From positions 2,492,501 to 2,556,500 of the forward strand of contig NZ_JOMG01000002.1 in the NCBI RefSeq assembly GCF_000711225.1: 64,000 nt of DNA, written 5' to 3'. Origin of the DNA: Pelobacter seleniigenes DSM 18267. Its GTDB lineage: Bacteria > Desulfobacterota > Desulfuromonadia > Desulfuromonadales > Geopsychrobacteraceae. The notes beneath the pieces are model-generated. The model worked only from the letters and a program-made list of their open reading frames with translations, searched no databases and had not been told where the DNA came from. How positions within the stretch are numbered: position 1 is the first letter of the stretch; every line of letters starts with the position of its first letter. Below are positions 1 to 64,000 of this stretch, piece after piece. The position numbers and the translations under genes were made by a program.

Positions 1-1146
1 TTGTTGTTCGGATTGCTGTTGCTGCTGGAAGCGGGGATCATCGGTGTGTTCCTGGCCCTTGATCTGGTGCTGTTCTACCTGCTCTGGGAGCTGATGCTGA
101 TTCCGACCTTTTTCCTGATCGGTATCTGGGGGTACCGGCGGCGGGTCTATGCCGCGGTCAAATTCTTTCTCTTTACCCTGGCCGGCAGCCTCTGCATGCT
201 GTTGGCGATTATCAGTCTCTACCTGCTCCACGGCGAACAGACCGGGAGCTATACCTTCGCCCTGGCGGCGCTTAAGCAGACCCAGCTCGGATTCGGTCAG
301 GAGATGCTCTTTTACCTGTGTTTCATGGCCGCTTTTGCGGTGAAAATTCCGCTGTTCCCCTTTCACAGCTGGCTGCCGGACGCTCATACGGAAGCCCCGG
401 TGGCCGGGTCCATCGATCTGGCCGGACTGTTGCTGAAGACCGGGGTTTACGGGATGATTCGCTTTGCCTTCCCGCTCTTTCCGCGGGCGGCCGAACAGTC
501 GTTGCCGGTATTGGCTGTGTTGGCTTTGTTCGGGATCTTCTACGCGGCCTGGATCGCTTATTTGCAAACTGATATCAAACGCATTGTCGCCTATTCGTCC
601 ATTTCCCACCTCGGTTTTGTGGTCCTTGGCCTGGTGGCCTGGGGGCAAACCGCTTGGGAGGGGAGCCTGCTGCTGATGGTCAATCACGGCGTGACCACGG
701 GTGCGCTGTTCATCGCCATTGCCTTGGTCCAAAAGCGTACCGGCACACGCGAACTGCCAAAACTTGGTGGCCTGTGGAAGAGCCAGCCGAATCTGTCGGC
801 GTTCTTTCTTTTGTTCAGTCTCGCCTCCCTCGGCTTGCCGGGGCTGGCCAACTTTGCTGGCGAGATCCTGGTTTTAATCGGCACCTTCGGCAGCCATCCG
901 CTGTGGGCCGTTATTGCGGTCGGCGGGGTTCTGTTTTCGGCAGTTTATACCCTGCGTATGGTGCAGTGCACCATCTGGGGACCGAGTTGTGAACCTTTTG
1001 ACCGGCAGGACCTTGGGCGGCGTGAATGGCTGGTGCTGATTCCTTTGGCGGTGCTGGTCGTGCTGCTGGGTTGTTATCCGCAACCTCTGCTCGATCCGTT
1101 GCAGTTACCGGTCAGTCTGTTATTACGTTCTGGAGGGCTGCCATGA
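1..1146 (+). CDS. nuoM: NADH-quinone oxidoreductase subunit M (5' partial)
   Basis: Antiporter-like proton-pumping membrane subunit of respiratory complex I. The 381 visible residues are almost all hydrophobic helices. They include the family segments LWELMLIPTFFLIGIWG and FPFHSWLPDAHTEAP, and the lysine- and histidine-bearing segment around AYSSISHLGFV, all typical of NuoM. NuoM is usually about 490-510 residues, so roughly the first 110-120 lie upstream of the window and the apparent start at base 1 is not a real start. The stop overlaps the nuoN start in an ATGA, so the two genes are translationally coupled at the end of the nuo operon. Confidence 0.95.
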   Translation: MLFGLLLLLEAGIIGVFLALDLVLFYLLWELMLIPTFFLIGIWGYRRRVYAAVKFFLFTLAGSLCMLLAIISLYLLHGEQTGSYTFALAALKQTQLGFGQEMLFYLCFMAAFAVKIPLFPFHSWLPDAHTEAPVAGSIDLAGLLLKTGVYGMIRFAFPLFPRAAEQSLPVLAVLALFGIFYAAWIAYLQTDIKRIVAYSSISHLGFVVLGLVAWGQTAWEGSLLLMVNHGVTTGALFIAIALVQKRTGTRELPKLGGLWKSQPNLSAFFLLFSLASLGLPGLANFAGEILVLIGTFGSHPLWAVIAVGGVLFSAVYTLRMVQCTIWGPSCEPFDRQDLGRREWLVLIPLAVLVVLLGCYPQPLLDPLQLPVSLLLRSGGLP

Positions 1147-2561
1147 GTCCGGCTGCACTGCAATCCCTGTTGCCCCAACTGATTCTGGTGTTCGGTGCGA
1201 CCCTGATCCTGCTGGCGGGAGCCTGGTTGCCCGGGCGGCGCCTCTGGCTCTACAGTGGTGCGGTGCTGGCGGTGTTGGCCGCCCTCTGCGCCGCCCTGCT
1301 GAGCCCGGCCCTGACGGAAGTGGGGGGCTTGTACGGGACCTCGCTGTATGCCCGTTTCTGCACTGTGGTTTGGTCCTTGCTGGTCGCCGCTACCTTGCTC
1401 CTCTCTCGCCGCTATGCGGATCTGCACCGATTTGGCGGAGGGGAATACACGGCCCTGCTGCTGTTTGCCGGGGCCGGTATGAGTCTGTTGTCCGCTGCGA
1501 CCTCCCTGATTGGTCTGTTCCTGGGGCTGGAAGCCTTTACCCTGGTGCTGTATATTCTCATCGCCTTTAACCGCAGTGACAATCGCGGTGCCGAAGCTGG
1601 TTTGAAATATCTGGTGTTCGGGGCGGTAGCAACCGGTTTCCTGGCTTTCGGAATTGCCCTGATTTACACCGCAACCGGATCTTTTCATATTGTCGAGGCC
1701 CTTGGCGGCTTGCAGTCAGGTGGGGCGTTGCGACCGCTCGGGATGGCGGGCTGGGCCATGCTGCTGGTTGCCATCGGTTTTAAGATTTCCCTGGTTCCGT
1801 TTCATCTCTGGACTCCGGATGTTTACCAGGGCGCGCCGGCCCCGGTCTCTGCGATTTTGTCCACTGCTGCCAAGGGCGCGGTTCTGGCAGCCTTTTTGCC
1901 GTTGCTCAATGTCATGGGCAGCGGTGCTGCCGAAGTCAAGCTGGTGATCTCGCTGTTGGCGATTATCACTATGCTGGTCGGCACCTTCGCCGCCTTGCCG
2001 CAAACCAATCTGAAGCGGATGCTCGCTTATTCTTCCATCGTGCACATGGGCTATCTACTGATCTCCCTGCTGGTCGGGGGGACTGATGGCGGCAAGGCGC
2101 TGCTGTTCTATCTGATTGTGTACAGCTTTGCCACCTTCGGGGCTTTTGCCGTGGTGACCTCCCTCTCTTCCGAGCAGCATGAACTGCAGGACTATGCTGA
2201 GTTGCGCGGGCTCGGTTATCATTGCCCGCGGCGCGCCATGGCCCTGGCGGCATTTTTGTTCTCCCTGGCCGGGATTCCCCCGCTGGCCGGTTTCTTTGCC
2301 AAGTTCGGGTTGTTCCGGGCCGCTCTGGTGCATGGCTATACCGGGTTGGCCATCATCGGGATCTTTGCTTCGCTGGTTTCGGTCTATTATTATTTGCGGC
2401 CGATCCTTGTCCTGTTTGCCCAGGAAGAGTCGGTAACTTTAGCTCCCAATAGCGGTGCTCGCGGTGAGTATCTGCTGCTGGCCGGCTGCTTTGCCGCTGT
2501 GCTGGTGCTGGGGATTTACCCAGGGCCGTTGTTGGACCTGGTGGCCGTTGTCCTGCCTTGA
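1143..2561 (+). CDS. nuoN: NADH-quinone oxidoreductase subunit N
   Basis: Antiporter-like membrane subunit of complex I, normally the last gene of the nuo operon. The 472-residue product is about the expected length and is a run of hydrophobic helices. The conserved FKISLVPFHLWTPDVYQGAPAP segment lies near residue 220 (shown in parts: FKISLVPFH, WTPDVYQGAP) and LKRMLAYSSIVHMGYLL near 290. Family knowledge assigns proton translocation to the buried lysines and glutamate of these helices. The ATG at 1143 overlaps the nuoM stop by four bases. An upstream in-frame start at 1026 lies deep within nuoM and is not credible. I see no clear intrinsic terminator downstream. Confidence 0.95.
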   Translation: MSPAALQSLLPQLILVFGATLILLAGAWLPGRRLWLYSGAVLAVLAALCAALLSPALTEVGGLYGTSLYARFCTVVWSLLVAATLLLSRRYADLHRFGGGEYTALLLFAGAGMSLLSAATSLIGLFLGLEAFTLVLYILIAFNRSDNRGAEAGLKYLVFGAVATGFLAFGIALIYTATGSFHIVEALGGLQSGGALRPLGMAGWAMLLVAIGFKISLVPFHLWTPDVYQGAPAPVSAILSTAAKGAVLAAFLPLLNVMGSGAAEVKLVISLLAIITMLVGTFAALPQTNLKRMLAYSSIVHMGYLLISLLVGGTDGGKALLFYLIVYSFATFGAFAVVTSLSSEQHELQDYAELRGLGYHCPRRAMALAAFLFSLAGIPPLAGFFAKFGLFRAALVHGYTGLAIIGIFASLVSVYYYLRPILVLFAQEESVTLAPNSGARGEYLLLAGCFAAVLVLGIYPGPLLDLVAVVLP

Positions 2562-2757
2562 GCGGGGTTTGTTTCTCGCCGGTTGCTGAATAAATCCGTT
2601 CCGGGAGTTTTTTAAGCAGGGGCAGGGAGAATCCATGTTTCCCACCCTGACCAACTCAACAATTTACAGAATTGGCGCCGTATTTGATGGCCCGCCGGGG
2701 CATGACAGGCTGTTGTTCAACGGGCTGTCCACGGTCGTCGTTTTCGGGAGATTTCGT

Positions 2758-3162
2758 ATGTCCGTTAATGCAAACATCGCTGCGTTTTTTGCCTCGCCTG
2801 TGGTCGCCGTCGTTGGCGCTTCGAACAACCGGGAAAAGTTCGGCAATAAAATTTTTCGCTGTTATTTGCGCAACAATGTCCAGGCCATCCCTGTTCATCC
2901 CGCGCAATCTTCCGTTGAAGGAGTTCCCTGTGTTGCCTCGGTGAGCGAACTGCCCGATTCCGTTGCAAGTGTTTCCATCATTACTCCGCCACGGGTGACG
3001 GAACAGGTTGTCCGGCAGGCGGCCAGGAAGGGAATTCGCAATATCTGGATGCAACCCGGTGCCGAAAGTGCGGACGCGGTGGATTATTGTCGTTCCCAGG
3101 GGATCAATCTGATCGCGGATGGGGCCTGTGTGTTGGTTCATTTCGGCTGTCATGGCCATTGA
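2758..3162 (+). CDS. CoA-binding domain protein (YccU family)
   Basis: A single Rossmann-like CoA-binding domain (134 residues). It opens with VVAVVGASNNREKFGNKIFR, the usual glycine-rich loop, and continues with a segment matching small stand-alone CoA-binding proteins, including RNIWMQPGAES and INLIADGACVLVHF. The family resembles the N-terminal domain of succinyl-CoA synthetase alpha; its cellular role is unknown. I chose the ATG at 2758 because GGGAG lies 7 bases upstream and the domain starts at once; an in-frame ATG at 2635 would add 41 residues with no domain character. The gene is monocistronic, between nuoN and the threonine aldolase gene. Confidence 0.85.
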   Translation: MSVNANIAAFFASPVVAVVGASNNREKFGNKIFRCYLRNNVQAIPVHPAQSSVEGVPCVASVSELPDSVASVSIITPPRVTEQVVRQAARKGIRNIWMQPGAESADAVDYCRSQGINLIADGACVLVHFGCHGH

Positions 3163-3265
3163 GCGCACCGTTTTTCTCCAGTTTTTTCCCCGGAGTAGGT
3201 GAGCTGCCCTGCTTTTTATGTACCAAAAGTAACATTCCTGTTATTCTTTCCTGATGTGTGAAGCG

Positions 3266-4303
3266 ATGAATAAAAATATATTTGCCAGTGACAACTATAG
3301 CGGTATCTGCCCCGAAGCGTGGCAGGCCATGGCCGACGCCAATAGCGGCTGCGTCAAGTCTTATGGAGAAGACAGCTGGACCAGCAAAGCCTGCAATGCC
3401 TTGCGGGACTTCTTCGAGACCGATTGCCAGGTCTTTTTTGTTTTCAACGGGACCGCCGCCAATTCTCTGGCCCTGGCGTCCCTGTGCCAGTCCTATCACA
3501 GTGTCATTTGTCATGAGATGGCTCATGTTGAAACCGATGAGTGCGGCGCCGGAGAATTTTTCTCCAACGGTACAAAAATTCTTTTGGTTTCCGGTCAGGA
3601 TGGTAAAATCAGCCCCGCAGCGGTGACCCATGCGGTCACTCGGCGAACCGATATTCATTATCCGAAGCCAAAGGTCTTGAGCATTACCCAGGCCACCGAG
3701 TTGGGGACTGTCTATTCCCAGGCTGAATTGCAGCGGATCGGGGAACTGGCTGCCGAACACGACCTTAGGTTGCATATGGACGGGGCTCGTTTCGCCAATG
3801 CCGTCGCTGCAACCGGGTTGGCTCCAAAGGAATTGACCTGGCGGGCCGGGGTTGATGTGCTCTCGTTCGGCGGCACCAAAAACGGTATGGCGGTGGGGGA
3901 GGCCGTGGTCTTTTTCCGTCACGAACTGGCCCGCGAATTTGACTATCGCTGCAAACAGGCCGGACAGCTGGCGTCGAAAATGCGCTACCTGGCCGCGCCC
4001 TGGGTCGGGCTGCTGGAATCGGGCGCCCTGGTGAGCAACGCTGCCCATGCCAATCGCTGTGCGCAACTGCTCAGTGAGGAACTGCTTTCGGTGCCTTCGA
4101 TTCGCCTGATCCATCCGGTTCAGGCCAATGCGGTTTTTGTTCAGTTGCCGGAGCCGTTGCTGCAGGCGCTGCATGATGCCGGCTGGCATTTTTACACCTT
4201 TATCGGGTCCGGACATGCCCGCTTCATGTGTTCCTGGCAGACCCGGGAAGAGGATATCAGCGCATTCGGCAGCGAGCTGCGAGCCCTGGCTGCCGATTTG
4301 TAA
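3266..4303 (+). CDS. ltaE: low-specificity L-threonine aldolase (PLP-dependent)
   Basis: Fold-type I PLP enzyme expected to cleave L-threonine or L-allo-threonine to glycine and acetaldehyde in the cytoplasm. Family signatures are SDNYSGICPEAW at the N terminus, the small-loop segment FNGTAANSLAL, HMDGARF carrying the PLP-contacting aspartate, and SFGGTKNG, whose lysine (about residue 205) should form the Schiff base. The length of 345 is typical. The start is uncertain: an in-frame ATG at 3254 adds four residues and neither start has a strong ribosome site. The substrate could also be another beta-hydroxy amino acid. Confidence 0.9.
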   Translation: MNKNIFASDNYSGICPEAWQAMADANSGCVKSYGEDSWTSKACNALRDFFETDCQVFFVFNGTAANSLALASLCQSYHSVICHEMAHVETDECGAGEFFSNGTKILLVSGQDGKISPAAVTHAVTRRTDIHYPKPKVLSITQATELGTVYSQAELQRIGELAAEHDLRLHMDGARFANAVAATGLAPKELTWRAGVDVLSFGGTKNGMAVGEAVVFFRHELAREFDYRCKQAGQLASKMRYLAAPWVGLLESGALVSNAAHANRCAQLLSEELLSVPSIRLIHPVQANAVFVQLPEPLLQALHDAGWHFYTFIGSGHARFMCSWQTREEDISAFGSELRALAADL

Positions 4304-4331
4304 AACCTGCTCAATATTCAGGTGACTGGCG

Positions 4332-5186
4332 ATGAATATGTTCAGCGATTTTGAGTCGATCATCAAAAATATGGGGGAGTTGCCGGCCTCCCCGATTGTT
4401 GCGACCAAACTCCTTGAATTATTACGTAAGCCAGAGCTGAAACTTAAAGAACTGGCCAACGCCGTTTCCCTTGATCCGGTCATTTCCGCTCGTCTGCTGC
4501 GGATGGCCAATTCGGTCTTTTATCAGCTGGTCAAGCAGGTCAACTCGGTTGATCGTGCGATTATTGTCGTTGGCGAAGATGCCCTGAAAAACATGGCCAT
4601 GGAATACAGTTTGCGCAGTACTCACCAGACCTATGGGGTGATGGAGCGCAAGCTGTGGGAAAATTCCATCGGCTGCGCGGTTGCCTGTCGGATGATAGCC
4701 GCCCGGTTGACCGATCTGGATCCCAGTGAAGCCTATCTGGCCGGGTTGCAGCATCATATCGGCAAAGTGGTGATGATCAATCGCGATAAGGAGCTGTACC
4801 GCGAAGTGTTGCGGATCGTTGACGAGGGGCGAGGCCAACTGCGCGATGTCGAGCGCGGACTCTATGCCTATTCCCATGAGATGGTGGGGGCCGCCTTGCT
4901 GGACTATTGGAATTATCCCAAGAAGATTGTTGATGTTGCTCTGTACCATCACGATTTCGAAGCTCTTCTGGAAACCGATCCGGAAGTGTTCAAACTCTGT
5001 GCGGTGCTCTGCTTGGCCAGTGATTTTTGCCGCTATTTCGGAATCGGTCACAACCAGGCTGAGAAATTCGATATCGCTTTAAGTCGAGGGGTGCTGGCTC
5101 TGGAGGCCAATCCGCTCCTGGTTGATGATTTGGTGAGCAGATTTCAGCCCGAATTTATCAGGGAACGGAACCTGTTTCTGTCCTGA
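4332..5186 (+). CDS. HDOD domain signalling protein
   Basis: A stand-alone HDOD protein of 284 residues. The domain covers about residues 10-215: the LPASPIVATKLLELL entry helix, then ISARLLRMANSVFY, and AYLAGLQHHIGKVVM where true HD hydrolases carry His-Asp. The catalytic HD pair reads HH here, as expected for the non-hydrolytic HDOD family. Such proteins are implicated in signalling and cell-cycle or taxis control, usually as partners of receiver domains or kinases. A second HDOD protein in this window is fused to a kinase at 40955-43048. The gene lies 28 bases after ltaE and may be co-transcribed. No DNA-binding or enzymatic domain is visible. Confidence 0.85.
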   Translation: MNMFSDFESIIKNMGELPASPIVATKLLELLRKPELKLKELANAVSLDPVISARLLRMANSVFYQLVKQVNSVDRAIIVVGEDALKNMAMEYSLRSTHQTYGVMERKLWENSIGCAVACRMIAARLTDLDPSEAYLAGLQHHIGKVVMINRDKELYREVLRIVDEGRGQLRDVERGLYAYSHEMVGAALLDYWNYPKKIVDVALYHHDFEALLETDPEVFKLCAVLCLASDFCRYFGIGHNQAEKFDIALSRGVLALEANPLLVDDLVSRFQPEFIRERNLFLS

Positions 5187-5337
5187 ATATAACAGAATTT
5201 CAAAGGAGGAGAACGCGGCTGGACAAAGCTGCTAAGAATTCTATATATTGTGATAGTTTGATGATCTGTTGCTGTTTCCATGAATTTCTCAATGCCTCTG
5301 CGCCAACCAGCAAAGGTATTCAATAAGGAGCCGATCT

Positions 5338-6429
5338 ATGTGTAAAAAGATATTTATTGCTGCAACCGGGCAAAACTGCGGAAAAACAACAACCAGTGTT
5401 TCTCTTTTACATCTCGCCCGCAAGAAATATCCCCGGGTCGGTTTTATCAAGCCTTTCGGTCCCAAGCGCATGACTTATCTCGGCCGTTCCGTCGATGTTG
5501 ACGCAGCTTTGATAGCCCATGTTTACGATATGGAGGATCGGCTGGAGTTGATGTCCCCGGTGGTCCTTGATGCTTATACGACCCGTGATTTTCTGGAAAA
5601 TCGCAAAGATCCACAGGTCTACCTGGACAAGATCGTCAAAGCGGTCGAAACCCTGGAAAAGGAATGTGATTTCCTGATTATCGAGGGGGCCGGGCACAGC
5701 GGGGTCGGTTCGGTCATGGGGATGAACAATGCTCAACTGGCCAGCTGGCTGGAGGCTCCTGTGCTGATGGTGACCGGAGCGGGGGTCGGTAATGTCATTG
5801 ATGTGGTCCACCTGAATCTGGCGCTGTTCAGGGAGTTCGGCACTGAGGTGCGGATGATTCTGCCGAACAAACTGGTCAAAAACAAACGGAAGAAAACCCT
5901 GAAGTATATCGAATATGCTTTTGAGGACACCGATATCAAAGTGGTTGGCGGTTTCAATTATTCACCCATCCTGGCCGATCCGACCCTGAAATACCTGGCG
6001 GAATTGCTGGAGCTTGATCTGCATGGGCCGAAAGATCAGGGCAGCCGCATCGTTCACAATGTTCAGTTGGCCGCTCCGGCCACCCAACGGGTGGTCGATC
6101 TGCTGCAGGAATCGAGTCTGGTGATCGTGACCAGCAGCCGGGATGAAGTCCTGGTCATGCTTTCCACCCTTTACCACCTTCCGGAGTATAAAAAGAAGAT
6201 TGCCGGATTGATCATCGTCGGGGTCGCACCGGTCGCGGATATCGTCCAACGGGTTATCGATGACTCGGATATCCCCTACATTCGTACCGAGGCAACGACG
6301 GCCGAGGTTTATACCCGAATTAGAGAAGACGTTGCCAAAATCGGGGTCGATGATGAAGAAAAGATCCAGCTGATTCAACGGCTGGCTGAGTCGGAGCTGG
6401 ATTTCGACCTGATCGACTCGATTTTCTGA
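5338..6429 (+). CDS. BioD-like P-loop ATPase with DRTGG-type C-terminal domain
   Basis: Two-part cytoplasmic protein of 363 residues. The N-terminal part (about 1-215) is a dethiobiotin-synthetase/CobB-like P-loop domain with Walker A loop TGQNCGKTTTS at residues 10-20 and a second motif, DFLIIEGAGHSGVGSV. The C-terminal part (about 230-345) resembles the DRTGG domain. The pair is the architecture of the regulatory N-terminal half of long phosphotransacetylases (COG0857), here without the acetyltransferase domain. Biotin synthesis is unlikely since no bio genes adjoin. A ribosome site AAGGAG precedes the ATG. Function is unknown; an acetyl-phosphate or CoA sensing role is only a guess. Confidence 0.75.
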   Translation: MCKKIFIAATGQNCGKTTTSVSLLHLARKKYPRVGFIKPFGPKRMTYLGRSVDVDAALIAHVYDMEDRLELMSPVVLDAYTTRDFLENRKDPQVYLDKIVKAVETLEKECDFLIIEGAGHSGVGSVMGMNNAQLASWLEAPVLMVTGAGVGNVIDVVHLNLALFREFGTEVRMILPNKLVKNKRKKTLKYIEYAFEDTDIKVVGGFNYSPILADPTLKYLAELLELDLHGPKDQGSRIVHNVQLAAPATQRVVDLLQESSLVIVTSSRDEVLVMLSTLYHLPEYKKKIAGLIIVGVAPVADIVQRVIDDSDIPYIRTEATTAEVYTRIREDVAKIGVDDEEKIQLIQRLAESELDFDLIDSIF

Positions 6430-6517
6430 AGCGGAGCCGTCGGCTCTAAAGAGCACTGGCACAACCTGGAAAAGAATTTGTTAATTATTTTTTGAATGAG
6501 CTCGGAGACGCAGGTTT

Positions 6518-7765
6518 ATGGGGTTTTGGGGTAAAATATTCGGCGGCGGGTCCTCCCTTGAAGCGCTGAAGAACGCAATCGACCAGCAGCGTTTTGCCGA
6601 TGCCAGGATGCTGGCCGAAGAGTTGGCCGGTAAAGATCTGAGCGCCGCTGAGCAGGCAGAAGTTGCTGCGCTGGCGGCGATTGCCGGAGACAGTTTGGCA
6701 CGGCTGAATCTGGAGGAGGCGCAAGGACTGCTGCGCAATAATAAATATGTGCAGGCGCGCGAGTATCTCGACCTGGCCAAGGAGCTGGTGTGCAGCAGTG
6801 AACTGCGTCAGGAAATCGAAGCCGCCGCCGCTCCGCAACCCCGGGTGATGGATCCCGCAATGACCGCTGAAACGGAACCTGCGGCGTCCGCTGCTCCAGT
6901 CGCTGTCGCCGCGGCTGCCAGCATCAGCGTCGATGATGAGGAACAGCTCCAGCTCATTATGACCTCCTATCCGGAAGATTTGCGAGGCCGCTATTTAGAC
7001 AAGGGAGCCCTGTTTAAAAGGGCTTTTCTGCTGACTCATGCCGGTGAGGACGAGGCGGCTTTGGCCGCCTGGCAACAGCTCGCCGCCGCAGATCATGACG
7101 ATCTGTACTGGTTTGAGCTGGGCGCTTTGCAGGGGCGTGGCGGGGATCTGGCGGCCGCGCGACAGTCCTTGGAACAGGCGGTGTCCATTAATCCGGAATT
7201 GTTCCTGGCCGTTGAAGCGTTGGTGATGGTGCTGATGACCCAGGACGCCTATGCCGAGGCGGAACAGTTGCTGATGAAGCTGCTGGAGAATGGGGTTAAT
7301 CCGAGGTTTTGCCATGCTCAGTTGACGTCCCTTTTCGCCCGGCAGGGAGATTATGAACAAGCGGATCGCGAGGCGCGGATCGCCCTGACTGTGCATAATG
7401 GCGATCCTGAATTCCTGCAGCTGGCGGCAGCGGTATTTGAAAAAAATGGCAAGTTGGCCGACGCCGAAGGGGCGTTGCAGAAAATTCCCGGTGGCGGTTG
7501 TGGCGGTGGCAGCAGTCTGCCCCTTGCTGAATACTGGCTGCGGCATAAAAAGGAGCTTGGTAAAGCCCTTGATGTTTTTAATGCGGCCTGCCGACAAGAT
7601 CCCGACAACCCGCGTTGGCAGCTCCGTGCGGCCCAAACCTATGTGGCGCGCAACTGGCGCAAGGATGGTTTGAAATTGTTGAACAAGGTGGTTGGTGACC
7701 CTCGTCTGGAGCCAGCGCTGGCCCAGGAAGCGGAGCAGTTGCTGGCCCAATTGAAGAGTGAATGA
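6518..7765 (+). CDS. tetratricopeptide-repeat protein
   Basis: Cytoplasmic protein of 415 residues with no signal peptide. The start MGFWGKIFGGGSS is followed by a helical region, an Ala/Pro-rich linker (about 105-140), and then degenerate TPR-like helix pairs to the C terminus (for example FELGALQGRGGDLAAARQSL and LFARQGDYEQADREAR, plus a later pair). TPR arrays mediate protein-protein contacts; no enzymatic motif is visible. A GGGCGGGSS-like glycine run interrupts the array near residue 325. The stop overlaps the start of the YbaK-like gene in ATGA, so they are coupled. I do not recognise a named family. Confidence 0.7.
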   Translation: MGFWGKIFGGGSSLEALKNAIDQQRFADARMLAEELAGKDLSAAEQAEVAALAAIAGDSLARLNLEEAQGLLRNNKYVQAREYLDLAKELVCSSELRQEIEAAAAPQPRVMDPAMTAETEPAASAAPVAVAAAASISVDDEEQLQLIMTSYPEDLRGRYLDKGALFKRAFLLTHAGEDEAALAAWQQLAAADHDDLYWFELGALQGRGGDLAAARQSLEQAVSINPELFLAVEALVMVLMTQDAYAEAEQLLMKLLENGVNPRFCHAQLTSLFARQGDYEQADREARIALTVHNGDPEFLQLAAAVFEKNGKLADAEGALQKIPGGGCGGGSSLPLAEYWLRHKKELGKALDVFNAACRQDPDNPRWQLRAAQTYVARNWRKDGLKLLNKVVGDPRLEPALAQEAEQLLAQLKSE

Positions 7766-8232
7766 TGGCAAGCCTGGAAACGATTAAATCCTACTTGGAA
7801 GAGTACGACATCGCAGTTCTTGAGTTTGAGCAGGAAACGGCCACCGCGGCTACCGCAGCGGCCGCGGTCGGCTGTTCAGTTGCAGAAATCGCCAAAACCC
7901 TGTTGTTTTTGATCGGTGGAAACGCGGTTGCAGTGGTGACCTGCGGAGACATGAAGGTCAAAAGCTCCAAACTGAAAAAGGTCTTTGATCTGAGCGGCAA
8001 AGTCAGGCTGCCCGAGATCGACGATGTTGCTAAATATACCGGCTACGAGCCGGGAGGGGTCTGCCCCTTTTTATTGCCGGAGCAGCTGCCGGTGGTACTT
8101 GATACCTCCTTGGAACGTTTTCCGGTGGTTTACGCCGCTGCCGGTAACTGCCACTCTGCAGTGCCGGTGAGTGTGGCGCAATTGCAGGTTCTGACCGGTG
8201 CCGGGGTGGCGGATATCTGTGATCCGGCTTGA
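7762..8232 (+). CDS. YbaK/EbsC-family aminoacyl-tRNA deacylase
   Basis: Single-domain protein of 156 residues of the YbaK/ProX editing superfamily, which hydrolyses mischarged tRNAs (for example Cys- or Ala-tRNA-Pro). Supporting segments are the N-terminal helix LETIKSYLEEYDIAVLEF, the conserved lysine in AEIAKTLLFLIGG, and GYEPGGVCPFLLPEQLPVV, which matches the family G-x-x-P-G-G-V-x-P-F motif. The preferred substrate cannot be told from sequence. Start codons at 7762 and 7765 are both possible. The first overlaps the TPR gene's stop and is used here. The gene ends the small co-directional group starting at 6518. Confidence 0.85.
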   Translation: MMASLETIKSYLEEYDIAVLEFEQETATAATAAAAVGCSVAEIAKTLLFLIGGNAVAVVTCGDMKVKSSKLKKVFDLSGKVRLPEIDDVAKYTGYEPGGVCPFLLPEQLPVVLDTSLERFPVVYAAAGNCHSAVPVSVAQLQVLTGAGVADICDPA

Positions 8233-8431
8233 TCGGAGTTGTTTCTTCAGGTGCTATTCCTCATCTCCGGTCCGAAAATCAACTAGTTGTCATCCGGAAA
8301 CGGCCCTTTTCCGCCGTGGCGGTCAATCTATGGGCTTATTTGGGCGGCTTAAAGAACTACGCCTCCGCATAAGCCCTTGATTTCCTTGCCACAACGAAAA
8401 ATTGCTCGTTTCCAATCTGAAAACTTTATGC

Positions 8432-8460
8432 GTTGGCATCCGGAGTTTCCGGATGCCAAC
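8432..8460 (+). terminator. perfect 13-bp hairpin, candidate terminator
   Basis: Arms GTTGGCATCCGGA and TCCGGATGCCAAC pair perfectly around a three-base GTT loop. The sequence that follows is AT-rich (CAATTAACATTTTATTAG) but lacks a pure T run, so termination is plausible rather than certain. It lies between the YbaK-like gene and the promoter of the kinase gene. Confidence 0.5.
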
Positions 8461-8483
8461 CAATTAACATTTTATTAGTTTTC

Positions 8484-8511
8484 TTGAATAAAATCGGTGG
8501 GCTGCTATAAT
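8484..8511 (+). promoter_or_regulatory. sigma-70 type promoter for the PAS kinase gene
   Basis: TTGAAT and TATAAT hexamers are separated by 16 bases; the -10 box is a perfect match. The predicted transcription start is near 8518, about 45 bases before the ATG at 8562. Confidence 0.7.
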
Positions 8512-8561
8512 TCGCCTTTGACGCATAAAGAACAGCTCTTTGTGATAGTTAAGGCCAGCAG

Positions 8562-9614
8562 ATGCTTAAAAACATGGTGACCCCTTTGAACGATGGGGTG
8601 AAGAATACCTGGGGCTTCGCCCAGCTTCTGGAACATATCGATATTGGCATACTGGTCCTGGATCTCGACAAGGAGACCATCGATTACTGTAATGCCGCTT
8701 TTTACGAGATGATTCAGGATGAATCTCTGTGTCGGAGTTATGTCAGCTTGCAGCAGCTTTTTCTGGCGGATTCGGCAGAGAAGGATTGCCAGGACCGGGT
8801 CAGTCATGTCGCCTGCCGCATGTCCTACCGCGGCCGCCTGTTCGGTTTTTCGGTTTATCAGGCTGCGACCCGCTACCGTTGTATTTTTATTAGTGATATC
8901 ACCGAAAAAAGCCGCTTGGAGTCCATTGCCCAGGCCGTTAACCTGATGGACAACATTGGCTTCATCTTCTCCGGGATCCGGCATGAAATCGGTAATCCGC
9001 TAAATTCACTCAAAATGGCTCTGAGCGTGCTGAAGCAGAATGCCGATTCGGCATCTCCGGACATGCTCAGGGAGTATGTCGAACGTGGTCTAACCGAGAT
9101 CGGCCGGATCGAGTATCTTCTGAAGGCATTGAAAACTTTCAGTTTTTACGAGTCTGTTGAATTGAAAGATCTCGATCTGATCGAGTTTATGGAGAAATTC
9201 ATCTCTTTAGTTGAGCGTGACTTTCATGCCTATGGTATTCGCATCAGAACCGAAATTCCCCTTGCGTTGCCCCGGGTCAAAGTGGATGAGCGGGCTCTTC
9301 ATCAGGTCCTGCTGAACCTGTTCAGCAATGCGGCGGATGCGCTGACCGGTGTGGCTCGGGCTGAAATCAGGATCAAAGCCGAAGCCAAAAACCGTTTGGT
9401 CTGGCTGTCGGTCAGGGACAACGGTTGCGGTATATCTCCGGAGCAGTTCCAGCAGCTGTTTCAGCCTTTTAATACCGGAAAACCAAACGGGAACGGCTTG
9501 GGGCTGGTCATTACCCGGAAACTTCTTGCATTAATGAAGAGTGATATTTCCATTTCCAGCGATCTCGGGCAAGGAACGGAAGCGGTGGTTCGGTTACCCA
9601 TTACTCAGTGTTAA
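8562..9614 (+). CDS. PAS-domain sensor histidine kinase
   Basis: Soluble kinase of 350 residues with no membrane helix, so it probably senses a cytoplasmic signal. A PAS-like domain occupies about 20-120. The dimerisation/phosphoacceptor helix reads IRHEIGNPLNS with His141. The ATPase domain shows the N box NLFSNAADAL (252-261), DNGCGIS (286-292) and GNGLGL (310-315). The first lines of the PAS domain closely follow the LEHIDIGILVLDLD pattern. It is followed 53 bases later by a receiver-PATAN protein, its likely partner, and then a roadblock protein. Promoter at 8484-8511. Confidence 0.88.
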   Translation: MLKNMVTPLNDGVKNTWGFAQLLEHIDIGILVLDLDKETIDYCNAAFYEMIQDESLCRSYVSLQQLFLADSAEKDCQDRVSHVACRMSYRGRLFGFSVYQAATRYRCIFISDITEKSRLESIAQAVNLMDNIGFIFSGIRHEIGNPLNSLKMALSVLKQNADSASPDMLREYVERGLTEIGRIEYLLKALKTFSFYESVELKDLDLIEFMEKFISLVERDFHAYGIRIRTEIPLALPRVKVDERALHQVLLNLFSNAADALTGVARAEIRIKAEAKNRLVWLSVRDNGCGISPEQFQQLFQPFNTGKPNGNGLGLVITRKLLALMKSDISISSDLGQGTEAVVRLPITQC

Positions 9615-9667
9615 GCGGATTTATGCTATAAAGGGAGCTCAGTGTTTCGAAAGATGTGGGTGGTATC

Positions 9668-10717
9668 GTGAAAAAAATTCTGATCGTTGATGATGAAACG
9701 TCCTTTCTTCTCTCCCTGCAAGACGGGTTGCGGGTTCATCGGGATAAATTCGAGGTGTTGACCGCGGGTAACGGCCGGGAGGCTGTTGACATTCTGCGCG
9801 TCCAACCTATTGACCTGCTGGTGACGGACCTGAAACTTCCGGAAATGAACGGTTTCGAACTGTTGGCCTGGACCAGCCGCCACCAGCCGCAATTACCGGT
9901 CATCGTTATGTCGGCATTCGGGACTCCAGAGATCGAGGAACGGCTGGCCAAGATGGATACCCTGCAATTTCTGGAAAAGCCGCTGGATCTCGATATGCTG
10001 CTGGACGGGATATTGACCGGGCTTAACGCCAAGGGGAAAAGCTTTATTCGCGGGATTACCCTGGCAACCTTTCTGCAACTGGTCAAGGCCGAGAAGAAGA
10101 ACTGTACCCTGAAAGTGACTTCCCTGAACGGTGAACAGGCTTATCTTTATATTCGTGGCGGAGAGCTGATCGATGCCGATTATGGACATCTGACCGGCCT
10201 TGGCGCCGCGCTGGATGTTGTTGGCTGGAGTGATGCTGAAATAGAAATGGATGGCGTGTGTCGGCGGCAGGAAAATATCGTCGGGATGGCCATGGAACAC
10301 CTGTTGATCGAGGCTTTCAAACGCAAAGATGAAGCCGCGGAAAATCAGCTGCGGAACCCCGCCGCGGCGGTACCAAGCCAAGATCCCTTGAGCCTGCGCA
10401 TGGCCCAGGTCCTGGCGCAGTTGGCCGTGGTTCATGAATTTGCAATTTTTGACAAGCCCGGGAAACTGCTCAAAAAGAACAGCGGCACCTGTACGGTAAC
10501 CGGGCTGGCTCCGAAAGTGATTGAAAGCATGCTGAATCTGCTCGAAAACGATATCTCTTTCGGCAATAATTATCGTTCTGTGGTGTTTAATGCCGGCAGC
10601 AGGAATCGTTATCTGCTGTTTCCTTATCAGGGCTATCGTGTGGTCACGAAGTTAAAGGCAGGGACCGCACCGCAGAAAATTATTGAGGAACTAAAACGGT
10701 GTGAAACCACGCCATGA
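9668..10717 (+). CDS. response regulator with PATAN (DUF4388) output domain
   Basis: Receiver domain at about residues 1-120: acidic pair D8-D9, phosphoacceptor D54 in LLVTDLKLPEMNG and K104 in FLEKPLD. After a short linker comes a domain of the DUF4388/PATAN type (about 122-240; IRGGELIDADYGHLTG is characteristic). The remaining 110 residues are of unclear fold. PATAN domains are common in signalling proteins of myxobacteria, cyanobacteria and desulfuromonads, and are thought to mediate protein contacts. I chose the GTG at 9668 because it gives the usual MKKILIVDDE start; a GTG at 9656 adds four residues. Output is probably protein-protein, since no DNA-binding domain is seen. Confidence 0.82.
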   Translation: MKKILIVDDETSFLLSLQDGLRVHRDKFEVLTAGNGREAVDILRVQPIDLLVTDLKLPEMNGFELLAWTSRHQPQLPVIVMSAFGTPEIEERLAKMDTLQFLEKPLDLDMLLDGILTGLNAKGKSFIRGITLATFLQLVKAEKKNCTLKVTSLNGEQAYLYIRGGELIDADYGHLTGLGAALDVVGWSDAEIEMDGVCRRQENIVGMAMEHLLIEAFKRKDEAAENQLRNPAAAVPSQDPLSLRMAQVLAQLAVVHEFAIFDKPGKLLKKNSGTCTVTGLAPKVIESMLNLLENDISFGNNYRSVVFNAGSRNRYLLFPYQGYRVVTKLKAGTAPQKIIEELKRCETTP

Positions 10718-10792
10718 GCAAGCTGGCCTTTTGATTGGCAGACAATAAGCACTGAATTTCCCTACATCGACAACCGAGCGAGGTGAAACAGT

Positions 10793-11155
10793 ATGGCCAC
10801 AGCACAGGATTTTATTTCCAGGATCAACCAGATCAAGGGTGTTGACAGCTGCCTGCTGGTCAAGAACGACGGCACTCGGATCGGCAACACCTGTCGTGCC
10901 GATGATCCGGAAATCTATGCCGATCTGATGTTGATCAGTAATACCCTGGCAGACGATATTACTGCCAAGACCGGTTTCAGTCGTTGTCGTCATCTCAGTT
11001 TCAGCTGCCAGGGCAACCGGCAGTTTTATGTCTTCCCCATTGATAATTACCTGCTTGGTGTCATCCAGGCGGATAACGCTCATGCTGCGGAAATGCTTTC
11101 AGAGATCGATCGTTTGATCAGCCGGGTCTCGACTGGTAAAGATGTTCAGGGGTAG
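10793..11155 (+). CDS. roadblock/LC7 domain protein
   Basis: A 120-residue single roadblock/LC7 domain: FISRINQIKGVDSCLLVKND at the start and the central strand region FYVFPIDNYLLGVIQADN. Bacterial members such as MglB act as regulators of small Ras-like GTPases or as scaffolds. No MglA-like GTPase is present in the window. It lies 75 bases after the receiver-PATAN gene and may share its transcript, which suggests a role in the same signalling pathway. A weak sigma-54-like motif is upstream at 10736-10751 (see rejected items). Confidence 0.82.
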   Translation: MATAQDFISRINQIKGVDSCLLVKNDGTRIGNTCRADDPEIYADLMLISNTLADDITAKTGFSRCRHLSFSCQGNRQFYVFPIDNYLLGVIQADNAHAAEMLSEIDRLISRVSTGKDVQG

Positions 11156-11223
11156 TCGTTTTATGGCGGGAATGTGATGGGAAACAGAGCGGGATCTTTG
11201 ATTATGATCAGCGAGGTTTGTAG

Positions 11224-11751
11224 ATGCTTCAATGGTTGAGGCAGCGACGCAGTATCAGAAAATTTCTGCCCCGTTCGGTAGAACAGGACAAGCGTGACCT
11301 GCTTAAAGAAGCTCTGCTTCGGGCGCCGAGTTCCCGCAATCTGAGACCCTGTTCATTTGTCATGGTGGATGACCCGGAAATCCTCTCCCGGTTGGCTACA
11401 GCCAAACCTCATGGCCTCAATTTCCTTATCAGTTCTCCTCTCGCAATCGTCATCGTTGCCGATCCGCTGAAATCGGATGTCTGGATAGAGGATAGTGCCC
11501 TTGCAGCGATCATCGTTCAGCTTGCCGCAGAGGCTTTGGGCCTGAAGAGTTGCTGGGGACAGTTGAGGTTGCGCCAGTATAGTGAGGACTTGAGTGCTGA
11601 GCAATATGCAGGTCAGGTTCTCGGTCTCCCTGCGCATCTACGCGCACCCATCATCATCGGCATCGGCTATCCGGCAGAGGATAAAGCCGGCCATGCTCAG
11701 GTTAGTCTCTCAGATGAGAGAATGCATCTCAATCAATATAGGCACGACTGA
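11224..11751 (+). CDS. small nitroreductase-family protein
   Basis: FMN-binding nitroreductase-like protein of 175 residues. The N terminus LRQRRSIRKFLPRSVE, with the RRSIRKF FMN-phosphate contact, and LRAPSSRNLRPCSFVMVDD are hallmarks; the C-terminal half contains LGLKSCWGQLRLRQYS. The length is typical of the compact members. These enzymes use NAD(P)H to reduce nitro compounds, quinones or flavins, and the true substrate is unknown. The gene begins about 70 bases after the roadblock gene and a short TTTGTAG leader precedes it. It may simply be the last gene of that transcript. Confidence 0.88.
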   Translation: MLQWLRQRRSIRKFLPRSVEQDKRDLLKEALLRAPSSRNLRPCSFVMVDDPEILSRLATAKPHGLNFLISSPLAIVIVADPLKSDVWIEDSALAAIIVQLAAEALGLKSCWGQLRLRQYSEDLSAEQYAGQVLGLPAHLRAPIIIGIGYPAEDKAGHAQVSLSDERMHLNQYRHD

Positions 11752-11948
11752 CTCCTGTCCACCGTTGAGTTCCCACAACTTTACCTGCTGATTTCCTTCC
11801 TGCACAGGTGTTTGGTTGCAGTGGGGATGAAAAAATCCCCTCAAGGGTTGATTTAAGTTTCCAGACATGCCACCCTCGACAATTGACAAGCGTAAGTATC
11901 TGGCTTGCGTTGCTGACCCAAGGAATTTTTTTGCACACAGGAGAAGAC

Positions 11949-12377
11949 ATGACAGCCGTGGCAGCAGGTAACAAAATTAAAGTTCATTACACCGGAACCC
12001 TGGATAACGGTGAGGTTTTTGATTCATCCAGAGAGGCTGAACCGCTGGAATTCGAAGTTGGCGCAGGACAGGTCATTCCGGGCTTTGACCAGGCCGTTGT
12101 CGGGATGCAAGTTGGGGAGTCCAAGCAAGTCAGAATCCCCGAAGACGAAGCCTATGGACCGTATAATGACAACATGGTGTTCGATGCTGATCCGAGCCAG
12201 TTTGAAGAAGGGTTGTCTCCTCAGGTCGGACAACAGTTCCAGACCCAAATGCAGGATGGAACTCCGCTGCTGTTGACCGTCAAATCGATTGAAGACGGCA
12301 AGATCATGCTTGACGCCAATCATCCGATGGCCGGCAAGGCGCTGACTTTTGATCTTGAAGTTGTCGAGATCAATTAA
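11949..12377 (+). CDS. FKBP-type peptidyl-prolyl isomerase (SlyD/FkpB class)
   Basis: Cytoplasmic prolyl isomerase of 142 residues. It contains the FKBP half-domains VHYTGTLDNGEVFDSS and VIPGFDQAVVGMQVGESKQV, with an insert-in-flap region about 70-120 as in SlyD. The histidine-rich metal-binding tail of E. coli SlyD is missing, which is common outside enterics. The ATG at 11949 has AGGAGAAG 6 bases upstream; the longer frame from 11808 has no domain content in its first 47 residues. An elaborate terminator follows at 12409-12484. Confidence 0.92.
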   Translation: MTAVAAGNKIKVHYTGTLDNGEVFDSSREAEPLEFEVGAGQVIPGFDQAVVGMQVGESKQVRIPEDEAYGPYNDNMVFDADPSQFEEGLSPQVGQQFQTQMQDGTPLLLTVKSIEDGKIMLDANHPMAGKALTFDLEVVEIN

Positions 12378-12408
12378 GCCTGCACCAGGTAGTACCCGTT
12401 AAAAACTC

Positions 12409-12484
12409 AAACCGCAGAAACACCGATGAATTGCGCCGCCGACCGGCGGGTTGTTCAACCCAATCGTGTTTCTGCGGTTTTTTT
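12409..12484 (+). terminator. branched intrinsic terminator
   Basis: Outer arms CCGCAGAAACAC (12412-12423) and GTGTTTCTGCGG (12466-12477) pair perfectly, with TTTTTTT after the second arm and AAAAA just before the first. Between them lie two further small hairpins, CCGCC/GGCGG and GGGTTG-TT-CAACCC. The folded form would be a three-way junction. It should terminate the FKBP transcript and could work on both strands. Confidence 0.8.
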
Positions 12485-12585
12485 GTTGCGTGCTGTGGAA
12501 GGTTGATTAGGATGAAGAAGCCGTTGCCGGTTGGAAAGTCTTGCTACTGCGGGATACTGTGGGACCCGGCCGGCACAACCTTGCA

Positions 12586-13689
12586 ATGGATCAGAAAATG
12601 ACTGTTGTTCGCAAAGTCATACACATCGATATGGATGCCTTTTACGCGTCCGTCGAGCAGCGTGATCACCCGGAGCTGAGGCAGCGTCCGGTCATTGTCG
12701 GCGGTGATCCGAACGGCAGGGGGGTGGTTGCGACCTGCTCCTATGAAGCTCGAAAGTTCGGGATTCATTCGGCCATGCCGGCAGCACGGGCCTATCGGCT
12801 TTGTCCCCAGGCGGTTTTTGTCCGGCCGCGCTTTTCCGTCTACCGGCAGGTGTCGCAACAGATCATGGAGATCTTTCTGAGCTACACCGATCTGGTCGAG
12901 CCGTTGTCCCTGGACGAAGCATATCTGGATGTCACTCATAATAAATTCAATATTCAATCCGCGACCTGGATTGCCCAGGAAATCCGCCGAAAAATCAACC
13001 AGACCACCGGCCTGACCGCTTCTGCCGGAGTGTCCTACAATAAGTTCCTGGCCAAGATTGCTTCGGATGTCAATAAACCTGACGGCCTGACCGTGGTCAC
13101 CCCGGAACAGGCCGAAAAGTTTATCGCGGCACTGCCGATTCGACGCTTTCATGGTGTCGGCCAGGTGACTGAACAGAAAATGCTGAGACTGGGGATTGCA
13201 ACCGGAGCTGATCTGCTTATTCCCACTCTAGAGGAATTACAGCAGCATTTTGGTAAGGCTGGTCAGTATTACTTTAATATTGCCAGGGGCATTGATCTGC
13301 GCCCGGTGGTGCCCAATCGGGTTCGTAAATCGATCGGCAAAGAAACGACTTTGGGAGAGGATGTCGCTGATATCGGGCAAATGCTGACGATCATCGGCGA
13401 ACTTGCTGAACAGCTGGCGGTATTGCTGGAGTCCAAACAGACCGCTGGGCAGACGCTGACCCTCAAAGTGAAATACGCTGACTTTCAAATTGTCACCCGT
13501 AGCATCAGTCGTGAAGAACCCATCGCTTCAGCAGATGAGATTCTGGCTCTGGCAGAGCAACTGTTGCAGAAGACCGTTGCCGGGCAACGGGCGGTAAGAC
13601 TGCTAGGAGTGACAATATCCAATTTTACCACGGATATTCCTCTTCATGATCCGCTGCAGCTGGAGTTGCCCTTTCAATCCTTCGTGTAA
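12586..13689 (+). CDS. dinB: DNA polymerase IV
   Basis: Y-family translesion polymerase. IHIDMDAFYASVEQRD holds the first catalytic aspartate and the steric-gate position; VEPLSLDEAYLDVT holds the catalytic SLDEAYLD pair. Then come the thumb SAGVSYNKFLAKIASDVNKPDG and little-finger region, ending with a QLELPF-type beta-clamp binding motif (LQLELPFQS) at the C terminus. The product is about 367 residues. The start is uncertain: ATGs at 12586 and 12598 and a TTG at 12541 are all in frame and no ribosome site clearly decides. No LexA box was identified upstream, though I could not scan rigorously. Confidence 0.93.
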   Translation: MDQKMTVVRKVIHIDMDAFYASVEQRDHPELRQRPVIVGGDPNGRGVVATCSYEARKFGIHSAMPAARAYRLCPQAVFVRPRFSVYRQVSQQIMEIFLSYTDLVEPLSLDEAYLDVTHNKFNIQSATWIAQEIRRKINQTTGLTASAGVSYNKFLAKIASDVNKPDGLTVVTPEQAEKFIAALPIRRFHGVGQVTEQKMLRLGIATGADLLIPTLEELQQHFGKAGQYYFNIARGIDLRPVVPNRVRKSIGKETTLGEDVADIGQMLTIIGELAEQLAVLLESKQTAGQTLTLKVKYADFQIVTRSISREEPIASADEILALAEQLLQKTVAGQRAVRLLGVTISNFTTDIPLHDPLQLELPFQSFV

Positions 13690-13855
13690 AAAAGCCCGAC
13701 ACCCTTCAGTTTGCAAGTGTCCTGTGGGTTGTTGCCAGAGTCCGGCCGGGACGGAAAAACGGAATATGAAAGAAAGCGCTGTCGATATCTTTTACATGCG
13801 GGGATTTCTGCTTATCTTTGTCTGTAACTATCTTGAAATTAAGGATTTTTGTGTT

Positions 13856-13871
13856 TGGCACGATAAGTGCT
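13856..13871 (+). promoter_or_regulatory. sigma-54 promoter for the PEP-CTERM gene
   Basis: TGGCACGATAAGTGCT keeps the GG and GC dinucleotides at the exact 12-base spacing required for a -24/-12 promoter and nearly matches the consensus TGGCACGNNNNTTGCW. The predicted start is about 60 bases before the ATG at 13943. Confidence 0.75.
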
Positions 13872-13942
13872 ATTAGCTCTGTAAAAGACAATTTCGCAGT
13901 TTACCGCTAAATCCTAAACCAAATGAATAGAGGGAGGACGTG

Positions 13943-14470
13943 ATGTTAAAAAGATTGTTACTTGCAGGGTTGATTTTGGTTTTCTGGTCAGGCGCAGCTC
14001 TGGCAACTCCGATGACTTGGGTTGATACCTATGATGCAAATCCGGACCAGTATATCGGGTGGTACAGCTCTTACAGCTATACCCATGATATTACCGATAA
14101 CGGATTTACTCCTCTCCAGGACCTGGCGTTTTCTTATACCCTGAGTATCGGACTTTATGACGACCGCGGGTTTCTTGATTTGGGCGAAATCGCCGTGATC
14201 AGCCAGCCTGGCATATTGGCTGATACCACCTATAATTTCGATTACAGCAATAACGATATCGGTTTTTCCATCGCCGGTCTGTTGAGTGTCAACCTGCTGG
14301 GAACGGTTGATGTGAAGATTCAATCATGGTATGGAGATTTCTACTTTGATTATTCCATTCTGACCGTTAAAGGTGAGGACTTTGCACCGGTACCGGAACC
14401 CGGTACGATCATTCTGCTCGGTGCCGGTCTGGCCGGTCTGGCCCTGTATCGGCGGAGAAAAGAGTCATAA
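13943..14470 (+). CDS. PEP-CTERM sorting-domain protein
   Basis: Exported protein of 175 residues: signal peptide about 1-22 (MLKRLLLAGLILVFWSGAALA), a beta-rich Tyr/Asp-rich body, and a C-terminal PEP-CTERM tripartite tail: VPEPGT, a hydrophobic helix and RRRK. Such proteins are processed by exosortase and associated with extracellular polymer matrices. No exosortase lies in the window. ATG 13943 has GGGAGG 6 bases upstream; the overlapping GTG at 13940 is less likely. It stands alone between a sigma-54 promoter and a strong terminator. Confidence 0.88.
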   Translation: MLKRLLLAGLILVFWSGAALATPMTWVDTYDANPDQYIGWYSSYSYTHDITDNGFTPLQDLAFSYTLSIGLYDDRGFLDLGEIAVISQPGILADTTYNFDYSNNDIGFSIAGLLSVNLLGTVDVKIQSWYGDFYFDYSILTVKGEDFAPVPEPGTIILLGAGLAGLALYRRRKES

Positions 14471-14503
14471 TCTCTGGCAATATTTGTTACCTTTCTTTTC
14501 ATG

Positions 14504-14540
14504 CAGCGGACTTGTCTATAAGACAAGTCCGCTGTTTTTG
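14504..14540 (+). terminator. intrinsic terminator after the PEP-CTERM gene
   Basis: Perfect 13-bp stem (CAGCGGACTTGTC and GACAAGTCCGCTG) with a five-base loop TATAA, followed by TTTTTG. Confidence 0.9.
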
Positions 14541-14832
14541 TTATAGCTTGTTCCATCCCCACCTTTTTTAACGACTGCCGCCGTTGCTGTTAATTGACAA
14601 TGCAGGATCGTTTAGTGAGCAGTCTAGGTTTCTGTGAGATTGGATCAAAGATAATAGCAACACATTGTTCCATCACCGGGATTTTTTCCCTCAGGCAGGC
14701 AACAGCCCTGGAGCGTTGGCGGATAAGAGGGCCATCATGTGAGCTGTCGATAGAGTTTACAAATCTTTACTTCTTGAATATTCAAAATATGATATGTGTT
14801 GCAGAAAAATCACTCCCGGGAGGCTGCAACCG
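14541..14832. other. intergenic region, weak promoter only
   Basis: About 290 bases between the terminator and the DUF4405 gene. I see one weak promoter candidate, TTTACA (14756-14761) and TATTCA (14779-14784) with 17-base spacing, then GGGAGG at 14818-14823 as the ribosome site. A small open frame at 14594-14836 has no recognisable product. Confidence 0.45.
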
Positions 14833-15657
14833 ATGAATATGCGAAAAATTACTTCACTGACCGCACTGCTTTCTTTTGTTTTGCTGATCGCCACCAGTAT
14901 CATTCTGTATGTTGTCCCGGCCGGACGGGTGGCTTACTGGGCCGACTGGCGACTGTGGGGCTTAAGTAAGGAACAGTGGGGAGCGGCTCACATCAACCTG
15001 GGTTTTCTGTTGTTGCTCACCATGGTGCTGCACGTCTATTACAACTGGCAGCCGATGCTCAGCTACATGAAGGATAAGGCAAAACGGTTCCGGTTGTTTA
15101 CTGCTGATTTTACGGTTGCCTTGGTTGCCACCCTGGTGGTTTTTTTCGGGACCCTGGCCGGTTTGCCGCCGATGAGTTCAATTATTGAGCTCGGGGCGAG
15201 AATCAGCGAAAACGCCAATCTGCATTATGGTGAACCTCCTTACGGACATGCGGAAATGTCTTCGCTGGAGGATTTTTCATATAAGGTCAAAGTTGATCTG
15301 GCGGAAGGCCTGGAGCGGTTGCGGACAGCCGGGTATCAGGTAGCCGACAGCAAGCAGACCATCAGTCAACTTGCCGAGGCCAACGGAGTTTCTCCCAAAT
15401 TGCTTTATGAGGTCCTCAAGCCCCAAGCCGGCGGGCAGACAGCCGCTATGCCGGAAGATCCGCCTGGGGGGACGGGGCAGCGGCGGCTGGCTGATTTGTG
15501 TCGGATGTACCAGCTCGATGTCGATAAGATCGTGGCGGGCTTAGCACAGCAGGGAATAACCGCTAAGGCAGAACAGACCATGAAGGAGGTCGCCAGCGCC
15601 CATGGCAAAGATCCGCATGCGGTTTATGCCATGGTTTATCAGCTCAGCTTGCAGTAA
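14833..15657 (+). CDS. DUF4405 membrane protein with helical-repeat tail
   Basis: Protein of 274 residues with three transmembrane helices (about 6-27, 54-74, 94-118). The first two helices form the DUF4405 domain, which resembles b-type cytochromes. Histidines in WGAAHINLGF and VLHVYYNW are candidate heme ligands. After the third helix, a soluble part of about 150 residues follows a SIIELG linker and contains repeats of the type LAEANGVSPKLLYEVL, LCRMYQLDVDKIVAGL and VASAHGKDPHAVYAMV. Start 14833 is set by GGGAGG; the longer frame from 14794 adds 13 residues. Probably a membrane electron-transfer or sensory protein; function unproven. Confidence 0.75.
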   Translation: MNMRKITSLTALLSFVLLIATSIILYVVPAGRVAYWADWRLWGLSKEQWGAAHINLGFLLLLTMVLHVYYNWQPMLSYMKDKAKRFRLFTADFTVALVATLVVFFGTLAGLPPMSSIIELGARISENANLHYGEPPYGHAEMSSLEDFSYKVKVDLAEGLERLRTAGYQVADSKQTISQLAEANGVSPKLLYEVLKPQAGGQTAAMPEDPPGGTGQRRLADLCRMYQLDVDKIVAGLAQQGITAKAEQTMKEVASAHGKDPHAVYAMVYQLSLQ

Positions 15658-15677
15658 ATTTCTGCTTAATTACTTAA

Positions 15678-15719
15678 CGAACGGCCTGGTCAGTTTCCTG
15701 CCCAGGCCGTTCGCTGTTT
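15678..15719 (+). terminator. terminator between convergent genes
   Basis: CGAACGGCCTGG and CCAGGCCGTTCG form a 12-bp stem around an 11-base loop, followed by CTGTTTTC. It ends the DUF4405 transcript and may also serve the convergent MaoC-like operon. Confidence 0.75.
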
Positions 15720-16211
15720 TCAGGGATAAAGGCGGGCGACAAATTCTGCAATGCAGGCCGGTTTGGCGGAACCTTCCAACTCAACCGTGATCAGATAGAT
15801 GATCTGCACGGAGTTTTTCACCTGCTCAACTTCCTGGATCGTGGTCCGCGCACGAATGTTGGCGCCGACTTTGACCGGCGCCGGAAAGCGGAGCTTGTTC
15901 AGGCCGTAGTTGACCCGATACTTCATCCCCGGATAGTTTTTCTGGAAGAAATCCGGGTGATTGCTTTCGGTCAGGTAGGGGAGCAACGACAGGGTCAGAT
16001 AGCCATGGGCAATGGTCGCCCCGTAGGGTGATTCTTTGGCGGCCCGCTCCGGGTCGATATGAATCCATTGCAGATCGCCGGTGACTTCGGAAAATTTGTC
16101 AATGCGTTCCTGGTCTATTTGCAGCCAGGGACCGACGTGAATTTCCTGGCCGATTTGCGGGGCCAGGAAGGTCAGAAAACTTTGCAGGCGGTTGGCCTGA
16201 TCCTGTTCCAT
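15720..16211 (-). CDS. MaoC-like hot-dog dehydratase
   Basis: Protein of 163 residues with an R-specific enoyl-CoA hydratase / MaoC-like hot-dog fold. The hydratase motif FSEVTGDLQWIHIDPERA supplies the Asp and His dyad, followed by ATIAHGYLTLSLLPYL. The RFPAPVKVGANIRARTTI segment is also typical. It should hydrate trans-2-enoyl thioesters or bind them; the physiological substrate is unknown. It follows the Bcp gene by one base on the minus strand, so it is co-transcribed with Bcp and the MazG-like gene. Confidence 0.88.
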   Translation of the reverse strand: MEQDQANRLQSFLTFLAPQIGQEIHVGPWLQIDQERIDKFSEVTGDLQWIHIDPERAAKESPYGATIAHGYLTLSLLPYLTESNHPDFFQKNYPGMKYRVNYGLNKLRFPAPVKVGANIRARTTIQEVEQVKNSVQIIYLITVELEGSAKPACIAEFVARLYP

Positions 16212-16212
16212 A

Positions 16213-16680
16213 TTATTTACCTTTCAGATATTCGAGGACTTCCTGAGGGTGCTCGGCTGCTTTTTTGACCTGCGGCCAATGTTTCAGGACAGTGCCGTCA
16301 TTGTTGATGATGACTGTCGAGCGGATGCAGCCGAGGCTGACCTTGCCGTACAGTTTCTTTTCGCCCCAGGCATCGTAACTCTGCAGCATGGTCGTTTCCG
16401 GGTCCGAGAGCAGTACGAAGGGCAGTCCGAACTTGGCGATAAACTTATCGTGCGAGGCCAGACTGTCCTTGCTGACGCCGACCAGGTTGACGTCGAGCTC
16501 CTGCAACTCTCGGTAACTTTCTGCAAAGGCACAGGATTCTTTGGTGCAGCCGGGGGTATTGTCTTTCGGATAGAAATAGATGATCAGTTTTTTTCCAGCG
16601 TAGTCGGTCAGACGATGGGTTTTTCCGTCACTGCCGGGAAGGGTGAACTCAGGGGCTTTTGCTCCTTCGATAATTGCCAT
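16213..16680 (-). CDS. bcp: thioredoxin-dependent thiol peroxidase (Bcp/PrxQ)
   Basis: Peroxiredoxin of 155 residues that reduces peroxides using thioredoxin. The peroxidatic cysteine is C45 in DNTPGCTKESC and C50 is the likely resolving cysteine, the arrangement of E. coli Bcp. Other family segments are APEFTLPGSDGK and STVIINNDGTVLKHW. It is located between the MaoC-like and MazG-like genes in a tight minus-strand operon with gaps of 1 and 2 bases. The window also encodes thioredoxin at 32320-32649. Confidence 0.95.
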   Translation of the reverse strand: MAIIEGAKAPEFTLPGSDGKTHRLTDYAGKKLIIYFYPKDNTPGCTKESCAFAESYRELQELDVNLVGVSKDSLASHDKFIAKFGLPFVLLSDPETTMLQSYDAWGEKKLYGKVSLGCIRSTVIINNDGTVLKHWPQVKKAAEHPQEVLEYLKGK

Positions 16681-16682
16681 GA

Positions 16683-16967
16683 TCAGGCTCCTTGTTCCGG
16701 GGGCAGGGTTGCCAGCAAATCGTTCAATTTAGCAAGTTTCTGTTGCGTCGCAGCTGCGACTTTGTCCGCGCCGAACATCCAGGCAAGCTGCCCGAGCATC
16801 AGTCTGACATCGGCTAGTTCATTAATGACTGCCTGTTGATCTGTTTTGCCACGGCGAAAATGTTTCAACGCGGTAATGAGTTCAGCGCATTCCTCAACCA
16901 TCTGGTCATACTGGGCATCTGCACCCCACTTGGCGAGGGCGGCTTGATAAAGTTCTTCGAGCTCCAT
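16683..16967 (-). CDS. MazG-like nucleotide pyrophosphohydrolase domain protein
   Basis: Short all-helical protein of 94 residues. The pattern EECAELITALKHFRRG and, after it, INELADVRLMLGQLAWMFG reproduces the E-E-x-x-E ... E-x-x-D metal-binding motif of the MazG/dUTPase superfamily. Family members hydrolyse non-canonical NTPs. It is the first gene of a three-gene minus-strand operon with bcp and the MaoC-like gene. The ribosome site is weak. Confidence 0.75.
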   Translation of the reverse strand: MELEELYQAALAKWGADAQYDQMVEECAELITALKHFRRGKTDQQAVINELADVRLMLGQLAWMFGADKVAAATQQKLAKLNDLLATLPPEQGA

Positions 16968-17164
16968 GAAAATTCCTGCAAGATTAGGTTTACGAGGTCG
17001 CTGAGGTTCAGGCCCTAAAATCCATGCCTGAAAATCTGTCAGCGGGTTGTCTCGCCCAGCTTTGGGCGCGGAAGACTGTTTTTCGCCAGCCTTAAGCCGT
17101 TGCAGGTTAACATAAAAGGTGTAGGAAGGAGAACGGTTGACACGAGGAAAGATATGATAAAAAA

Positions 17165-17193
17165 TTGATTTATTTGGTAATATTAATTATATT
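17165..17193 (+). promoter_or_regulatory. sigma-70 promoter for the diguanylate cyclase, with inverted repeat
   Basis: TTGATT and TATATT are separated by 17 bases. An inverted repeat, TTGGTAAT (17174-17181) and ATTACCAA (17204-17211), overlaps the spacer and the predicted start region, so it may be an operator. Confidence 0.55.
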
Positions 17194-17232
17194 GTTTATA
17201 AAAATTACCAATACAGACGGCGCTGGGGGCAT

Positions 17233-18093
17233 ATGCTGCTGCTGAAAAATATTTTACCTGTTGTTGGAATGGTCCTGCTGCTGGTTTCTTTACTGGTTAT
17301 CCGCCGGCTGATTTCCCATTTGCCAGATGGAAAAATAAAAGGGCGGTGGTGCTTCCTGCAGGGGTTGGTGTGCTTGTTCCTGGTAGGGTATGGCTATTAT
17401 GCCGTCGCATTTGGTCGCACCTACGGCGGGCCGGCTGAATTGATCGTACCTGTCATCTTTTTTTTCGGGGCGGTGTTTGTGCTGCTGGTTTGCAGACTGG
17501 CTTTGGAGACGGCAAAAGATCTGAAAAGGGTTTTTGTTCTCGAACAGGAAAATACCATTGACTGTCTTACCGGGGTCAATAACCGCCGTTATCTGGAAAG
17601 GCGCCTCAAGGAGGAATTTTCCAGAGTGTCCAGGTACGGGTTTCCATTGTCGCTGGTGATGCTGGATATCGATCATTTTAAGCAGGTCAATGACCGCTGG
17701 GGGCATCATTGCGGTGATCAGGCGTTGAAGAAACTGGCGAGCCTGATGCGTGATTCCATTCGTGAAGCAGATAGTCTTTGCCGTTATGGCGGGGAAGAGT
17801 TTCTGCTGGTGCTCCCTCATACGAAAAAGGCGGACGCGATCAAAATCGCAGAGAAACTCCGCCAACAGATTGAGCACAGTGAGCTGTTCTGCTGTGACAC
17901 TGAGACCCAGGCGGTTCCGTTGCGGGTGACTGTCAGTATGGGGGTGGCTGATCACCTGCACGGCATGGATACGGTGCAGGCGCTTCTGGATCGGGCTGAT
18001 AAAGCCCTCTACCGAGCCAAGTCGGCTGGTCGGAACCGAGTTATTTGCTGGGATAATGAGAAGCGTGATTCGGGGACGCAGGGAGCACGCTAA
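17233..18093 (+). CDS. membrane-anchored GGDEF diguanylate cyclase
   Basis: Protein of 286 residues. Three hydrophobic helices (about 6-24, 39-59, 68-90) are followed by a GGDEF domain from about 105. The active-site motif is GGEEF (186-190), so the enzyme should make cyclic di-GMP. An RxxD product-inhibition site, READ (177-180), lies exactly five residues before it, so feedback control is expected. LDIDHFKQVNDRWGH carries the metal-binding aspartate. The membrane part has no recognised sensor domain. The gene stands alone behind its own promoter. Confidence 0.92.
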   Translation: MLLLKNILPVVGMVLLLVSLLVIRRLISHLPDGKIKGRWCFLQGLVCLFLVGYGYYAVAFGRTYGGPAELIVPVIFFFGAVFVLLVCRLALETAKDLKRVFVLEQENTIDCLTGVNNRRYLERRLKEEFSRVSRYGFPLSLVMLDIDHFKQVNDRWGHHCGDQALKKLASLMRDSIREADSLCRYGGEEFLLVLPHTKKADAIKIAEKLRQQIEHSELFCCDTETQAVPLRVTVSMGVADHLHGMDTVQALLDRADKALYRAKSAGRNRVICWDNEKRDSGTQGAR

Positions 18094-18201
18094 CCGCGGA
18101 TTGAAAAAATTGTCCGGGCTTGTTGTCAGCTGTCCAACCTTGTCGGCAGCAAAAAATATTCAGAATTAACGCGCCAACTCTTCAAGCCGAGGGGCGTGCG
18201 G

Positions 18202-18945
18202 TCAGTCTTTTTCAGGGGCAGGGGGGCTGGTCTGCAGGAACAGGGCGAGCTTCTCTTCGACCAGGGTCAGATGCTGCATCATAACTTCCCTGGCTCGCTC
18301 CGGATTACGATTTTCAATAGCCTCAAGAATGTTGCGGTGATGTTCCAGCAGCAGCTTGATGTAGCCTTCCTTGCTGTAAAATTCACCGAGTGCGACCATG
18401 ATCGTTGTTTGAAAGAGGGTTTGTATTGTGTTCAGCACATGAACCTGCAGCGTATTGTGGCTGGCTGCGGTAATGGTCAGGTGAAATTGAAAATCGACCT
18501 CGGGGTCCCAGCCACCGTTTTCAGCCTGTTCTTCCATAATGGTAAACAGTTGGCGCAGGCGATCCAATTCTGGTTTTTCGGCTCTCTTTGCTGCCAGGTA
18601 AGCCGACCAGGTTTCCAGGCCGATGCGGACCTCGGTCAAGGCATGCAGCATGCGTGGATCGCGCCGCTCAACCATATTGGCCAAGGGATCGGCCATGGTT
18701 GCGTCTGCCAGTGAACGGACAAAGGTTCCACCCCCCTGGCGAGATTCAAGGAAGCCCATGGCTTCCAGCACCATAATCGCTTCGCGCACCGAAGGGCGGC
18801 TGACGCCAAGCAGCGTGGCCAGTTCCCTCTCCGAGGGAATGCGCTGTCCGGGGCCCAACTCACCGCGTGAGATAAGCTCTTTAATCTGATCGACGATTTC
18901 TTCCGAGAGCTTTTTGGGGCGGATCGGTTTGAATACGGTGGTCAT
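18202..18945 (-). CDS. FadR-subfamily GntR regulator (LldR/PdhR-like)
   Basis: Transcription regulator of 247 residues. A winged helix covers about 10-75 (GQRIPSERELATLLGVSRPSVREAI in parts: GQRIPSERELA, LGVSRPSVREA). A C-terminal FCD ligand domain follows (about 100-235) with metal-binding positions in DPEVDFQFHLTI, LEHHRN and MMQHLTL. FCD members sense carboxylates such as lactate, pyruvate or fatty acyl-CoA. The ATG at 18945 has GGAGA 5 bases before it; the TTG four codons upstream is unlikely. A GGTAAGACC half-palindrome sits just upstream, and matching operators occur at the lut and dctP promoters. Confidence 0.9.
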   Translation of the reverse strand: MTTVFKPIRPKKLSEEIVDQIKELISRGELGPGQRIPSERELATLLGVSRPSVREAIMVLEAMGFLESRQGGGTFVRSLADATMADPLANMVERRDPRMLHALTEVRIGLETWSAYLAAKRAEKPELDRLRQLFTIMEEQAENGGWDPEVDFQFHLTITAASHNTLQVHVLNTIQTLFQTTIMVALGEFYSKEGYIKLLLEHHRNILEAIENRNPERAREVMMQHLTLVEEKLALFLQTSPPAPEKD

Positions 18946-18960
18946 GAAAATCTCCAAAGT

Positions 18961-18978
18961 TTTTGGTAAGACCTTTTA
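18961..18978. promoter_or_regulatory. putative GntR autoregulatory operator
   Basis: TTTTGGTAAGACCTTTTA contains the FadR/PdhR/LldR-type core GGT-NNN-ACC with A/T-rich flanks. It lies about 20 bases upstream of the regulator's start codon. The site is less symmetrical than those at lut and 58444. Confidence 0.5.
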
Positions 18979-19117
18979 GCATAAAATAGGGGTTTTAACA
19001 AGATAAGATGGAGAATTTCATTCTCTAAAAATAGGGTTTTATCGGCTAGTAGGACGGAAATGACCAAATCCACTAATTTCTTAACTGAATGGACTAGCTC
19101 AACGTCAAGTTCTTGAT

Positions 19118-19879
19118 TTAAAAAGTATCTTTGGGTTTGTTGTTGCGCTGAAAGCGCTTAAACCAGGTTTGAAAATCCTGTTCTTCGTTTTCCATTTCAA
19201 AAGCGTTGATAAGTCCCCGCGCCAGGGAGACCGCTACCGCCCGGTTGCGTAAATTAAAGGAATCTCCGTATTTATCGCTATGAAACTGTTCCTGATCTAT
19301 ACCCAGTTTGCTGTACAGGGAATTGAGTCTGCTCTGCACCCCCCGCCTGGACAGATAGCGCCGTTGGGCAATCAGATTATCGGTCAGACCGAGGGAAATA
19401 TCGAGCAGTGCCTCGTATTCGATATCGGAGAGGGCCGTCAGGGAATGGCCGGCCCGCCCTTGAACTTTGCGAACTTCGGGGGCAATCCAGCATTGTTCAT
19501 CGATCAGTACGGTGTGGATGGCTGAGGCAATCCGTTCTTTCGAGCTGGATTTGAGGATATACCCGTAGACTGTTTCCGGAGGAACGATTTTGGCCAGGGC
19601 TCGCACGTACATTTCGTCTTTGAACTGGCTCCAGAACACAATGCGTGCCGCCGGTTTTTGCTGCCAGAGTTCCCGGGCAAAGTCAATACCATTGAGTTCG
19701 GGCATCTGAATATCGCTGATGACCAGGGGCGCCTCCTGATTGAGCCCCAATTCCAGGGCGGCCTGACCGTTGTGGGCATGGGTCACGCTGACCTCTTCAT
19801 CCCAGGATGATATCAGCAGTTCAAGAAACTCAAGGTCTTTGGGGTTGTCTTCGGCGATGATGATTTTCAATGGTTTCAT
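19118..19879 (-). CDS. LuxR/NarL-type response regulator
   Basis: Receiver domain about 1-125, with the acidic pair in IIAEDNPKD and the phosphoacceptor aspartate in PLVISDIQMPELNGIDF. It is followed by a LuxR-type helix-turn-helix region about 150-200 (YEALLDISLGLTDNLIAQRR and YLSRRGVQSRLNSLYSKLGI). The 55 residues after that are unusual, as most NarL proteins end at the HTH. It pairs with the HisKA_3 kinase that starts 5 bases upstream. Targets unknown; the neighbouring thiolase-like gene is a candidate. Confidence 0.88.
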   Translation of the reverse strand: MKPLKIIIAEDNPKDLEFLELLISSWDEEVSVTHAHNGQAALELGLNQEAPLVISDIQMPELNGIDFARELWQQKPAARIVFWSQFKDEMYVRALAKIVPPETVYGYILKSSSKERIASAIHTVLIDEQCWIAPEVRKVQGRAGHSLTALSDIEYEALLDISLGLTDNLIAQRRYLSRRGVQSRLNSLYSKLGIDQEQFHSDKYGDSFNLRNRAVAVSLARGLINAFEMENEEQDFQTWFKRFQRNNKPKDTF

Positions 19880-19883
19880 GGTG

Positions 19884-21272
19884 TTATCCCTTGACGTGGT
19901 CGGTGCTGCAGGGGAGTGTCAATTCGAACCGAGTGCCACTGGAAAAGCGGGAGGCGGTCCAATTGACCTCAGCACCAATTTTTCTGGCCCGCTCCCTGAT
20001 ATTGTTCAGGCCCCGTCCTTCGTGATGAGCCGGTAACACCGGCAGGCCCCGACCATTATCTTCAACGGACAGGACCAGTACCGTATCGCGCAGTTCCAGG
20101 TCAACTTCATAGCGATTGGCCCCGGCATGCCTTAACACATTACGGATCGCTTCAATGGCGATGCGGTAAAGGGAGAGCTGTTGCAACCGGCCCAGTTGCA
20201 GATTGTTGATGCGCGGGTCGGTATGGAAATGGTAAGCGGGCAAATCGTCTGAGTCGCAATGTTGCTCCAGATGTGCTTCAATGGCTGCGCCAAGGCCGAG
20301 GATATCCAACGTCTGCGGATGCAGATTGTTCATGATTTCACGCAGGTTGGAAATAGCCCGGCCCAGATCCTGCTCCAGGTTGTCGATGCGTTCCCTGAGC
20401 TCTTTTTCGGGGAGAGTCGGCTCCAGATTCTGCAGGCCGCGCAGAATGCCGGAGAGGTCGGAAAGAGACTGGTCGTGAAGATCCATGGCGATGCGCCGAC
20501 GTTCTTCCTCCGCCCCTTCAAAAAGTTTTTCACTACCGATAACCTGGGTCAGTCGTTTGGTCATCCTGTTGATGGAGACCGCCAGGGTGTCCAGTTCGTC
20601 GCGAATGCGGTCGGGAGCAGGGGGCAGATCAAGCTTTCCATCTGCGATACGCACTGCGTTGTGGGACAGATCCTGGATGCGGTGCAGGATCCGGCGACTG
20701 AAATACGTCGAGATAAACAGCCCGAGGATAATGGCCAGGACCAGGATGGACATGGAGACCACCGCCGCCCTTTCGACCAAGTGGTCAATGTCCTGTTCCT
20801 GGGTGGAGCGCAGTTTGTTGAGATAGACCTGAGTCAGATTGGACAGCGCAGACAGTTCGGCCCTGAATTTGGCAAAGGATTCGGCAGTCTGTTCCGGTTC
20901 CGGGCTGTTGCCGGGGTTTAACTCCAGGACCAGGCTTTTCAGCAGCGAAATCTGCCCTGATTGCTTGAGCGGGCCGAACGGCTCAAGGCGATCGACTGCC
21001 GCCAGCAGGCGTTCGTAGAGGTCAGCCATAAGGGCCATATCTTCAGGCGCAGCCATCCCGGTATATTGCAGCGTCCGCATGAGGAGATGCAGCCTTCTTG
21101 CGGCCATGTCCGCTTCAGCGACGGCGACAAAGGTGGTGCCGATGGCTCTGGCTTCCGCTCTTTTGGCGGTGAGGTTCCAGTACGTGTACTGCATAAACCC
21201 CAGCACCAGAACCAAGAGAATCAGCATCGTTGCAGGAGCCAGAAGGACTTGTTGTTTAACTGTTATCCGCAT
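19884..21272 (-). CDS. NarL-type (HisKA_3) membrane sensor kinase
   Basis: Kinase of 462 residues. An N-terminal helix (about 11-32) and a second near 165-185 bracket an extracytoplasmic domain of about 130 residues, followed by a HAMP segment. The HisKA_3 phosphoacceptor motif is RRRIAMDLHDQSLSDLSG with the histidine in DLHDQ. The ATPase domain carries EAIRNVLRHAGA, SVEDNGRGLP and GRGLNNIRERAR. It is upstream of and almost touching its cognate regulator (4-base gap). The input signal cannot be read from sequence. Confidence 0.9.
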   Translation of the reverse strand: MRITVKQQVLLAPATMLILLVLVLGFMQYTYWNLTAKRAEARAIGTTFVAVAEADMAARRLHLLMRTLQYTGMAAPEDMALMADLYERLLAAVDRLEPFGPLKQSGQISLLKSLVLELNPGNSPEPEQTAESFAKFRAELSALSNLTQVYLNKLRSTQEQDIDHLVERAAVVSMSILVLAIILGLFISTYFSRRILHRIQDLSHNAVRIADGKLDLPPAPDRIRDELDTLAVSINRMTKRLTQVIGSEKLFEGAEEERRRIAMDLHDQSLSDLSGILRGLQNLEPTLPEKELRERIDNLEQDLGRAISNLREIMNNLHPQTLDILGLGAAIEAHLEQHCDSDDLPAYHFHTDPRINNLQLGRLQQLSLYRIAIEAIRNVLRHAGANRYEVDLELRDTVLVLSVEDNGRGLPVLPAHHEGRGLNNIRERARKIGAEVNWTASRFSSGTRFELTLPCSTDHVKG

Positions 21273-21324
21273 CGACGCAGATTATCATGACAGGGCTGTT
21301 TTTGCACTGTGCAGATGCGCAAAT

Positions 21325-22926
21325 TTACTCCTTTTTCCGGCGCAGATGACGCATTGCCGTATCCGCGATTTCGACCACCCCCTCAATGGTTTTACGATAG
21401 AGTCGACGAATCGGGACATCGTTGATGCTGAGCTCGCCATCGACCTGTTGCAGCTGAATTTTATCGCCGTATTTCAGGCCCTCAAGGGAAGCCGCAGTTT
21501 CCGGGGCGACGCCGATCAAAAAGCGGTAGTTCTCGCTTTCATGCTTTTTGGAAAAAACCAGCAGGGTGCGTTGGGCTTTTCCGGTGCGGAAATCGAACCG
21601 TGAGGTTTTGGCCAGTAACTTGGCCGTGCATTTATGTTCCTTCCCCAGTATCGTTTCCAGGGTGATGTCGGCCGGTTTCAGCCGGCCGAGTAGCGGTCTG
21701 CCCTCTGGCCGATAGGGTACCGCCCCACGGCTGAGAAACTGCTCCTGGGTTTCCAAGAGGATGACGACGTTATTGTTGATCGGCCCGCCGATGGAATGGG
21801 ATAGGGCTGCCTGGTAATCGCCGCTGACGAGCATTTGATGATTTTCAACGATCTGGACCATTCCGGTTGCGCCGAGGGGGTGGCCGCGGCCTTTCAGACC
21901 GCCGGTGAGGTTGGTCGGAAACAGTCCGCTCGGTCCGGTCAGTTTTTCATCGAGCAGCCCATCCAAAAGATTTTTACGGGGAACAACACCAAGGTCAACT
22001 AAGTTGATGGCACCGAAGCCGTTAAAGGGGTCGTGCATGTTGATATGGACGGGAGTATTCAGTTCGTGCAGGTTTTTAAGCCCGGCCATGCCCAGCGCCT
22101 GAGCCAAGGCAATGCGAGTCGCCGGAAAACTGGTGTAGGTCAGGCGATCCGCAATGGTCGGGATGTCGGTGCCGGAGCCAACCCCTGACACCCGGACCCG
22201 GCTCTTCTGCGAGGTCAGCAGGCAGGCCGCAATTCCGTCGGACATGGGGCAAAAATCGTAATAATGGAGAGGGTCGTAATACAGATAATTTTTCCCCCCA
22301 TCCATTTCTGCCAGATACTGCTCTGCCGGGATTTCATAGTTGAGATGAGCGTTGGGGTTTTGTGCGGCATAGTGATGGGACCGCTCGGTCCAACGCGAGG
22401 TATAGTGGCTCCATTTTTCCAGACTCAAGCCGAATTCCTGGATCAGGGACTGGGCAACCAGCGCTCCGCAGGCAGGCATGGTCAGCCCGTATTCGGCTTC
22501 TTCCCGGTCGATGACCCCGGCGACTATTTTGGTGGCTTCACGGGTTGAGACATCACTCATTTTCTGAATGCCGAGGGCCAGGACATGATCATGTTGCCCG
22601 GATGCGACTTCCATGAAAGCCGCTTCAAAAGCGCTAGCTCCCGAGGAGGATGCGGTATCGACCAGAACGGACTTTGCTCCGCTGATCCCGAGCCGGCCGC
22701 TGACCTTAGCCGCAACATTGTCGATCCCTGAAAAAGCAAACGGATTCTGGGAGCCGACCACAACACAGCCGATGCGGTCCTTGTCGATTTTGGAATTGTT
22801 CAGTAATGGCTGAAGTGCGTCGACCAGTTCGAAAAAACTCATTTTGGGACGGTGTCTACCGTTGTATTTGCCGACGGGCAGCATGAAAGAGTCTGCCAGG
22901 TAAACTGCGCGGGGTTGAAAAAACAT
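21325..22926 (-). CDS. thiolase-superfamily protein lacking the catalytic cysteines
   Basis: Protein of 533 residues. Residues 1-390 follow the SCP-x/thiolase fold, with HDPFNGFG (296-303) and GHPLGATG (346-353). At the position of the nucleophilic cysteine (C-x-S-G) the sequence reads S93-S-S-G, and the second cysteine motif (C-I-G-G-G) is S376-I-G-G-P. Both thiolase cysteines are thus replaced by serine. About 140 C-terminal residues form an extra domain I cannot name. ATG 22926 has GGAGGT upstream. It could be a degenerate thiolase, a hydrolase-like variant or a binding protein; classical thiolase activity is doubtful. Confidence 0.8.
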   Translation of the reverse strand: MFFQPRAVYLADSFMLPVGKYNGRHRPKMSFFELVDALQPLLNNSKIDKDRIGCVVVGSQNPFAFSGIDNVAAKVSGRLGISGAKSVLVDTASSSGASAFEAAFMEVASGQHDHVLALGIQKMSDVSTREATKIVAGVIDREEAEYGLTMPACGALVAQSLIQEFGLSLEKWSHYTSRWTERSHHYAAQNPNAHLNYEIPAEQYLAEMDGGKNYLYYDPLHYYDFCPMSDGIAACLLTSQKSRVRVSGVGSGTDIPTIADRLTYTSFPATRIALAQALGMAGLKNLHELNTPVHINMHDPFNGFGAINLVDLGVVPRKNLLDGLLDEKLTGPSGLFPTNLTGGLKGRGHPLGATGMVQIVENHQMLVSGDYQAALSHSIGGPINNNVVILLETQEQFLSRGAVPYRPEGRPLLGRLKPADITLETILGKEHKCTAKLLAKTSRFDFRTGKAQRTLLVFSKKHESENYRFLIGVAPETAASLEGLKYGDKIQLQQVDGELSINDVPIRRLYRKTIEGVVEIADTAMRHLRRKKE

Positions 22927-23024
22927 GAATTCTGACCTCCTGAAGGGGATGTGGCGTGGAGAATGGGCTGGGGAACGGGTCGGCATTCTGAACCGGCTTT
23001 GCTGTTCCACCGAGCTCCGGCGAA

Positions 23025-23053
23025 ATTATAACAGGCAGATGGTTGTTTTGAAA
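23025..23053 (-). promoter_or_regulatory. sigma-70 promoter for the thiolase-like gene
   Basis: On the minus strand TTTCAA and a perfect TATAAT are spaced by 17 bases. The predicted start lies about 90 bases upstream of the ATG at 22926. Confidence 0.55.
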
Positions 23054-23086
23054 GTTGGTAGAGCAAGAAGGGCAGGAGAGTAAGGC

Positions 23087-23131
23087 AAAAAAAAGCCCCA
23101 AAGACCTGGAGGGGGGGTAGGTCTTCGGGGC
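23087..23131 (-). terminator. intrinsic terminator of the response regulator-kinase operon
   Basis: On the minus strand GCCCCGAAGACCT pairs with AGGTCTTTGGGGC (one mismatch) across a C-rich loop and is followed by eight T residues. It is downstream of the kinase gene ending at 23212. Confidence 0.9.
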
Positions 23132-23133
23132 GC

Positions 23134-23153
23134 GAAACCTCCGAAGAGGTTTC
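23134..23153 (-). other. UUCG tetraloop hairpin preceding the terminator
   Basis: On the minus strand GAAACCTC-TTCG-GAGGTTTC is a perfect 8-bp stem capped by cUUCGg, an exceptionally stable RNA tetraloop. It lies immediately 5' of the terminator hairpin, giving a double-hairpin 3' end to the transcript. Confidence 0.7.
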
Positions 23154-23211
23154 TGGAAGTACTTATACTAAAATCGTTCAGAAAAGTGAACTAAAAAAAT
23201 TTAAAGTTTAT

Positions 23212-24126
23212 TTAATCGAAATTTTCGCTTTCGGTCAGCGGGAGCGTCACGCTGAAGCGGCTTCCCTGGCCAGGGGTTGAGGAAACGCTGATGGTTCCAT
23301 CGTGGGCTTCGACAATCCATTTGGCGATGGACAGACCGAGGCCTGATCCGCCGTCATTACGGTTAAGGGTTTTATCAACCCGGTAAAAGCGTTCGAAAAT
23401 AAGTTCCAATTCTTCTTGGGCGATGCCGATGCCGCTGTCGCTGATCGTTATTCTGACCTGGTCCCGATCGGTCAGTTCGATATCTATCCCGACCTTCCCC
23501 CCCGCGGGCGTATATTTGATCGCATTGGTCAGCAGGTTTAACAGGACCTGTCTCATTCGCAGGTTGTCCGCAAGAATAAAAATATCCTGGCGGGGGCAGT
23601 TCAGGTCTACGCGGATACTTTTTGCTGCAGCCAGCAATTGGGCCTGGTGGTGCAGTTCGACAATAAGCTCCGGCAGATAGATGGGCTCCATTTTTAAAGG
23701 AATCTGTCCCAGGTCGCTTTTGGAAAGCAACAGCAGGTCCTCGATCAGGTAGCTCATGCGACTGATCTCTTCAAGGTTTGATTCCAAAACCTTTCTGAGT
23801 TCTTCCTGATCCCGTCCACTGCGCAGGGCGAGCTCTGTTTCGCCGCGCAAAATGGTCAAAGGCGTCCGCAATTCATGGGTAACATCTGCCGCAAACTGTC
23901 TTGACCGGCGCAGATTGTTGGCCATTCGCTCCATCAGCGCATTATAGCTTTGGGCCAGCTCCTGGACTTCTGCAGGATCGGTACTTTCCGGAGTGAAAAA
24001 GAGGGGCTCAACTTCCGGATCGGTTTTATTCATGAGCTGAATCAGGCGATTGATGGCAGATGCCTTTGCATGTTTATATTTTCGCTGCTGGTTGTTTGAG
24101 CAGGTCAATGCGATTGTTCCTCCCAA
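23212..24126 (-). pseudogene. sensor histidine kinase missing its N-terminal sensor and membrane part
   Basis: The 304-residue frame from a TTG holds the end of a HAMP-like linker (DPAEVQELAQSYNALMERM), the HisKA motif FAADVTHELRTPLTILRGE, and a complete ATPase domain (NLLTNAIKYTP, SDSGIGI, GGSGLGLSIAKW). CusS-like kinases normally have about 430-480 residues with two membrane helices; here there is none, and only 117 bases separate it from the response regulator stop. An in-frame TGA lies six codons before the TTG. It is either a soluble kinase or, more likely, the product of a deletion of the sensor region. The catalytic core looks intact. Confidence 0.65.
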
Positions 24127-24242
24127 TAATAATATGGGTCATCTTGGGGTGGTGGCGATTGGCCGGCTGTTTGTTGCAGAGCAGGCCAATCAATTCTCAA
24201 TATTTTCTTCATCATAAATGCAGATGACCCTGGAGACCAGGG

Positions 24243-24917
24243 TCAGTCCGAATCTTTCAGGACATAGCCGACGCCCCGGACGGTATGGATCAGTTTTTTG
24301 TCGAAATCACGGTCAATTTTTTTCCGCAGATAATTGACATAGACGTCAATGATATTGGTAAAGGAATCGAAGGTGTAGTCCCAAACATGTTCAGCGATCA
24401 TGGTTCGAGTCAGAACCTGATTCGGGTTCCGCATGAAGTATTCCAGCAGGGCGTATTCCTTGGCGGTGAGGTCGATTGGCCGGTTATTGCGCCAGACATT
24501 GTGGCCAACCGGGTCCAGCCGCAGATCGGCAAAATAGAGTTCGGCCCCGCGGTCCTGTGAGCCACGGCGGATCAGGGCTCTGACCCGTGCCACCAGCTCG
24601 GCAAAGGCAAAAGGCTTGGTCAGGTAGTCATCACTGCCGATGTCCAGGCCGGATGCGATATCCTCAACGGTGTCCTTGGCGGTCAGGCACAGAATCGGGG
24701 TCGAGATGTTTTTTTCACGTAACTCCTTGATTGCACTCAGGCCGTCTTTCTTGGGTAGCATGACATCCATCAGAATAAGATCATAACTGGAGCTTTCCGC
24801 CATGGCGATACCGCTTTCGCCGTCATGGGCAACATCAACAGTAAAATCTTCTTCTTCCAGGCCCCGCTTGATAAAACTGGCGACCTTTTTTTCGTCTTCG
24901 ACAACCAGGATCCGCAT
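24243..24917 (-). CDS. OmpR/PhoB-type response regulator (CusR-like)
   Basis: Regulator of 224 residues. The receiver domain spans 1-118 (VVEDEKK acidic pair, phosphoacceptor in LILMDVMLPKKDG, lysine in YLTKPFAF). A winged-helix DNA-binding domain covers about 130-222 (LTAKEYALLEYFMRNPNQVL and HTVRGVGYVLKD). It resembles heavy-metal or envelope stress regulators of the CusR group, but no metal-resistance genes adjoin. ATG 24917 is preceded by AGGAG. Its kinase partner, encoded immediately downstream, appears truncated. Confidence 0.92.
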   Translation of the reverse strand: MRILVVEDEKKVASFIKRGLEEEDFTVDVAHDGESGIAMAESSSYDLILMDVMLPKKDGLSAIKELREKNISTPILCLTAKDTVEDIASGLDIGSDDYLTKPFAFAELVARVRALIRRGSQDRGAELYFADLRLDPVGHNVWRNNRPIDLTAKEYALLEYFMRNPNQVLTRTMIAEHVWDYTFDSFTNIIDVYVNYLRKKIDRDFDKKLIHTVRGVGYVLKDSD

Positions 24918-25212
24918 CAATGAGTCTCCTTTTGGTCAATGCCGTTGCACCTGTATCTAGTGGTGCGGAATATTAAAAACCCCGCCACCAATTTGTTGAA
25001 ATGGGTTTGGTAAAGGGTTGGTTTTAATCTGAAAAAATAATATCATGAGGTTTTACTAGCTCAGGCTCATGAAAATCAGATTAAACTTTAGCAGAGTCTA
25101 AAAAAGTGCGCAAGGGCAATGATAGATTCTTTTAATTATTTTTGTTTATGGTCAGAGTGTACAAATTTACTGATTCCTTATTGTTTTCATTGATAGATTC
25201 TGTTAATTAGTG

Positions 25213-26136
25213 ATGATGAAAAATGAATGGATTGCGATAGAGGTTGGTGTTCCTGGGGCTTGGGTTGATCTGGTCAGCGTCTTGCTTGCCGATTGCGGAT
25301 GCTCCGGCGTTGTTGTTGAAGAACGGCAGCTGGATACCTTTGTGGTGCCTGACGATGCCCTTGACGCGGAGCGGATTTATCGGCTTAAGGGCTATTTTGA
25401 GGCGGACTGTTCCCCCGAACAGCTGGTGACGAAGGTTGCAGTGGCCCTGCGCCAGGCCCCGCTGCCGGATGAACTGTCCCTGGAAGTCCTCCTCGGCGAG
25501 ACCGTCCAGATTGAGGACTGGTCCGAACAGTGGAAACAGAATTTTTCCGCTTTTCGCGTCGGTGAGCGACTGGTGGTCTGTCCCAGTTGGGAAGAGGCTC
25601 AAGTTGCTGCCAATGATGTGGTCATTGAGATCGATCCGGGGATGGCGTTCGGGACCGGCTCGCATGCGACGACCAGATTATGTCTGGAGGCCATCGCGGA
25701 GCTGCTGGCCAGCCCCACGCCGCCCGCTCAAATGTTGGATGTTGGAACCGGCTCGGGCCTGCTGGCATTGGGGGCCGCGGCCCTGGGTTGCGCAGCGGTG
25801 CTGGCCAATGACATTGACCCGATTGCCTGTCAGGTCGCCCGCGAAAATGTGCAGAAGAACGGTTATCAGGAGCGCATTAAAGTAACGGAGACGCCCCTGG
25901 AGTCTCTTCCGGGATCCTTTGATCTGGTCGTTGCGAATATCCTCGCGGAAGAGAATGTCCGGCTCGGTCCTGCTTTTATGGCGCATTTGCGGCCGGGCGG
26001 CTGGCTTGTTCTGTCCGGGATTTTGCGGGAGAAAGAAGCGCTGGTGCGCGCGGGTTTTGACGGTTTTCCGCTGGAATCCTTTGCCAGTCGTTACCTGGAC
26101 GACTGGGTCTGCCTCCTTTATCGCCGGAATCGTTGA
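25213..26136 (+). CDS. prmA: ribosomal protein L11 methyltransferase
   Basis: SAM-dependent methyltransferase of about 307 residues that trimethylates L11. Signatures are EDWSEQWKQNF in the N-terminal substrate-recognition domain, IDPGMAFGTGSHATTRLCLE, the SAM motif DVGTGSGLLALGAAALG, and the NILAEENVRL catalytic-side motif. Candidate starts are GTG 25210, ATG 25213 and ATG 25216; no strong ribosome site decides. The stop overlaps the rsmE start by one base, a prmA-rsmE pairing common in bacteria. Confidence 0.95.
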   Translation: MMKNEWIAIEVGVPGAWVDLVSVLLADCGCSGVVVEERQLDTFVVPDDALDAERIYRLKGYFEADCSPEQLVTKVAVALRQAPLPDELSLEVLLGETVQIEDWSEQWKQNFSAFRVGERLVVCPSWEEAQVAANDVVIEIDPGMAFGTGSHATTRLCLEAIAELLASPTPPAQMLDVGTGSGLLALGAAALGCAAVLANDIDPIACQVARENVQKNGYQERIKVTETPLESLPGSFDLVVANILAEENVRLGPAFMAHLRPGGWLVLSGILREKEALVRAGFDGFPLESFASRYLDDWVCLLYRRNR

Positions 26137-26870
26137 TGCGGAGTTTTTTTATTCCCGAACCAGAGCTGAGTTGCGGCAGCGTGCTGGTGCTGCCGGCGGA
26201 ACAACGAAAACATATCAAGACCGTTCTCCGCCTGAGTCCCGGCGACGAAGTTGAACTGTTCAACGGCACCGGACAGGTTGCCAGGGGGGTTCTGGACGCT
26301 TTGGATCAGGTGCAGGTTCTTCAGGTTGAGACCCAGCCTGCCGCAGCCTGCCGTTTGACCCTTCTCCAGGGTCTGCCGAAGGGTGAAAAACTGGAGCTTA
26401 TCCTCCAGAAGGGGACGGAGATTGGGGTCAGCTGTTTTCAGGTGGTGGCGATGGAACGCAGCGTTGGCCGTCTCAAAGCCGAAAAAAAAGAGCAAAAACT
26501 GGGGCGCTGGTGGAAAATCATCCAGGAAGCCGCGCGCCAGAGTCGCCAATATCACTTGCCTGAACTCCAGGCTGATTTGTCTTTACCTCAGGCGTTGGGC
26601 CAGGTGCAGGCTGATTTGAAGCTGGTGCTGTGGGAAGAGGAAGCCGGTTCGTTGACAGCAGCTCTGCCTCGCCAGATTCCGCAGAGTGTCGCTGTCATCA
26701 TCGGACCCGAAGGAGGCATCAGCCGCAACGAAATCGAACTGATCAAACAAGCCGGGTTTGTCCCTGTTGGGCTGGGGCCGAGAATTCTCCGCACCGAAAC
26801 CGCTGGGCTTGCGATAATGTCGATTTTACAATATCTTTATGGTGATTTTGCTACGGGCCGACATGGTTGA
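26136..26870 (+). CDS. rsmE: 16S rRNA (uracil1498-N3)-methyltransferase
   Basis: SPOUT-family methyltransferase of 244 residues. The N-terminal PUA-like part includes HIKTVLRLSPGDEVELFNG. The C-terminal knot carries IIGPEGGISRNEIELI and VPVGLGPRILRTETAGLAI, the diagnostic SAM-binding knot motifs. ATG 26136 shares one base with the prmA stop; a TTG three bases earlier also is in frame. Translation is probably coupled to prmA. Confidence 0.95.
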   Translation: MRSFFIPEPELSCGSVLVLPAEQRKHIKTVLRLSPGDEVELFNGTGQVARGVLDALDQVQVLQVETQPAAACRLTLLQGLPKGEKLELILQKGTEIGVSCFQVVAMERSVGRLKAEKKEQKLGRWWKIIQEAARQSRQYHLPELQADLSLPQALGQVQADLKLVLWEEEAGSLTAALPRQIPQSVAVIIGPEGGISRNEIELIKQAGFVPVGLGPRILRTETAGLAIMSILQYLYGDFATGRHG

Positions 26871-26899
26871 GGAACCGTGCTCAGAGGAAAGGAAAAATC

Positions 26900-28291
26900 A
26901 TGAGATGTCCCAAGTGTGGCTTCAACAGTTTTGACTATCTCGACAACTGCAAAAAATGCGGTAAAGACCTGGTTGAGTTCAAAGAGCGTTACGGAATTAA
27001 AAGCGTCCTGTTCCCCGGACAGACGGTTGCTGGTGAAACAGCGGTCGAAACCGATTTCGATGCTGATGCCGCGGTTGCCGCTGCAACGGCTTCGGTCGCC
27101 GCTGCACCTGTTTTCGAAACTAGTCCGGAACCGGAAGCCCCGACCGCCGAAAGCGATGATTTCGGCTTTGATTTCATGGGGGACAGCACCGAGGATGACG
27201 ATCTTTCCTTTGACGAGCTTTTTGAGGAAGCTCCGGAGGACGAAGATGTCGAGGAAACCCTGGAAGGCCCAAAGGCCAAAGCCGAAGCGACGGATAGTAC
27301 TGATTTTTCCTTCGATCTGCCAGAGGAAGACGATCTGGAGGATGATTTCGGCTTTGATCCGGATGAGGATAGCGCGACGAATGCGGCCAAAAAAGAACCG
27401 GGAAAGGACCCCGCAGACCCTTTTGATTTTCCGGAGTCCTCTGCAGCCGAGGGGACTCCGGATGCTGAATCTACGGCGGATTTGTTCGACCTGACTCAAA
27501 ACGAAGCTGAGGCCCTGCTGGACGAGAGTCCTGCTATGCTGACGGACTCCTTTGCCGTTGCGGAGGAGCAGGATGATCTCTTCAGTGTGGCGGAAGAGAT
27601 TCCCGTCGAACCGGATGCTGAGCTGGCATTGGACGAGCCCGATCTGGCGCCGACCCCTGTGGTCTCGGCACCAGCCGAAGTTCGCGACGAGGAAGCGGTC
27701 TACGCTGAATATTACCGGCAATTCGATGAGCTGGCTGAGCAATTGGCGAGTGTCGACGAGGAGGTTACTGCCTCGCCTTTGGCGGCAACTGCTGTGCTTG
27801 ACGATAGCGACGAAGCGATTGATGATGAAGTTTCCGTTTTGGCCACTGAAGAACTCGACACGGCCGGTTTGGGCAAGCGTCTTTTAGCGGGGTTTTGCGA
27901 TATCATCGTGCTGGCTGTGGTCGGCGGCAGCTTTGTTATTGCTGCCGAAGCTGCCATGGGAGGGGTGAACGATCAGCTGCTCCCCTCTGTGACCACCTTG
28001 CTGGACCTTTCTATCCCTTACTTCCTGGTGTTGTTTTCTCTGTTCTTTGGCTATTTCACCCTATTCCATTTTTTGGCCGGACAGACGCCGGGGAAAATGC
28101 TTACCGGTTTGCGGGTTGAAACCATCGGCGGCGATGCCTTGGATTTTCCTCATGCTTTTCTGCATACGGTCGGCGGTTTGCTCCAACTGCTGCCCGCCGG
28201 ACTCGGGTATCTCTCCGTTTTTGCCAATCCGCAACGCCGCGGCTGGAATGATCGTCTGGCAGGAACCCGCGTGATCAATCTGAAGCGCTAG
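26900..28291 (+). CDS. zinc-ribbon, acidic-linker and RDD membrane protein
   Basis: Protein of 463 residues in three parts. Residues 1-22 form a zinc ribbon (CPKCGFNSFDYLDNCKKCG). Residues about 50-320 are a low-complexity, strongly acidic linker with repeated DDxxF-type stretches (for example SDDFGFDF, DDLSFDELFEE, EDDFGFDPDED). The C-terminal 145 residues are an RDD domain with three to four helices (AGFCDIIVLAVVGG, QTPGKMLTGLRVE). RDD proteins are membrane proteins of mixed function, including transport. ATG 26900 has AAAGGAAA upstream; the 11-residue extension to 26867 is less likely. It is 29 bases from rsmE. Confidence 0.72.
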   Translation: MRCPKCGFNSFDYLDNCKKCGKDLVEFKERYGIKSVLFPGQTVAGETAVETDFDADAAVAAATASVAAAPVFETSPEPEAPTAESDDFGFDFMGDSTEDDDLSFDELFEEAPEDEDVEETLEGPKAKAEATDSTDFSFDLPEEDDLEDDFGFDPDEDSATNAAKKEPGKDPADPFDFPESSAAEGTPDAESTADLFDLTQNEAEALLDESPAMLTDSFAVAEEQDDLFSVAEEIPVEPDAELALDEPDLAPTPVVSAPAEVRDEEAVYAEYYRQFDELAEQLASVDEEVTASPLAATAVLDDSDEAIDDEVSVLATEELDTAGLGKRLLAGFCDIIVLAVVGGSFVIAAEAAMGGVNDQLLPSVTTLLDLSIPYFLVLFSLFFGYFTLFHFLAGQTPGKMLTGLRVETIGGDALDFPHAFLHTVGGLLQLLPAGLGYLSVFANPQRRGWNDRLAGTRVINLKR

Positions 28292-28469
28292 CGGGTGGTA
28301 GGAAAAAAAGCCTGCCGAGCCATGAAGGGACGCACAAAATCGATGACGGTCTTTTTGCGCGGTGGGGAAAAGCGCATTACTCGCCAACTGCTTGAACATT
28401 TCAGAGATGAACCTATTTAATGACCCGCTTGGGTTCTGACCGACTGAGTGCCTGGGCAGGTTGGTTCTC

Positions 28470-29087
28470 TCAGGCCATTCTTAGTCTGATAAAACTCTGC
28501 AGGTCGGGACATTTCAGGAAATCATTATGCTCCAGTTCCCAGCCGATCGTTGAGGTCGATTGGGGTCCGTAGTCGTGCCCCGGGTAGATAGTGGTGTCTT
28601 GCGGCAGGGTTTTCAAGCGCTGCAGGCTATCGTAAAGGGCTGCCACATCACTGCCCGGCAGATCCGCCCGGCCACAGCGACTGACAAAGAGGGTATCGCC
28701 GGTTATCAGCTGCAGGCCACTGCGAAAGACGATCGATCCGGGGGTATGCCCTGGAGTGTGCAGAACCTTGAGCAGACCGTTGCCAAGCTGGATGGTTGAA
28801 CCTTCCGAGAGGATGATGTCCGGGTTTGGCACGTCCTGGGGGTGGGCCGCCAGTTTTGCTCCGGTCGCTTCAATAATGGCCCCGTTGCCGGCGACATGAT
28901 CCCTGTGGCCGTGGGTATTCAGCAGCAGTTTCAGGTCGACGTTCAATTCCCGTGCTTTTTCAAGCAGGCGTTCGGGATGCATCGAAGGGTCAACGGCCGC
29001 GCCATGCATGGTTTCCGGACAATAGACCAGGTAGGAGAAATTATCCATGTCACTGGCCGGAATCTGAATGATGTTCAATATGTCCAT
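28470..29087 (-). CDS. MBL-fold hydrolase (glyoxalase II-like)
   Basis: Metallo-beta-lactamase-fold protein of 205 residues. Metal ligands are THGHRDH (HxHxDH), the histidine in LHTPGHTPGSIVF, the aspartate in ITGDTLF and the histidine in YPGHDYG. The short length and absence of the glyoxalase II C-terminal helices suggest a thiolester hydrolase or persulfide-type hydrolase; the substrate is unassigned. Start MDILN at 29087 overlaps the upstream small gene's end by 13 bases, so the two are translationally coupled on the minus strand. Confidence 0.85.
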   Translation of the reverse strand: MDILNIIQIPASDMDNFSYLVYCPETMHGAAVDPSMHPERLLEKARELNVDLKLLLNTHGHRDHVAGNGAIIEATGAKLAAHPQDVPNPDIILSEGSTIQLGNGLLKVLHTPGHTPGSIVFRSGLQLITGDTLFVSRCGRADLPGSDVAALYDSLQRLKTLPQDTTIYPGHDYGPQSTSTIGWELEHNDFLKCPDLQSFIRLRMA

Positions 29088-29296
29088 TGGTCCTGCGGTT
29101 CCTCCTGAGCAATCAGGCGAATCTCCCGGTCGATGATTTTGAAACGCTGTCCGGTGCTCCGGACCAGCCATTCATCGCCTTCTTCCGGCGGTTGCGGGAA
29201 CTCGCGGTTGCCGAGGAACACATCCTCATTGTTGATCATTCCCCACCAGTCAAGCGCCCCGGTCTGCCAGATTTTGGTTTTTAGAAAAAACGCCAT
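29075..29296 (-). CDS. small conserved-looking hypothetical protein (73 aa)
   Basis: Starts MAFFLKTKIWQTGALDWW, with GGAGAAATC immediately upstream (good ribosome site), and has an acidic, proline-rich middle (REFPQPPEEGDEW). It ends by overlapping the MBL-fold gene, which argues for a genuine co-translated gene. No known domain recognised. It shares a divergent promoter region with dapF. Confidence 0.55.
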   Translation of the reverse strand: MAFFLKTKIWQTGALDWWGMINNEDVFLGNREFPQPPEEGDEWLVRSTGQRFKIIDREIRLIAQEEPQDQWTY

Positions 29297-29324
29297 GATT
29301 TCTCCGGAAATAAAACGTTAAGAG

Positions 29325-29353
29325 TTGAGAGCATGAGATAGTCTCATTATATT
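29325..29353 (+). promoter_or_regulatory. sigma-70 promoter for the dapF operon with palindrome in the spacer
   Basis: TTGAGA and TATATT with 17-base spacing. The spacer contains ATGAGA-TAG-TCTCAT (29333-29347), a 15-base palindrome that could be an operator. The start would be near 29360, about 35 bases before the ATG. Confidence 0.65.
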
Positions 29354-29395
29354 ATCAGAGAGCTTCATATAATCACAACGGTCCAGGGGGTGAAA

Positions 29396-30235
29396 ATGAA
29401 ATTTACCAAAATGCATGGTATCGGCAATGACTATATTTATATCGACTGTTTTCAGCAACAGGTGGCCGATCCCGAGGAGTTTGCGCGCCGTGCCAGTGAC
29501 CGACATTTCGGCATCGGTTCGGATGGGCTGATCCTGATCCTGCCTTCGCAAGTGGCAGATGTGCGCATGCGGATGTTCAATGCCGATGGCAGTGAGTCGG
29601 AAATGTGCGGCAACGGGATCCGTTGTGTTGCCAAGTACGCTTATGATCACGGGTTGGTGCGGAAGACCGCGCTGCAGGTTGAAACCGGCAACGGGGTGCT
29701 TGATTTGCAGCTGTTTCTGGGGAGCGACGGCCTGGTGGCCAAGGTTCGCGTCAACATGGGCCTGCCGATACTGCAGCGTGCCGCCATCCCCATGACCGGT
29801 CCAGCGACCGAAACCGCCGTGCTGGTTCCCTTTGTGGTTGCCGGTCATACCCTTGAGCTGACCTGTGTTTCCATGGGCAATCCCCACGCGGTGGTCTATG
29901 TCGATGATGTTGCCGCCTTTCCGGTCACTGAAATCGGACCGCAGATCGAAACCAGCGACTGGTTTCCGCGCCGTACCAACATCGAGTTTGTCCAGATTGT
30001 GAGCCGGACAGAGGTGATCCAGCGCACCTGGGAGCGGGGTGCAGGGGAAACCCTGGCCTGCGGAACCGGGGCTTCGGCGGTTACCGTGGCCGGCGTTCTG
30101 ACCCGCAAGACCGAGCGCAAGATCTTGAATCATCTACGCGGCGGTGAGCTGGAACTGGAATGGCTCGACAACGGACCGGTGCTGATGACCGGCCCTGCCG
30201 TTGAAGTGTTCAGCGGCGAATATGAACCGAAATAG
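29396..30235 (+). CDS. dapF: diaminopimelate epimerase
   Basis: Converts L,L- to meso-diaminopimelate for lysine and peptidoglycan synthesis. The product of 279 residues has the N-terminal KFTKMHGIGNDY motif, catalytic cysteine C71 in MCGNGIRC and the second in ACGTGASAV. Start ATG 29396 is preceded by GGGGGTG; the GTG two codons upstream is less likely. The gene heads a tight operon with the HAD phosphatase, nfo and dtd genes. It is followed after 6 bases by the HAD gene. Confidence 0.96.
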   Translation: MKFTKMHGIGNDYIYIDCFQQQVADPEEFARRASDRHFGIGSDGLILILPSQVADVRMRMFNADGSESEMCGNGIRCVAKYAYDHGLVRKTALQVETGNGVLDLQLFLGSDGLVAKVRVNMGLPILQRAAIPMTGPATETAVLVPFVVAGHTLELTCVSMGNPHAVVYVDDVAAFPVTEIGPQIETSDWFPRRTNIEFVQIVSRTEVIQRTWERGAGETLACGTGASAVTVAGVLTRKTERKILNHLRGGELELEWLDNGPVLMTGPAVEVFSGEYEPK

Positions 30236-30241
30236 GCGGGT

Positions 30242-30892
30242 ATGAAAGCGATACTGTTTGATCTGGATAACACTCTTTATCCGCGGGAAAAGGACCTCTT
30301 TGCGCTCATCGATGTGCGGATCAACCGTTACATGGAAGAGATCGTCGCCATTGATCCGCAGGCGGTCGATGGTTTGCGGCGGCGTTACTGGAAAGATTAC
30401 GGCGCCACCCTGCAGGGGCTGATTCGCCATCATGGGGTCAATCCGGAAGATTATCTGGACTATGTGCATGCCGTGGACGTCGCCAGCCGGCTTTCCTGCG
30501 ATCTGCGACTGCAGAGCGTGCTGGCCGGGTTGCCGGCACCCAGCTATGTTTTTACCAACGGCTCCCGCGATCATGCCGACCGGGTGGTCAACGCCCTGGG
30601 GCTGGACGGGCTGTTTGTGGATGTTTTCGACATCCGCATCGACAATTATCAACCGAAACCGAATCCCGGACCCTATCACAAGGTTCTTACCCAGTTGCAA
30701 CTGACCGGTGAGCAGTGCGTCATGGTGGAAGATCAGCCGCAGAACCTGCAAACCGCCAAGCAGCTCGGAATGAAAACCGTGCTGGTCGGGCCGCAGGATC
30801 CGCAGAACAGCTTTGACTTTGTCGATGCCTGGATCAGGGAACCGGCGGATATCGCCGGATTGCTGGGAATCTGGGCGGGAGCTGCCGGGTGA
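30242..30892 (+). CDS. HAD-superfamily hydrolase, pyrimidine 5'-nucleotidase-like
   Basis: Phosphatase of 216 residues. HAD motif I is LFDLDNTLYP, motif II in SYVFTNGSRDHA, and motif III/IV in PKPNPGPYHKVL and CVMVEDQPQNLQTAKQLG. The NTLYP motif and LMEEI-type cap resemble pyrimidine 5'-nucleotidases and SDT1-like enzymes. The actual substrate is not determinable. It ends overlapping the GTG start of nfo by four bases. Confidence 0.85.
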   Translation: MKAILFDLDNTLYPREKDLFALIDVRINRYMEEIVAIDPQAVDGLRRRYWKDYGATLQGLIRHHGVNPEDYLDYVHAVDVASRLSCDLRLQSVLAGLPAPSYVFTNGSRDHADRVVNALGLDGLFVDVFDIRIDNYQPKPNPGPYHKVLTQLQLTGEQCVMVEDQPQNLQTAKQLGMKTVLVGPQDPQNSFDFVDAWIREPADIAGLLGIWAGAAG

Positions 30893-31770
30893 GTCGGCCT
30901 AGCACAACAGAGTTGTTGATCGGCGCCCATGTCTCGATTGCCGGTGGTATTGACCGAGCCTTCAGCCGGGGGGAACTGATCGGTTGTTCCGCAATCCAGA
31001 TCTTTACCCGCAATGCCAGCCGTTGGCAGGCAAAATCGCTGAGCACAGAAGCCATCGCCGCGTTTCGTAGCGCCCACGCAAATAGTCCCATTCGCTATGT
31101 GGCAGCCCATGACAGTTACCTGATCAACCTGGCCAGCCCGGATCCGGAGCTCAGGAAAAAATCGATTGATGCCTTTGTCGATGAACTGGTTCGTTGCGAG
31201 CAGCTGGGCATCGGTGATCTGGTCATGCATCCCGGTGCGCACATGGGACAAGGGGTTGCGGCGGGTTTGCAGACCGTTGCCGCCAGCTTTCGCAGCATTT
31301 TCGCTGGAGCTCCGTCCAGGGTCAGAGTTCTACTGGAAAATACCGCCGGCCAGGGGACCAGTCTTGGCGCCCGGTTTGAGGATCTGGCAGAAATCTGCAG
31401 CCTGGTCGGGACGGAACGGTTTGCTGTCTGTTTTGATACCTGTCATGCATTTGCCGCCGGTTATGATCTGCGCAGCGCCCAGACCTACCATGAGGTGATG
31501 GCTGGTTTCGATCGTCTGCTCGGTTGCGACCGGCTGGCGCTGTTTCACCTCAACGACTGCAAGAAACCTTTGGGTTCGCGGGTGGATCGGCACGAACATG
31601 TGGCCAAAGGGGAGATCGGCCGGGCCGGGTTTGCCGCCTTGATGAGTGATCAGCGCTTTGCCGACACACCGAAAATACTGGAAACTCCCGGTGGCCCGGA
31701 GCATTGTCATGACCTGGAGAATCTGGCCCTGCTGCGCCAGCTGGCCGGGTCGAAAGAAGGAATCTGCTGA
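30889..31770 (+). CDS. nfo: endonuclease IV (deoxyribonuclease IV)
   Basis: AP endonuclease of 293 residues in base-excision repair. Signature segments: [40 protein letters not shown], and [14 protein letters not shown]; later [19 protein letters not shown] carries more Zn ligands. GTG start at 30889 overlaps the HAD gene; it ends sharing one base with the dtd ATG (31770), so translation is coupled. Confidence 0.95.
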
Positions 31771-32219
31771 TGAGAGCAGTGATTCAACGGGTGAGTCAGG
31801 CCGGGGTTAGTGTCGCCGGGCAACGGATAGCCGCGATTGGTCAGGGATTGCTGGTTCTGCTGGGGATTGAGGACGGTGATGACCGTGCGGCCGCCGATTA
31901 CCTGGCGGAAAAAACTGTAGGGCTGCGGATTTTTGAAGATGCGGTCGGTAAGATGAATTGCTCGGTGGCGGATTGCGGCGGGCAGATTCTGGTGGTGTCG
32001 CAGTTCACCCTGCTGGCGGACTGTCGCAAAGGACGACGGCCCAGTTTCTCTTCAGCGGCGCTCCCCGAGCAAGCAGAGCCTCTGTGCGACTATTTTGTTG
32101 AACAGGTCAGCGCTCGCGGCGTGGCCACCCAAACCGGTAAATTTCGCGCCGATATGGCGGTCGATCTGGTCAATGACGGGCCGGTGACCATTTTACTGGA
32201 CAGTAAAAGACAGTTCTGA
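31770..32219 (+). CDS. dtd: D-aminoacyl-tRNA deacylase
   Basis: Editing factor of 149 residues that removes D-amino acids from tRNA. It has the family segments [15 protein letters not shown] at the start, [17 protein letters not shown] in the middle, and the C-terminal [14 protein letters not shown] with the GP dipeptide motif. It shares its first base with the last base of nfo. It is the last gene of the dapF operon, followed by a hairpin terminator. Confidence 0.96.
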
Positions 32220-32272
32220 GCTGGGCTGCGATCTGGCCGACGGCGGAGATGCTTTGGGGCGGAGATGATTGG

Positions 32273-32308
32273 AAAACAGGCCCCGATCCTGTGGATCGGA
32301 GCCTGTTT
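32273..32308 (+). terminator. bidirectional terminator between dtd and trxA
   Basis: AACAGGCCCCGATCC and GGATCGGAGCCTGTT pair with one mismatch around a TGT loop. The flanking runs (AAAA before, TTT after) make it plausible for both dtd (plus) and trxA (minus). Confidence 0.7.
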
Positions 32309-32319
32309 GGTGGTGGCTG

Positions 32320-32649
32320 TTAAAGAGCTTTCTGGAGCAGATTCTCAACCTGGTTTTTCGGCACGGCGCCAACCAGCTGGTCAACGATTTCGCCATCTTT
32401 GAACAGGATCATGGTGGGAATGCCACGCACACCATACTGACCGGGAGTGGCCGGATTTTCATCGACATTGACTTTGCCGATTTTGATCTTGCCTTCATAT
32501 TCTTCCGCCAGTTGATCGAGCACCGGGGCGATCGCTTTGCAGGGTGCACACCAGGTTGCCCAAAAATCGACCAGAATCGGTGTTGCAGATTTAAGAACGT
32601 CAGCTTCAAATTGAGCGTCGGTAATTTCGAGTACTTTGTCGCTAGCCAT
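32320..32649 (-). CDS. trxA: thioredoxin
   Basis: Disulfide reductase of 109 residues. The active site is W33-C34-A-P-C37, so the usual glycine of WCGPC is alanine, a variant found in many bacterial thioredoxins. The RGIPTMILFKDGE segment with the cis-proline is conserved. Start ATG 32649 is preceded by AGGAG. Own promoter at 32712-32739. It could donate electrons to Bcp (16213-16680). Confidence 0.95.
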   Translation of the reverse strand: MASDKVLEITDAQFEADVLKSATPILVDFWATWCAPCKAIAPVLDQLAEEYEGKIKIGKVNVDENPATPGQYGVRGIPTMILFKDGEIVDQLVGAVPKNQVENLLQKAL

Positions 32650-32711
32650 CGACTTCTCCTTTTTTCCAGTAGTGGCTTTTCTGTTTCGGTGAATTGATAT
32701 TCGAACTCAAA

Positions 32712-32739
32712 TATATAGAGAAGATTACAGAAAAATCAA
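32712..32739 (-). promoter_or_regulatory. sigma-70 promoter for trxA
   Basis: On the minus strand TTGATT and TATATA lie 16 bases apart. The predicted start is about 55 bases upstream of the trxA ATG. Confidence 0.5.
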
Positions 32740-32764
32740 GTTGTATTCCGGTGTCCGCTCGCGC

Positions 32765-32793
32765 TTGACAGCAAGGGTGCCGGTCCATATTAT
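32765..32793 (+). promoter_or_regulatory. sigma-70 promoter for the SIS-domain gene
   Basis: Perfect TTGACA, 17-base spacer, TATTAT. The predicted start is around 32800, roughly 46 bases before the ATG. Confidence 0.75.
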
Positions 32794-32845
32794 GCTTGTG
32801 CCGAGCTTTCCTGAGTTTTGGGGGAACCGGCTCTGGAGGTAAAGA

Positions 32846-33424
32846 ATGAATCAGCAAATCAACGAAGCGTGCGCTCAAGTCCTCGCTTTGCACGAAAAAT
32901 TCTGTCAGGAACAGAACGATCAGATGGTGGCGCTGGCCAAACGGCTCGCTGGTCTGTTTGCCGAAGAGGGGCAACTCCTTCTGGCCGGACACGGCCATAT
33001 GGCGGCTATTGCCCAGCTGATGGCGGCGCAATTTGCCTTCCGGCTTGATTTCGACCGCCCGGTCCTGCCGGCGCTCTGCCTCGGGAGTGATCCCCTGCTG
33101 AGTGCTCGGATGATGGCGGAAGGGCAGTTCGAACAGCATTTGGTACGCCACTATCGTGCGGTCAACAGCCAGCACCATCTGTTGCTGGTCTGCTCCGACG
33201 GGTCTGCTGCTCCCGAACTTCAGGCCCTGGTTGAAGAAACCCTGGAAAACGAGCAGGCCGTGGTGCTGTTGTCCGGCGATTGCCGCAAAGACCCTCTGTT
33301 CAAGGATGATCTTGACGTCTGCATTGACCTGGCCACCGATTCTATGCCACGGCTGCTGGAACTGGCTCAATTTGCCGGTCATCTGCTCTGTGAGCTGGTC
33401 GAAAAAGAATTATTCGGCCGTTAG
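32846..33424 (+). CDS. SIS-domain protein (GmhA/DiaA-like)
   Basis: Protein of 192 residues. LLLAGHGHMAAIAQLMAAQF replaces the classical phosphosugar loop GNGGSAADAQHFA of phosphoheptose isomerase, and LLLVCSDGSAAPELQAL corresponds to the second phosphate loop. The overall length and helix pattern fit GmhA/DiaA. The substitutions in the first loop make isomerase activity uncertain, so a non-catalytic DiaA-like role or a different ligand is possible. It has its own strong promoter and no lipopolysaccharide genes nearby. GGAGG precedes the ATG. Confidence 0.72.
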   Translation: MNQQINEACAQVLALHEKFCQEQNDQMVALAKRLAGLFAEEGQLLLAGHGHMAAIAQLMAAQFAFRLDFDRPVLPALCLGSDPLLSARMMAEGQFEQHLVRHYRAVNSQHHLLLVCSDGSAAPELQALVEETLENEQAVVLLSGDCRKDPLFKDDLDVCIDLATDSMPRLLELAQFAGHLLCELVEKELFGR

Positions 33425-33488
33425 AAAAAGACTGCTTCGAAACGGCTGAAGCGCCAAATTGATAAAATCTGTAAGGAAAATAAAAAAG

Positions 33489-33518
33489 TTGACACACGAG
33501 ATTGGTGAACAATACAAT
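33489..33518 (+). promoter_or_regulatory. sigma-70 promoter for the ccsA-hem operon
   Basis: Perfect TTGACA and TACAAT with an 18-base spacer. The predicted start is near 33525, 67 bases before the first gene. Confidence 0.7.
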
Positions 33519-33591
33519 CTCCCGACTTCATGAGAAGCGGTAACCGAATGATGTTTTATCATCGCGGGTCCGAAGCGCCGGAAAGGGTACC

Positions 33592-34428
33592 ATGGGAACC
33601 TCGACTCTGTTGACCTCTAGCACCACTCTGATCTATCTCACCGCGAGCATTCTTTACCTGGCCGCCATGATCGGCAAAAAAACCAAAGCAGGACGGCTGG
33701 GGCGTTGGTTCCTGCTCGTCGGGGTCATCGTCCATGCGGGCTCTTTTGCGGTGCTCCACTCCAGGGTCGGCGGGACACCGGTGACCAGCCTGCAGGAATC
33801 CCTGTCGTTTTTTGCCTGGTGTCTGGTGCTGCTCTACCTGTTACTGGAATTGCGCTTCCGGCTCTCGGTGATGGGCTCTTTCGCTGCGCCGTTGGCCTTT
33901 GTGCTGATGGTTGCCAGCGCTTTAAGCCCCAATGTGGTGGTGCAGTTGAACCCGCTCTTTAAGAGCTGGCTGTTCCCGGTTCACATTACCCTTGCTTTTC
34001 TCGGCAATGCTGCGTTTGCGCTGTCGTTTGGTGCCGGCATCATGTATCTGGTGCAGAACCGCATGCTGAAAAGCAAACATTTTACCGGTATTTTCCAACT
34101 GTTGCCCTCGCTGGATACCCTCGACAAAGTCAACTACACTTGCCTGAGTGTCGGTTTTCCACTAATGACCCTCGGTATTATCAGCGGTGCCTTCTGGGCC
34201 AATACCGCCTGGGGCAGTTACTGGAGTTGGGACCCGAAAGAGACCTGGGCGCTGATTACCTGGTTCCTCTACGCCGCGCTTTTGCACGGGCGTCTGTCCG
34301 CGGGCTGGCGAGGCCGTACCGCGGCTCTTTTTTCCATCATCGCCTTTATGTTTCTGCTCTTCACCTTCCTGGGGGTGAACTTGCTGCTCAGTGGTTATCA
34401 CACATTCGAAGCTTTTGCCGTTAATTGA
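33592..34428 (+). CDS. CcsA/HemX-family cytochrome c assembly membrane protein
   Basis: Membrane protein of 278 residues with about eight helices and the tryptophan-rich heme-handling motif [18 protein letters not shown] near residue 208. Conserved histidines in [15 protein letters not shown] and LLHGRL would coordinate heme. Proteins of this family move or hold heme for cytochrome c assembly, or influence glutamyl-tRNA reductase (HemX). Position at the head of the hem operon supports either. ATG 33592 has AAGG upstream. Confidence 0.88.
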
Positions 34429-34453
34429 GCTGAAGCTTACTGAAAACGATGCT

Positions 34454-35764
34454 ATGAATATCATTGTTGTGGGGTTGAGTCATAAGACCGCCCCGGTGGA
34501 AATCAGAGAAAAGGTTGCTTTCCCGCCGACCGCCATGGCCGCTCCGTTGGCGCAGATGCAGGCGTTGCCAGCAATCGCCGAAGCGGTCATTGTTTCGACC
34601 TGTAACCGGGTTGAGCTGTATGCCGCCACTCGCACTCCCGAAGCCGGGATTGTTGAGCTGAAGGCGTTTCTGGCCCATTATCATCAGCTGGAGCAGGTCG
34701 CGCTGGATCCTCACCTTTATCATTACGAGGGCGAAGCGGCCATGCAGCATGTCATGCGGGTGGCTGCCAGCCTTGATTCCATGGTGATCGGCGAACCGCA
34801 GATTCTCGGCCAGATCAAAACCGCTTATGGCTATGCCACCGAGTTCAAAACCGCCGGGACCATTCTCAACCGGTTTCTGCACAAGGCCTTTTCCGTGGCC
34901 AAGCGGGTCCGCAATGAAACCGAGATCGCCAGCCATGCCGTGTCTGTCTCCTTTGCTGCCGTTGAACTGGCCCGCAAAATATTCGACAGCCTTGAAAACA
35001 AGACGGTTATGTTGATCGGCGCCGGAGAAATGTGTGAACTGGCTGCAAAGCATTTTGTCAACAATGGCGTCTCCAAAGTGCTGGTGACCAATCGGACTTT
35101 CAGTCGGGCTGAAAAACTGGCCGAAGAATTTTCCGGAACGGCCGTTAATTTTGATGATTTCCAGGAACAATTGCACAGGGCGGATATCGTGTTATCGTCG
35201 ACCGGTGCCCCGGATTATGTCCTGACCGCCAAAAAGCTCAAGGACGTGATCAAGCTGCGCCGGTATAAACCGATGTTCCTGATCGATATTGCAGTGCCGC
35301 GGGATATCGATCCGGCGGCGAACCGGCTGGAAAGTATCTACCTCTATGATGTCGATGATCTTCAGGGGGTGGTGGAAGCCAACCTCAAGGAACGGCAGAA
35401 AGAGGCGGTCAAAGCTGAAGCTATCATTGCCGGCGAAGTGCAGCAGTTTCAAAGCTGGCTGGCAACCCTGGAAGTCAAACCGACCATCGTTGCGTTGCGC
35501 CGCCAGCTGGAGCAGGTTCGTCAGCTGGAGATGGAGAAAACCCTGTCCGGGTTGTCCCACCTTGGCGAAAAAGAACGCAAAGCCATTGATGCCATGACCG
35601 CGGCGATTGTCAACAAGATCCTGCATCACCCAACAAGCATCCTCAAGCAGGCCAGCACCAGTGATGACGGCAACCTTTACCTGGATGCTGTCCGGACCTT
35701 ATTCGATCTGCCGGAACCAGCCGGCGAGACAACTGATTCCGTTAAACCTAACCGAAGGAGTTGA
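34454..35764 (+). CDS. hemA: glutamyl-tRNA reductase
   Basis: First enzyme of the C5 pathway to tetrapyrroles. The product of 436 residues starts [20 protein letters not shown]. Catalytic C50 lies in [24 protein letters not shown], the NADPH-binding domain [15 protein letters not shown], and [11 protein letters not shown] follow; a C-terminal dimerisation domain completes it. ATG 34454 fits the family start; the frame from 34391 overlaps the CcsA gene. It precedes hemC by one base. Confidence 0.96.
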
Positions 35765-35765
35765 G

Positions 35766-36719
35766 ATGTCCCGTACTTTGCGAATCGGCACGCGTGCCAG
35801 TGCTTTGGCCTTGTGGCAGGCGAACTGGGTTAAAGACCAGTTGGAGCAGCGTTACCCCGATCTGACCGTGACCCTGACTAAAATCAAGACTCAAGGGGAT
35901 AAAATCCTTGATGTTCCGTTGGCCATGGTTGGTGGTAAGGGCCTGTTCGTCAAGGAAATCCAGGAAGCGATGTTGCGTCACGAAGTCGATATCGCTGTCC
36001 ATTCCATGAAAGATGTGCCGACTTTTTTCCCCGAGGGGACCGGGCTGCGTTGTATCACCGAGCGGGAAGATCCGCGCGACATCGTGGTTCTGAAACCGGG
36101 CTACGCCAGCTTCGCCGATATCCGCCACAAAGGTCGTATCGGCACCTCGTCGCTACGTCGCAAAGCCCAACTGCTCAACCTGCGTCCCGACCTGGAGATG
36201 GTCGATATCAGGGGTAATGTCCAGACCCGGATCAACAAGCTTGACGAAGATAATCTGGATGCCGTGGTGCTGGCTGCTGCCGGCATGCATCGGCTCGGGT
36301 TCGCTGCGCAGATCGGTGAATATTTTGACCCGAAGGTCTGCCTGCCCGCCATCGGCCAGGGGGCTTTGGGGCTGGAAAGCAGGATTGATGACGAAGAGAC
36401 CAACAGCCTGATCGATTTTTTCAATCATGCCGAGACCGCCTATGCGGTGACCGCGGAACGGGCGGTCCTTTCCACCCTGGAAGGGGGCTGTCAGGTGCCG
36501 ATTGCCGCTTTCGGAACCGTCAGCGGGACAGAACTGGAACTGACCGGACTGGTCTCCGATGTCGCCGGCCGGGAACTGCTGAAAAAGACCTTGACCGGGC
36601 CGGTCGGGCAGGCCGCCGAACTCGGTGTGACCCTGGCCAAACAGCTCCTGGAGATGGGGGCGGGGCGGATCCTGAACGCGGTTTACGGCTGCGAAACCTT
36701 CAAGCAGGATGAGGATTGA
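35766..36719 (+). CDS. hemC: porphobilinogen deaminase (hydroxymethylbilane synthase)
   Basis: Polymerises four porphobilinogen units into hydroxymethylbilane. The product is 317 residues. RIGTRASALALWQANWV is the N-terminal motif; VGGKGLFVKEIQEAML and AVHSMKDVP form the active site; the dipyrromethane cofactor cysteine lies in LEGGCQVPIAAFG near residue 240. Start ATG 35766, with AAGGAG upstream, replaces the longer frame that runs back into hemA. Confidence 0.96.
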   Translation: MSRTLRIGTRASALALWQANWVKDQLEQRYPDLTVTLTKIKTQGDKILDVPLAMVGGKGLFVKEIQEAMLRHEVDIAVHSMKDVPTFFPEGTGLRCITEREDPRDIVVLKPGYASFADIRHKGRIGTSSLRRKAQLLNLRPDLEMVDIRGNVQTRINKLDEDNLDAVVLAAAGMHRLGFAAQIGEYFDPKVCLPAIGQGALGLESRIDDEETNSLIDFFNHAETAYAVTAERAVLSTLEGGCQVPIAAFGTVSGTELELTGLVSDVAGRELLKKTLTGPVGQAAELGVTLAKQLLEMGAGRILNAVYGCETFKQDED

Positions 36720-36725
36720 ACGACG

Positions 36726-37505
36726 GTGAGGGAGCTGCCTTTGGCCGGGAAAAAATTTCTGGTGACCCGCTCGCAAAATCAGGCGGCCGCTCTGGTTGCG
36801 TTACTGGCAGAACAGGGCGGTGAAGCGATCTGCGTGCCGACCATCGACATCGTTGCGCCGGAGAGCTGGCGTCCCCTCGATCTGGAAATCCGCAATCTGG
36901 AAGATGTCGATATCCTGATTCTGACCTCGGCCAATGCGGTCAACGCTTTTTTTGAGCGGTTCTTGGAAAATGAGCAGTATTTCGGCTTGTTGAAGGCCGT
37001 TACGGTTGTCGCCGTCGGCCCCAAAACAGCTCAGGCTATGGCACCCTATGCGCTCAGCGCGGATATCGTTCCACAGGATCATAGCGCCGAAGGGATTGTC
37101 GCAGAGCTGCTGGCGCTGGGCGTTGCCGGAAAGAAGATTCTTTATCCACGAGCTGAATTGGCCCGGCCTTATCTGGTTGATCATCTGCGCGCCGCCGGTG
37201 CGGATGTCAGCGCCCCGATCGCCTATCGAACGGTCGCCCCGCGGGAGAATACGGAAAAAATCCGTCGGCTGTTAAAAAACCAAGAGCTGGATGCAATCTG
37301 TTTCAGTTCGTCTTCCACTTTTGATAATCTGCTGGCCATGCTTGGCGATGAGTTGAAATTATTACTGGGGAAAACCGAACTGTTTTCCATCGGCCCACAG
37401 ACCTCGCGGACAATCCGTGAGCATGGCTTCAAGGTCGATCTGGAACCGCCGGCCTGGACTTTGGATGCCCTGGTTGCGGCCATGGTGGAACACTATCGTA
37501 ATTGA
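36726..37505 (+). CDS. hemD: uroporphyrinogen-III synthase
   Basis: Cyclises hydroxymethylbilane with D-ring inversion. The product of 259 residues has the weakly conserved HemD pattern: LAGKKFLVTRSQNQAAAL at the start, ILTSANAVNAFFERF, VVAVGPKTAQAM, and FSSSSTFDNLL near 200. GTG start at 36726, 7 bases after the hemC stop, fits the operon. In many relatives hemD is fused to the methyltransferase cobA; here it stands alone. Confidence 0.92.
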   Translation: MRELPLAGKKFLVTRSQNQAAALVALLAEQGGEAICVPTIDIVAPESWRPLDLEIRNLEDVDILILTSANAVNAFFERFLENEQYFGLLKAVTVVAVGPKTAQAMAPYALSADIVPQDHSAEGIVAELLALGVAGKKILYPRAELARPYLVDHLRAAGADVSAPIAYRTVAPRENTEKIRRLLKNQELDAICFSSSSTFDNLLAMLGDELKLLLGKTELFSIGPQTSRTIREHGFKVDLEPPAWTLDALVAAMVEHYRN

Positions 37506-37561
37506 CGGCAAACGCTGCGAGCTGGCTGTTGAGCGGTTCTCTATTGTAAAGGAGTCTATTT

Positions 37562-38536
37562 ATGTACTTTCCCAATTATCGTCCGCGCCGCCTGCGGCGC
37601 AATGAAAATATCCGGCGGATGGTCCGCGAAACCCACCTGCGTGTGGATGATCTGATTTACCCGATGTTCAGCGCCTTCGGTGAAAATATCCGCAAGGAAA
37701 TCGGTTCGATGCCGGGAATTTATCAGCAGTCCATTGAGAATATTATCAGCGAAGCCAAAGAGGTCTACGCTCTCGGTATTCCGGCTGTGATCCTGTTCGG
37801 TATCCCGGAAGAGAAGGATGCCGTCGGCAGTGACGCTTACAGCGACAGTGGGATTATCCAGAATACCATCCGTGCACTGAAGAAAGAGTTGCCGGAGCTG
37901 TTGGTGATTACCGATGTCTGCATGTGCGAGTATACGGACCATGGACACTGCGGGATGATCAAGGACGGCGATGTTGACAACGATGCCACCTTGGAACTGC
38001 TCGCCAAGGAAGCTCTCTCCCATGCCCAGGCCGGGGCCGATATCATCGCGCCGTCGGATATGATGGACGGGCGGATTGCGGCGATCCGGGATGTGCTGGA
38101 CGAGAACGGTTTCGAGCATATTCCGATCATGAGCTATGCCGTCAAATATGCCAGCGGCTTTTACGGCCCCTTCCGGGAGGCAGCGGAGAGCACTCCCGAG
38201 TTTGGCGACCGGCGCAGTTACCAGATGGATCCCGCCAACCGTCTTGAAGCCCTGCGCGAAGCGAATCAGGATCTGGCCGAGGCCGCCGATTTCTTGATGG
38301 TCAAACCGGCCTTGTCCTACCTGGATATTATCCGCGATTTGAAAGACAATTTTGACCTGCCGCTGGTTGCCTACAACGTCTCCGGCGAATACAGCATGGT
38401 CAAAGCCGCCGCGGCAAGGGACTGGGTCGAGGGGGAGCGGGTGATGATGGAAATACTGCTCAGCATAAAACGGGCCGGCGCCGACCTGATCATTACCTAT
38501 CATGCCAAAGAGGCGGCCAGGTTATTGCGGGGCTAA
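37562..38536 (+). CDS. hemB: delta-aminolevulinic acid dehydratase (porphobilinogen synthase)
   Basis: Condenses two aminolevulinate molecules to porphobilinogen. The product of 324 residues has the Zn-type metal triad C120, C122, C130 in [14 protein letters not shown]. Schiff-base lysines lie in [17 protein letters not shown] (K195) and [11 protein letters not shown]. The N terminus [18 protein letters not shown] is typical. AAAGGAG precedes the ATG. It ends the heme block. Confidence 0.96.
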
Positions 38537-38566
38537 GCAAGACCTGCTAGATTGAATTACGTCCTC

Positions 38567-38606
38567 AGCGGGCTGACGCGGTGCGTCGGCCCGCTCTTGT
38601 CATTTT
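38567..38606 (+). terminator. terminator or attenuator between hemB and the M16 peptidase gene
   Basis: AGCGGGCTGACGC pairs with GCGTCGGCCCGCT with one mismatch around a short GGT-type loop; CTTGTCATTTT follows. It lies immediately before the peptidase ribosome site, so it may set the level of read-through. Confidence 0.65.
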
Positions 38607-38617
38607 AAGGTGCGGTA

Positions 38618-39934
38618 TTGTTAAGGAACAGGTCATCATTTTTGTCCAGCTCAGAATATTTTGTTGATACCCTGCCCAACGGGGTGCGTCTGGTGACGGT
38701 GCCGTTGCCTCATCTGCATGCCGCGGAACTGGTCTGTTACCTGGCCGTCGGCGGCCGCAATGAAACTGACGAAATCTCCGGAGTTTCCCATTTCCTGGAG
38801 CATATGGTTTTTCGCGGCACCGAAGACTATCCCACCAGCACCGATATCGAGCGCGCTTTCGAGGCGATCGGCGGCGCGGTCAACGCCTCCACCGATGTCG
38901 AGACCACCTGTTTTCATTCCCGGGTTCATCCGGCCTATCTCGCGGAAGGGCTGGCTCTGTTCGCGTCGATGCTGCTGCGGCCGAAATTTCGGGAACTTGA
39001 TGTGGAGCGGCGGATTATTCTTGAGGAAGCCCGCGAGGACTTCAACGAGGAAGGGACCCTGGTCAATCCGGACAACCTGATGGCTGCGCTGCTTTGGCCC
39101 GGACATCCCCTCGGAAAATCCCTGATCGGTACACCGGAAAGCCTGGCCGGCATCGACCTGCCCTGCCTGGAGGCCTATTACCGGAGCTGGTACCGGCCCC
39201 AGAACCTGGTGATCTGTGCCTGCGGGCCTATTTCGCAGGATGAATTACGCAGCGCGGCAACGCGTGAATTCGGTCATTGGGAGCCCGCTGCGCTGCCCAC
39301 TTTGAGCCCGGCACCGCAACCAGAAGAGGCTCAGCCGGAGAGTTGCTGGGTTGATGATTCCGATTCCCAGGTCAGTCTGCAACTGGCCTTTCGTCTGCCC
39401 GGCCGCAACGATGAACGGATTCTGGCCGTGCGACTGTTGCGGCGCTTGCTGTCCTGGGGCGGTGGAGCCCGATTACCGTTGCGGTTGCGCGAGGAACTGG
39501 GGCTGACCTATTCCGTCGAGGCCAACTGTTCGCTGCTCAGCGACACCGGTTATCTGTCCATCGACCTGTCGGTGGCGCCCGCCAACCTGCCGAAGGTTCT
39601 GCCGGAGCTGTTTGATGTGCTCGCCGACCTGCGCAATAACCGGTTGCCCCAGGCCGAGCTCGATGCCGCCATCAAGGGCTATCTGTTTGATCTGGAGTTT
39701 TCGCAGGACCAGAGCGATTCACTGGCCGTGCGCTACGGATGGGGCTTGCAGGCCGGCTATCTGCGCACCCTGGAGCAGGATCGCCTGGAGTTGCAGCAGC
39801 TGACCTGCGAGAAAATTCAACAGGCCGCCCATGAGCTGCTCACCCGGCAGAGTATGAAGCTGGTGGTGGTTGGCCCCTGGCGTGAGCAGGATCGCTCCCT
39901 GGTGGAAAAGCAGTTGCACGCAGCCCCCTTTTAG
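38618..39934 (+). CDS. M16 (pitrilysin-type) zinc peptidase
   Basis: Peptidase of 438 residues. The inverted zinc motif is HFLEH (58-62), with the distal glutamate in ERRIILEEARED (about 137). The second half has the substrate-binding domain LRLREELGLTYSVEA. This is the length of one-subunit processing-type peptidases such as those of the insulinase subfamily M16B. No signal peptide is seen, so a cytoplasmic location is likely. The start is a TTG at 38618 with AAGG 8 bases upstream; no ATG is available upstream of the domain. It is probably expressed partly by read-through from hemB. Confidence 0.88.
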   Translation: MLRNRSSFLSSSEYFVDTLPNGVRLVTVPLPHLHAAELVCYLAVGGRNETDEISGVSHFLEHMVFRGTEDYPTSTDIERAFEAIGGAVNASTDVETTCFHSRVHPAYLAEGLALFASMLLRPKFRELDVERRIILEEAREDFNEEGTLVNPDNLMAALLWPGHPLGKSLIGTPESLAGIDLPCLEAYYRSWYRPQNLVICACGPISQDELRSAATREFGHWEPAALPTLSPAPQPEEAQPESCWVDDSDSQVSLQLAFRLPGRNDERILAVRLLRRLLSWGGGARLPLRLREELGLTYSVEANCSLLSDTGYLSIDLSVAPANLPKVLPELFDVLADLRNNRLPQAELDAAIKGYLFDLEFSQDQSDSLAVRYGWGLQAGYLRTLEQDRLELQQLTCEKIQQAAHELLTRQSMKLVVVGPWREQDRSLVEKQLHAAPF

Positions 39935-40197
39935 GCGGGGCCGCGCTCTCTCTTCGGGGCTTTTGCAAATGTGGTTGGGAACGTGGCGATTTTCCCCACT
40001 ATAAACTCGATCCATTGGAGAATCTCGCTGGATGTTGATCCTCCGCCCCTGGGCTTGGCGGATTGTTTGGCCATCTCCGGCTCGTTGATCCTGACCGTTT
40101 TATAAAGAAAGTTTTTGAACCGGTAAAATTTTCTGCGTTCCTCAGGTGATTCCTCCGGCTGGGTGCAGGCGCGCAGCAACCGGACCAGCTTGAGCAT
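39931..40197 (-). CDS. possible hypothetical protein (88 aa), doubtful
   Basis: A minus-strand frame of 88 residues, basic and rich in Lys/Arg (TQPEESPEERRKFYRFKNF is its most protein-like part). It overlaps the end of the M16 peptidase gene by four bases, tail to tail. Upstream frames on the same strand also look protein-like but are broken by stops. It may be the tail of a decayed gene rather than a functional gene. No family recognised. Confidence 0.3.
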   Translation of the reverse strand: MLKLVRLLRACTQPEESPEERRKFYRFKNFLYKTVRINEPEMAKQSAKPRGGGSTSSEILQWIEFIVGKIATFPTTFAKAPKRERGPA

Positions 40198-40198
40198 G

Positions 40199-40511
40199 TT
40201 GCCGGTCCCTTCCCGTTGGGTAAAACAACCACCTTCAGTACCTTCAGCACCACGTCGCGGTCAGTTCCTGGCGTGAATACGATTCGTAGACGTTGCTACA
40301 GAAATCACCTGCACCATTGGTGATGTCCTCAGCCTGAATCAGGCGACTCTTTCTGAACGGCATGGCACGCGATAGAATGCTGCACAACTTACAGTGGGGA
40401 GCGGATCGGTTGGAGTAATAAGCATGTGGAGGACTTCACGCGGTTCTCTTTTCTCGGGGCGTTGATTCTGTTGATAAGCTGTTCGGTTTGGTGCAGAAGG
40501 GTGTGAGTCAT
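40199..40511 (-). pseudogene. possible remnant of a decayed gene, reading frames broken
   Basis: On the minus strand an ATG at 40511 with a GAGGAC leader opens a frame (MTHTLLHQTEQLINRINAPR) that ends after about 40 codons. A different frame then looks coding for about 60 codons (PHCKLCSILSRAMPFRKS, NGAGDFCSNVYESYSRQEL) before a TGA, and a third frame continues toward 40197 (VFTPGTDRDVVLKVLKVVV). This pattern fits a gene with several frameshifts, but it could be coincidence. The original product is unknown. Confidence 0.25.
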
Positions 40512-40611
40512 TATGTCCTCATCCAATGAGTAGAAAAATGCTCAATGTATTCTGGTTTTTTCGCTGCGGCTGTCAAAAAGAAAGACTAATTTTGGATAAA
40601 TGGAACCTTCA

Positions 40612-40813
40612 ATGAAAACAATTGGTTATGTTTTTGTTATGGTTTTTCTTTAGCAGTTCTGTGCTCTTTGGCTTGTTCTGAGAATGAGCCGTTTGTTGTT
40701 GAATTTGAAAAAAACCTTTTAATTTCGGATGATTACCATTTAGTGTGTGTTCTTTTTGTGCTGTGGCAGATTTCTCCTAAGTGCTTTTTCATTTGTATGA
40801 ACTGTTGTGATTG
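40612..40813 (+). pseudogene. possible frameshifted secreted or lipoprotein fragment
   Basis: ATG at 40612 reads MKTIGYVFVMVFL and then TAG at 40651. A one-base frame change there continues as AVLCSLACSENEPFVVEFEK and on to a TGA near 40811. Joined, the first 22 residues look like a signal peptide ending at a cysteine, though the lipobox is non-canonical (SLAC). The frame change falls beside a T-rich run, so either real decay or a sequencing error is possible. It is short and unverified. Confidence 0.25.
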
Positions 40814-40954
40814 ACGATCTAAATGCCTGGATATTAAGAGGTTTTTTGGTTATTGTACTTGCTGAATTTTTCTCAATGCATGATAATAAAAAATACAATT
40901 AAGATTTTAGTACCGCTTTAAACACCATGTTTTGACTTCTGTGAGGGGTATTGA

Positions 40955-43048
40955 ATGCAAGGGCAGGGCCCATCCATAGAGCCGTTCAGTGAGAGGGATA
41001 TTTCTACTCTGCTGTGCGATCCGCACGTTCTGGCGGCGCTGATCGAGGCCTGTCTCAATCAGGCGAGCTATCAGAATCTGGCGGACCTTGTTTTGCAGGA
41101 TGCGGCCCTCTCGGCCCAGGTCATCCAGGCGGCCAGCAAGGCAATCCCCCAAGCCATCAAGCCCGCAGAACCGGTTTCCTCCGCCGTGCAAAAACTGGGG
41201 ATCCCCATCTTGACCAGCCTGGCTTTGAAAGCGGCTCAGCAGATTTCAAAGCACCGGTTTACGGCCGAAGAGTTGACCTTTCAGGCGCGGCTCTGGGCCA
41301 CGTCTCAAGTCGGCGCTGTGGCGGCACGCTGCCTCGCCCCTTCGGTTGATTTTTCGCGCATTGAAGAAGCCCAACTCGGTGGATTGTTCCTGAACCTGGG
41401 GATTCACCTGCTGTTCGCAAGGTTCGGCCGCGATTATCTGGTAATGAATGTGGGCCCTTGCGGCAGTACCGCCCAGGCGCTTCTGGAAAGAGGGCGATTC
41501 GGGCTCGACCATCTGGAGCTGGCGGACCGGATGATCCGCTCCTGGAAGCTGGAATCCTTTCTGGCTGATGCCATTCGTTTTTTGCAGGTTGATGTCTCCC
41601 AGATCGAGCATTGCGGGCCGCTGTTGAAGATTGCCCGGCTGGCCCGGCAGTTTTGCCCGGTCCCGCAAGCCCTTCCGGAAGAGCTGCCGCAGCTTGCTGA
41701 GCGGCTGTTTGGACTCAGTGCCAGTGAAACCCACTATTTGTTCAAATGGGCGCAGGGTCTTTATCCGGCCAGCGTTGCCCTGTTGGACGATGCAGAGGCG
41801 TTGCAGGCGGATTTCTCTCAAAACCTGGATCATTTGCGGGAGTTGACTTTCATCCTGGCAAAACAGGAGGCGGCTCGGGCCAGGCTTGCCCAGATCCATG
41901 ATCAGGAACAGTTGCTGAGTACGGCGCGGCGGCTTTACCTGGAATACAGCCCGGCTGCGGAGGTGATCTTTTTTTTACTCGATCAAAAAAGTCGGCTCCT
42001 GACCGGCCTGCAGATTACCGGGCAACAGAGCTTGGTTCGGGAGTTGGAAATACCCCTGCAGAAGGAGTTCTGTCTGCTCTCTAAAGCGGTTGTGGATACC
42101 GTCATTGTCTCCTCTTTTGGCGCCGAAAAAGAGTTTACTGTGACCGATCATTTGATCTCAAGGCTGTGTGGTGATCAGGGCTTTGTCTGTTATCCCCTCA
42201 GTGCCGGAGAGCAACCTTTGGGAGCGGTGGTGCTGGCGGTCGATTCCCCGACAGCACTCGCGCCGGTGGAGACTTTGCAGCTCAAAACGATCAGCCAGGT
42301 CGTCGGTGACCGACTGGCGGCTTTGGCCCCGGCGACCGGGGACCCGTTCAACGACGGTGCCGGCTTGTTGCGCCGGGTCAGTCATGAGGTCAATAATCCT
42401 TTGACCATTATCGGCAATTATGCTGAAGTTCTGAGTCGTTCCGACTCGGCTCAGGAACATGCCAAACTGACCGCTGCCATTAAAGGTGAAGTGCGCCGGG
42501 TTGACGATATTATCAGCTATTATCTGCATCGGCAGGAAGCCCCGGATTTTCTTGACCAGGGAGTTGATCTGAATGAGCTGATCCGGGAAACGGTCGAATC
42601 GCTGCATGACTCGGTGCTGAAATCGGGTAAAATTGAGCTGCAACTGAATTTACAGGAAGAACTTGAAAAGCTTGAGGCCAGCCCGGTGCTGATCAAGCAG
42701 GTCCTGGTGAACCTGATCCGCAATGCCGCGGAAGCGCTGGAGTCGGGCGGGATCATTACCCTGACGACGCGGGTGAATTTTGTTGCCGGCCGAGGCTGGC
42801 AGGCCGAGATCATGGTGGCGGATAACGGTCCCGGCATGTCACCACGGGTGCTCAAGCACCTGTTCCGGCCGGTTGCCAGCAGCAAAGGAGCCGGGCATTC
42901 CGGAGTCGGTTTGAGTATCGTCAAGAGCATGATTGATGACCTTGGCGGCCAGGTCAGTTGTTGCAGCAATGTCGCTGCGGGGACCAGTTTTCAAGTGCTG
43001 ATCCCCTACGGCAGCCATTCTCCCCTTGCCTTGCAGGAGCCACAGTGA
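40955..43048 (+). CDS. HDOD-domain sensor histidine kinase
   Basis: Soluble multidomain protein of 697 residues. The N-terminal HDOD domain covers about 10-220. A central region of about 300-460 has GAF-like character (STARRLYLEYSPAAEVIFFL, QPLGAVVLAVDSP). The kinase core follows: HisKA motif LLRRVSHEVNNPLTIIGNY near 475, N box NLIRNAAEALE, DNGPGMS and GHSGVGLSIVKS. No membrane segment. It overlaps the start of the next gene by four bases, so its likely output is the downstream REC-PAS-GGDEF-EAL protein. ATG 40955 has GAGGGG nearby. Confidence 0.88.
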   Translation: MQGQGPSIEPFSERDISTLLCDPHVLAALIEACLNQASYQNLADLVLQDAALSAQVIQAASKAIPQAIKPAEPVSSAVQKLGIPILTSLALKAAQQISKHRFTAEELTFQARLWATSQVGAVAARCLAPSVDFSRIEEAQLGGLFLNLGIHLLFARFGRDYLVMNVGPCGSTAQALLERGRFGLDHLELADRMIRSWKLESFLADAIRFLQVDVSQIEHCGPLLKIARLARQFCPVPQALPEELPQLAERLFGLSASETHYLFKWAQGLYPASVALLDDAEALQADFSQNLDHLRELTFILAKQEAARARLAQIHDQEQLLSTARRLYLEYSPAAEVIFFLLDQKSRLLTGLQITGQQSLVRELEIPLQKEFCLLSKAVVDTVIVSSFGAEKEFTVTDHLISRLCGDQGFVCYPLSAGEQPLGAVVLAVDSPTALAPVETLQLKTISQVVGDRLAALAPATGDPFNDGAGLLRRVSHEVNNPLTIIGNYAEVLSRSDSAQEHAKLTAAIKGEVRRVDDIISYYLHRQEAPDFLDQGVDLNELIRETVESLHDSVLKSGKIELQLNLQEELEKLEASPVLIKQVLVNLIRNAAEALESGGIITLTTRVNFVAGRGWQAEIMVADNGPGMSPRVLKHLFRPVASSKGAGHSGVGLSIVKSMIDDLGGQVSCCSNVAAGTSFQVLIPYGSHSPLALQEPQ

Positions 43049-45219
43049 AGTGCCAGGCTGCTGAATTCAAACTCCCTGCCCTGAATCAGGAGCAGGGCGC
43101 AGTGCTGATCGTTGACGATCAGCTGGCGTTGTTGCGTAGCCTGCAGGCCTTGCTGCGGATCAACGGCTATGCCGTTGAATTGGCGGCTGATGGCGCAGAA
43201 GCGATCAGCAAGCTGCAGGAGGGCAAGTTCGACCTGGTGCTGCTTGATTTGCAAATGCCCGGCATCGACGGTCTTGAGGTGCTGGAATATATCCGCCGCG
43301 AGAACCTCGATCCGGAAATCATCATTATCAGCGGGGTGTCCAGCTTCTCTGCCTTCAAAAGAGTCCTGCATCTTGGCGCTTACGATTTTATCCGCAAACC
43401 CTATGATCCGGAAGAGCTGCTGGCGTCTGTCGGGAAAGGTATTCTGCGTTGCCGGCAACGGCGGCAGGCGGCACGGATTGAGCGGTCGTTGCTGAAATCG
43501 GAACGGATGCACCGGTTTATTGTCAATCACTCCCCGGATTTCATCTATGTCCTGAACCCTGCGGGGCTGTTTACCTATGTCAACGACACGGTGGAAAGTC
43601 TGCTCGGGTTCAAGCGCCATGAGTTGCTGGGAAAGCACTTTTCGACCATCATTCACGTCAATAATGCCGCAGAGATCCATAACATTTTCAGCGAGCATCG
43701 CACCGGGAGCAGGGCCGGCAACAAGATTGAAATGCGCTTGCAGGTGAATGACCGGAGTTGCAGCCTTGACAGCGAGGAGGTCATCGTCGAGTTGAGCGCG
43801 GTCGGGCTGTATCGCAAGGACGCGGCCGGCAAAAAACATTTTTCCGGAACCCTTGGCTGTGCCCGGGATATCTCGGCCCGGAAAAAAACTGAAGCGCGAA
43901 TCAGTTTCCAGGCTTACCACGATATGCTGACCCAGCTGCCGAATCGGACCCTGTTCGACGACCGGATCAAGCAGACCTTTGCCCATGCCCGAAGAAGTGG
44001 CGAGAAATTTGCCGTAATGTTTCTTGACCTGGATCGTTTCAAACTGATCAATGACACCTTTGGCCATGTCATGGGTGATCTGGTGCTGCAGCAGGTCGCG
44101 CAGAGAACTCTCGGCTGCCTGCGCGAAGAAGATACCCTCAGTCGCTTCGGGGGGGACGAGTTCTTTCTGTTGTTGCCAAGAATATCCAGCCGCGACGACG
44201 TCGCCGCCGTGGCAGAGAAGATCCTTCGCGAAATCAGGCAGCCGGTTCGGGTCGACAGCCAGGAACTTTTTTTGAGCGTGAGCATCGGGATTGCCCTTTT
44301 TCCTGAGGCCGGGCTGTCCAAAGAGGCGCTGCTGCAAAGTGCCGATATCGCTATGTATCAGGTCAAGAAAAACGGCAAGGACGGGTACTGTTTTTACAGC
44401 GAGTCCATGGATAACCAATCGGGCTTCCTTTCTGTGGAAAGGGATCTGGCCCAGGGCCTGGCCCAAAAGCAGTTCCAGGTTTATTTCCAGCCCAAGGTCG
44501 ATTCCTCCAGTCACCGGATTATCGGTATGGAAGCATTATTGCGCTGGCAACACCCGGAGCGCGGGCTGCTGTTTCCGGAAGAGTTTCTCCCTGCGGCGGA
44601 AGAATCGAAACTGATCGTGTCCATCGGGCAATGGGTGCTGTGGTCGGTTTGTGAAGAGATTGTACGCTGGCAGCAGCAGGGGTTACCGCAGATCAAAGTG
44701 TCGCTGAATATTTCCCCGGTGCAGCTGGAGCAGGATGATTTTGTTGAAAACTTCATCAAAATCGTCCAGGAGTTCGGGCTGGCGGCCGAAATCTTCGAGC
44801 TTGAGATCACCGAACAGGGAGTGCTTGATGCCCCGAGTTTGGTTGCGGATAAATTGAATTCCCTGCGCGAGTTCGGCGTTTCCGTGACCCTTGATGATTT
44901 TGGTCGGGGACATTTTTCGTTCAGTTATCTGCAGAATTTTCCCGTCAATACTCTTAAAATAGACCGTTCTTTTGTGCGCGAGATCGCCGCCGGGAAAAAA
45001 CATCCCTATGTCGCCGATGGCATCGCCATGCTCGCCAAGGGGATGCACCTCAACCTGGTAGCCGAAGGGGTCGAGAACCAGCTGCAATTGAACTACCTGC
45101 GCGAGCTTGGCTGTCGGGAGGTGCAAGGCCACCTCTATGCCGAGGCGATCAGCGCACCGGCAACCCTGGCTTTGCTGAAAGCGGGCCCTGCTGACGGACC
45201 TCATTTCACCCTTCATTGA
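43045..45219 (+). CDS. REC-PAS-GGDEF-EAL cyclic di-GMP protein
   Basis: Protein of 724 residues. Receiver domain about 15-135 (phosphoacceptor in LVLLDLQMPGIDG). PAS domain about 155-290 (HSPDFIYVLNPAGLFTYVND). GGDEF domain about 300-455 with an intact FGGDEFF motif. EAL domain about 470-715 with MEALLRWQHPERG, and DDFGRGHFSFSYL later. Both catalytic motifs look intact, so it may make or degrade cyclic di-GMP under control of phosphorylation. GTG start 43045, with AGGAG, overlaps the HDOD-kinase stop. A terminator follows at 45252-45296. Confidence 0.92.
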   Translation: MKCQAAEFKLPALNQEQGAVLIVDDQLALLRSLQALLRINGYAVELAADGAEAISKLQEGKFDLVLLDLQMPGIDGLEVLEYIRRENLDPEIIIISGVSSFSAFKRVLHLGAYDFIRKPYDPEELLASVGKGILRCRQRRQAARIERSLLKSERMHRFIVNHSPDFIYVLNPAGLFTYVNDTVESLLGFKRHELLGKHFSTIIHVNNAAEIHNIFSEHRTGSRAGNKIEMRLQVNDRSCSLDSEEVIVELSAVGLYRKDAAGKKHFSGTLGCARDISARKKTEARISFQAYHDMLTQLPNRTLFDDRIKQTFAHARRSGEKFAVMFLDLDRFKLINDTFGHVMGDLVLQQVAQRTLGCLREEDTLSRFGGDEFFLLLPRISSRDDVAAVAEKILREIRQPVRVDSQELFLSVSIGIALFPEAGLSKEALLQSADIAMYQVKKNGKDGYCFYSESMDNQSGFLSVERDLAQGLAQKQFQVYFQPKVDSSSHRIIGMEALLRWQHPERGLLFPEEFLPAAEESKLIVSIGQWVLWSVCEEIVRWQQQGLPQIKVSLNISPVQLEQDDFVENFIKIVQEFGLAAEIFELEITEQGVLDAPSLVADKLNSLREFGVSVTLDDFGRGHFSFSYLQNFPVNTLKIDRSFVREIAAGKKHPYVADGIAMLAKGMHLNLVAEGVENQLQLNYLRELGCREVQGHLYAEAISAPATLALLKAGPADGPHFTLH

Positions 45220-45251
45220 GAAGCACGAGGGCTTTTCTCTTCCTTTGCCTT

Positions 45252-45296
45252 GCCCTGGCCAGCTCAGCTTCCGGAAGCTGCGGGTCAGGGCTTTTT
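45252..45296 (+). terminator. intrinsic terminator after the GGDEF-EAL gene
   Basis: GCCCTG and CAGGGC outer arms enclose an inner perfect palindrome AGCTTCCGGAAGCT, followed by TTTTT. Confidence 0.75.
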
Positions 45297-45331
45297 CAAC
45301 TTTAGCTGAACAGAATTAAGCTGGAGAACGG

Positions 45332-45362
45332 CCAAGGCCCCGTCACCGGGACAGGGCCTTGG
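45332..45362 (-). terminator. hairpin at the 3' end of the TRAP operon
   Basis: CCAAGGCCC and GGGCCTTGG pair perfectly across a 13-base loop. There is no T run on the minus strand, so it may protect the transcript end rather than terminate. Confidence 0.4.
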
Positions 45363-45455
45363 TCAAGTTATGGCGGGTTTCGCAACGGTCGGACTGCCTT
45401 TTGGTTGCGTCCTGCCCGCAATGTGGCAGCAATGGCTCGCCGGGGCGAACTGAGC

Positions 45456-46796
45456 TTAATTGCCGAAGAAAACGCTCGGCAGGTAAGTAATGATCCCGGG
45501 GAAAAAGACCATTGTCACCAGGGCGACGATCTGCAGCGCAACAAAGGGAATAATCCCTTTGTAGATGGTTGCCATGGTGTATTCCGGCGGCGCCACTCCC
45601 TTGAAGTAGAACAGGGAGTAACCGAACGGCGGGGTCAAAAAAGAGGTTTGCAGGTTGATGCAGACCATCATGGCGAACCATAGCGGGTTGAAATCGAGAT
45701 CCATGGCGATCGGCGTGAAAATCGGGACCACCACCAACAGGATCGCCGCCCAATCAATGAACATGCCCATGAAGAACACCACGGTCATCATGATCAGGAA
45801 CACCACATAGGGGCTGACCTCCATGCCGAGCAGGACATCGGAAACAACATCGCCGCCGCCCATGCTCAGAAAAACCACGGAAAAGAATTTCCCGCCGATG
45901 AACAGGGCCATAATCATGGCTGTGGTCCGGGCCGTGGAAATGCAGGCCTGGGTGATGACCTCCCAGGTCAATTTACGACCGACCAGCGCCAGGACCAGCG
46001 CACCGACACAACCAAGGGCGGCTGCTTCGGTCGGTGTGGCGATGCCAGCCAGGATCGTGCCCATGACGGTTAAAATCAGCCCGAAGGGCGGGACGAAGTT
46101 TTTCATGGTCATGGTGATTTTCTGACCCACCGTCGCGGTCCGGTCTTCCGCGGGTATGGGCGGACCCATTTTCGGATTCAGGTAGCAGCGGATGCCAACG
46201 TACAGCAGATAAAGCCCTGACAGCAGCAAACCTGGTAGAATTGCCGCTGCAAACAGGTTGCCGACTGAAGTTTCCTTTTGCCCGGTCAGGCCGCCATAGA
46301 CCACCAGCATGATCGACGGCGGGATGAGGATGCCGAGGGTTCCTGAAGAACAGATAATCCCGGCGGACAGGGCAGTGTCGTAACCTCGGCGCAGCAATGC
46401 CGGCCCGGCCATCAGGCCCATGGCCACGACCGAAGCACCGACAATACCGGTGGTCGCGGCGAAGACCGTGCTGACCACGATAACCGCCAGTCCCAGACCG
46501 CCGCGCAAGCCGCCCAGAACAATGTAAAGCGCGTCGAACAACCCTTCCGAGACCTTGGATCGATCCAGGATCTGCGCCATGAAGATAAACAGCGGAATCG
46601 CCACCAGGGTATAGTTGAGAAAAATTCCCCAGGCGTTATTGGCGAACAGGCCGAGCAACCCGGGCACATCAAAACCATTGTCGATTAAACCGAAGACCGT
46701 GGCCACTGCGGCAAGGGTTACAGCCAGCGGATGCCCCAAGGCGATCGTTGCCATCAGGGTCAGGAACATCAGGATGGTCAGTATCTCAACACTCAT
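45456..46796 (-). CDS. dctM: TRAP transporter large permease (DctM)
   Basis: Twelve-helix membrane subunit of a TRAP transporter, 446 residues, that performs sodium-coupled uptake of an organic acid delivered by the binding protein. Typical segments: LAVIVVSTVFAATTGIVGASV, GTLGILIPPSIMLVVYGGLTG and FLTPPFGYSLFYFKGVAPPE. It is third in the dctP-dctQ-dctM order, 28 bases after dctQ. The hairpin at 45332-45362 follows. The substrate may be a monocarboxylate given the neighbouring lactate and ketone-body genes (inference). Confidence 0.93.
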   Translation of the reverse strand: MSVEILTILMFLTLMATIALGHPLAVTLAAVATVFGLIDNGFDVPGLLGLFANNAWGIFLNYTLVAIPLFIFMAQILDRSKVSEGLFDALYIVLGGLRGGLGLAVIVVSTVFAATTGIVGASVVAMGLMAGPALLRRGYDTALSAGIICSSGTLGILIPPSIMLVVYGGLTGQKETSVGNLFAAAILPGLLLSGLYLLYVGIRCYLNPKMGPPIPAEDRTATVGQKITMTMKNFVPPFGLILTVMGTILAGIATPTEAAALGCVGALVLALVGRKLTWEVITQACISTARTTAMIMALFIGGKFFSVVFLSMGGGDVVSDVLLGMEVSPYVVFLIMMTVVFFMGMFIDWAAILLVVVPIFTPIAMDLDFNPLWFAMMVCINLQTSFLTPPFGYSLFYFKGVAPPEYTMATIYKGIIPFVALQIVALVTMVFFPGIITYLPSVFFGN

Positions 46797-46824
46797 TGGT
46801 ACTTGCCTCCAGGCTCGAACAGGG

Positions 46825-47316
46825 TCAGGATTGTTGCGAAAGGGAACGGATGTCTTGAATCAATTTTGCGAGCCCTTGCAGAAAAAACAGGCTGAAACCG
46901 ATGGCCATGAAAGTTTTGTAGGGGTAAATAGCCGGGGCCCAGGAGCTCGAAGCATGTTCCAGCTGGTTCCAGGAGGTTATGGCAAGTGTCCACGTGTAAT
47001 AGGTCAGCAGGCCTATCGTCGGCAGGAACAGGATCAGATTGGTGATAATCCGTAAAATTGTCCGCGGCCGTTCCGCCAAGCGTGCTTCGAAGACATCTAT
47101 AGCGACATGAGTGTTATGTTTGTGGGCATAACAAAGGGCCAGCATATAGTGCAGCCCGTACAGAAAAACAGTCACTTCAAATGCCCAAGACGTCGGGGCA
47201 TTAAGGCCGTAACGCATGAACACTTCAAAAACTACGACGCCGATCAATGGTAAAATCAAATAAGAGGCGTAAAACCCGATTTTTTCGTTCAGGGTATCGA
47301 TCGCTCTATCAATCAT
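46825..47316 (-). CDS. dctQ: TRAP transporter small permease (DctQ)
   Basis: Four-helix membrane protein of 163 residues. EVFMRYGLNAPTSWAFEVTVFLYGLHYML is the DctQ signature region (here split: EVFMRYGLNAPTSWAFEV, FLYGLHYML). Its job is to bridge the binding protein and DctM. The gene lies between dctP, from which a hairpin at 47352-47377 separates it, and dctM. ATG 47316 is preceded by GAGGTCAC. Confidence 0.9.
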   Translation of the reverse strand: MIDRAIDTLNEKIGFYASYLILPLIGVVVFEVFMRYGLNAPTSWAFEVTVFLYGLHYMLALCYAHKHNTHVAIDVFEARLAERPRTILRIITNLILFLPTIGLLTYYTWTLAITSWNQLEHASSSWAPAIYPYKTFMAIGFSLFFLQGLAKLIQDIRSLSQQS

Positions 47317-47351
47317 AAATAGTGACCTCTAACAGCTGATCCTCTGGGTTT

Positions 47352-47377
47352 ATACGGGGGCCTTGCGGCCCCCGTAT
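47352..47377 (-). terminator. perfect 11-bp hairpin between dctP and dctQ
   Basis: ATACGGGGGCC and GGCCCCCGTAT enclose a four-base loop. There is no T run, so it is more likely a processing or stability element that raises dctP message above dctQM, as seen in many binding-protein operons. Confidence 0.55.
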
Positions 47378-47383
47378 GGTTTA

Positions 47384-48541
47384 TCATTGCATATGCTTGC
47401 CTTTGACAAACTGCTCATAAGGCCACGGGGCGATGCCGCCGCGCTCTTGACGCCAGTCTGCAAAATCTTTCTTGAATTGTTCCTGGGAATCGAGAACTTT
47501 TTTGACGTCAGGGTATTGCGCCTTAAGGGTCTCGAGATAATCATGGGACGCCTTTGCAAACTGGTTGATGGCGTCTTCATCCATGCGGACGAATTCAACT
47601 TTTTTCTTGAACAGTTCAATGGCTTGCGCGTTGAGGTTTTCAGCCCATGCGGTCGACCATTGCTGGGTTTCCGTTGCGGCAATTTTGACGATCCACTTCA
47701 GGTCGTCGGGGAGTTTGTTCCAGGAATCCATGTTGATGAAGAGTGCGCTCTGGCAGGACGGTTGATGAACGCCGGGCTCGATCACGTACTTGGTAATGTC
47801 GTCAAAGCCCATCGGGTAGTTGATGGCCGGGGTACTGAACTCTGCAGCATCAATAACCCCGCGCTCCAGGGCCAGATAAACCTCACCACCGGGCAGCGGG
47901 GTGACACTGGCACCGATGTTGGTCAAAATATCCATGTACCAGCCTGCGGTTCTGACCCGCATTCCCTTGAAGTCGGCCATGGTGGTCGCTTTTTTGTTGG
48001 AGAACAGACCCAGTTCCTGCCCGACATTGCCGCCCGGGAGGGCATAAAGATTATAGCGACCGTATAATTCCTGCATCATTTCCTGACCGCCACGCTCATA
48101 CAGCCAGACATTGTAGCCTTCTGTATCCAGCCCCATCGGAACCGACGCAAAGGCGACGAATGCTTCGTTCTTCCCTTTCCAATAACCTGGCCAGTCGTGA
48201 CCGATATCGGCCTGGCCTTTACTGACGGCGTCAAAGCTCTCCATGGCACCGACCAATTCGCCGGCCGAAAACAGTTTGATATCCAGACGGCCACCTGAGG
48301 CCAGCTTGACCGAATCGGCAAAGTGTTGTGCGACATCATAAAACAGCAGTCCTTTGGACCACGGCATAACCATTTTCCATCTGAAGGTTTCCGAGGAGGT
48401 TTTGATGGAGCGCAGGTCTTTTTTTGCTTCTTCGTGGCGATTGTCTGCCCCGAATTTTTCCCGCTTTGCCGCAAAAGCGTTGGGGGCAAGGGCTAACGCC
48501 AGAATGAGTGCCAGGCCGATCAGAAATCTGAATCTTTTCAT
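47384..48541 (-). CDS. dctP: TRAP transporter substrate-binding protein (DctP)
   Basis: Periplasmic binding protein of 385 residues. The signal peptide is about 1-24 (LIGLALILALALAPNAFA). The mature part has the TRAP-P segments FRWKMVMPWSKGLLFYDVAQHF, MRVRTAGWYMDILTNIGAS and YLALERGVIDAAEFSTPAIN (split here to keep them short). Members with the PLPGGEVYLALERGVIDA motif often bind alpha-keto acids or lactate, but the ligand is not proven. Promoter and GntR-type operator at 48633-48684. AAGGAGGAA precedes the ATG. Confidence 0.92.
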   Translation of the reverse strand: MKRFRFLIGLALILALALAPNAFAAKREKFGADNRHEEAKKDLRSIKTSSETFRWKMVMPWSKGLLFYDVAQHFADSVKLASGGRLDIKLFSAGELVGAMESFDAVSKGQADIGHDWPGYWKGKNEAFVAFASVPMGLDTEGYNVWLYERGGQEMMQELYGRYNLYALPGGNVGQELGLFSNKKATTMADFKGMRVRTAGWYMDILTNIGASVTPLPGGEVYLALERGVIDAAEFSTPAINYPMGFDDITKYVIEPGVHQPSCQSALFINMDSWNKLPDDLKWIVKIAATETQQWSTAWAENLNAQAIELFKKKVEFVRMDEDAINQFAKASHDYLETLKAQYPDVKKVLDSQEQFKKDFADWRQERGGIAPWPYEQFVKGKHMQ

Positions 48542-48632
48542 TCTTTCCTCCTTAGTTAGGTTGTGAGGGGGATTGATGGTCTGTCCAGTAGTAGATGAGA
48601 AAAAGTTTCATGGCTAGTCCGCAGCGAAAAAT

Positions 48633-48651
48633 AAAAGGTTTGACCAATTTT
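48633..48651. promoter_or_regulatory. FadR/LldR-type operator at the dctP start site
   Basis: AAAAGGTTTGACCAATTTT contains the GGT-NNN-ACC core. It lies just downstream of the dctP -10 box, where a bound repressor would block transcription. Confidence 0.55.
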
Positions 48652-48655
48652 CGGA

Positions 48656-48684
48656 AGGATAGGGTATCGTTTTTTTCGTGTCAA
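48656..48684 (-). promoter_or_regulatory. sigma-70 promoter for the TRAP operon
   Basis: On the minus strand a perfect TTGACA is followed after 17 bases by TATCCT. The predicted start falls near 48649, inside the GGT-NNN-ACC palindrome. Confidence 0.65.
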
Positions 48685-48765
48685 GGAAATAAAACAATGT
48701 TCTTCTCGTGTCCGTTGGCAGCTTTCTATGCTACTGATAAAATTATGTTTTATCTTCCGCATCGA

Positions 48766-50088
48766 TCAGTTCTGGTGATAGTCGGTCAGTGATTTTAATT
48801 TGCGCGCTACACTGGCTTGGCTGATACCGAGAGCGGCTGCGATTCTACGGGTGGTGTGGAATTGATCGCGCGCCTGGAGGAGGATTTCGCGTTCCCGCTC
48901 TGCCAGTAGTTTTTTGAGTCCCATCCCTTTGGGAATGGTTTTGCCGATTCCCGGGATTCTGACTTTTTCTGGGGTGATGTAGTCTCCCGAGGTGGTTACG
49001 ATACTCCGTTCCACGACATTTTCGAGTTCGCGGATGTTGCCTTTCCAGGTCATGCCGACCATCTGGTTGATCAGGCTTTCGGAGAACTTTTTGTAGCTGT
49101 TGTACCTGCGGTTATATTTCTCGGTGAAATGTTGCACCAGTGGGGGAATATCCTCCTTGCGTTCCCGCAACGGAGGGAGGGTAATCGGTACAACATTCAG
49201 GCGATAGTACAGATCTTCGCGAAACCGGCCGGCGCTGACCAGCTCGGCCAGGTCCTTGTTGGTGGCAGCGATCAGCCGGATATCCACTTTCTGAACCTGG
49301 CGACCGCCGACCCGGAAAAATTCCTTGTCCTGGATGACTCCGAGCAGTTTGGACTGCAGGTGCAGGGGCAGCTCGGAGATTTCGTCCAGAAATACAGTCC
49401 CTCCCTGGGCCATCTCCAGCAGGCCGCTTTTCCCTTTGCTGTCGGCCCCGGTGAACGAGCCGGGTTCATAGCCGAACAGTTCCGATTCGATCAGGGATTC
49501 CGGGATGGCCGCGCAGTTGATCTGCAGCAGCGGTTTGTTTTTGCGTTCGCTGGAGCGGTGAATGGTTTTCGCCAGCAGACTTTTGCCGACCCCTGATTCA
49601 CCGTTGAGGAGGATTGTGGAGTCGGTTGCCGCGACGCGCAGAGCCAGGTCGATGACGGCCATCATGCTGTCGCTGCAGGTGACCAGTTCATCTTCACTAA
49701 GCATCTGGTTACGGGCGGTGTCCGCATCAATCGGCTGGCTGTATTGTACGACCGTGAGGTCCCAGATGGTGTTGATGACATACTCGATGTCGCCGTTTGC
49801 ATCAAAGATGGGCCGCCCTTTGACCAGGAATCTGCGGTTGGTGCTGGTGGTGTAGGTCGCGGTGACCGGCCGTTTTCGTTCCAGGACCAGCAGGCTGGCC
49901 GCCCCGGAAAAGTAATTATCCTTACCAACCAGGTCGTAGAGGTTGCGTCCGATCAACTCTGCATTGGTGAAACCGGACAGCTCCTCGAAGGTCTTGTTGA
50001 CCCCGATGGTGGTCCCCTGACCGTCAACGACATAAATGCCGTTATAGAGGTTGTCGAAGATGATTTCGAGGAGTTTCTTGTCGATCAT
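48766..50088 (-). CDS. sigma-54-dependent PAS/AAA+ activator
   Basis: Enhancer-binding protein of 440 residues. A PAS domain spans about 8-115. The AAA+ core contains Walker A GESGVGKS (163-170), the sigma-54-contacting loop GSFTGA (210-215, Ser in place of the common Ala) and Walker B TVFLDEIS (231-238). A Fis-type helix-turn-helix ends the protein (RRIAAALGISQASVARKLKSL). The short C-terminal linker and lack of a receiver domain suggest ligand sensing through PAS. It lies at the end of the ketone-body operon, whose sigma-54 promoter is at 55284-55299, and is its likely activator. Confidence 0.93.
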   Translation of the reverse strand: MIDKKLLEIIFDNLYNGIYVVDGQGTTIGVNKTFEELSGFTNAELIGRNLYDLVGKDNYFSGAASLLVLERKRPVTATYTTSTNRRFLVKGRPIFDANGDIEYVINTIWDLTVVQYSQPIDADTARNQMLSEDELVTCSDSMMAVIDLALRVAATDSTILLNGESGVGKSLLAKTIHRSSERKNKPLLQINCAAIPESLIESELFGYEPGSFTGADSKGKSGLLEMAQGGTVFLDEISELPLHLQSKLLGVIQDKEFFRVGGRQVQKVDIRLIAATNKDLAELVSAGRFREDLYYRLNVVPITLPPLRERKEDIPPLVQHFTEKYNRRYNSYKKFSESLINQMVGMTWKGNIRELENVVERSIVTTSGDYITPEKVRIPGIGKTIPKGMGLKKLLAEREREILLQARDQFHTTRRIAAALGISQASVARKLKSLTDYHQN

Positions 50089-50204
50089 AGTCGGCCGCTC
50101 GGGAGCCCCGCCGTGCCGATAAGCTGAGCGCGGTGGGGCGGGTCCTTGTTGGGTAACGAATTATATCATACCTTACTGGGCAATCCTGAAACAGTGTTTT
50201 TTTA

Positions 50205-50963
50205 TCAGGTAGCTGTCCAGCCACAGTCCATGGTCAGGCAGGAGCCGGTAAAGCAGGCGGCCTTGTCCGAACACAGGTAGGTCACCAGGTCTCCTATCTC
50301 CGACGGTTCGATCAAGCGTTTGACCGCGGCGTTCTTGAGCATGATCTGTTCGATGACCTCATCTTCGGACAACCCGTGGGTTTTGGCCTGATCTGCGATC
50401 TGGTTATCGACAAGCGGTGTTCTGACATAGGCCGGGCAGATGGAGTTGACGGTGATTCCCAGGGGGCCGCCTTCCAGGGCCGTGGTTTTAGTCAGGCCCG
50501 AGACGCCGTGCTTGGCAGAGATGTAGGCCGATTTGAACGGGGAGGCGATCAGGCCGTGGACGGAATTGATGTGGATAATCCGGCCCCAGCAGTTCTGCTT
50601 CATTGACGGCCAGCTGTATTTGGTCAGTAAAAAGGGGGCGGTCAGCATCAATGAGATCATGAAGTCCCATTTGTCCTCGGGAAAATCTTCCACCGGGCTG
50701 ACATGCTGAATGCCGGCGTTGCTGATCAGGATATCGACCCGGCCGAACCGGTCGAGGGTGGTGTCGATCAGCTGCCGGCAGCCGCTGCGCTGGGACAAGT
50801 CCGCTTTGACGAACAGTGCGCCGATTTTTTCGGCCTCCTGCTCTCCGGCTGCTGCGTTGACATCCGCCATGACGACCTGGTCGCCGTCTGTGGCCAGAGC
50901 CTGGGCAACGGCCAAACCGATACCGCTGGCTGCTCCGGTAACAACTGCAATACGTTGTGCCAT
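50205..50963 (-). CDS. bdhA: 3-hydroxybutyrate dehydrogenase (SDR)
   Basis: Short-chain dehydrogenase of 252 residues, oxidising 3-hydroxybutyrate to acetoacetate with NAD. NAD loop VVTGAASGIGLAVAQ, NAG motif LISNAGIQHVSP, and active-site Y-x-x-x-K in SAYISAKHGVSG. The C-terminal NSICPAYVRTPLVDNQIADQ matches bacterial 3-hydroxybutyrate dehydrogenases. It belongs with scoAB, atoE and the thiolase in one co-directional block. The 192-base gap to scoAB holds three hairpins. Confidence 0.88.
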   Translation of the reverse strand: MAQRIAVVTGAASGIGLAVAQALATDGDQVVMADVNAAAGEQEAEKIGALFVKADLSQRSGCRQLIDTTLDRFGRVDILISNAGIQHVSPVEDFPEDKWDFMISLMLTAPFLLTKYSWPSMKQNCWGRIIHINSVHGLIASPFKSAYISAKHGVSGLTKTTALEGGPLGITVNSICPAYVRTPLVDNQIADQAKTHGLSEDEVIEQIMLKNAAVKRLIEPSEIGDLVTYLCSDKAACFTGSCLTMDCGWTAT

Positions 50964-51009
50964 AAAGTGAGTCTCCTCGCAAAGATATGAATGGGCCAGA
51001 TATTGCTGT

Positions 51010-51100
51010 CCTCTCCAGGGAGAGGTGACTGCTGAAGGGAGGCTGCTTGCAGCGCATCCCTTCAGCTGTTTTTGTGCCGATATCCTCCCGTCTCCGGGAG
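51010..51100. repeat. three consecutive hairpins between scoAB and bdhA
   Basis: CCTCTCC/GGAGAGG (51010-51025), GCTGAAGGGA/TCCCTTCAGC (51031-51066, followed by TTTTT on the plus strand) and CTCCCG/CGGGAG (51085-51100). In the minus-strand message these would separate scoAB from bdhA. Confidence 0.5.
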
Positions 51101-51155
51101 CGGGGTGACCTTGATCCGGTTGTCGAAGAGTCTTTTCTTGGGTGCGGTTGCTAAC

Positions 51156-52514
51156 TCAACGCAAGTCCGCCGCAATGGTAAACGGACAGCCGGTCTTCTC
51201 CTTGATCAGCTCAATGGATGAGCCCGGTGCCAGTTCGATCAGGGTCAGCCCGGCTTCCGGGTCGACCTCGAAGACCGCCAGATCGGTCACCACCATATCG
51301 ACCACATTCTTGCCGGTCAGCGGCAGGGTGCATTCCTCCATCAGTTTGGAGGAGCCGTCTTTGGCGCAATGATCCATCATGATGATGATCTTCTTGACGC
51401 CCGAGACCAGATCCATGGCCCCGCCCGGACCTTTGACCATGGCACCGGGGATCATCCAGTTGGCCAGGTCGCCGAAGCGCGAGACCTGCATGGCACCAAG
51501 GACCGACAGGTCGATATGGCCACCGCGTACCATGGCGAAGGATTCGGCGCTGTCGAAGAAGGCTCCGCCCGGCAACCAGGTGATGGTCTGCTTGCCGGCA
51601 TTGATCAGGTCCGGATCCTGCTGCCCTTCCTGCGGGAAGGGGCCGACTCCGAGCAAGCCGTTTTCGGCGTGCAGGGTCACGGTAATGTCCTCGGGAATAT
51701 AGTTGGCGACCAGGGTCGGCATGCCGATACCGAGGTTGGCATACATGCCGTTTTTGAACTCCCGGCTGATCCGCTTGGCCTGCCATTCGCGGGCCGGCGA
51801 AAAGCCTTTGACGCTGACTTTGCCGGCCAGGGTCAATTGCTCGATCGGTTTTTCGAGGTCTTTGCTGACCAGGATCCGGTCAATATAGTTGCCGGGGGTG
51901 TGGATTTCATGAGGGTTGAGTTCACCGATTTCGACGATTTCCTCAACTTCGGCGACCGTGACCCGGCCGGCCTTGGCGCAGGCTTCGTTAAAATTGTTGG
52001 CCGTGTAGCGATAGACCAGGTTGCCAGCCTTATCGGCCTTCCAGGCTTTGACAATGGCCAGGTCGGTGGTGATGCTTTCTTCAAGGACATACTCCTTGCC
52101 GCCGAAGCTTTGGACCGGTTTGTTTTCAGTCAGAACCGTGCCGTAGCCGGTGCGGGTAAAGAACGCCGGGATGCCGGCCCCGCCGGCGCGCAGTTTTTCC
52201 GCCAGGGTCCCCTGGGGAGTCAGCTCGAGTTCCAACTCGCCGCTTAAAAACTGCCGTTCAAAGGTGGCGTTTTCGCCCACGTAAGAAGAGATCATTTTTT
52301 TGATCTGACGGGTCTGCAGTAGCCAACCCAGGCCGAAATCATCAACCCCGGCATTGTTGCTGGCTACGGTCAGTCCGGTGACCCCGCTGTCCCGTAGCGC
52401 TTTGATGAGGTTTTCCGGAATGCCACAGAGGCCGAAGCCCCCGGCGGCGACAGTCATATTGTCTTTGGTCAGACCTTCCAGCGCCTTGGCGGCGTCCGTA
52501 TAGATCGGTTTCAT
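51156..52514 (-). CDS. 3-oxoacid CoA-transferase, fused A and B subunits
   Basis: Single 452-residue polypeptide. Residues 1-232 correspond to the alpha subunit (MTVAAGGFGLCGIPENLI) and 245-452 to the beta subunit. Catalytic Glu284 lies in HAENGLLGVG. Most bacteria encode the subunits separately; the fused form is like the eukaryotic enzyme. It should move CoA between succinyl-CoA (or acetyl-CoA) and acetoacetate or short fatty acids. ATG 52514 has AGGAGG 8 bases upstream; the 35-residue extension is not credible. Confidence 0.9.
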   Translation of the reverse strand: MKPIYTDAAKALEGLTKDNMTVAAGGFGLCGIPENLIKALRDSGVTGLTVASNNAGVDDFGLGWLLQTRQIKKMISSYVGENATFERQFLSGELELELTPQGTLAEKLRAGGAGIPAFFTRTGYGTVLTENKPVQSFGGKEYVLEESITTDLAIVKAWKADKAGNLVYRYTANNFNEACAKAGRVTVAEVEEIVEIGELNPHEIHTPGNYIDRILVSKDLEKPIEQLTLAGKVSVKGFSPAREWQAKRISREFKNGMYANLGIGMPTLVANYIPEDITVTLHAENGLLGVGPFPQEGQQDPDLINAGKQTITWLPGGAFFDSAESFAMVRGGHIDLSVLGAMQVSRFGDLANWMIPGAMVKGPGGAMDLVSGVKKIIIMMDHCAKDGSSKLMEECTLPLTGKNVVDMVVTDLAVFEVDPEAGLTLIELAPGSSIELIKEKTGCPFTIAADLR

Positions 52515-52631
52515 ACCATGTGCCTCCTTGCTGTTGCGAAAGCGTCTTGAGGGTTGGTAGCGCGCACGAAGCGAGCAATGTCTGTTCTGTTCCCGGTTGG
52601 GCCGGCTGGCGACGGCCAAGCCGGCCTGCCG

Positions 52632-53984
52632 TTAAAACAGGACGAGTCCCAGGGCAATGATGATGCCGGAATAAAACATGACCACCAGGCAGTAGCCCAT
52701 GATATCCCGCGCCCCGAGGCCGGCGATACCCAGCGCCGGAAGAGCCCAGAAGGGCTGGATCATGTTGGTCCAGGCGTCGCCCCAGGCAATCGACATGGCG
52801 GTTTTTGCCGCCGGGACACCGAGGGCTGCACCGGCCGGCATCATGATCGGCGCCTGCACGGCCCACTGGCCGCCGCCGGAGGGAACGAAAAAGTTGACCA
52901 GACCGGCGCTCAAGAAGGTGAACAGCGGAAAGGTGGTCGGATTGGAGATATCGACAAACCAGTTGGACATCAGTCCAGCCAGGGACAGTCCGTCCATGTT
53001 GCTGCCGACCATCATCCCCATGATCCCGGCATAGAACGGGAACTGCAGGATGATTCCGGCCGAACCTTTGACCGCTACGGTGATGGCATCGAGAAAGCGT
53101 CGCGGGGTTCCGTGGAGAATGATCCCGGCGAACAGGAAGATGAAGTTGACAATGTTCAGGTTCAGTTGGAACCCGTTCTTGGCAAAGTAGAAGATAATGT
53201 AGACCAATCCCATGATGCCGATCAGGATCGACAGCAGCGGACTGTTTTCCAGCCAGTCGGCCGGGGTCTTGTATTTGTCCGCCGGGTCTGTGGCTTTGGG
53301 CTGCTCGTCGAGCAGGCTCGGATCGATGCTGACCGTCTCTTCTTTGTTCGGGTGCATGGAGCGGCAGATCAGCGGCAGGGTCAGGATCAGAATCACCACG
53401 ATGATCATGTTGAAGGGGGCAAAGATGGTGGCGCTGGTGGAAATCGGATCAACCACGGCGCCTTTGGTCATTTTGGCCAGATCGGGCCCCGCCGTAGCAA
53501 TCTTCAGGGGGATCGAACCGGAAATGCCGGCATGCCAGACCAGGAAGCCGGTGTAGGCCGAGGCAATCAGCAGTCGATAATCGACATTTTTGACCTCCTT
53601 GGCGAGCTGGCGGGCGTAGAGGGCACCGATCACCAGGCCGAATCCCCAGTTGATCCAGCAGGCAATGGCTGAAATAAAGGCGACTGCCATGATCGCCTTA
53701 CTTGGGGTGTCAGCGGGGCGGGATAAGGCCTGGAGCCCTTTCTGGATGACCGGGGCGTGAGCCAGAGTATGACCGGTCACCAGGACCAGCACCATCTGCA
53801 TGGAAAACGCGAGCAGGGTCCAGAAGCCCTTGTTCCAATGGATGATCATATCCATTGGACCCTGGCCGGTCAGGGTGACCCCGCCGATAAAAACAATCAG
53901 GGTCAGGATAATGCAGAACAAAAACGGGTCGGGCAGGTAGCGTTGCACAAGTTTGACGCAGAAATGGGTCAGTTTTTTGAACAT
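52632..53984 (-). CDS. atoE: short-chain fatty acid transporter (AtoE family)
   Basis: Membrane protein of 450 residues with about 10-12 helices. It begins MFKKLTHFCVKLVQRYLPDPF and has ACWINWGFGLVIGALYAR, PSGGGQWAVQAPIMMPAG and GDAWTNMIQPFWALPALG, which are signatures of the AtoE short-chain fatty acid transporter family. It presumably takes up acetoacetate, butyrate or similar acids for the neighbouring CoA-transferase and thiolase. Gaps of about 80 and 117 bases separate it from the thiolase and scoAB genes. Confidence 0.92.
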   Translation of the reverse strand: MFKKLTHFCVKLVQRYLPDPFLFCIILTLIVFIGGVTLTGQGPMDMIIHWNKGFWTLLAFSMQMVLVLVTGHTLAHAPVIQKGLQALSRPADTPSKAIMAVAFISAIACWINWGFGLVIGALYARQLAKEVKNVDYRLLIASAYTGFLVWHAGISGSIPLKIATAGPDLAKMTKGAVVDPISTSATIFAPFNMIIVVILILTLPLICRSMHPNKEETVSIDPSLLDEQPKATDPADKYKTPADWLENSPLLSILIGIMGLVYIIFYFAKNGFQLNLNIVNFIFLFAGIILHGTPRRFLDAITVAVKGSAGIILQFPFYAGIMGMMVGSNMDGLSLAGLMSNWFVDISNPTTFPLFTFLSAGLVNFFVPSGGGQWAVQAPIMMPAGAALGVPAAKTAMSIAWGDAWTNMIQPFWALPALGIAGLGARDIMGYCLVVMFYSGIIIALGLVLF

Positions 53985-54063
53985 TGTATGCCTCCTGTGG
54001 CAGCCAGCTGGAGTTGACCTCCCCTCATCGTTGAGAGGAGGCCGGGTGATGCTTTAGCGGTTG

Positions 54064-55239
54064 TTAAACAAGTTCAAAAATTGCGGCAACGGCTTCGCCG
54101 CCGCCGATGCAGAGTGTTGCCAGACCGTATTTTTGCTGACGGGCTTTCATCTCCCGCAACAGGGTTGCCACCAGGCGTCCGCCGCTGGCGCCGATGGGGT
54201 GGCCGATGGAGACCGCTCCGCCGTTGACGTTGACCTTGTCGGCCGTCAGGCCCAGTTGTTTGATAGCGACCAGCGGCACGGCGGCAAAGGCTTCATTGAT
54301 TTCAAACAGACCGATGTCGTCGAGTTGCAGTCCGGCCCGGGCACAACAGCTGCGGATGGCGTCGACCGGAGCTTCGGCGAATTTGTCCGGATGGATACTA
54401 TTGGTGGTGCTGGCGACGAGCCGGGCCAACGGTTGCAGATTGTTGCTTTTGACCGCCTGCTCCCCGGCCAGAATGGCCAGGCCGGCACCATCATTGATGG
54501 TCGAGGCGTTGCCGGCGGTGATGGTACCGGTCTTGCTGAAGACCGGCCGCAGTTCGACCAGCTTGTCGATGCTGCCACGGAATGGTTCTTCATCTTCACT
54601 GATGGTGATATCCCCCTTGCGGGATTTTTTCACCACCGCAACCAGTTCGTCCTGGAAGGTGCCGTTTTTAACGGCCGCCTGCGACAGGCGGTAAGAACGC
54701 ATGGCAAAGTCGTCCTGCTCGGCGCGGCTGAGGCCGTGACCGGCAACCCAGTCTTCAGTGATTTCACCCATGTGCCGTTTGCTGTACGGATCCTGCAGGC
54801 CGTCATAGACCACCAGGTCGAGCATTTCCCCGTTGCCGAGACGCTGCCCGAAACGAGCGCCGGGGAGGGCGTAGGGGGCCTTTGACATGCTTTCCATACC
54901 GCCGGCAATAACAATTGAGGAGTGCCCCAGGGCAATGGCGTCGGCGGCCAGCATCATCGCCTTGAGGCCGCTGCCGCAGACCTTGTTGATGGTCATGGCG
55001 TGAACGCTGTCGGGGAGTCCGGCGTTGCGCATGGCCTGCCGGGCCGGCGCCTGTGCCGAACCGCCCTGCAGGACCTGGCCGATGATGACCTCATCGACCA
55101 GGTCTCCGCTCAACTGGTTGCGTTGCAGCAATTCTTTGATGACCTGGGCCGCCAGTTCAGGAGCGCTGACATCAGACAGGGAACCACCGAAAGAACCAAA
55201 CGGGGTTCTTAAAGCGGATACTACAAAGACGTCTTTCAT
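54064..55239 (-). CDS. atoB: acetyl-CoA C-acetyltransferase (thiolase)
   Basis: Thiolase of 391 residues, splitting acetoacetyl-CoA to two acetyl-CoA. Nucleophile C88 in NKVCGSGLKAMM, NVNGGAVSIGHPIGASGGR and the second catalytic cysteine in LCIGGGEAVAAIF are all present, with EAV replacing the usual QGV/MGV. It is first in the ketone-body operon, with the sigma-54 promoter at 55284-55299 and AGGAGG before the ATG. Compare the cysteine-less thiolase-like protein at 21325-22926. Confidence 0.95.
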   Translation of the reverse strand: MKDVFVVSALRTPFGSFGGSLSDVSAPELAAQVIKELLQRNQLSGDLVDEVIIGQVLQGGSAQAPARQAMRNAGLPDSVHAMTINKVCGSGLKAMMLAADAIALGHSSIVIAGGMESMSKAPYALPGARFGQRLGNGEMLDLVVYDGLQDPYSKRHMGEITEDWVAGHGLSRAEQDDFAMRSYRLSQAAVKNGTFQDELVAVVKKSRKGDITISEDEEPFRGSIDKLVELRPVFSKTGTITAGNASTINDGAGLAILAGEQAVKSNNLQPLARLVASTTNSIHPDKFAEAPVDAIRSCCARAGLQLDDIGLFEINEAFAAVPLVAIKQLGLTADKVNVNGGAVSIGHPIGASGGRLVATLLREMKARQQKYGLATLCIGGGEAVAAIFELV

Positions 55240-55283
55240 TTTATCTCCTCCTGGTCTGTGAATGGTTTTCTGGTTTGATGAAA

Positions 55284-55299
55284 AGCAATATTTGTTCCA
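55284..55299 (-). promoter_or_regulatory. sigma-54 promoter for the ketone-body operon
   Basis: On the minus strand TGGAACAAATATTGCT has GG and GC at the exact -24/-12 spacing and the TTGCT of the consensus. It is about 45 bases upstream of the thiolase ATG. Two inverted-repeat sites lie about 130-170 bases further upstream. Confidence 0.8.
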
Positions 55300-55428
55300 T
55301 TTTATAAAAACGTTCTATGTCTGTGGATTTGCTGGAACAGGATCGTGACAAGCAGAATCGTTATTGATCAAATATTGCTTCAAATATTTTTATATATTTT
55401 TAAGTTATTGAAAATTAAATATAAAAAA

Positions 55429-55468
55429 TTGACTCATAAATGAATCAAAAGAGATTTGAATGAGTCAA
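55429..55468. promoter_or_regulatory. paired inverted-repeat sites, putative activator-binding sites
   Basis: TTGACTCAT-AA-ATGAATCAA (55429-55448) is a palindrome with one mismatch. TTGAATGAGTCAA (55456-55468) repeats the same TTGACTCAT half-site in the opposite sense. The outer half-sites form a perfect 9-base inverted repeat. The position 130-170 bases upstream of the -24 element suits an enhancer-binding protein. Confidence 0.6.
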
Positions 55469-55584
55469 TGGCACAGCTCTGAGAGTTTGATCCCTGCTGT
55501 GTTGCGGTCGCTGGTGCGCTTTAGAGGAAAGGGGCCAAACGGTGGGCTATTGGAGTGGTAAAATTGCACACATTGTTTTTTTTG

Positions 55585-55612
55585 TTGACAGGATTATTTG
55601 GTCATATATTCT
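55585..55612 (+). promoter_or_regulatory. sigma-70 promoter for the lut operon
   Basis: Perfect TTGACA, 16-base spacer, TATTCT. The operator palindrome begins at the next base. Confidence 0.65.
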
Positions 55613-55627
55613 ACTGGTCAGACCAGT
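55613..55627. promoter_or_regulatory. FadR/LldR-type operator at the lut start site
   Basis: ACTGGTC-A-GACCAGT is a perfect 15-base palindrome with the TGGTNNNACCA core bound by PdhR/LldR-type GntR proteins. It lies directly downstream of the -10 box, as expected for repression. Confidence 0.75.
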
Positions 55628-55642
55628 TGAGGGAGATTTGCT

Positions 55643-56206
55643 ATGACACAAACAGAAATTCTCGAACGATTTTCTCAGACGGCAGAAGCTGCCGGGGCGG
55701 TCATGGTGACCGTCGATTCTGCCGAAGCCGTTGCTGCTTATGTCGCAGCAAGGGTTTCCGGCCCAGTCATGCTGCCGGCCTTTGCGTCTGGAGAGCGGCT
55801 GAAATTGAAGGAGGCCCTTGAAAAAGAAGGGCTGTTTGTCATCACCGAGCCACATCGGGCGGATGTCCTGAATGCTGCCGCCGGGGTCACGGGCGTCAAT
55901 TTTGCCATTGCCGATACCGGGTCTTTGGTGCTGGACAGTACCGCCGAAGAAATCCGCCTGGCTACCACTTTTCCTCCGCAACATTTTGCTCTGCTCGATC
56001 CCGACAAGATCGTCGTCGATGGCTTGGCTGCCGTCCCCCCAATGCGGGAGCTGCACCGCCGTGACGGCCGGAATTTTGTCGCCTATATCACCGGGCCAAG
56101 CCGGACCGCTGATATTGAGCGGGTGCTGACCATCGGTGTTCATGGTCCCAAGCAACTCCATATTCTGCTGGTTTCAGGTTTATCCCGCGATCCGCTGGAA
56201 ATGTAG
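55643..56206 (+). CDS. lutC: LutC-like LUD-domain protein
   Basis: LUD-domain protein of 187 residues, required with LutA and LutB for L-lactate oxidation to pyruvate. IADTGSLVLDSTAEEIRLATTF and the HGPKQLHILLV end are characteristic (first segment split as IADTGSLVLDS, EEIRLATTFPP). It has no cofactor motif of its own. GAGGGAG precedes the ATG. It is followed 10 bases later by the fused LutAB gene, so the two form an operon, as in sulfate reducers. Confidence 0.88.
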   Translation: MTQTEILERFSQTAEAAGAVMVTVDSAEAVAAYVAARVSGPVMLPAFASGERLKLKEALEKEGLFVITEPHRADVLNAAAGVTGVNFAIADTGSLVLDSTAEEIRLATTFPPQHFALLDPDKIVVDGLAAVPPMRELHRRDGRNFVAYITGPSRTADIERVLTIGVHGPKQLHILLVSGLSRDPLEM

Positions 56207-56216
56207 GGAGGTTTCA

Positions 56217-58382
56217 ATGAGTAAGAAGCGTGCCAAAAGTTACCGCAAAAAAATAGATGGAGCGTTGGCGACACCCAAGTTGCAGGAAGCTCTGCACCGG
56301 TTCGGGGATGCTTATCTGGTCTCTCGGGAAAAGGCCTTTTCCGGGCTCGATTTTCAAGAGCTGCGCAGCAATATCTCTGCGATGAAAAAACAGGCCTGTA
56401 TCGATCGGGAGCAGCTGCAACAACAGTTCATCGATCAGGCAACAGCTGCCGGGGCCACGGTTTACCGTGCGGCCACCGCAGATGATGCCAATCGTTATAT
56501 CGCCGAGCTGGCCGTGAAAAAAGCGGCCAAGCTGGTGGTGAAAAGTAAAAGCATGGTCAGTGAGGAAATTCACCTCAATCATGCCCTGGCCGACAGCGGC
56601 GTCCGCGCCCTGGAGACCGACCTCGGCGAATGGATCGTGCAGTTGGCCGGCCAGCGCCCCAGCCATATGGTTATGCCGGCGATTCACATGTTCAAGGAAG
56701 AGGTTGCCGAGTTGTTCGGTCGGCAAACCGGCAAGGAAGAGCCCGCCGAGATTGAGCACCTGGTTGAAGTGGCGCGTAATTTTCTACGCAACAGCTACCT
56801 GGAGGCCGAAATCGGCGTCACCGGAGCCAATATCGCGGTGGCTGAAACCGGTGGGATCGCTCTGGTCACCAATGAAGGAAACGCCCGGCTGGCTTCAACG
56901 ACGCCCAAGGTCCACGTCGTGCTGATGGGCACGGAAAAGATCGTCCCGACTCTGGAAGACGCGGCGCGGATCATTCAGGTTCTGCCGAAAAATGCTACCG
57001 GCCAGCTGCTGACCTCCTATACCACCTGGATCCGCGGTGCGGTCCCCTGTGAAGGTGGCGACAAGGAACTGCACATTGTCATGCTCGACAACGGGCGCAG
57101 TGAACTTGCCGAGTCGGAGCATTGCAAGGACGCCCTGAACTGCATCCGCTGCGGCGCCTGTGCCAACGTCTGCCCGGTTTACCAGACCGTCGGCGGACAT
57201 GTTTTCGGGCATATCTATATCGGGGCCATTGGGATTATTCTGACCGCTTTTTATCACGGCTTGGACAATGCCGCAGAACTGGTCAAGGCCTGTATCGGCT
57301 GTCGTTCCTGTGTTGCTATTTGTCCCAGCCAGATCGATCTGGAAGAGATCATCCTCCATCTGCGGGAAACCATTGGCGACAAGGAAGGGATCGGCACCGG
57401 CAAGGCTCTGGTCTTCCGCAAAGTCATGCAGAACCGCAAGTTGTTCCATACTTTGATTCGCGCGGCTAGCAAGCTGCAGAAACCGGTGACCCGGGGCGAG
57501 CGGACCATCCGCCACCTGCCGCTGTTCTTCTCGCCACTGACCGAATGGCGGACCCTGCCCGCGGTGGCGGATACCGCTCTGCGCGACTGTTTTGATAAGC
57601 AGGAGCAGAAGCTTGCCAAGCCGCGCTACCGGGTTGCCCTGTTCGGCGGCTGTGCGAATGATTTCCTTTATCCCGAACTGGGGCTGGACTTGATTCAGGT
57701 CATGAATGCTCTGAATGTCGAAGTCTTTTATCCCAAAGGGCAAAACTGCTGCGGGATTCCGGCGAGCTACTCCGGTGACAAGGAAACCTCCGTCGAACTG
57801 GCCCGGCAGAATATCACGGCCATGCTGGAAGAGAACCCTGATTTTGTTCTTACCACCTGCCCGACCTGTGCGGTGGCATTGAAACAGAACTTCGCCGAGT
57901 ATCTGAAGGATAGTCCGGAATGGGTTGACCGAGCCAAGGTTCTGGCCGAGAAAACCGTCGATGCTTCCAGCTTCATTCTGGAATACCTCGATGGGGCAGA
58001 CCTGTTCAAAGCGGCAGCCAAGAAGGAAAAAGTGACCTATCACGATTCCTGCCACCTGAAGCGCGGCATCGGCGTTTCGACCCAGCCGCGTCAACTGCTC
58101 CAGAGCGCCGGGCTGGATCTGGTGGAAATGGCTCATGCCGATCGTTGTTGCGGCTTTGGCGGGTCCTACTCGTTAACCAGTCACCCGGAGATATCGGCGA
58201 AGATCCTGGCCGATAAGGTGACGGATATCAGTAAATCCGGGGCCGATACCGTAGCCATGGACTGCCCGGGCTGCATGATGCAGATCCGCGGCGGGCTGGA
58301 CAAGGCCGCTGTTCAGGTACGCGCCCGTCATACCGTCGAAATCCTGGCGGAAGCGCTCAGGAACAAAAATATCCAAGCTTGA
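56217..58382 (+). CDS. fused LutB-LutA iron-sulfur lactate oxidase component
   Basis: Cytoplasmic protein of 721 residues. The N-terminal LUD domain covers about 60-290. Two 4Fe-4S sites are C309-x2-C312-x2-C315-x3-C319 and C359-x2-C362-x2-C365-x3-C369. The C-terminal half is LutA-like with CCG motifs: GQNCCGIPASYSGD, CPTCAVAL, HDSCHLKRG, DRCCGFGGSY and CPGCMMQIRGG. In Bacillus and Shewanella these are two proteins; a fused form is known in Desulfovibrio. It should pass electrons from lactate to the quinone or a ferredoxin-type acceptor. ATG 56217 has GGGAGG. Confidence 0.9.
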   Translation: MSKKRAKSYRKKIDGALATPKLQEALHRFGDAYLVSREKAFSGLDFQELRSNISAMKKQACIDREQLQQQFIDQATAAGATVYRAATADDANRYIAELAVKKAAKLVVKSKSMVSEEIHLNHALADSGVRALETDLGEWIVQLAGQRPSHMVMPAIHMFKEEVAELFGRQTGKEEPAEIEHLVEVARNFLRNSYLEAEIGVTGANIAVAETGGIALVTNEGNARLASTTPKVHVVLMGTEKIVPTLEDAARIIQVLPKNATGQLLTSYTTWIRGAVPCEGGDKELHIVMLDNGRSELAESEHCKDALNCIRCGACANVCPVYQTVGGHVFGHIYIGAIGIILTAFYHGLDNAAELVKACIGCRSCVAICPSQIDLEEIILHLRETIGDKEGIGTGKALVFRKVMQNRKLFHTLIRAASKLQKPVTRGERTIRHLPLFFSPLTEWRTLPAVADTALRDCFDKQEQKLAKPRYRVALFGGCANDFLYPELGLDLIQVMNALNVEVFYPKGQNCCGIPASYSGDKETSVELARQNITAMLEENPDFVLTTCPTCAVALKQNFAEYLKDSPEWVDRAKVLAEKTVDASSFILEYLDGADLFKAAAKKEKVTYHDSCHLKRGIGVSTQPRQLLQSAGLDLVEMAHADRCCGFGGSYSLTSHPEISAKILADKVTDISKSGADTVAMDCPGCMMQIRGGLDKAAVQVRARHTVEILAEALRNKNIQA

Positions 58383-58408
58383 CACGTGATCTCTCTCCTC
58401 ACGTTTTT

Positions 58409-58445
58409 GCCCCGGCAGCTTCATCCCCTGCCGGGGTCTTTTTTT
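58409..58445 (+). terminator. intrinsic terminator of the lut operon
   Basis: CCCCGGCAG pairs with CTGCCGGGG, followed by TCTTTTTTT. Confidence 0.92.
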
Positions 58446-58456
58446 GGTCAGACCAA
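58444..58456. promoter_or_regulatory. orphan FadR/LldR-type palindrome after the lut terminator
   Basis: TTGGTC-A-GACCAA is a perfect 13-base palindrome with the same GGTCAGACC core as the lut operator. It overlaps the end of the terminator T run. No promoter points away from it in the window. Confidence 0.5.
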
Positions 58457-58529
58457 TTTCGGACAACTTTTTGAGAAGAGAATGAATGTTGCTGATGAAC
58501 AGAACGCCGGTTGCTCGCCGCTGGCGGAA

Positions 58530-61500
58530 CTAGGGGATGATCTGCTCTGAACGCGAAGCCGGCTCGCGGCTTTGTCCTGCTTCCCGGTCGGACCGTTGCC
58601 AACGGTTTTTGACCGCAGTCTGAACTTTATCAAGATAGTAGTAGATAATCGGCGTGATATAGAGGGTCAGCAACTGGGAAACCAGCAAGCCACCGACCAC
58701 CGCCAGCCCGAGGGGGCGACGGGCATCGACACCAGCACCGATGCCGATAGCAATCGGCAGGGTTCCTGCCAGGGCCGCCATGGTCGTCATCATAATCGGC
58801 CTGAAACGGATCAGGCAGCCTTGGTAAATGGCTTCCAGGGGGGGGAGGCCGTCTTTGCGTTGGGCTTCCAGGGCAAAGTCGATCATCATGATGGCATTTT
58901 TTTTGACAATCCCGACCAGCATGATAATACCGACAAAGGCATAGAGATTCAGATCCTTATGAAAGGCCATCAGGGTCAACAGGGCGCCGAACCCGGCCGC
59001 TGGAAGACCGGAAAGGATGGTCAGCGGGTGGATGTAACTTTCGTAAAGAATCCCCAGCACAATGTAAATCACCAGGATGGCCAGCACCAGCAACAGGGCC
59101 AGTCCCTTGGTCGATGCCTGGTAAACCTGGGCCGCACCTTGGAAGCCGGTACTGATGGAGGCGGGCAGGGTGGCGGCTTCCCGTTCAACGGCGGCGACCG
59201 CGTTGCCCAGCGGGACGCCCGGCTGCAGGTTGAAGGAAAAGGTCACCGCGGTGATCTGCCCCAAATGATTGACCGATAAGGGGCCCAGCCCCTTGTTGAT
59301 TTTAACCAGTGCGGTCAGGGGGACAAGCTCGCCGCCTCTCGCCCTGATATAGAGCAGTTCCAGGGCCGTTGGGTCGGTCTGATAGCGAGGTTCCAACTCC
59401 ATGATGACCTGATACTGGTCGTTGGGGGTGTAGATGGTCGAGACCTCGCGCGAACCGAATGCTGAATAGAGCGTGCTCTCAATCTGTTCGGCGGTGATGC
59501 CGAGCACCGCGGCGCGGTCGCGATCGATGGTCAGATTCAGCTGCGGATTCTTGATTTCAAGGTCGGAGGCAACATCCTGCAACTGCGGCAGGCCGCGCAG
59601 CTGTTCCTCGAAGGTCGAGGCGCGTGCGTAGAGCTCGGCGCTGTCGGGACTCTGCAGGACGAACTGGAACTGAGCCTTGGAACTTTTGGTCTCCAAACGG
59701 ATCGGCGGCGGATTCTGCAGGTAAATTCTGATCCCGGGAATCCCCGCCAGTTGCGGCCGCAGCCGCTGGATGATCTGATCGGCGCTGGCCTGCCGTTCGG
59801 AGCGGGGCTTGAGTCTGATAAACATGAAGCCGCTGTTGGAACCGACCCGTGATCCGGCAGCGCCGACCGAGGACATGAAGGCTTCCACATCCGGGTCCCG
59901 GATCAGGATCTGCGCCAGTTGGGTTTGGTTGCGTTTCATCTCATCAAAGGAGACCCCCTGGGCTCCTTCAGTGATGCCACGCAGTGCGCCGACATCGTCG
60001 GGCGGAAAAAGCCCGGTCGGTATCCGCGTGAACAGCCAGAGAGTCAGCAGGGTCAGGGCCAAAGTCAAAACCAGTGCGGAGCGGCGAAAGCGCAGGACCC
60101 GGCGGAGGCTTTTTTCATACAGCCGCAACCAGCCGTCAAAGAACCGTTCCATGAAATTATACAGCCGCCCATGCCGTTTTTCGCTATAGGGCCTCAGGAA
60201 CCGGCTGCTGAGCATTGGGGTCAGGGTCAGGGAGACAAAGCCGGAAATCAAAATGGCCACCGAAATGGTCACCGCGAATTCATGCAGAACCCGCCCCAGC
60301 ATGCCGGCCATGAACAGGACCGGAATAAAGACCGCCACCAGGGAGATGGTCATGGACAGGATAGTAAAGCCAATCTCCCGGGCACCGTGAAAGGATGCCT
60401 CCCGGGGCGTCTCCCCCTGCTCCATGTGGCGGACAATATTTTCCAGCATGACAATGGCGTCATCGACAACGAAGCCGACGGACAGGGTCAGCGCCATGAG
60501 GGTAATGTTGTTGATGGAAAAACCGAGCAAATACATGGCCGCAAAGGTGCCGACAATGGAGAGCGGCAGGGCCAGGCTCGGGATCAGGGTCGCGGGAAGA
60601 TTGCGCAGAAACAGGAAAATCACCATGATGACCAGGCCGATGGTCAGCAACAGGGTGAACTTGACTTCGGCAACCGACTCGCGGATCGAGCCGGAGCGAT
60701 CGTACATCAGGTTAAGACTGACTCCGCCTGGCAGCTGCCGGTGCAGCTCGGGGAGCAGTTGTTTGATGTTGTCGACCACCTGGATGGTGTTTGTGCCGGG
60801 CTGCCGCTGGATGGCCAGAATGATGGCCCGATCGGTTTTTTCTTTGGTGTAGAACCAGGCCGCGACCTTGTTGTTCTCGACGCTGTCCGTGACCGTAGCG
60901 ACGTCACGCAGGCGCACCGGGGCCTGCTCACGATAGGCGATCACCACATCCTGGAAGGCTTTGGCGTTGTAAAGCTGGCCGCTGACCTGGATGGTAAAGG
61001 CCTGGTTTTTACCTTCCAGCCCCCCGGTGGGCAGGTTGACGTTCCAGGCGCCAAGGGACTGTTCCACTTCATCCAGGCCGATTTTCAGGTTGGCCAGTTT
61101 GCGTGGATCCAGGCCGATGCGCACCGCATATTTCTGGGAACCGTAGACATTCACCTGGGCCACCCCGTTGACCATTGAAATCCGTGGGGCAATGATCGTA
61201 TCGGCGAAATCGTTGACTTCGGACAGGGGCAGGGATGCCGAACTCAGGGCCAGGTAGAGAATCGATGAATCGGCCGGGTTGACTTTGCGGATCGATGGCG
61301 GGTTGGGCATGTCGCGCGGTAATCTACGCGCCGCTTGGGAAATCGCCGTCTGTACATCCTGGGCTGCAGCGTCGATATCGCGCTCCAGGGAAAACTGGAT
61401 GGTGATGATGGTCGAGCCTTCCCCGTTGGTGGAACTGAGGGAATCGATGCCGGCGATGGTCGACAGCTGTCGCTCCAGCGGGGTGGCGACGGCGCTGGCC

Positions 61501-61676
61501 ATGGTCTCCGGGCTGGCTCCTGGCAGGTTGGCCCGAACCTGGATGGTCGGAAAATCGATGTTCGGCAGGTCATTGACCGCTAGCAGCTGGTAGGCAAATG
61601 CGCCAAAAATCATGATCGCCAGCATGACCAGGCTGGTCATGACCGGGCGGCGGATGAACAGGGCTGAGATGTTCAC
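58530..61676 (-). CDS. RND-family efflux pump (AcrB/MdtB-like)
   Basis: Inner-membrane proton-driven drug pump of 1048 residues, the usual length. The N terminus ALFIRRPVMTSLVMLAIMIFG and LPNIDFPTIQVRANLPGASPE are typical, as are GFVVDDAIVMLENI, with the proton-relay aspartates in helix 4, and ITLMALTLSVG. LETIGLAV-type and C-terminal helices such as GIVKKNAIMMIDFALEA complete it. It resembles MdtB/MdtC or MexF; the substrate cannot be assigned. It overlaps the stop of the membrane fusion protein gene by four bases. Confidence 0.93.
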   Translation of the reverse strand: MNISALFIRRPVMTSLVMLAIMIFGAFAYQLLAVNDLPNIDFPTIQVRANLPGASPETMASAVATPLERQLSTIAGIDSLSSTNGEGSTIITIQFSLERDIDAAAQDVQTAISQAARRLPRDMPNPPSIRKVNPADSSILYLALSSASLPLSEVNDFADTIIAPRISMVNGVAQVNVYGSQKYAVRIGLDPRKLANLKIGLDEVEQSLGAWNVNLPTGGLEGKNQAFTIQVSGQLYNAKAFQDVVIAYREQAPVRLRDVATVTDSVENNKVAAWFYTKEKTDRAIILAIQRQPGTNTIQVVDNIKQLLPELHRQLPGGVSLNLMYDRSGSIRESVAEVKFTLLLTIGLVIMVIFLFLRNLPATLIPSLALPLSIVGTFAAMYLLGFSINNITLMALTLSVGFVVDDAIVMLENIVRHMEQGETPREASFHGAREIGFTILSMTISLVAVFIPVLFMAGMLGRVLHEFAVTISVAILISGFVSLTLTPMLSSRFLRPYSEKRHGRLYNFMERFFDGWLRLYEKSLRRVLRFRRSALVLTLALTLLTLWLFTRIPTGLFPPDDVGALRGITEGAQGVSFDEMKRNQTQLAQILIRDPDVEAFMSSVGAAGSRVGSNSGFMFIRLKPRSERQASADQIIQRLRPQLAGIPGIRIYLQNPPPIRLETKSSKAQFQFVLQSPDSAELYARASTFEEQLRGLPQLQDVASDLEIKNPQLNLTIDRDRAAVLGITAEQIESTLYSAFGSREVSTIYTPNDQYQVIMELEPRYQTDPTALELLYIRARGGELVPLTALVKINKGLGPLSVNHLGQITAVTFSFNLQPGVPLGNAVAAVEREAATLPASISTGFQGAAQVYQASTKGLALLLVLAILVIYIVLGILYESYIHPLTILSGLPAAGFGALLTLMAFHKDLNLYAFVGIIMLVGIVKKNAIMMIDFALEAQRKDGLPPLEAIYQGCLIRFRPIMMTTMAALAGTLPIAIGIGAGVDARRPLGLAVVGGLLVSQLLTLYITPIIYYYLDKVQTAVKNRWQRSDREAGQSREPASRSEQIIP

Positions 61677-62890
61677 TGCGCAGCCCCGGTGGAATCGCCG
61701 CCGCTCGCCACCGGCTTGACGGTGGCGCCTTCCTGCAGGCGTAACTGGCCATCGGTGACGACCGTTTCACCAGTTGTCAGCCCCTGGTCGATAACCGTCA
61801 GGGTGCTGGTATTAAAGGCAACCTTGACCGGGCGTAATTTCACCCGCTGATCTGCGCCGACAACATAGACATAATCGCCGTCCAGGCCGGTCTGCACGGC
61901 CTCAGTCGGGACGACAACAGCATCTTTGCGGATCGCCAGTTGCACGCGCACCGGCACGAACTGTCCCGGCCACAGAGCGGCATCGGTATTCTCAAAGTTG
62001 GCTTTCAGCCGGATGGTGCCGGTGGTCTGATTGACCATATTATCGATAAAGGAGATTCGGCCGGTCCGGGTCTGCTCTTTTGCTGCGACGTCGCTGAGGC
62101 TGACTTGCACTTGGGTCGAAGGCAGATGGCTTCTGAGTTGGGCGAGATTCTGTTCCGGCAGGGTAAAGCTGACCTTGATCGGTGAAACCTGATTGATGGT
62201 GACCAGCGGCCGGTCCGCGGCAGCCCTGACCAGGTTGCCCCGGTCCACCAGGAGGGCTCCGGTGAAACCTGAAATGGGCGCCCGGATAACACAGTTGTCA
62301 AGGTCGAGCTGGGCGTTGGCCAAGGCGGCCTCATCAGCCTCCAGCACTGCTGCCAGCGTGGCGACGCTGGTTTGCGCTTCATCTGCCTGCTCGGCCGAGA
62401 CATAGCCGTTGGCTGCGGCTGCAGAATAGCGGGCTGCTTGCTTGCGGGCGTTGTCCAGCGCAGCCTGGTCTTTGACCAGATCGGCCCGGGCCTGGGCGAC
62501 CTTGGCGGCAAACGGGCGGGGGTCGATCTTGAACAGGATGGCGCCGCTGTTGACCTGATCACCTTCTTTGAAGCCGACTTTTTCAAGAACGCCATCGACC
62601 TGGGATTTGATGGCGACCGAGGCAAAGGGCTCCACCGAGCCGATGGTTTTGAGTTCGATGGGGACATCGTCCAGGCGGACCTGGGCCATGCTGACCGGGA
62701 CCGGTTTGGCGGTATTTTTGCCCCCCTTGTTATCGGTTGCACCGAGATCGGAACAGGCGGCCAGCAGGGTCAGGCAGAGCAGCAACGCCACCCCTTTAAA
62801 AAGTTGGCAAAACATGGAGAAGCAGGATCTGGAACAACCGGATGTGGCAAAGGTCTGGTTCATGGCAAAGTCTTTTCCGCTGGTTGTCAT
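61673..62890 (-). CDS. RND membrane fusion protein (HlyD/AcrA family)
   Basis: Periplasmic adaptor lipoprotein of 405 residues. An N-terminal hydrophobic segment ends in a lipobox LAAC (near residue 46). Then come the barrel-sandwich half FASVAIKSQVDGVLEKVGF, the alpha-hairpin (about 110-190) and the rest of the hybrid domain CVIRAPISGFTGALLV. It links the RND pump to the outer membrane channel. The ATG at 62890 overlaps the TolC-like stop by four bases; a frame from 62935 adds 15 residues. The start at 62863 (MNQTF) is also possible and would give a more normal signal length. Confidence 0.9.
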   Translation of the reverse strand: MTTSGKDFAMNQTFATSGCSRSCFSMFCQLFKGVALLLCLTLLAACSDLGATDNKGGKNTAKPVPVSMAQVRLDDVPIELKTIGSVEPFASVAIKSQVDGVLEKVGFKEGDQVNSGAILFKIDPRPFAAKVAQARADLVKDQAALDNARKQAARYSAAAANGYVSAEQADEAQTSVATLAAVLEADEAALANAQLDLDNCVIRAPISGFTGALLVDRGNLVRAAADRPLVTINQVSPIKVSFTLPEQNLAQLRSHLPSTQVQVSLSDVAAKEQTRTGRISFIDNMVNQTTGTIRLKANFENTDAALWPGQFVPVRVQLAIRKDAVVVPTEAVQTGLDGDYVYVVGADQRVKLRPVKVAFNTSTLTVIDQGLTTGETVVTDGQLRLQEGATVKPVASGGDSTGAAQ

Positions 62891-64000
62891 GGCGTTGCTG
62901 TCACTGCGGGGGCTGGTTCGGTGTCGAGGGGCCAACCGCCGCCTAAGGCTTTAAACAGGGCAACCATGTTGACGGCGGTCTGTTGTTGGCTGAGGAGCAG
63001 TTGATCCTGGAGTTGAAAAAGGGTTCGTTCGCTCAGGAGAACTTCCAGGAAATCGGTCAGACCGCTACGGTAACGGCCGCTGGCGAGTTCGACCGCGCGC
63101 TGGCTCGTAGTCACTGCGGTGACCAGGGCGGCCCGGGTCTGCGCTTCGCTGACCAGGGCAAGGATAGCGCTTTCCGTTTCATTGAGAGCGGTCAGCACCG
63201 TTTTTTTGTAGGCCGCTTGAATTTCTTCCCGCCGGCCCTGCTGCAGATCGATATTGGCCCGGACCTGGCCGCCGTTGAACAAAGACCAGCGAACTGCCGG
63301 CCCGGTGCTCCAGTAACGGCTGCCGGTGCTGAGCAGGTTGTCCAGGTGGTTGCTCTGCAGGCCGATCAGCGCAGTCAGGGAAAAATGGGGAAACAGCTCT
63401 GCGGTGGCCACGCCGACGGCCGCGGTGGCGGCCGCCAGTTCGCGTTCCGCCTGGCGGATGTCGGGGCGGCGGCGCAGCAGCTCAGACGGCAGGGTCTGCG
63501 GCAGCAATAGAGGTAGCTGCGGCAGGGGCTGGCTGGCCGTCAGCTCGCTGGTTAAGCCTTGCGGTGGCAGACCCAGCAACAGGGCGAGACGCTGGATGGT
63601 CTGACCGATGGTATTCTGCAATGACGGTAATTGCGCCTTGCTCAGGTTCAATTGGGTTTCCGCCTGGGTAACTTCCAGGCGATTGCCCAGGCCGCTGGCG
63701 AAACGTCCCTGTGCCAATTCCAGAGTCTGTTGCAGAATATCGATATTTTTCAGGCTGGTTGCCAGGCGTTCCTGACTGCCGCGCAAGGTCAGGTAATTGC
63801 GGGCGACTTCAGCCTCCAGGGAGATCCGAATGGCGCTGCCGTTTTCCAAGGCGGCGCCGAAGCGTGCCTCCGCTTCTTCCCGGGCCCGTCTGATCCCGCC
63901 GAAAACATCCACTTCCCAGGTTGCATCAAAGTTGACCTGAAACAAATCCTGGGTTGAGCCGCTGGAGCTGCTGGGGACGTTTGCGCTTTTTCTGCTTGAG
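62887..64000 (-). CDS. outer membrane efflux channel, TolC/NodT family (5' partial)
   Basis: Open from the window edge to the stop at 62887 (about 370 codons visible, no stop upstream). FDATWEVDVFGGIRRAREEAEAR is the NodT-type helix, LRRRPDIRQAERELAAATAAVG the second repeat's signature, and FLEVLLSERTLFQLQDQLL is near the end. Full members are about 470-500 residues, so roughly 100 N-terminal residues, with any lipoprotein signal, lie outside. It is first of the three visible efflux genes, order OMP-MFP-RND. Confidence 0.92.
   Translation of the reverse strand, partial: SSRKSANVPSSSSGSTQDLFQVNFDATWEVDVFGGIRRAREEAEARFGAALENGSAIRISLEAEVARNYLTLRGSQERLATSLKNIDILQQTLELAQGRFASGLGNRLEVTQAETQLNLSKAQLPSLQNTIGQTIQRLALLLGLPPQGLTSELTASQPLPQLPLLLPQTLPSELLRRRPDIRQAERELAAATAAVGVATAELFPHFSLTALIGLQSNHLDNLLSTGSRYWSTGPAVRWSLFNGGQVRANIDLQQGRREEIQAAYKKTVLTALNETESAILALVSEAQTRAALVTAVTTSQRAVELASGRYRSGLTDFLEVLLSERTLFQLQDQLLLSQQQTAVNMVALFKALGGGWPLDTEPAPAVTATP

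Follow-up and report, generated by a model that had tools for sequence, protein, structure and literature searches.

A thiolase-like protein with serine at the nucleophile position and a fused C-terminal OB-like domain, conserved in much of a bacterial class

Introduction

What can a thiolase-like protein do when both of its catalytic cysteines are gone? The question is raised by a gene on the minus strand of a 64,000-nucleotide stretch of the Pelobacter seleniigenes DSM 18267 genome (hereafter the window). There, an open reading frame (ORF) at 21325..22926, with an AGGAGG ribosome-binding site directly 5' of its ATG, encodes a protein of 533 amino acids (P0001) in which the ORF, sequence profiles and an AlphaFold2 model together indicate a serine-bearing thiolase-like part and a C-terminal OB-like domain. 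Only general thiolase names fit this protein, though its gene is widespread and mostly single-copy, and automatic annotation as acetyl-CoA acetyltransferase would add a wrong thiolase step to metabolic models of the organisms that carry it. Here we describe the protein's anatomy, its conservation and its relatives, and weigh the functions that it could have.

Results

Pfam profiles pick out the two thiolase halves (Thiolase_N, E 5e-17; Thiolase_C_1, E 2e-12), with scores above the cut-off for PF00108 (62.5 bits, cut-off 26.4) and PF22691 (47.7 bits, cut-off 28), which bears out the thiolase-like assignment made in a preliminary description of the locus. The C-terminal thiolase half is of the Thiolase_C_1 type, and the protein falls in the Thiolase_C_1/SCP2-like (archaeal/SCP2-type) branch. 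None among the best 25 of the 42 NCBIfam models matched reached its cut-off; the nearest of these 25, PRK06064 ('thiolase domain-containing protein'), scored 190 bits against the 420 needed. An AlphaFold2 model built from a 61-row alignment (mean pLDDT 91.4, pTM 0.92) was used instead of an earlier one built from 15 close rows (mean pLDDT 44.8). Its best structural match is the archaeal acetoacetyl-CoA thiolase 6esq_A (Z 51.8, rmsd 1.9 over 369 residues), in a whole-model structural aligner search that is mainly a test of residues 4-396, and profiles and model place the thiolase-fold core at residues 5-395 (21742..22914, minus strand). The protein at 54064-55239, used as the intact thiolase in the preliminary alignment, is indeed an ordinary acetyl-CoA acyltransferase by profile (TIGR01930, E 1e-127).

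Class-wide, 125 of 277 genomes have a match at 1e-100. One copy is found in 124 of these carriers and two places in the remaining one (G600), for a total of 126 orthologous places, two of which (in G643 and G533) have one in-frame TAA inside the match. These places comprise 124 alignment rows minus four duplicates (L049/L178, L050/L157, L051/L193 and L052/L213), plus six that were read pairwise because the longest ORF there lies in another frame. In the window's own order, 18 of 136 genomes were matched at 1e-20, 16 of them full-length; by subtraction of order counts from class counts, 109 carriers remain among the 141 genomes that belong to the class but not to this order, the Geobacteraceae contributing four records there. 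A search of 60 relatives, the window's own genome included, returned 25 with a match at E <=0.001, 15 of which are full-length. The extra C-terminal domain is present in 27 of 27 orthologues compared in detail. For three close pairs of these orthologues (hereafter G1), dN/dS in the thiolase part is ~0.04-0.06 (0.041/1.049, 0.015/0.290 and 0.031/0.524), and one pair from the sister clade G2, described below, gives a dN of 0.017 and a dS of 0.129. The OB domain of the same G1 pairs evolves faster (0.120/0.992, 0.075/0.418 and 0.102/0.773); in the remaining pairs measured, synonymous sites are near saturation.

The nucleophile elbow reads A92-S93-S94-S95-G96 (22639..22653, minus strand). Pairwise, multiple and profile alignments all place Ser93 on the nucleophilic cysteine of Cys-bearing relatives, in agreement with the S93-S-S-G of the preliminary description, and a shifted motif alignment at this site is thereby ruled out. 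Ser93, Ser94, Ser95 and Gly96 are invariant in 126/126 orthologous places, so that the nucleophilic cysteine (CxS) of competent thiolases is absent from every one. The possibility, raised at the outset, that close homologues mostly keep the cysteines does not hold: neither catalytic cysteine is kept in any of the 126. Ser93 is encoded by 26 TCN codons and 1 AGC among 27 G1 genes, and the nucleophile codons of 21 G2 genes are 15 TCN, 5 AGC and 1 TGT (Cys). Since two serine codon families are used, the residue was retained, or restored, as codons changed from one family to the other.

The second catalytic site has to be read differently from the preliminary description, which took it to be 'S376-I-G-G-P' and concluded that both cysteines had become serine. 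The stretch concerned is S376-H377-S378-I379-G380-G381-P382 (21781..21801, minus strand), so that the residue meant is Ser378. This serine is not a former catalytic cysteine, because its position holds Asn in 19 of 20 ordinary Cys-bearing relatives (G3, which include a protein of the window's own genome) and Thr in the other, and because the second cysteine of this branch lies in HDCF; the misreading arose from comparison with a classical biosynthetic thiolase, whose second cysteine is in CxG. All 20 G3 proteins have Cys at the nucleophile and HDCF. The HDCF cysteine, proposed to act on the enolate in SCP2-type thiolases (PMC12329534, available excerpt), corresponds to Pro300 of the H298-D299-P300-F301 motif (22024..22035, minus strand) in the window protein and in 126/126 orthologous places. 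On the alignments, both catalytic cysteines are thus lost, one to Ser93 and the other to Pro300, and with Pro300 and Ser378 in 126/126 places the second cysteine is absent by either scheme, HDCF or CxG. Both histidines of competent thiolases are present throughout, His298 in the motif just named and the catalytic His349 in G348-H349-P350 (21877..21885, minus strand); the retention of HDPF and GHPLGATG noted earlier was correct, at residues 298-301 and 348-355. His298, Asp299, Pro300, Phe301, His349 and Ser378 are invariant in 126/126 places. Of the two serines first singled out for a conservation check, Ser93 is invariant and Ser376 is not, being Ala in 19 of 124 alignment rows and in one of the six places read pairwise. 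From sequence and model we assign with high confidence an anatomy of thiolase fold plus OB-like domain, both catalytic cysteines replaced and both catalytic histidines kept.

The window's own genome (L026) also encodes, at C2:969624-970628, an ordinary Cys-bearing SCP2-like thiolase with HDCF, of 418 amino acids.

The C-terminal domain, about 140 residues long as first described, can no longer be called unexplained: its strand order is that of an OB fold, and its profile similarity to the DUF35-type OB domain of the sister clade G2, if weak, is above that of shuffled profiles. In the model, residues 421-507 (21406..21666, minus strand) form strands 432-444, 451-462 and 465-473, a helix at 475-481 and strands 489-495 and 498-501. 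The extension of the G1 proteins matches PF01796 (OB_ChsH2_C, the DUF35 OB fold) in 0 of 15 proteins scanned at E up to 1, and that of G2 does so in 19 of 20 at the same threshold, the best match being 2.8e-8 and the first G2 member scoring 21.6 bits against a cut-off of 27.1. Among 11 genomes with G2, the PF01796 match of the G2 protein exceeds the cut-off in 4 and falls short of it in 3; in the remaining 4 it is not listed. Compared with each other, the G1 and G2 extension profiles give an hhalign score of 24.9, which none of 100 column-shuffled comparisons reached (mean 11.8, sd 2.3); hhalign's own probability for the pair is 14.6%. The extra domain is best explained, on profile comparison and the modelled fold, as a fused and diverged DUF35-type OB fold.

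When 15 G3 genomes were searched for PF01796, 13 proved to have the Cys thiolase gene followed immediately, on the same strand, by a separate DUF35 gene; of the other two, one (G348) has its thiolase at a contig end, and the window's own genome has no PF01796 hit. Six G1 genomes, again including the window's own, gave 0, 0, 0, 0, 0 and 1 PF01796 hits, the single one elsewhere in its genome. Because the G2 extension is PF01796-like and a separate DUF35 gene stands beside 13 of 15 Cys thiolases, a thiolase and its DUF35 partner were probably fused and both catalytic cysteines lost, a direction of change that we infer from sequence comparison. Fusions of DUF35 with thiolases have been noted before (PMC2954200, partial text).

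The sister clade came from a phylum search in which 55 of 395 genomes had a match at 1e-20. All 62 places were read: 10 are G1 orthologues, 22 full-length G2 (open frames of 494 aa or more), 1 a fragment and 29 without a C-terminal extension. The nucleophile position of full-length G2 proteins is Ser in 21/22 and Cys in one, never Ala or Gly; the fragment, at a contig end, has Ser as well. All 22 have Ala at the HDCF cysteine (HDAF) and keep the GHP histidine, and 21 keep His298 (Asp in L136). Both cysteines are kept in 29/29 of the extension-less matches. Within this search, loss of the position-300 cysteine goes with the extension without exception (32/32 with it vs 0/29 without), and loss at position 93 with one. 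The coupling is limited to the phylum search and is not valid superfamily-wide: in 11 more distant rows, all without the extension, the nucleophile is Gly in 4 and the HDCF cysteine is missing from 6. Judging from these rows, loss of a cysteine alone is not rare in the branch, and it is the fixed serine that is special. The stretch after position 395 is 135-143 residues long in the 27 G1 proteins and 108-159 in G2. In a tree computed without the motif columns, G1 and G2 (18 and 21 rows) lie on one side of a branch with support 99/98, G1 itself having 100/100 and G2 97/81. A single origin of the two clades is therefore likely, if not proven, on a tree whose branches are long, whose root is at the midpoint and whose rows all come from one phylum.

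Two further forms came to light among the relatives. The single G2 protein with Cys (TGT) at the nucleophile (L091, in G410) has the extension and HDAF, and represents either a half-way state or a reversal. A single-domain thiolase-like clade of the window's order (L020, L021 and L028) is also Cys-less, with GGGATGG replacing CxSG and with HDAY.

Gene types in the neighbourhood (regulators, gcvT, gcvP, dehydrogenase, hydrolase and metalloprotease) are readings of translations, made independently of family searches. In most Desulfuromonadales loci the gene is preceded by a histidine kinase and an OmpR-type regulator and followed by a GntR-type regulator and a kinase/LuxR pair; across 19 loci the neighbour clusters c4, c1, c5, c6 and c8 recur in 13, 15, 13, 12 and 11, respectively. 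The regulator clusters are missing from the four Geobacteraceae loci among those compared. A beta-hydroxyacid-dehydrogenase-like gene is found in 8 of 18 loci outside the window's order, directly upstream in 7 of them, and a gcvT-like gene lies downstream in 4 of the 18 (L112, L113, L114 and L241), with gcvP-like genes near. At L243, L249, L250 and L108-L111 the dehydrogenase-like gene is mostly of 288 aa, on the same strand and, in most, ~80 bp away. The 16 G2 regions, compared by relative orientation only, share no neighbour between different lineages; two neighbour clusters, nucleotide-hydrolase-like and metalloprotease-like, occur in 6 of the 16, all from one bacterial family (f31). The thiolase cluster itself was found in 15 of these regions, and in L105 it was hidden by an overlapping ORF (later read as L262). 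As a guide to substrate, the order loci, the 18 loci outside the order and the 16 G2 regions name none, the context differing between lineages.

Discussion

The job of this protein is very likely different from that of a thiolase. The reading that we favour, with a probability that we put just short of even, is Ser93-dependent acyl transfer or hydrolysis on an acyl-CoA-binding thiolase fold that has given up Claisen chemistry; it draws on sequence comparison and on analogy with characterised relatives. The thioester of an acyl-CoA or an acyl-carrier would still be bound in the thiolase pocket, and loss of the HDCF cysteine would remove the acid/base for the enolate, and with it Claisen condensation and thiolysis. 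Ser93 sits in the nucleophile elbow and should, judging from thiolase homology, be near His349; it could then accept the acyl group as an oxyester and hand it on to an alcohol, an amine, a carrier or water, by analogy with DpsC-type enzymes. The OB domain may shape the CoA/acyl entrance, as DUF35 subunits do in two-gene complexes. Because the histidines and a hydroxyl in the elbow are kept and the enolate cysteine is gone, transfer or hydrolysis through acyl-Ser93 fits better than condensation.

Several observations count in favour of Ser93 chemistry: the invariance of Ser93 and both histidines in all orthologous places, together with serine in all but one of the full-length G2 proteins and in the fragment; the use of serine through both codon families with dN << dS; and the loss of the second cysteine without loss of His298 or His349. 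Natural precedents exist as well. The solved structure of Sulfolobus tokodaii ST0096 (4yzo) shows a natural thiolase fold that has Ser at the nucleophile position and a motif, HDMA, that lacks the HDCF cysteine; this protein has 373 aa and no C-terminal domain. The DpsC-type priming ketosynthases (daunorubicin) to our knowledge lack an OB domain, belong to a KASIII-like branch and use a Ser-His-Asp triad, so that the likeness is a mechanistic analogy only. What they have in common with the window protein as we picture it is a thiolase fold with a natural Ser and a His partner, which in these ketosynthases serve acyl transfer to a carrier protein; the S118-H297-D302 triad of DpsC self-acylates and transfers acyl groups, according to the accessible part of PMC12664062. 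Other observations count against catalysis by Ser93. Engineered C88S variants of PhlC (PMC6392133, in the portion available) and CsATase (PMC12955522, likewise an extract) are inactive, and since Cys-to-Ser mutants of PhlC-type acyltransferases are dead, a working serine would call for surroundings that those enzymes lack. An acid partner for His349 was not found, and the gene neighbourhood, which varies from lineage to lineage, points to no substrate. Among the 11 outgroup rows, 4 are single-domain paralogues from the window's order with a Gly nucleophile, so that loss of catalysis is not rare in the branch, and TLP1, of similar two-domain plan, is inactive as a thiolase.

These points against catalysis lend some credit to a reading that we regard as possible but doubtful, namely that the protein is a non-catalytic acyl-CoA binder (sensor, chaperone or scaffold) whose serines only hydrogen-bond the thioester. 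Besides the dead serine variants of relatives, a model for it is offered by TLP1/STLP1 of Mycobacterium smegmatis (PDB 4egv), which has a thiolase fold, a fused C-terminal beta-barrel and no nucleophile cysteine, and which has no thiolase activity according to the text available from PMC3406046. Among the best 50 Foldseek rows, 4egv is the sole near-whole-model alignment (522-528 columns, TM-score by query 0.66-0.67), at 18-19% identity; with an rmsd of 6.0-6.4, domain placement may differ. MsTLP1 is not among the listed sequence matches to solved structures (one listing giving the best 60 of 98), nor among the best 50 rows of the structural aligner search. Its fingerprints also differ: a Gly nucleophile, YSCF, GGL (hence no GHP His) and NGG (PMC3406046, same excerpt), against Ser, HDPF, GHP and SIGGP in the window protein, in which YSCF, GGL and NGG are all absent. 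Two-component and GntR-type regulator genes flank the gene in most Desulfuromonadales loci, and in that order a binder might inform the adjacent two-component systems; yet none of the four Geobacteraceae loci compared has the regulator clusters, and most carrier genomes lie outside the window's order. A binder should, moreover, tolerate Ala, Gly or Thr at position 93, where serine is found in 126/126 orthologous places and in 21/22 G2 proteins.

It is improbable, in our judgement, that the protein is a lyase, a retro-aldolase or decarboxylase on hydroxyacyl- or malonyl-type CoA working through His298 and His349 and not through serine, in the manner of Sal, Ltp2 and possibly T. brucei SLP (TbSLP). 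The comparison is natural, as all three are non-thiolases built on an SCP2-like thiolase fold; aldolase activity and pairing with DUF35 domains are known for Sal and Ltp2, Sal having a Gly nucleophile (PMC12329534, in the passages available), and both are among the fold matches of our model. Their motifs are, however, YDCY/YDHF/YDCF where the window protein has HDPF: the catalytic Tyr of YD[CH][YF] is His298 here (126/126), the catalytic Cys of Sal is Pro300, and an invariant Ser93 would be left unexplained. That the gene is a decaying thiolase or a chance single-genome case, for which nothing beyond the cysteine loss speaks, can be dismissed given its presence in 125 of 277 genomes, the invariance of its motifs and dN << dS, and here the preliminary argument for a new activity or a binding role over decay was sound, with 0/126 places retaining a cysteine and the extra domain in 27/27 orthologues.

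The enzyme that the model matches best in structure is the Methanothermococcus acetoacetyl-CoA thiolase (6esq/6et9), which belongs to the same branch and works with a DUF35-family subunit (PMC6392133, partial text). Unlike the window protein, this enzyme has a Cys nucleophile and HDCF, and it works in a complex in which DUF35 forms a subunit of its own and HMG-CoA synthase also takes part. A broader hypothesis, which we find attractive but consider rather more likely wrong than right, is that of a natural serine thiolase, widespread in the class and in other members of the phylum. This fusion of thiolase and OB domain would form acyl-Ser93 from acyl-CoA, transfer or hydrolyse the acyl group, and have given up carbon-carbon chemistry when DUF35 was captured in cis. 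Nothing is new in the fold itself, in the partnership with DUF35 or in thiolase-like proteins that lack the cysteines. To judge from a literature search limited to open-licence papers, which found none on this family, the novelty lies in a fused, serine-bearing protein family that keeps its histidines and is conserved in much of a bacterial class. A fused partner and the loss of both cysteines, together with a two-gene Cys version persisting in relatives, mark out a course of evolution that bench experiments could test.

Some minor features of the locus and its relatives deserve mention. The histidine kinase gene at 23212-24242 of the window, between the OmpR-type regulator gene (24243-24920) and the serine thiolase gene, encodes 304 aa, and the same kinase has 465-492 aa in 12 of 14 other loci and 307 and 355 aa in the other two. 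Kinase and regulator are spaced by 116 bases in the window; given the short length and so little room, the N-terminal sensor part of the window kinase seems to be missing. Three partial relatives were also seen. One (L063, in G128) covers the last 85 residues at 47% identity and is probably cut by a contig end, and another (L064, in G124) consists of two pieces in different frames, at 28% and 49%. The third (L023, in G003, 1483-1596) matches over ~30 residues at 80% identity (E 6e-11), and the open frame around it spans just 111 aa; in this genome, which belongs to the same family, it may be what is left of a lost copy.
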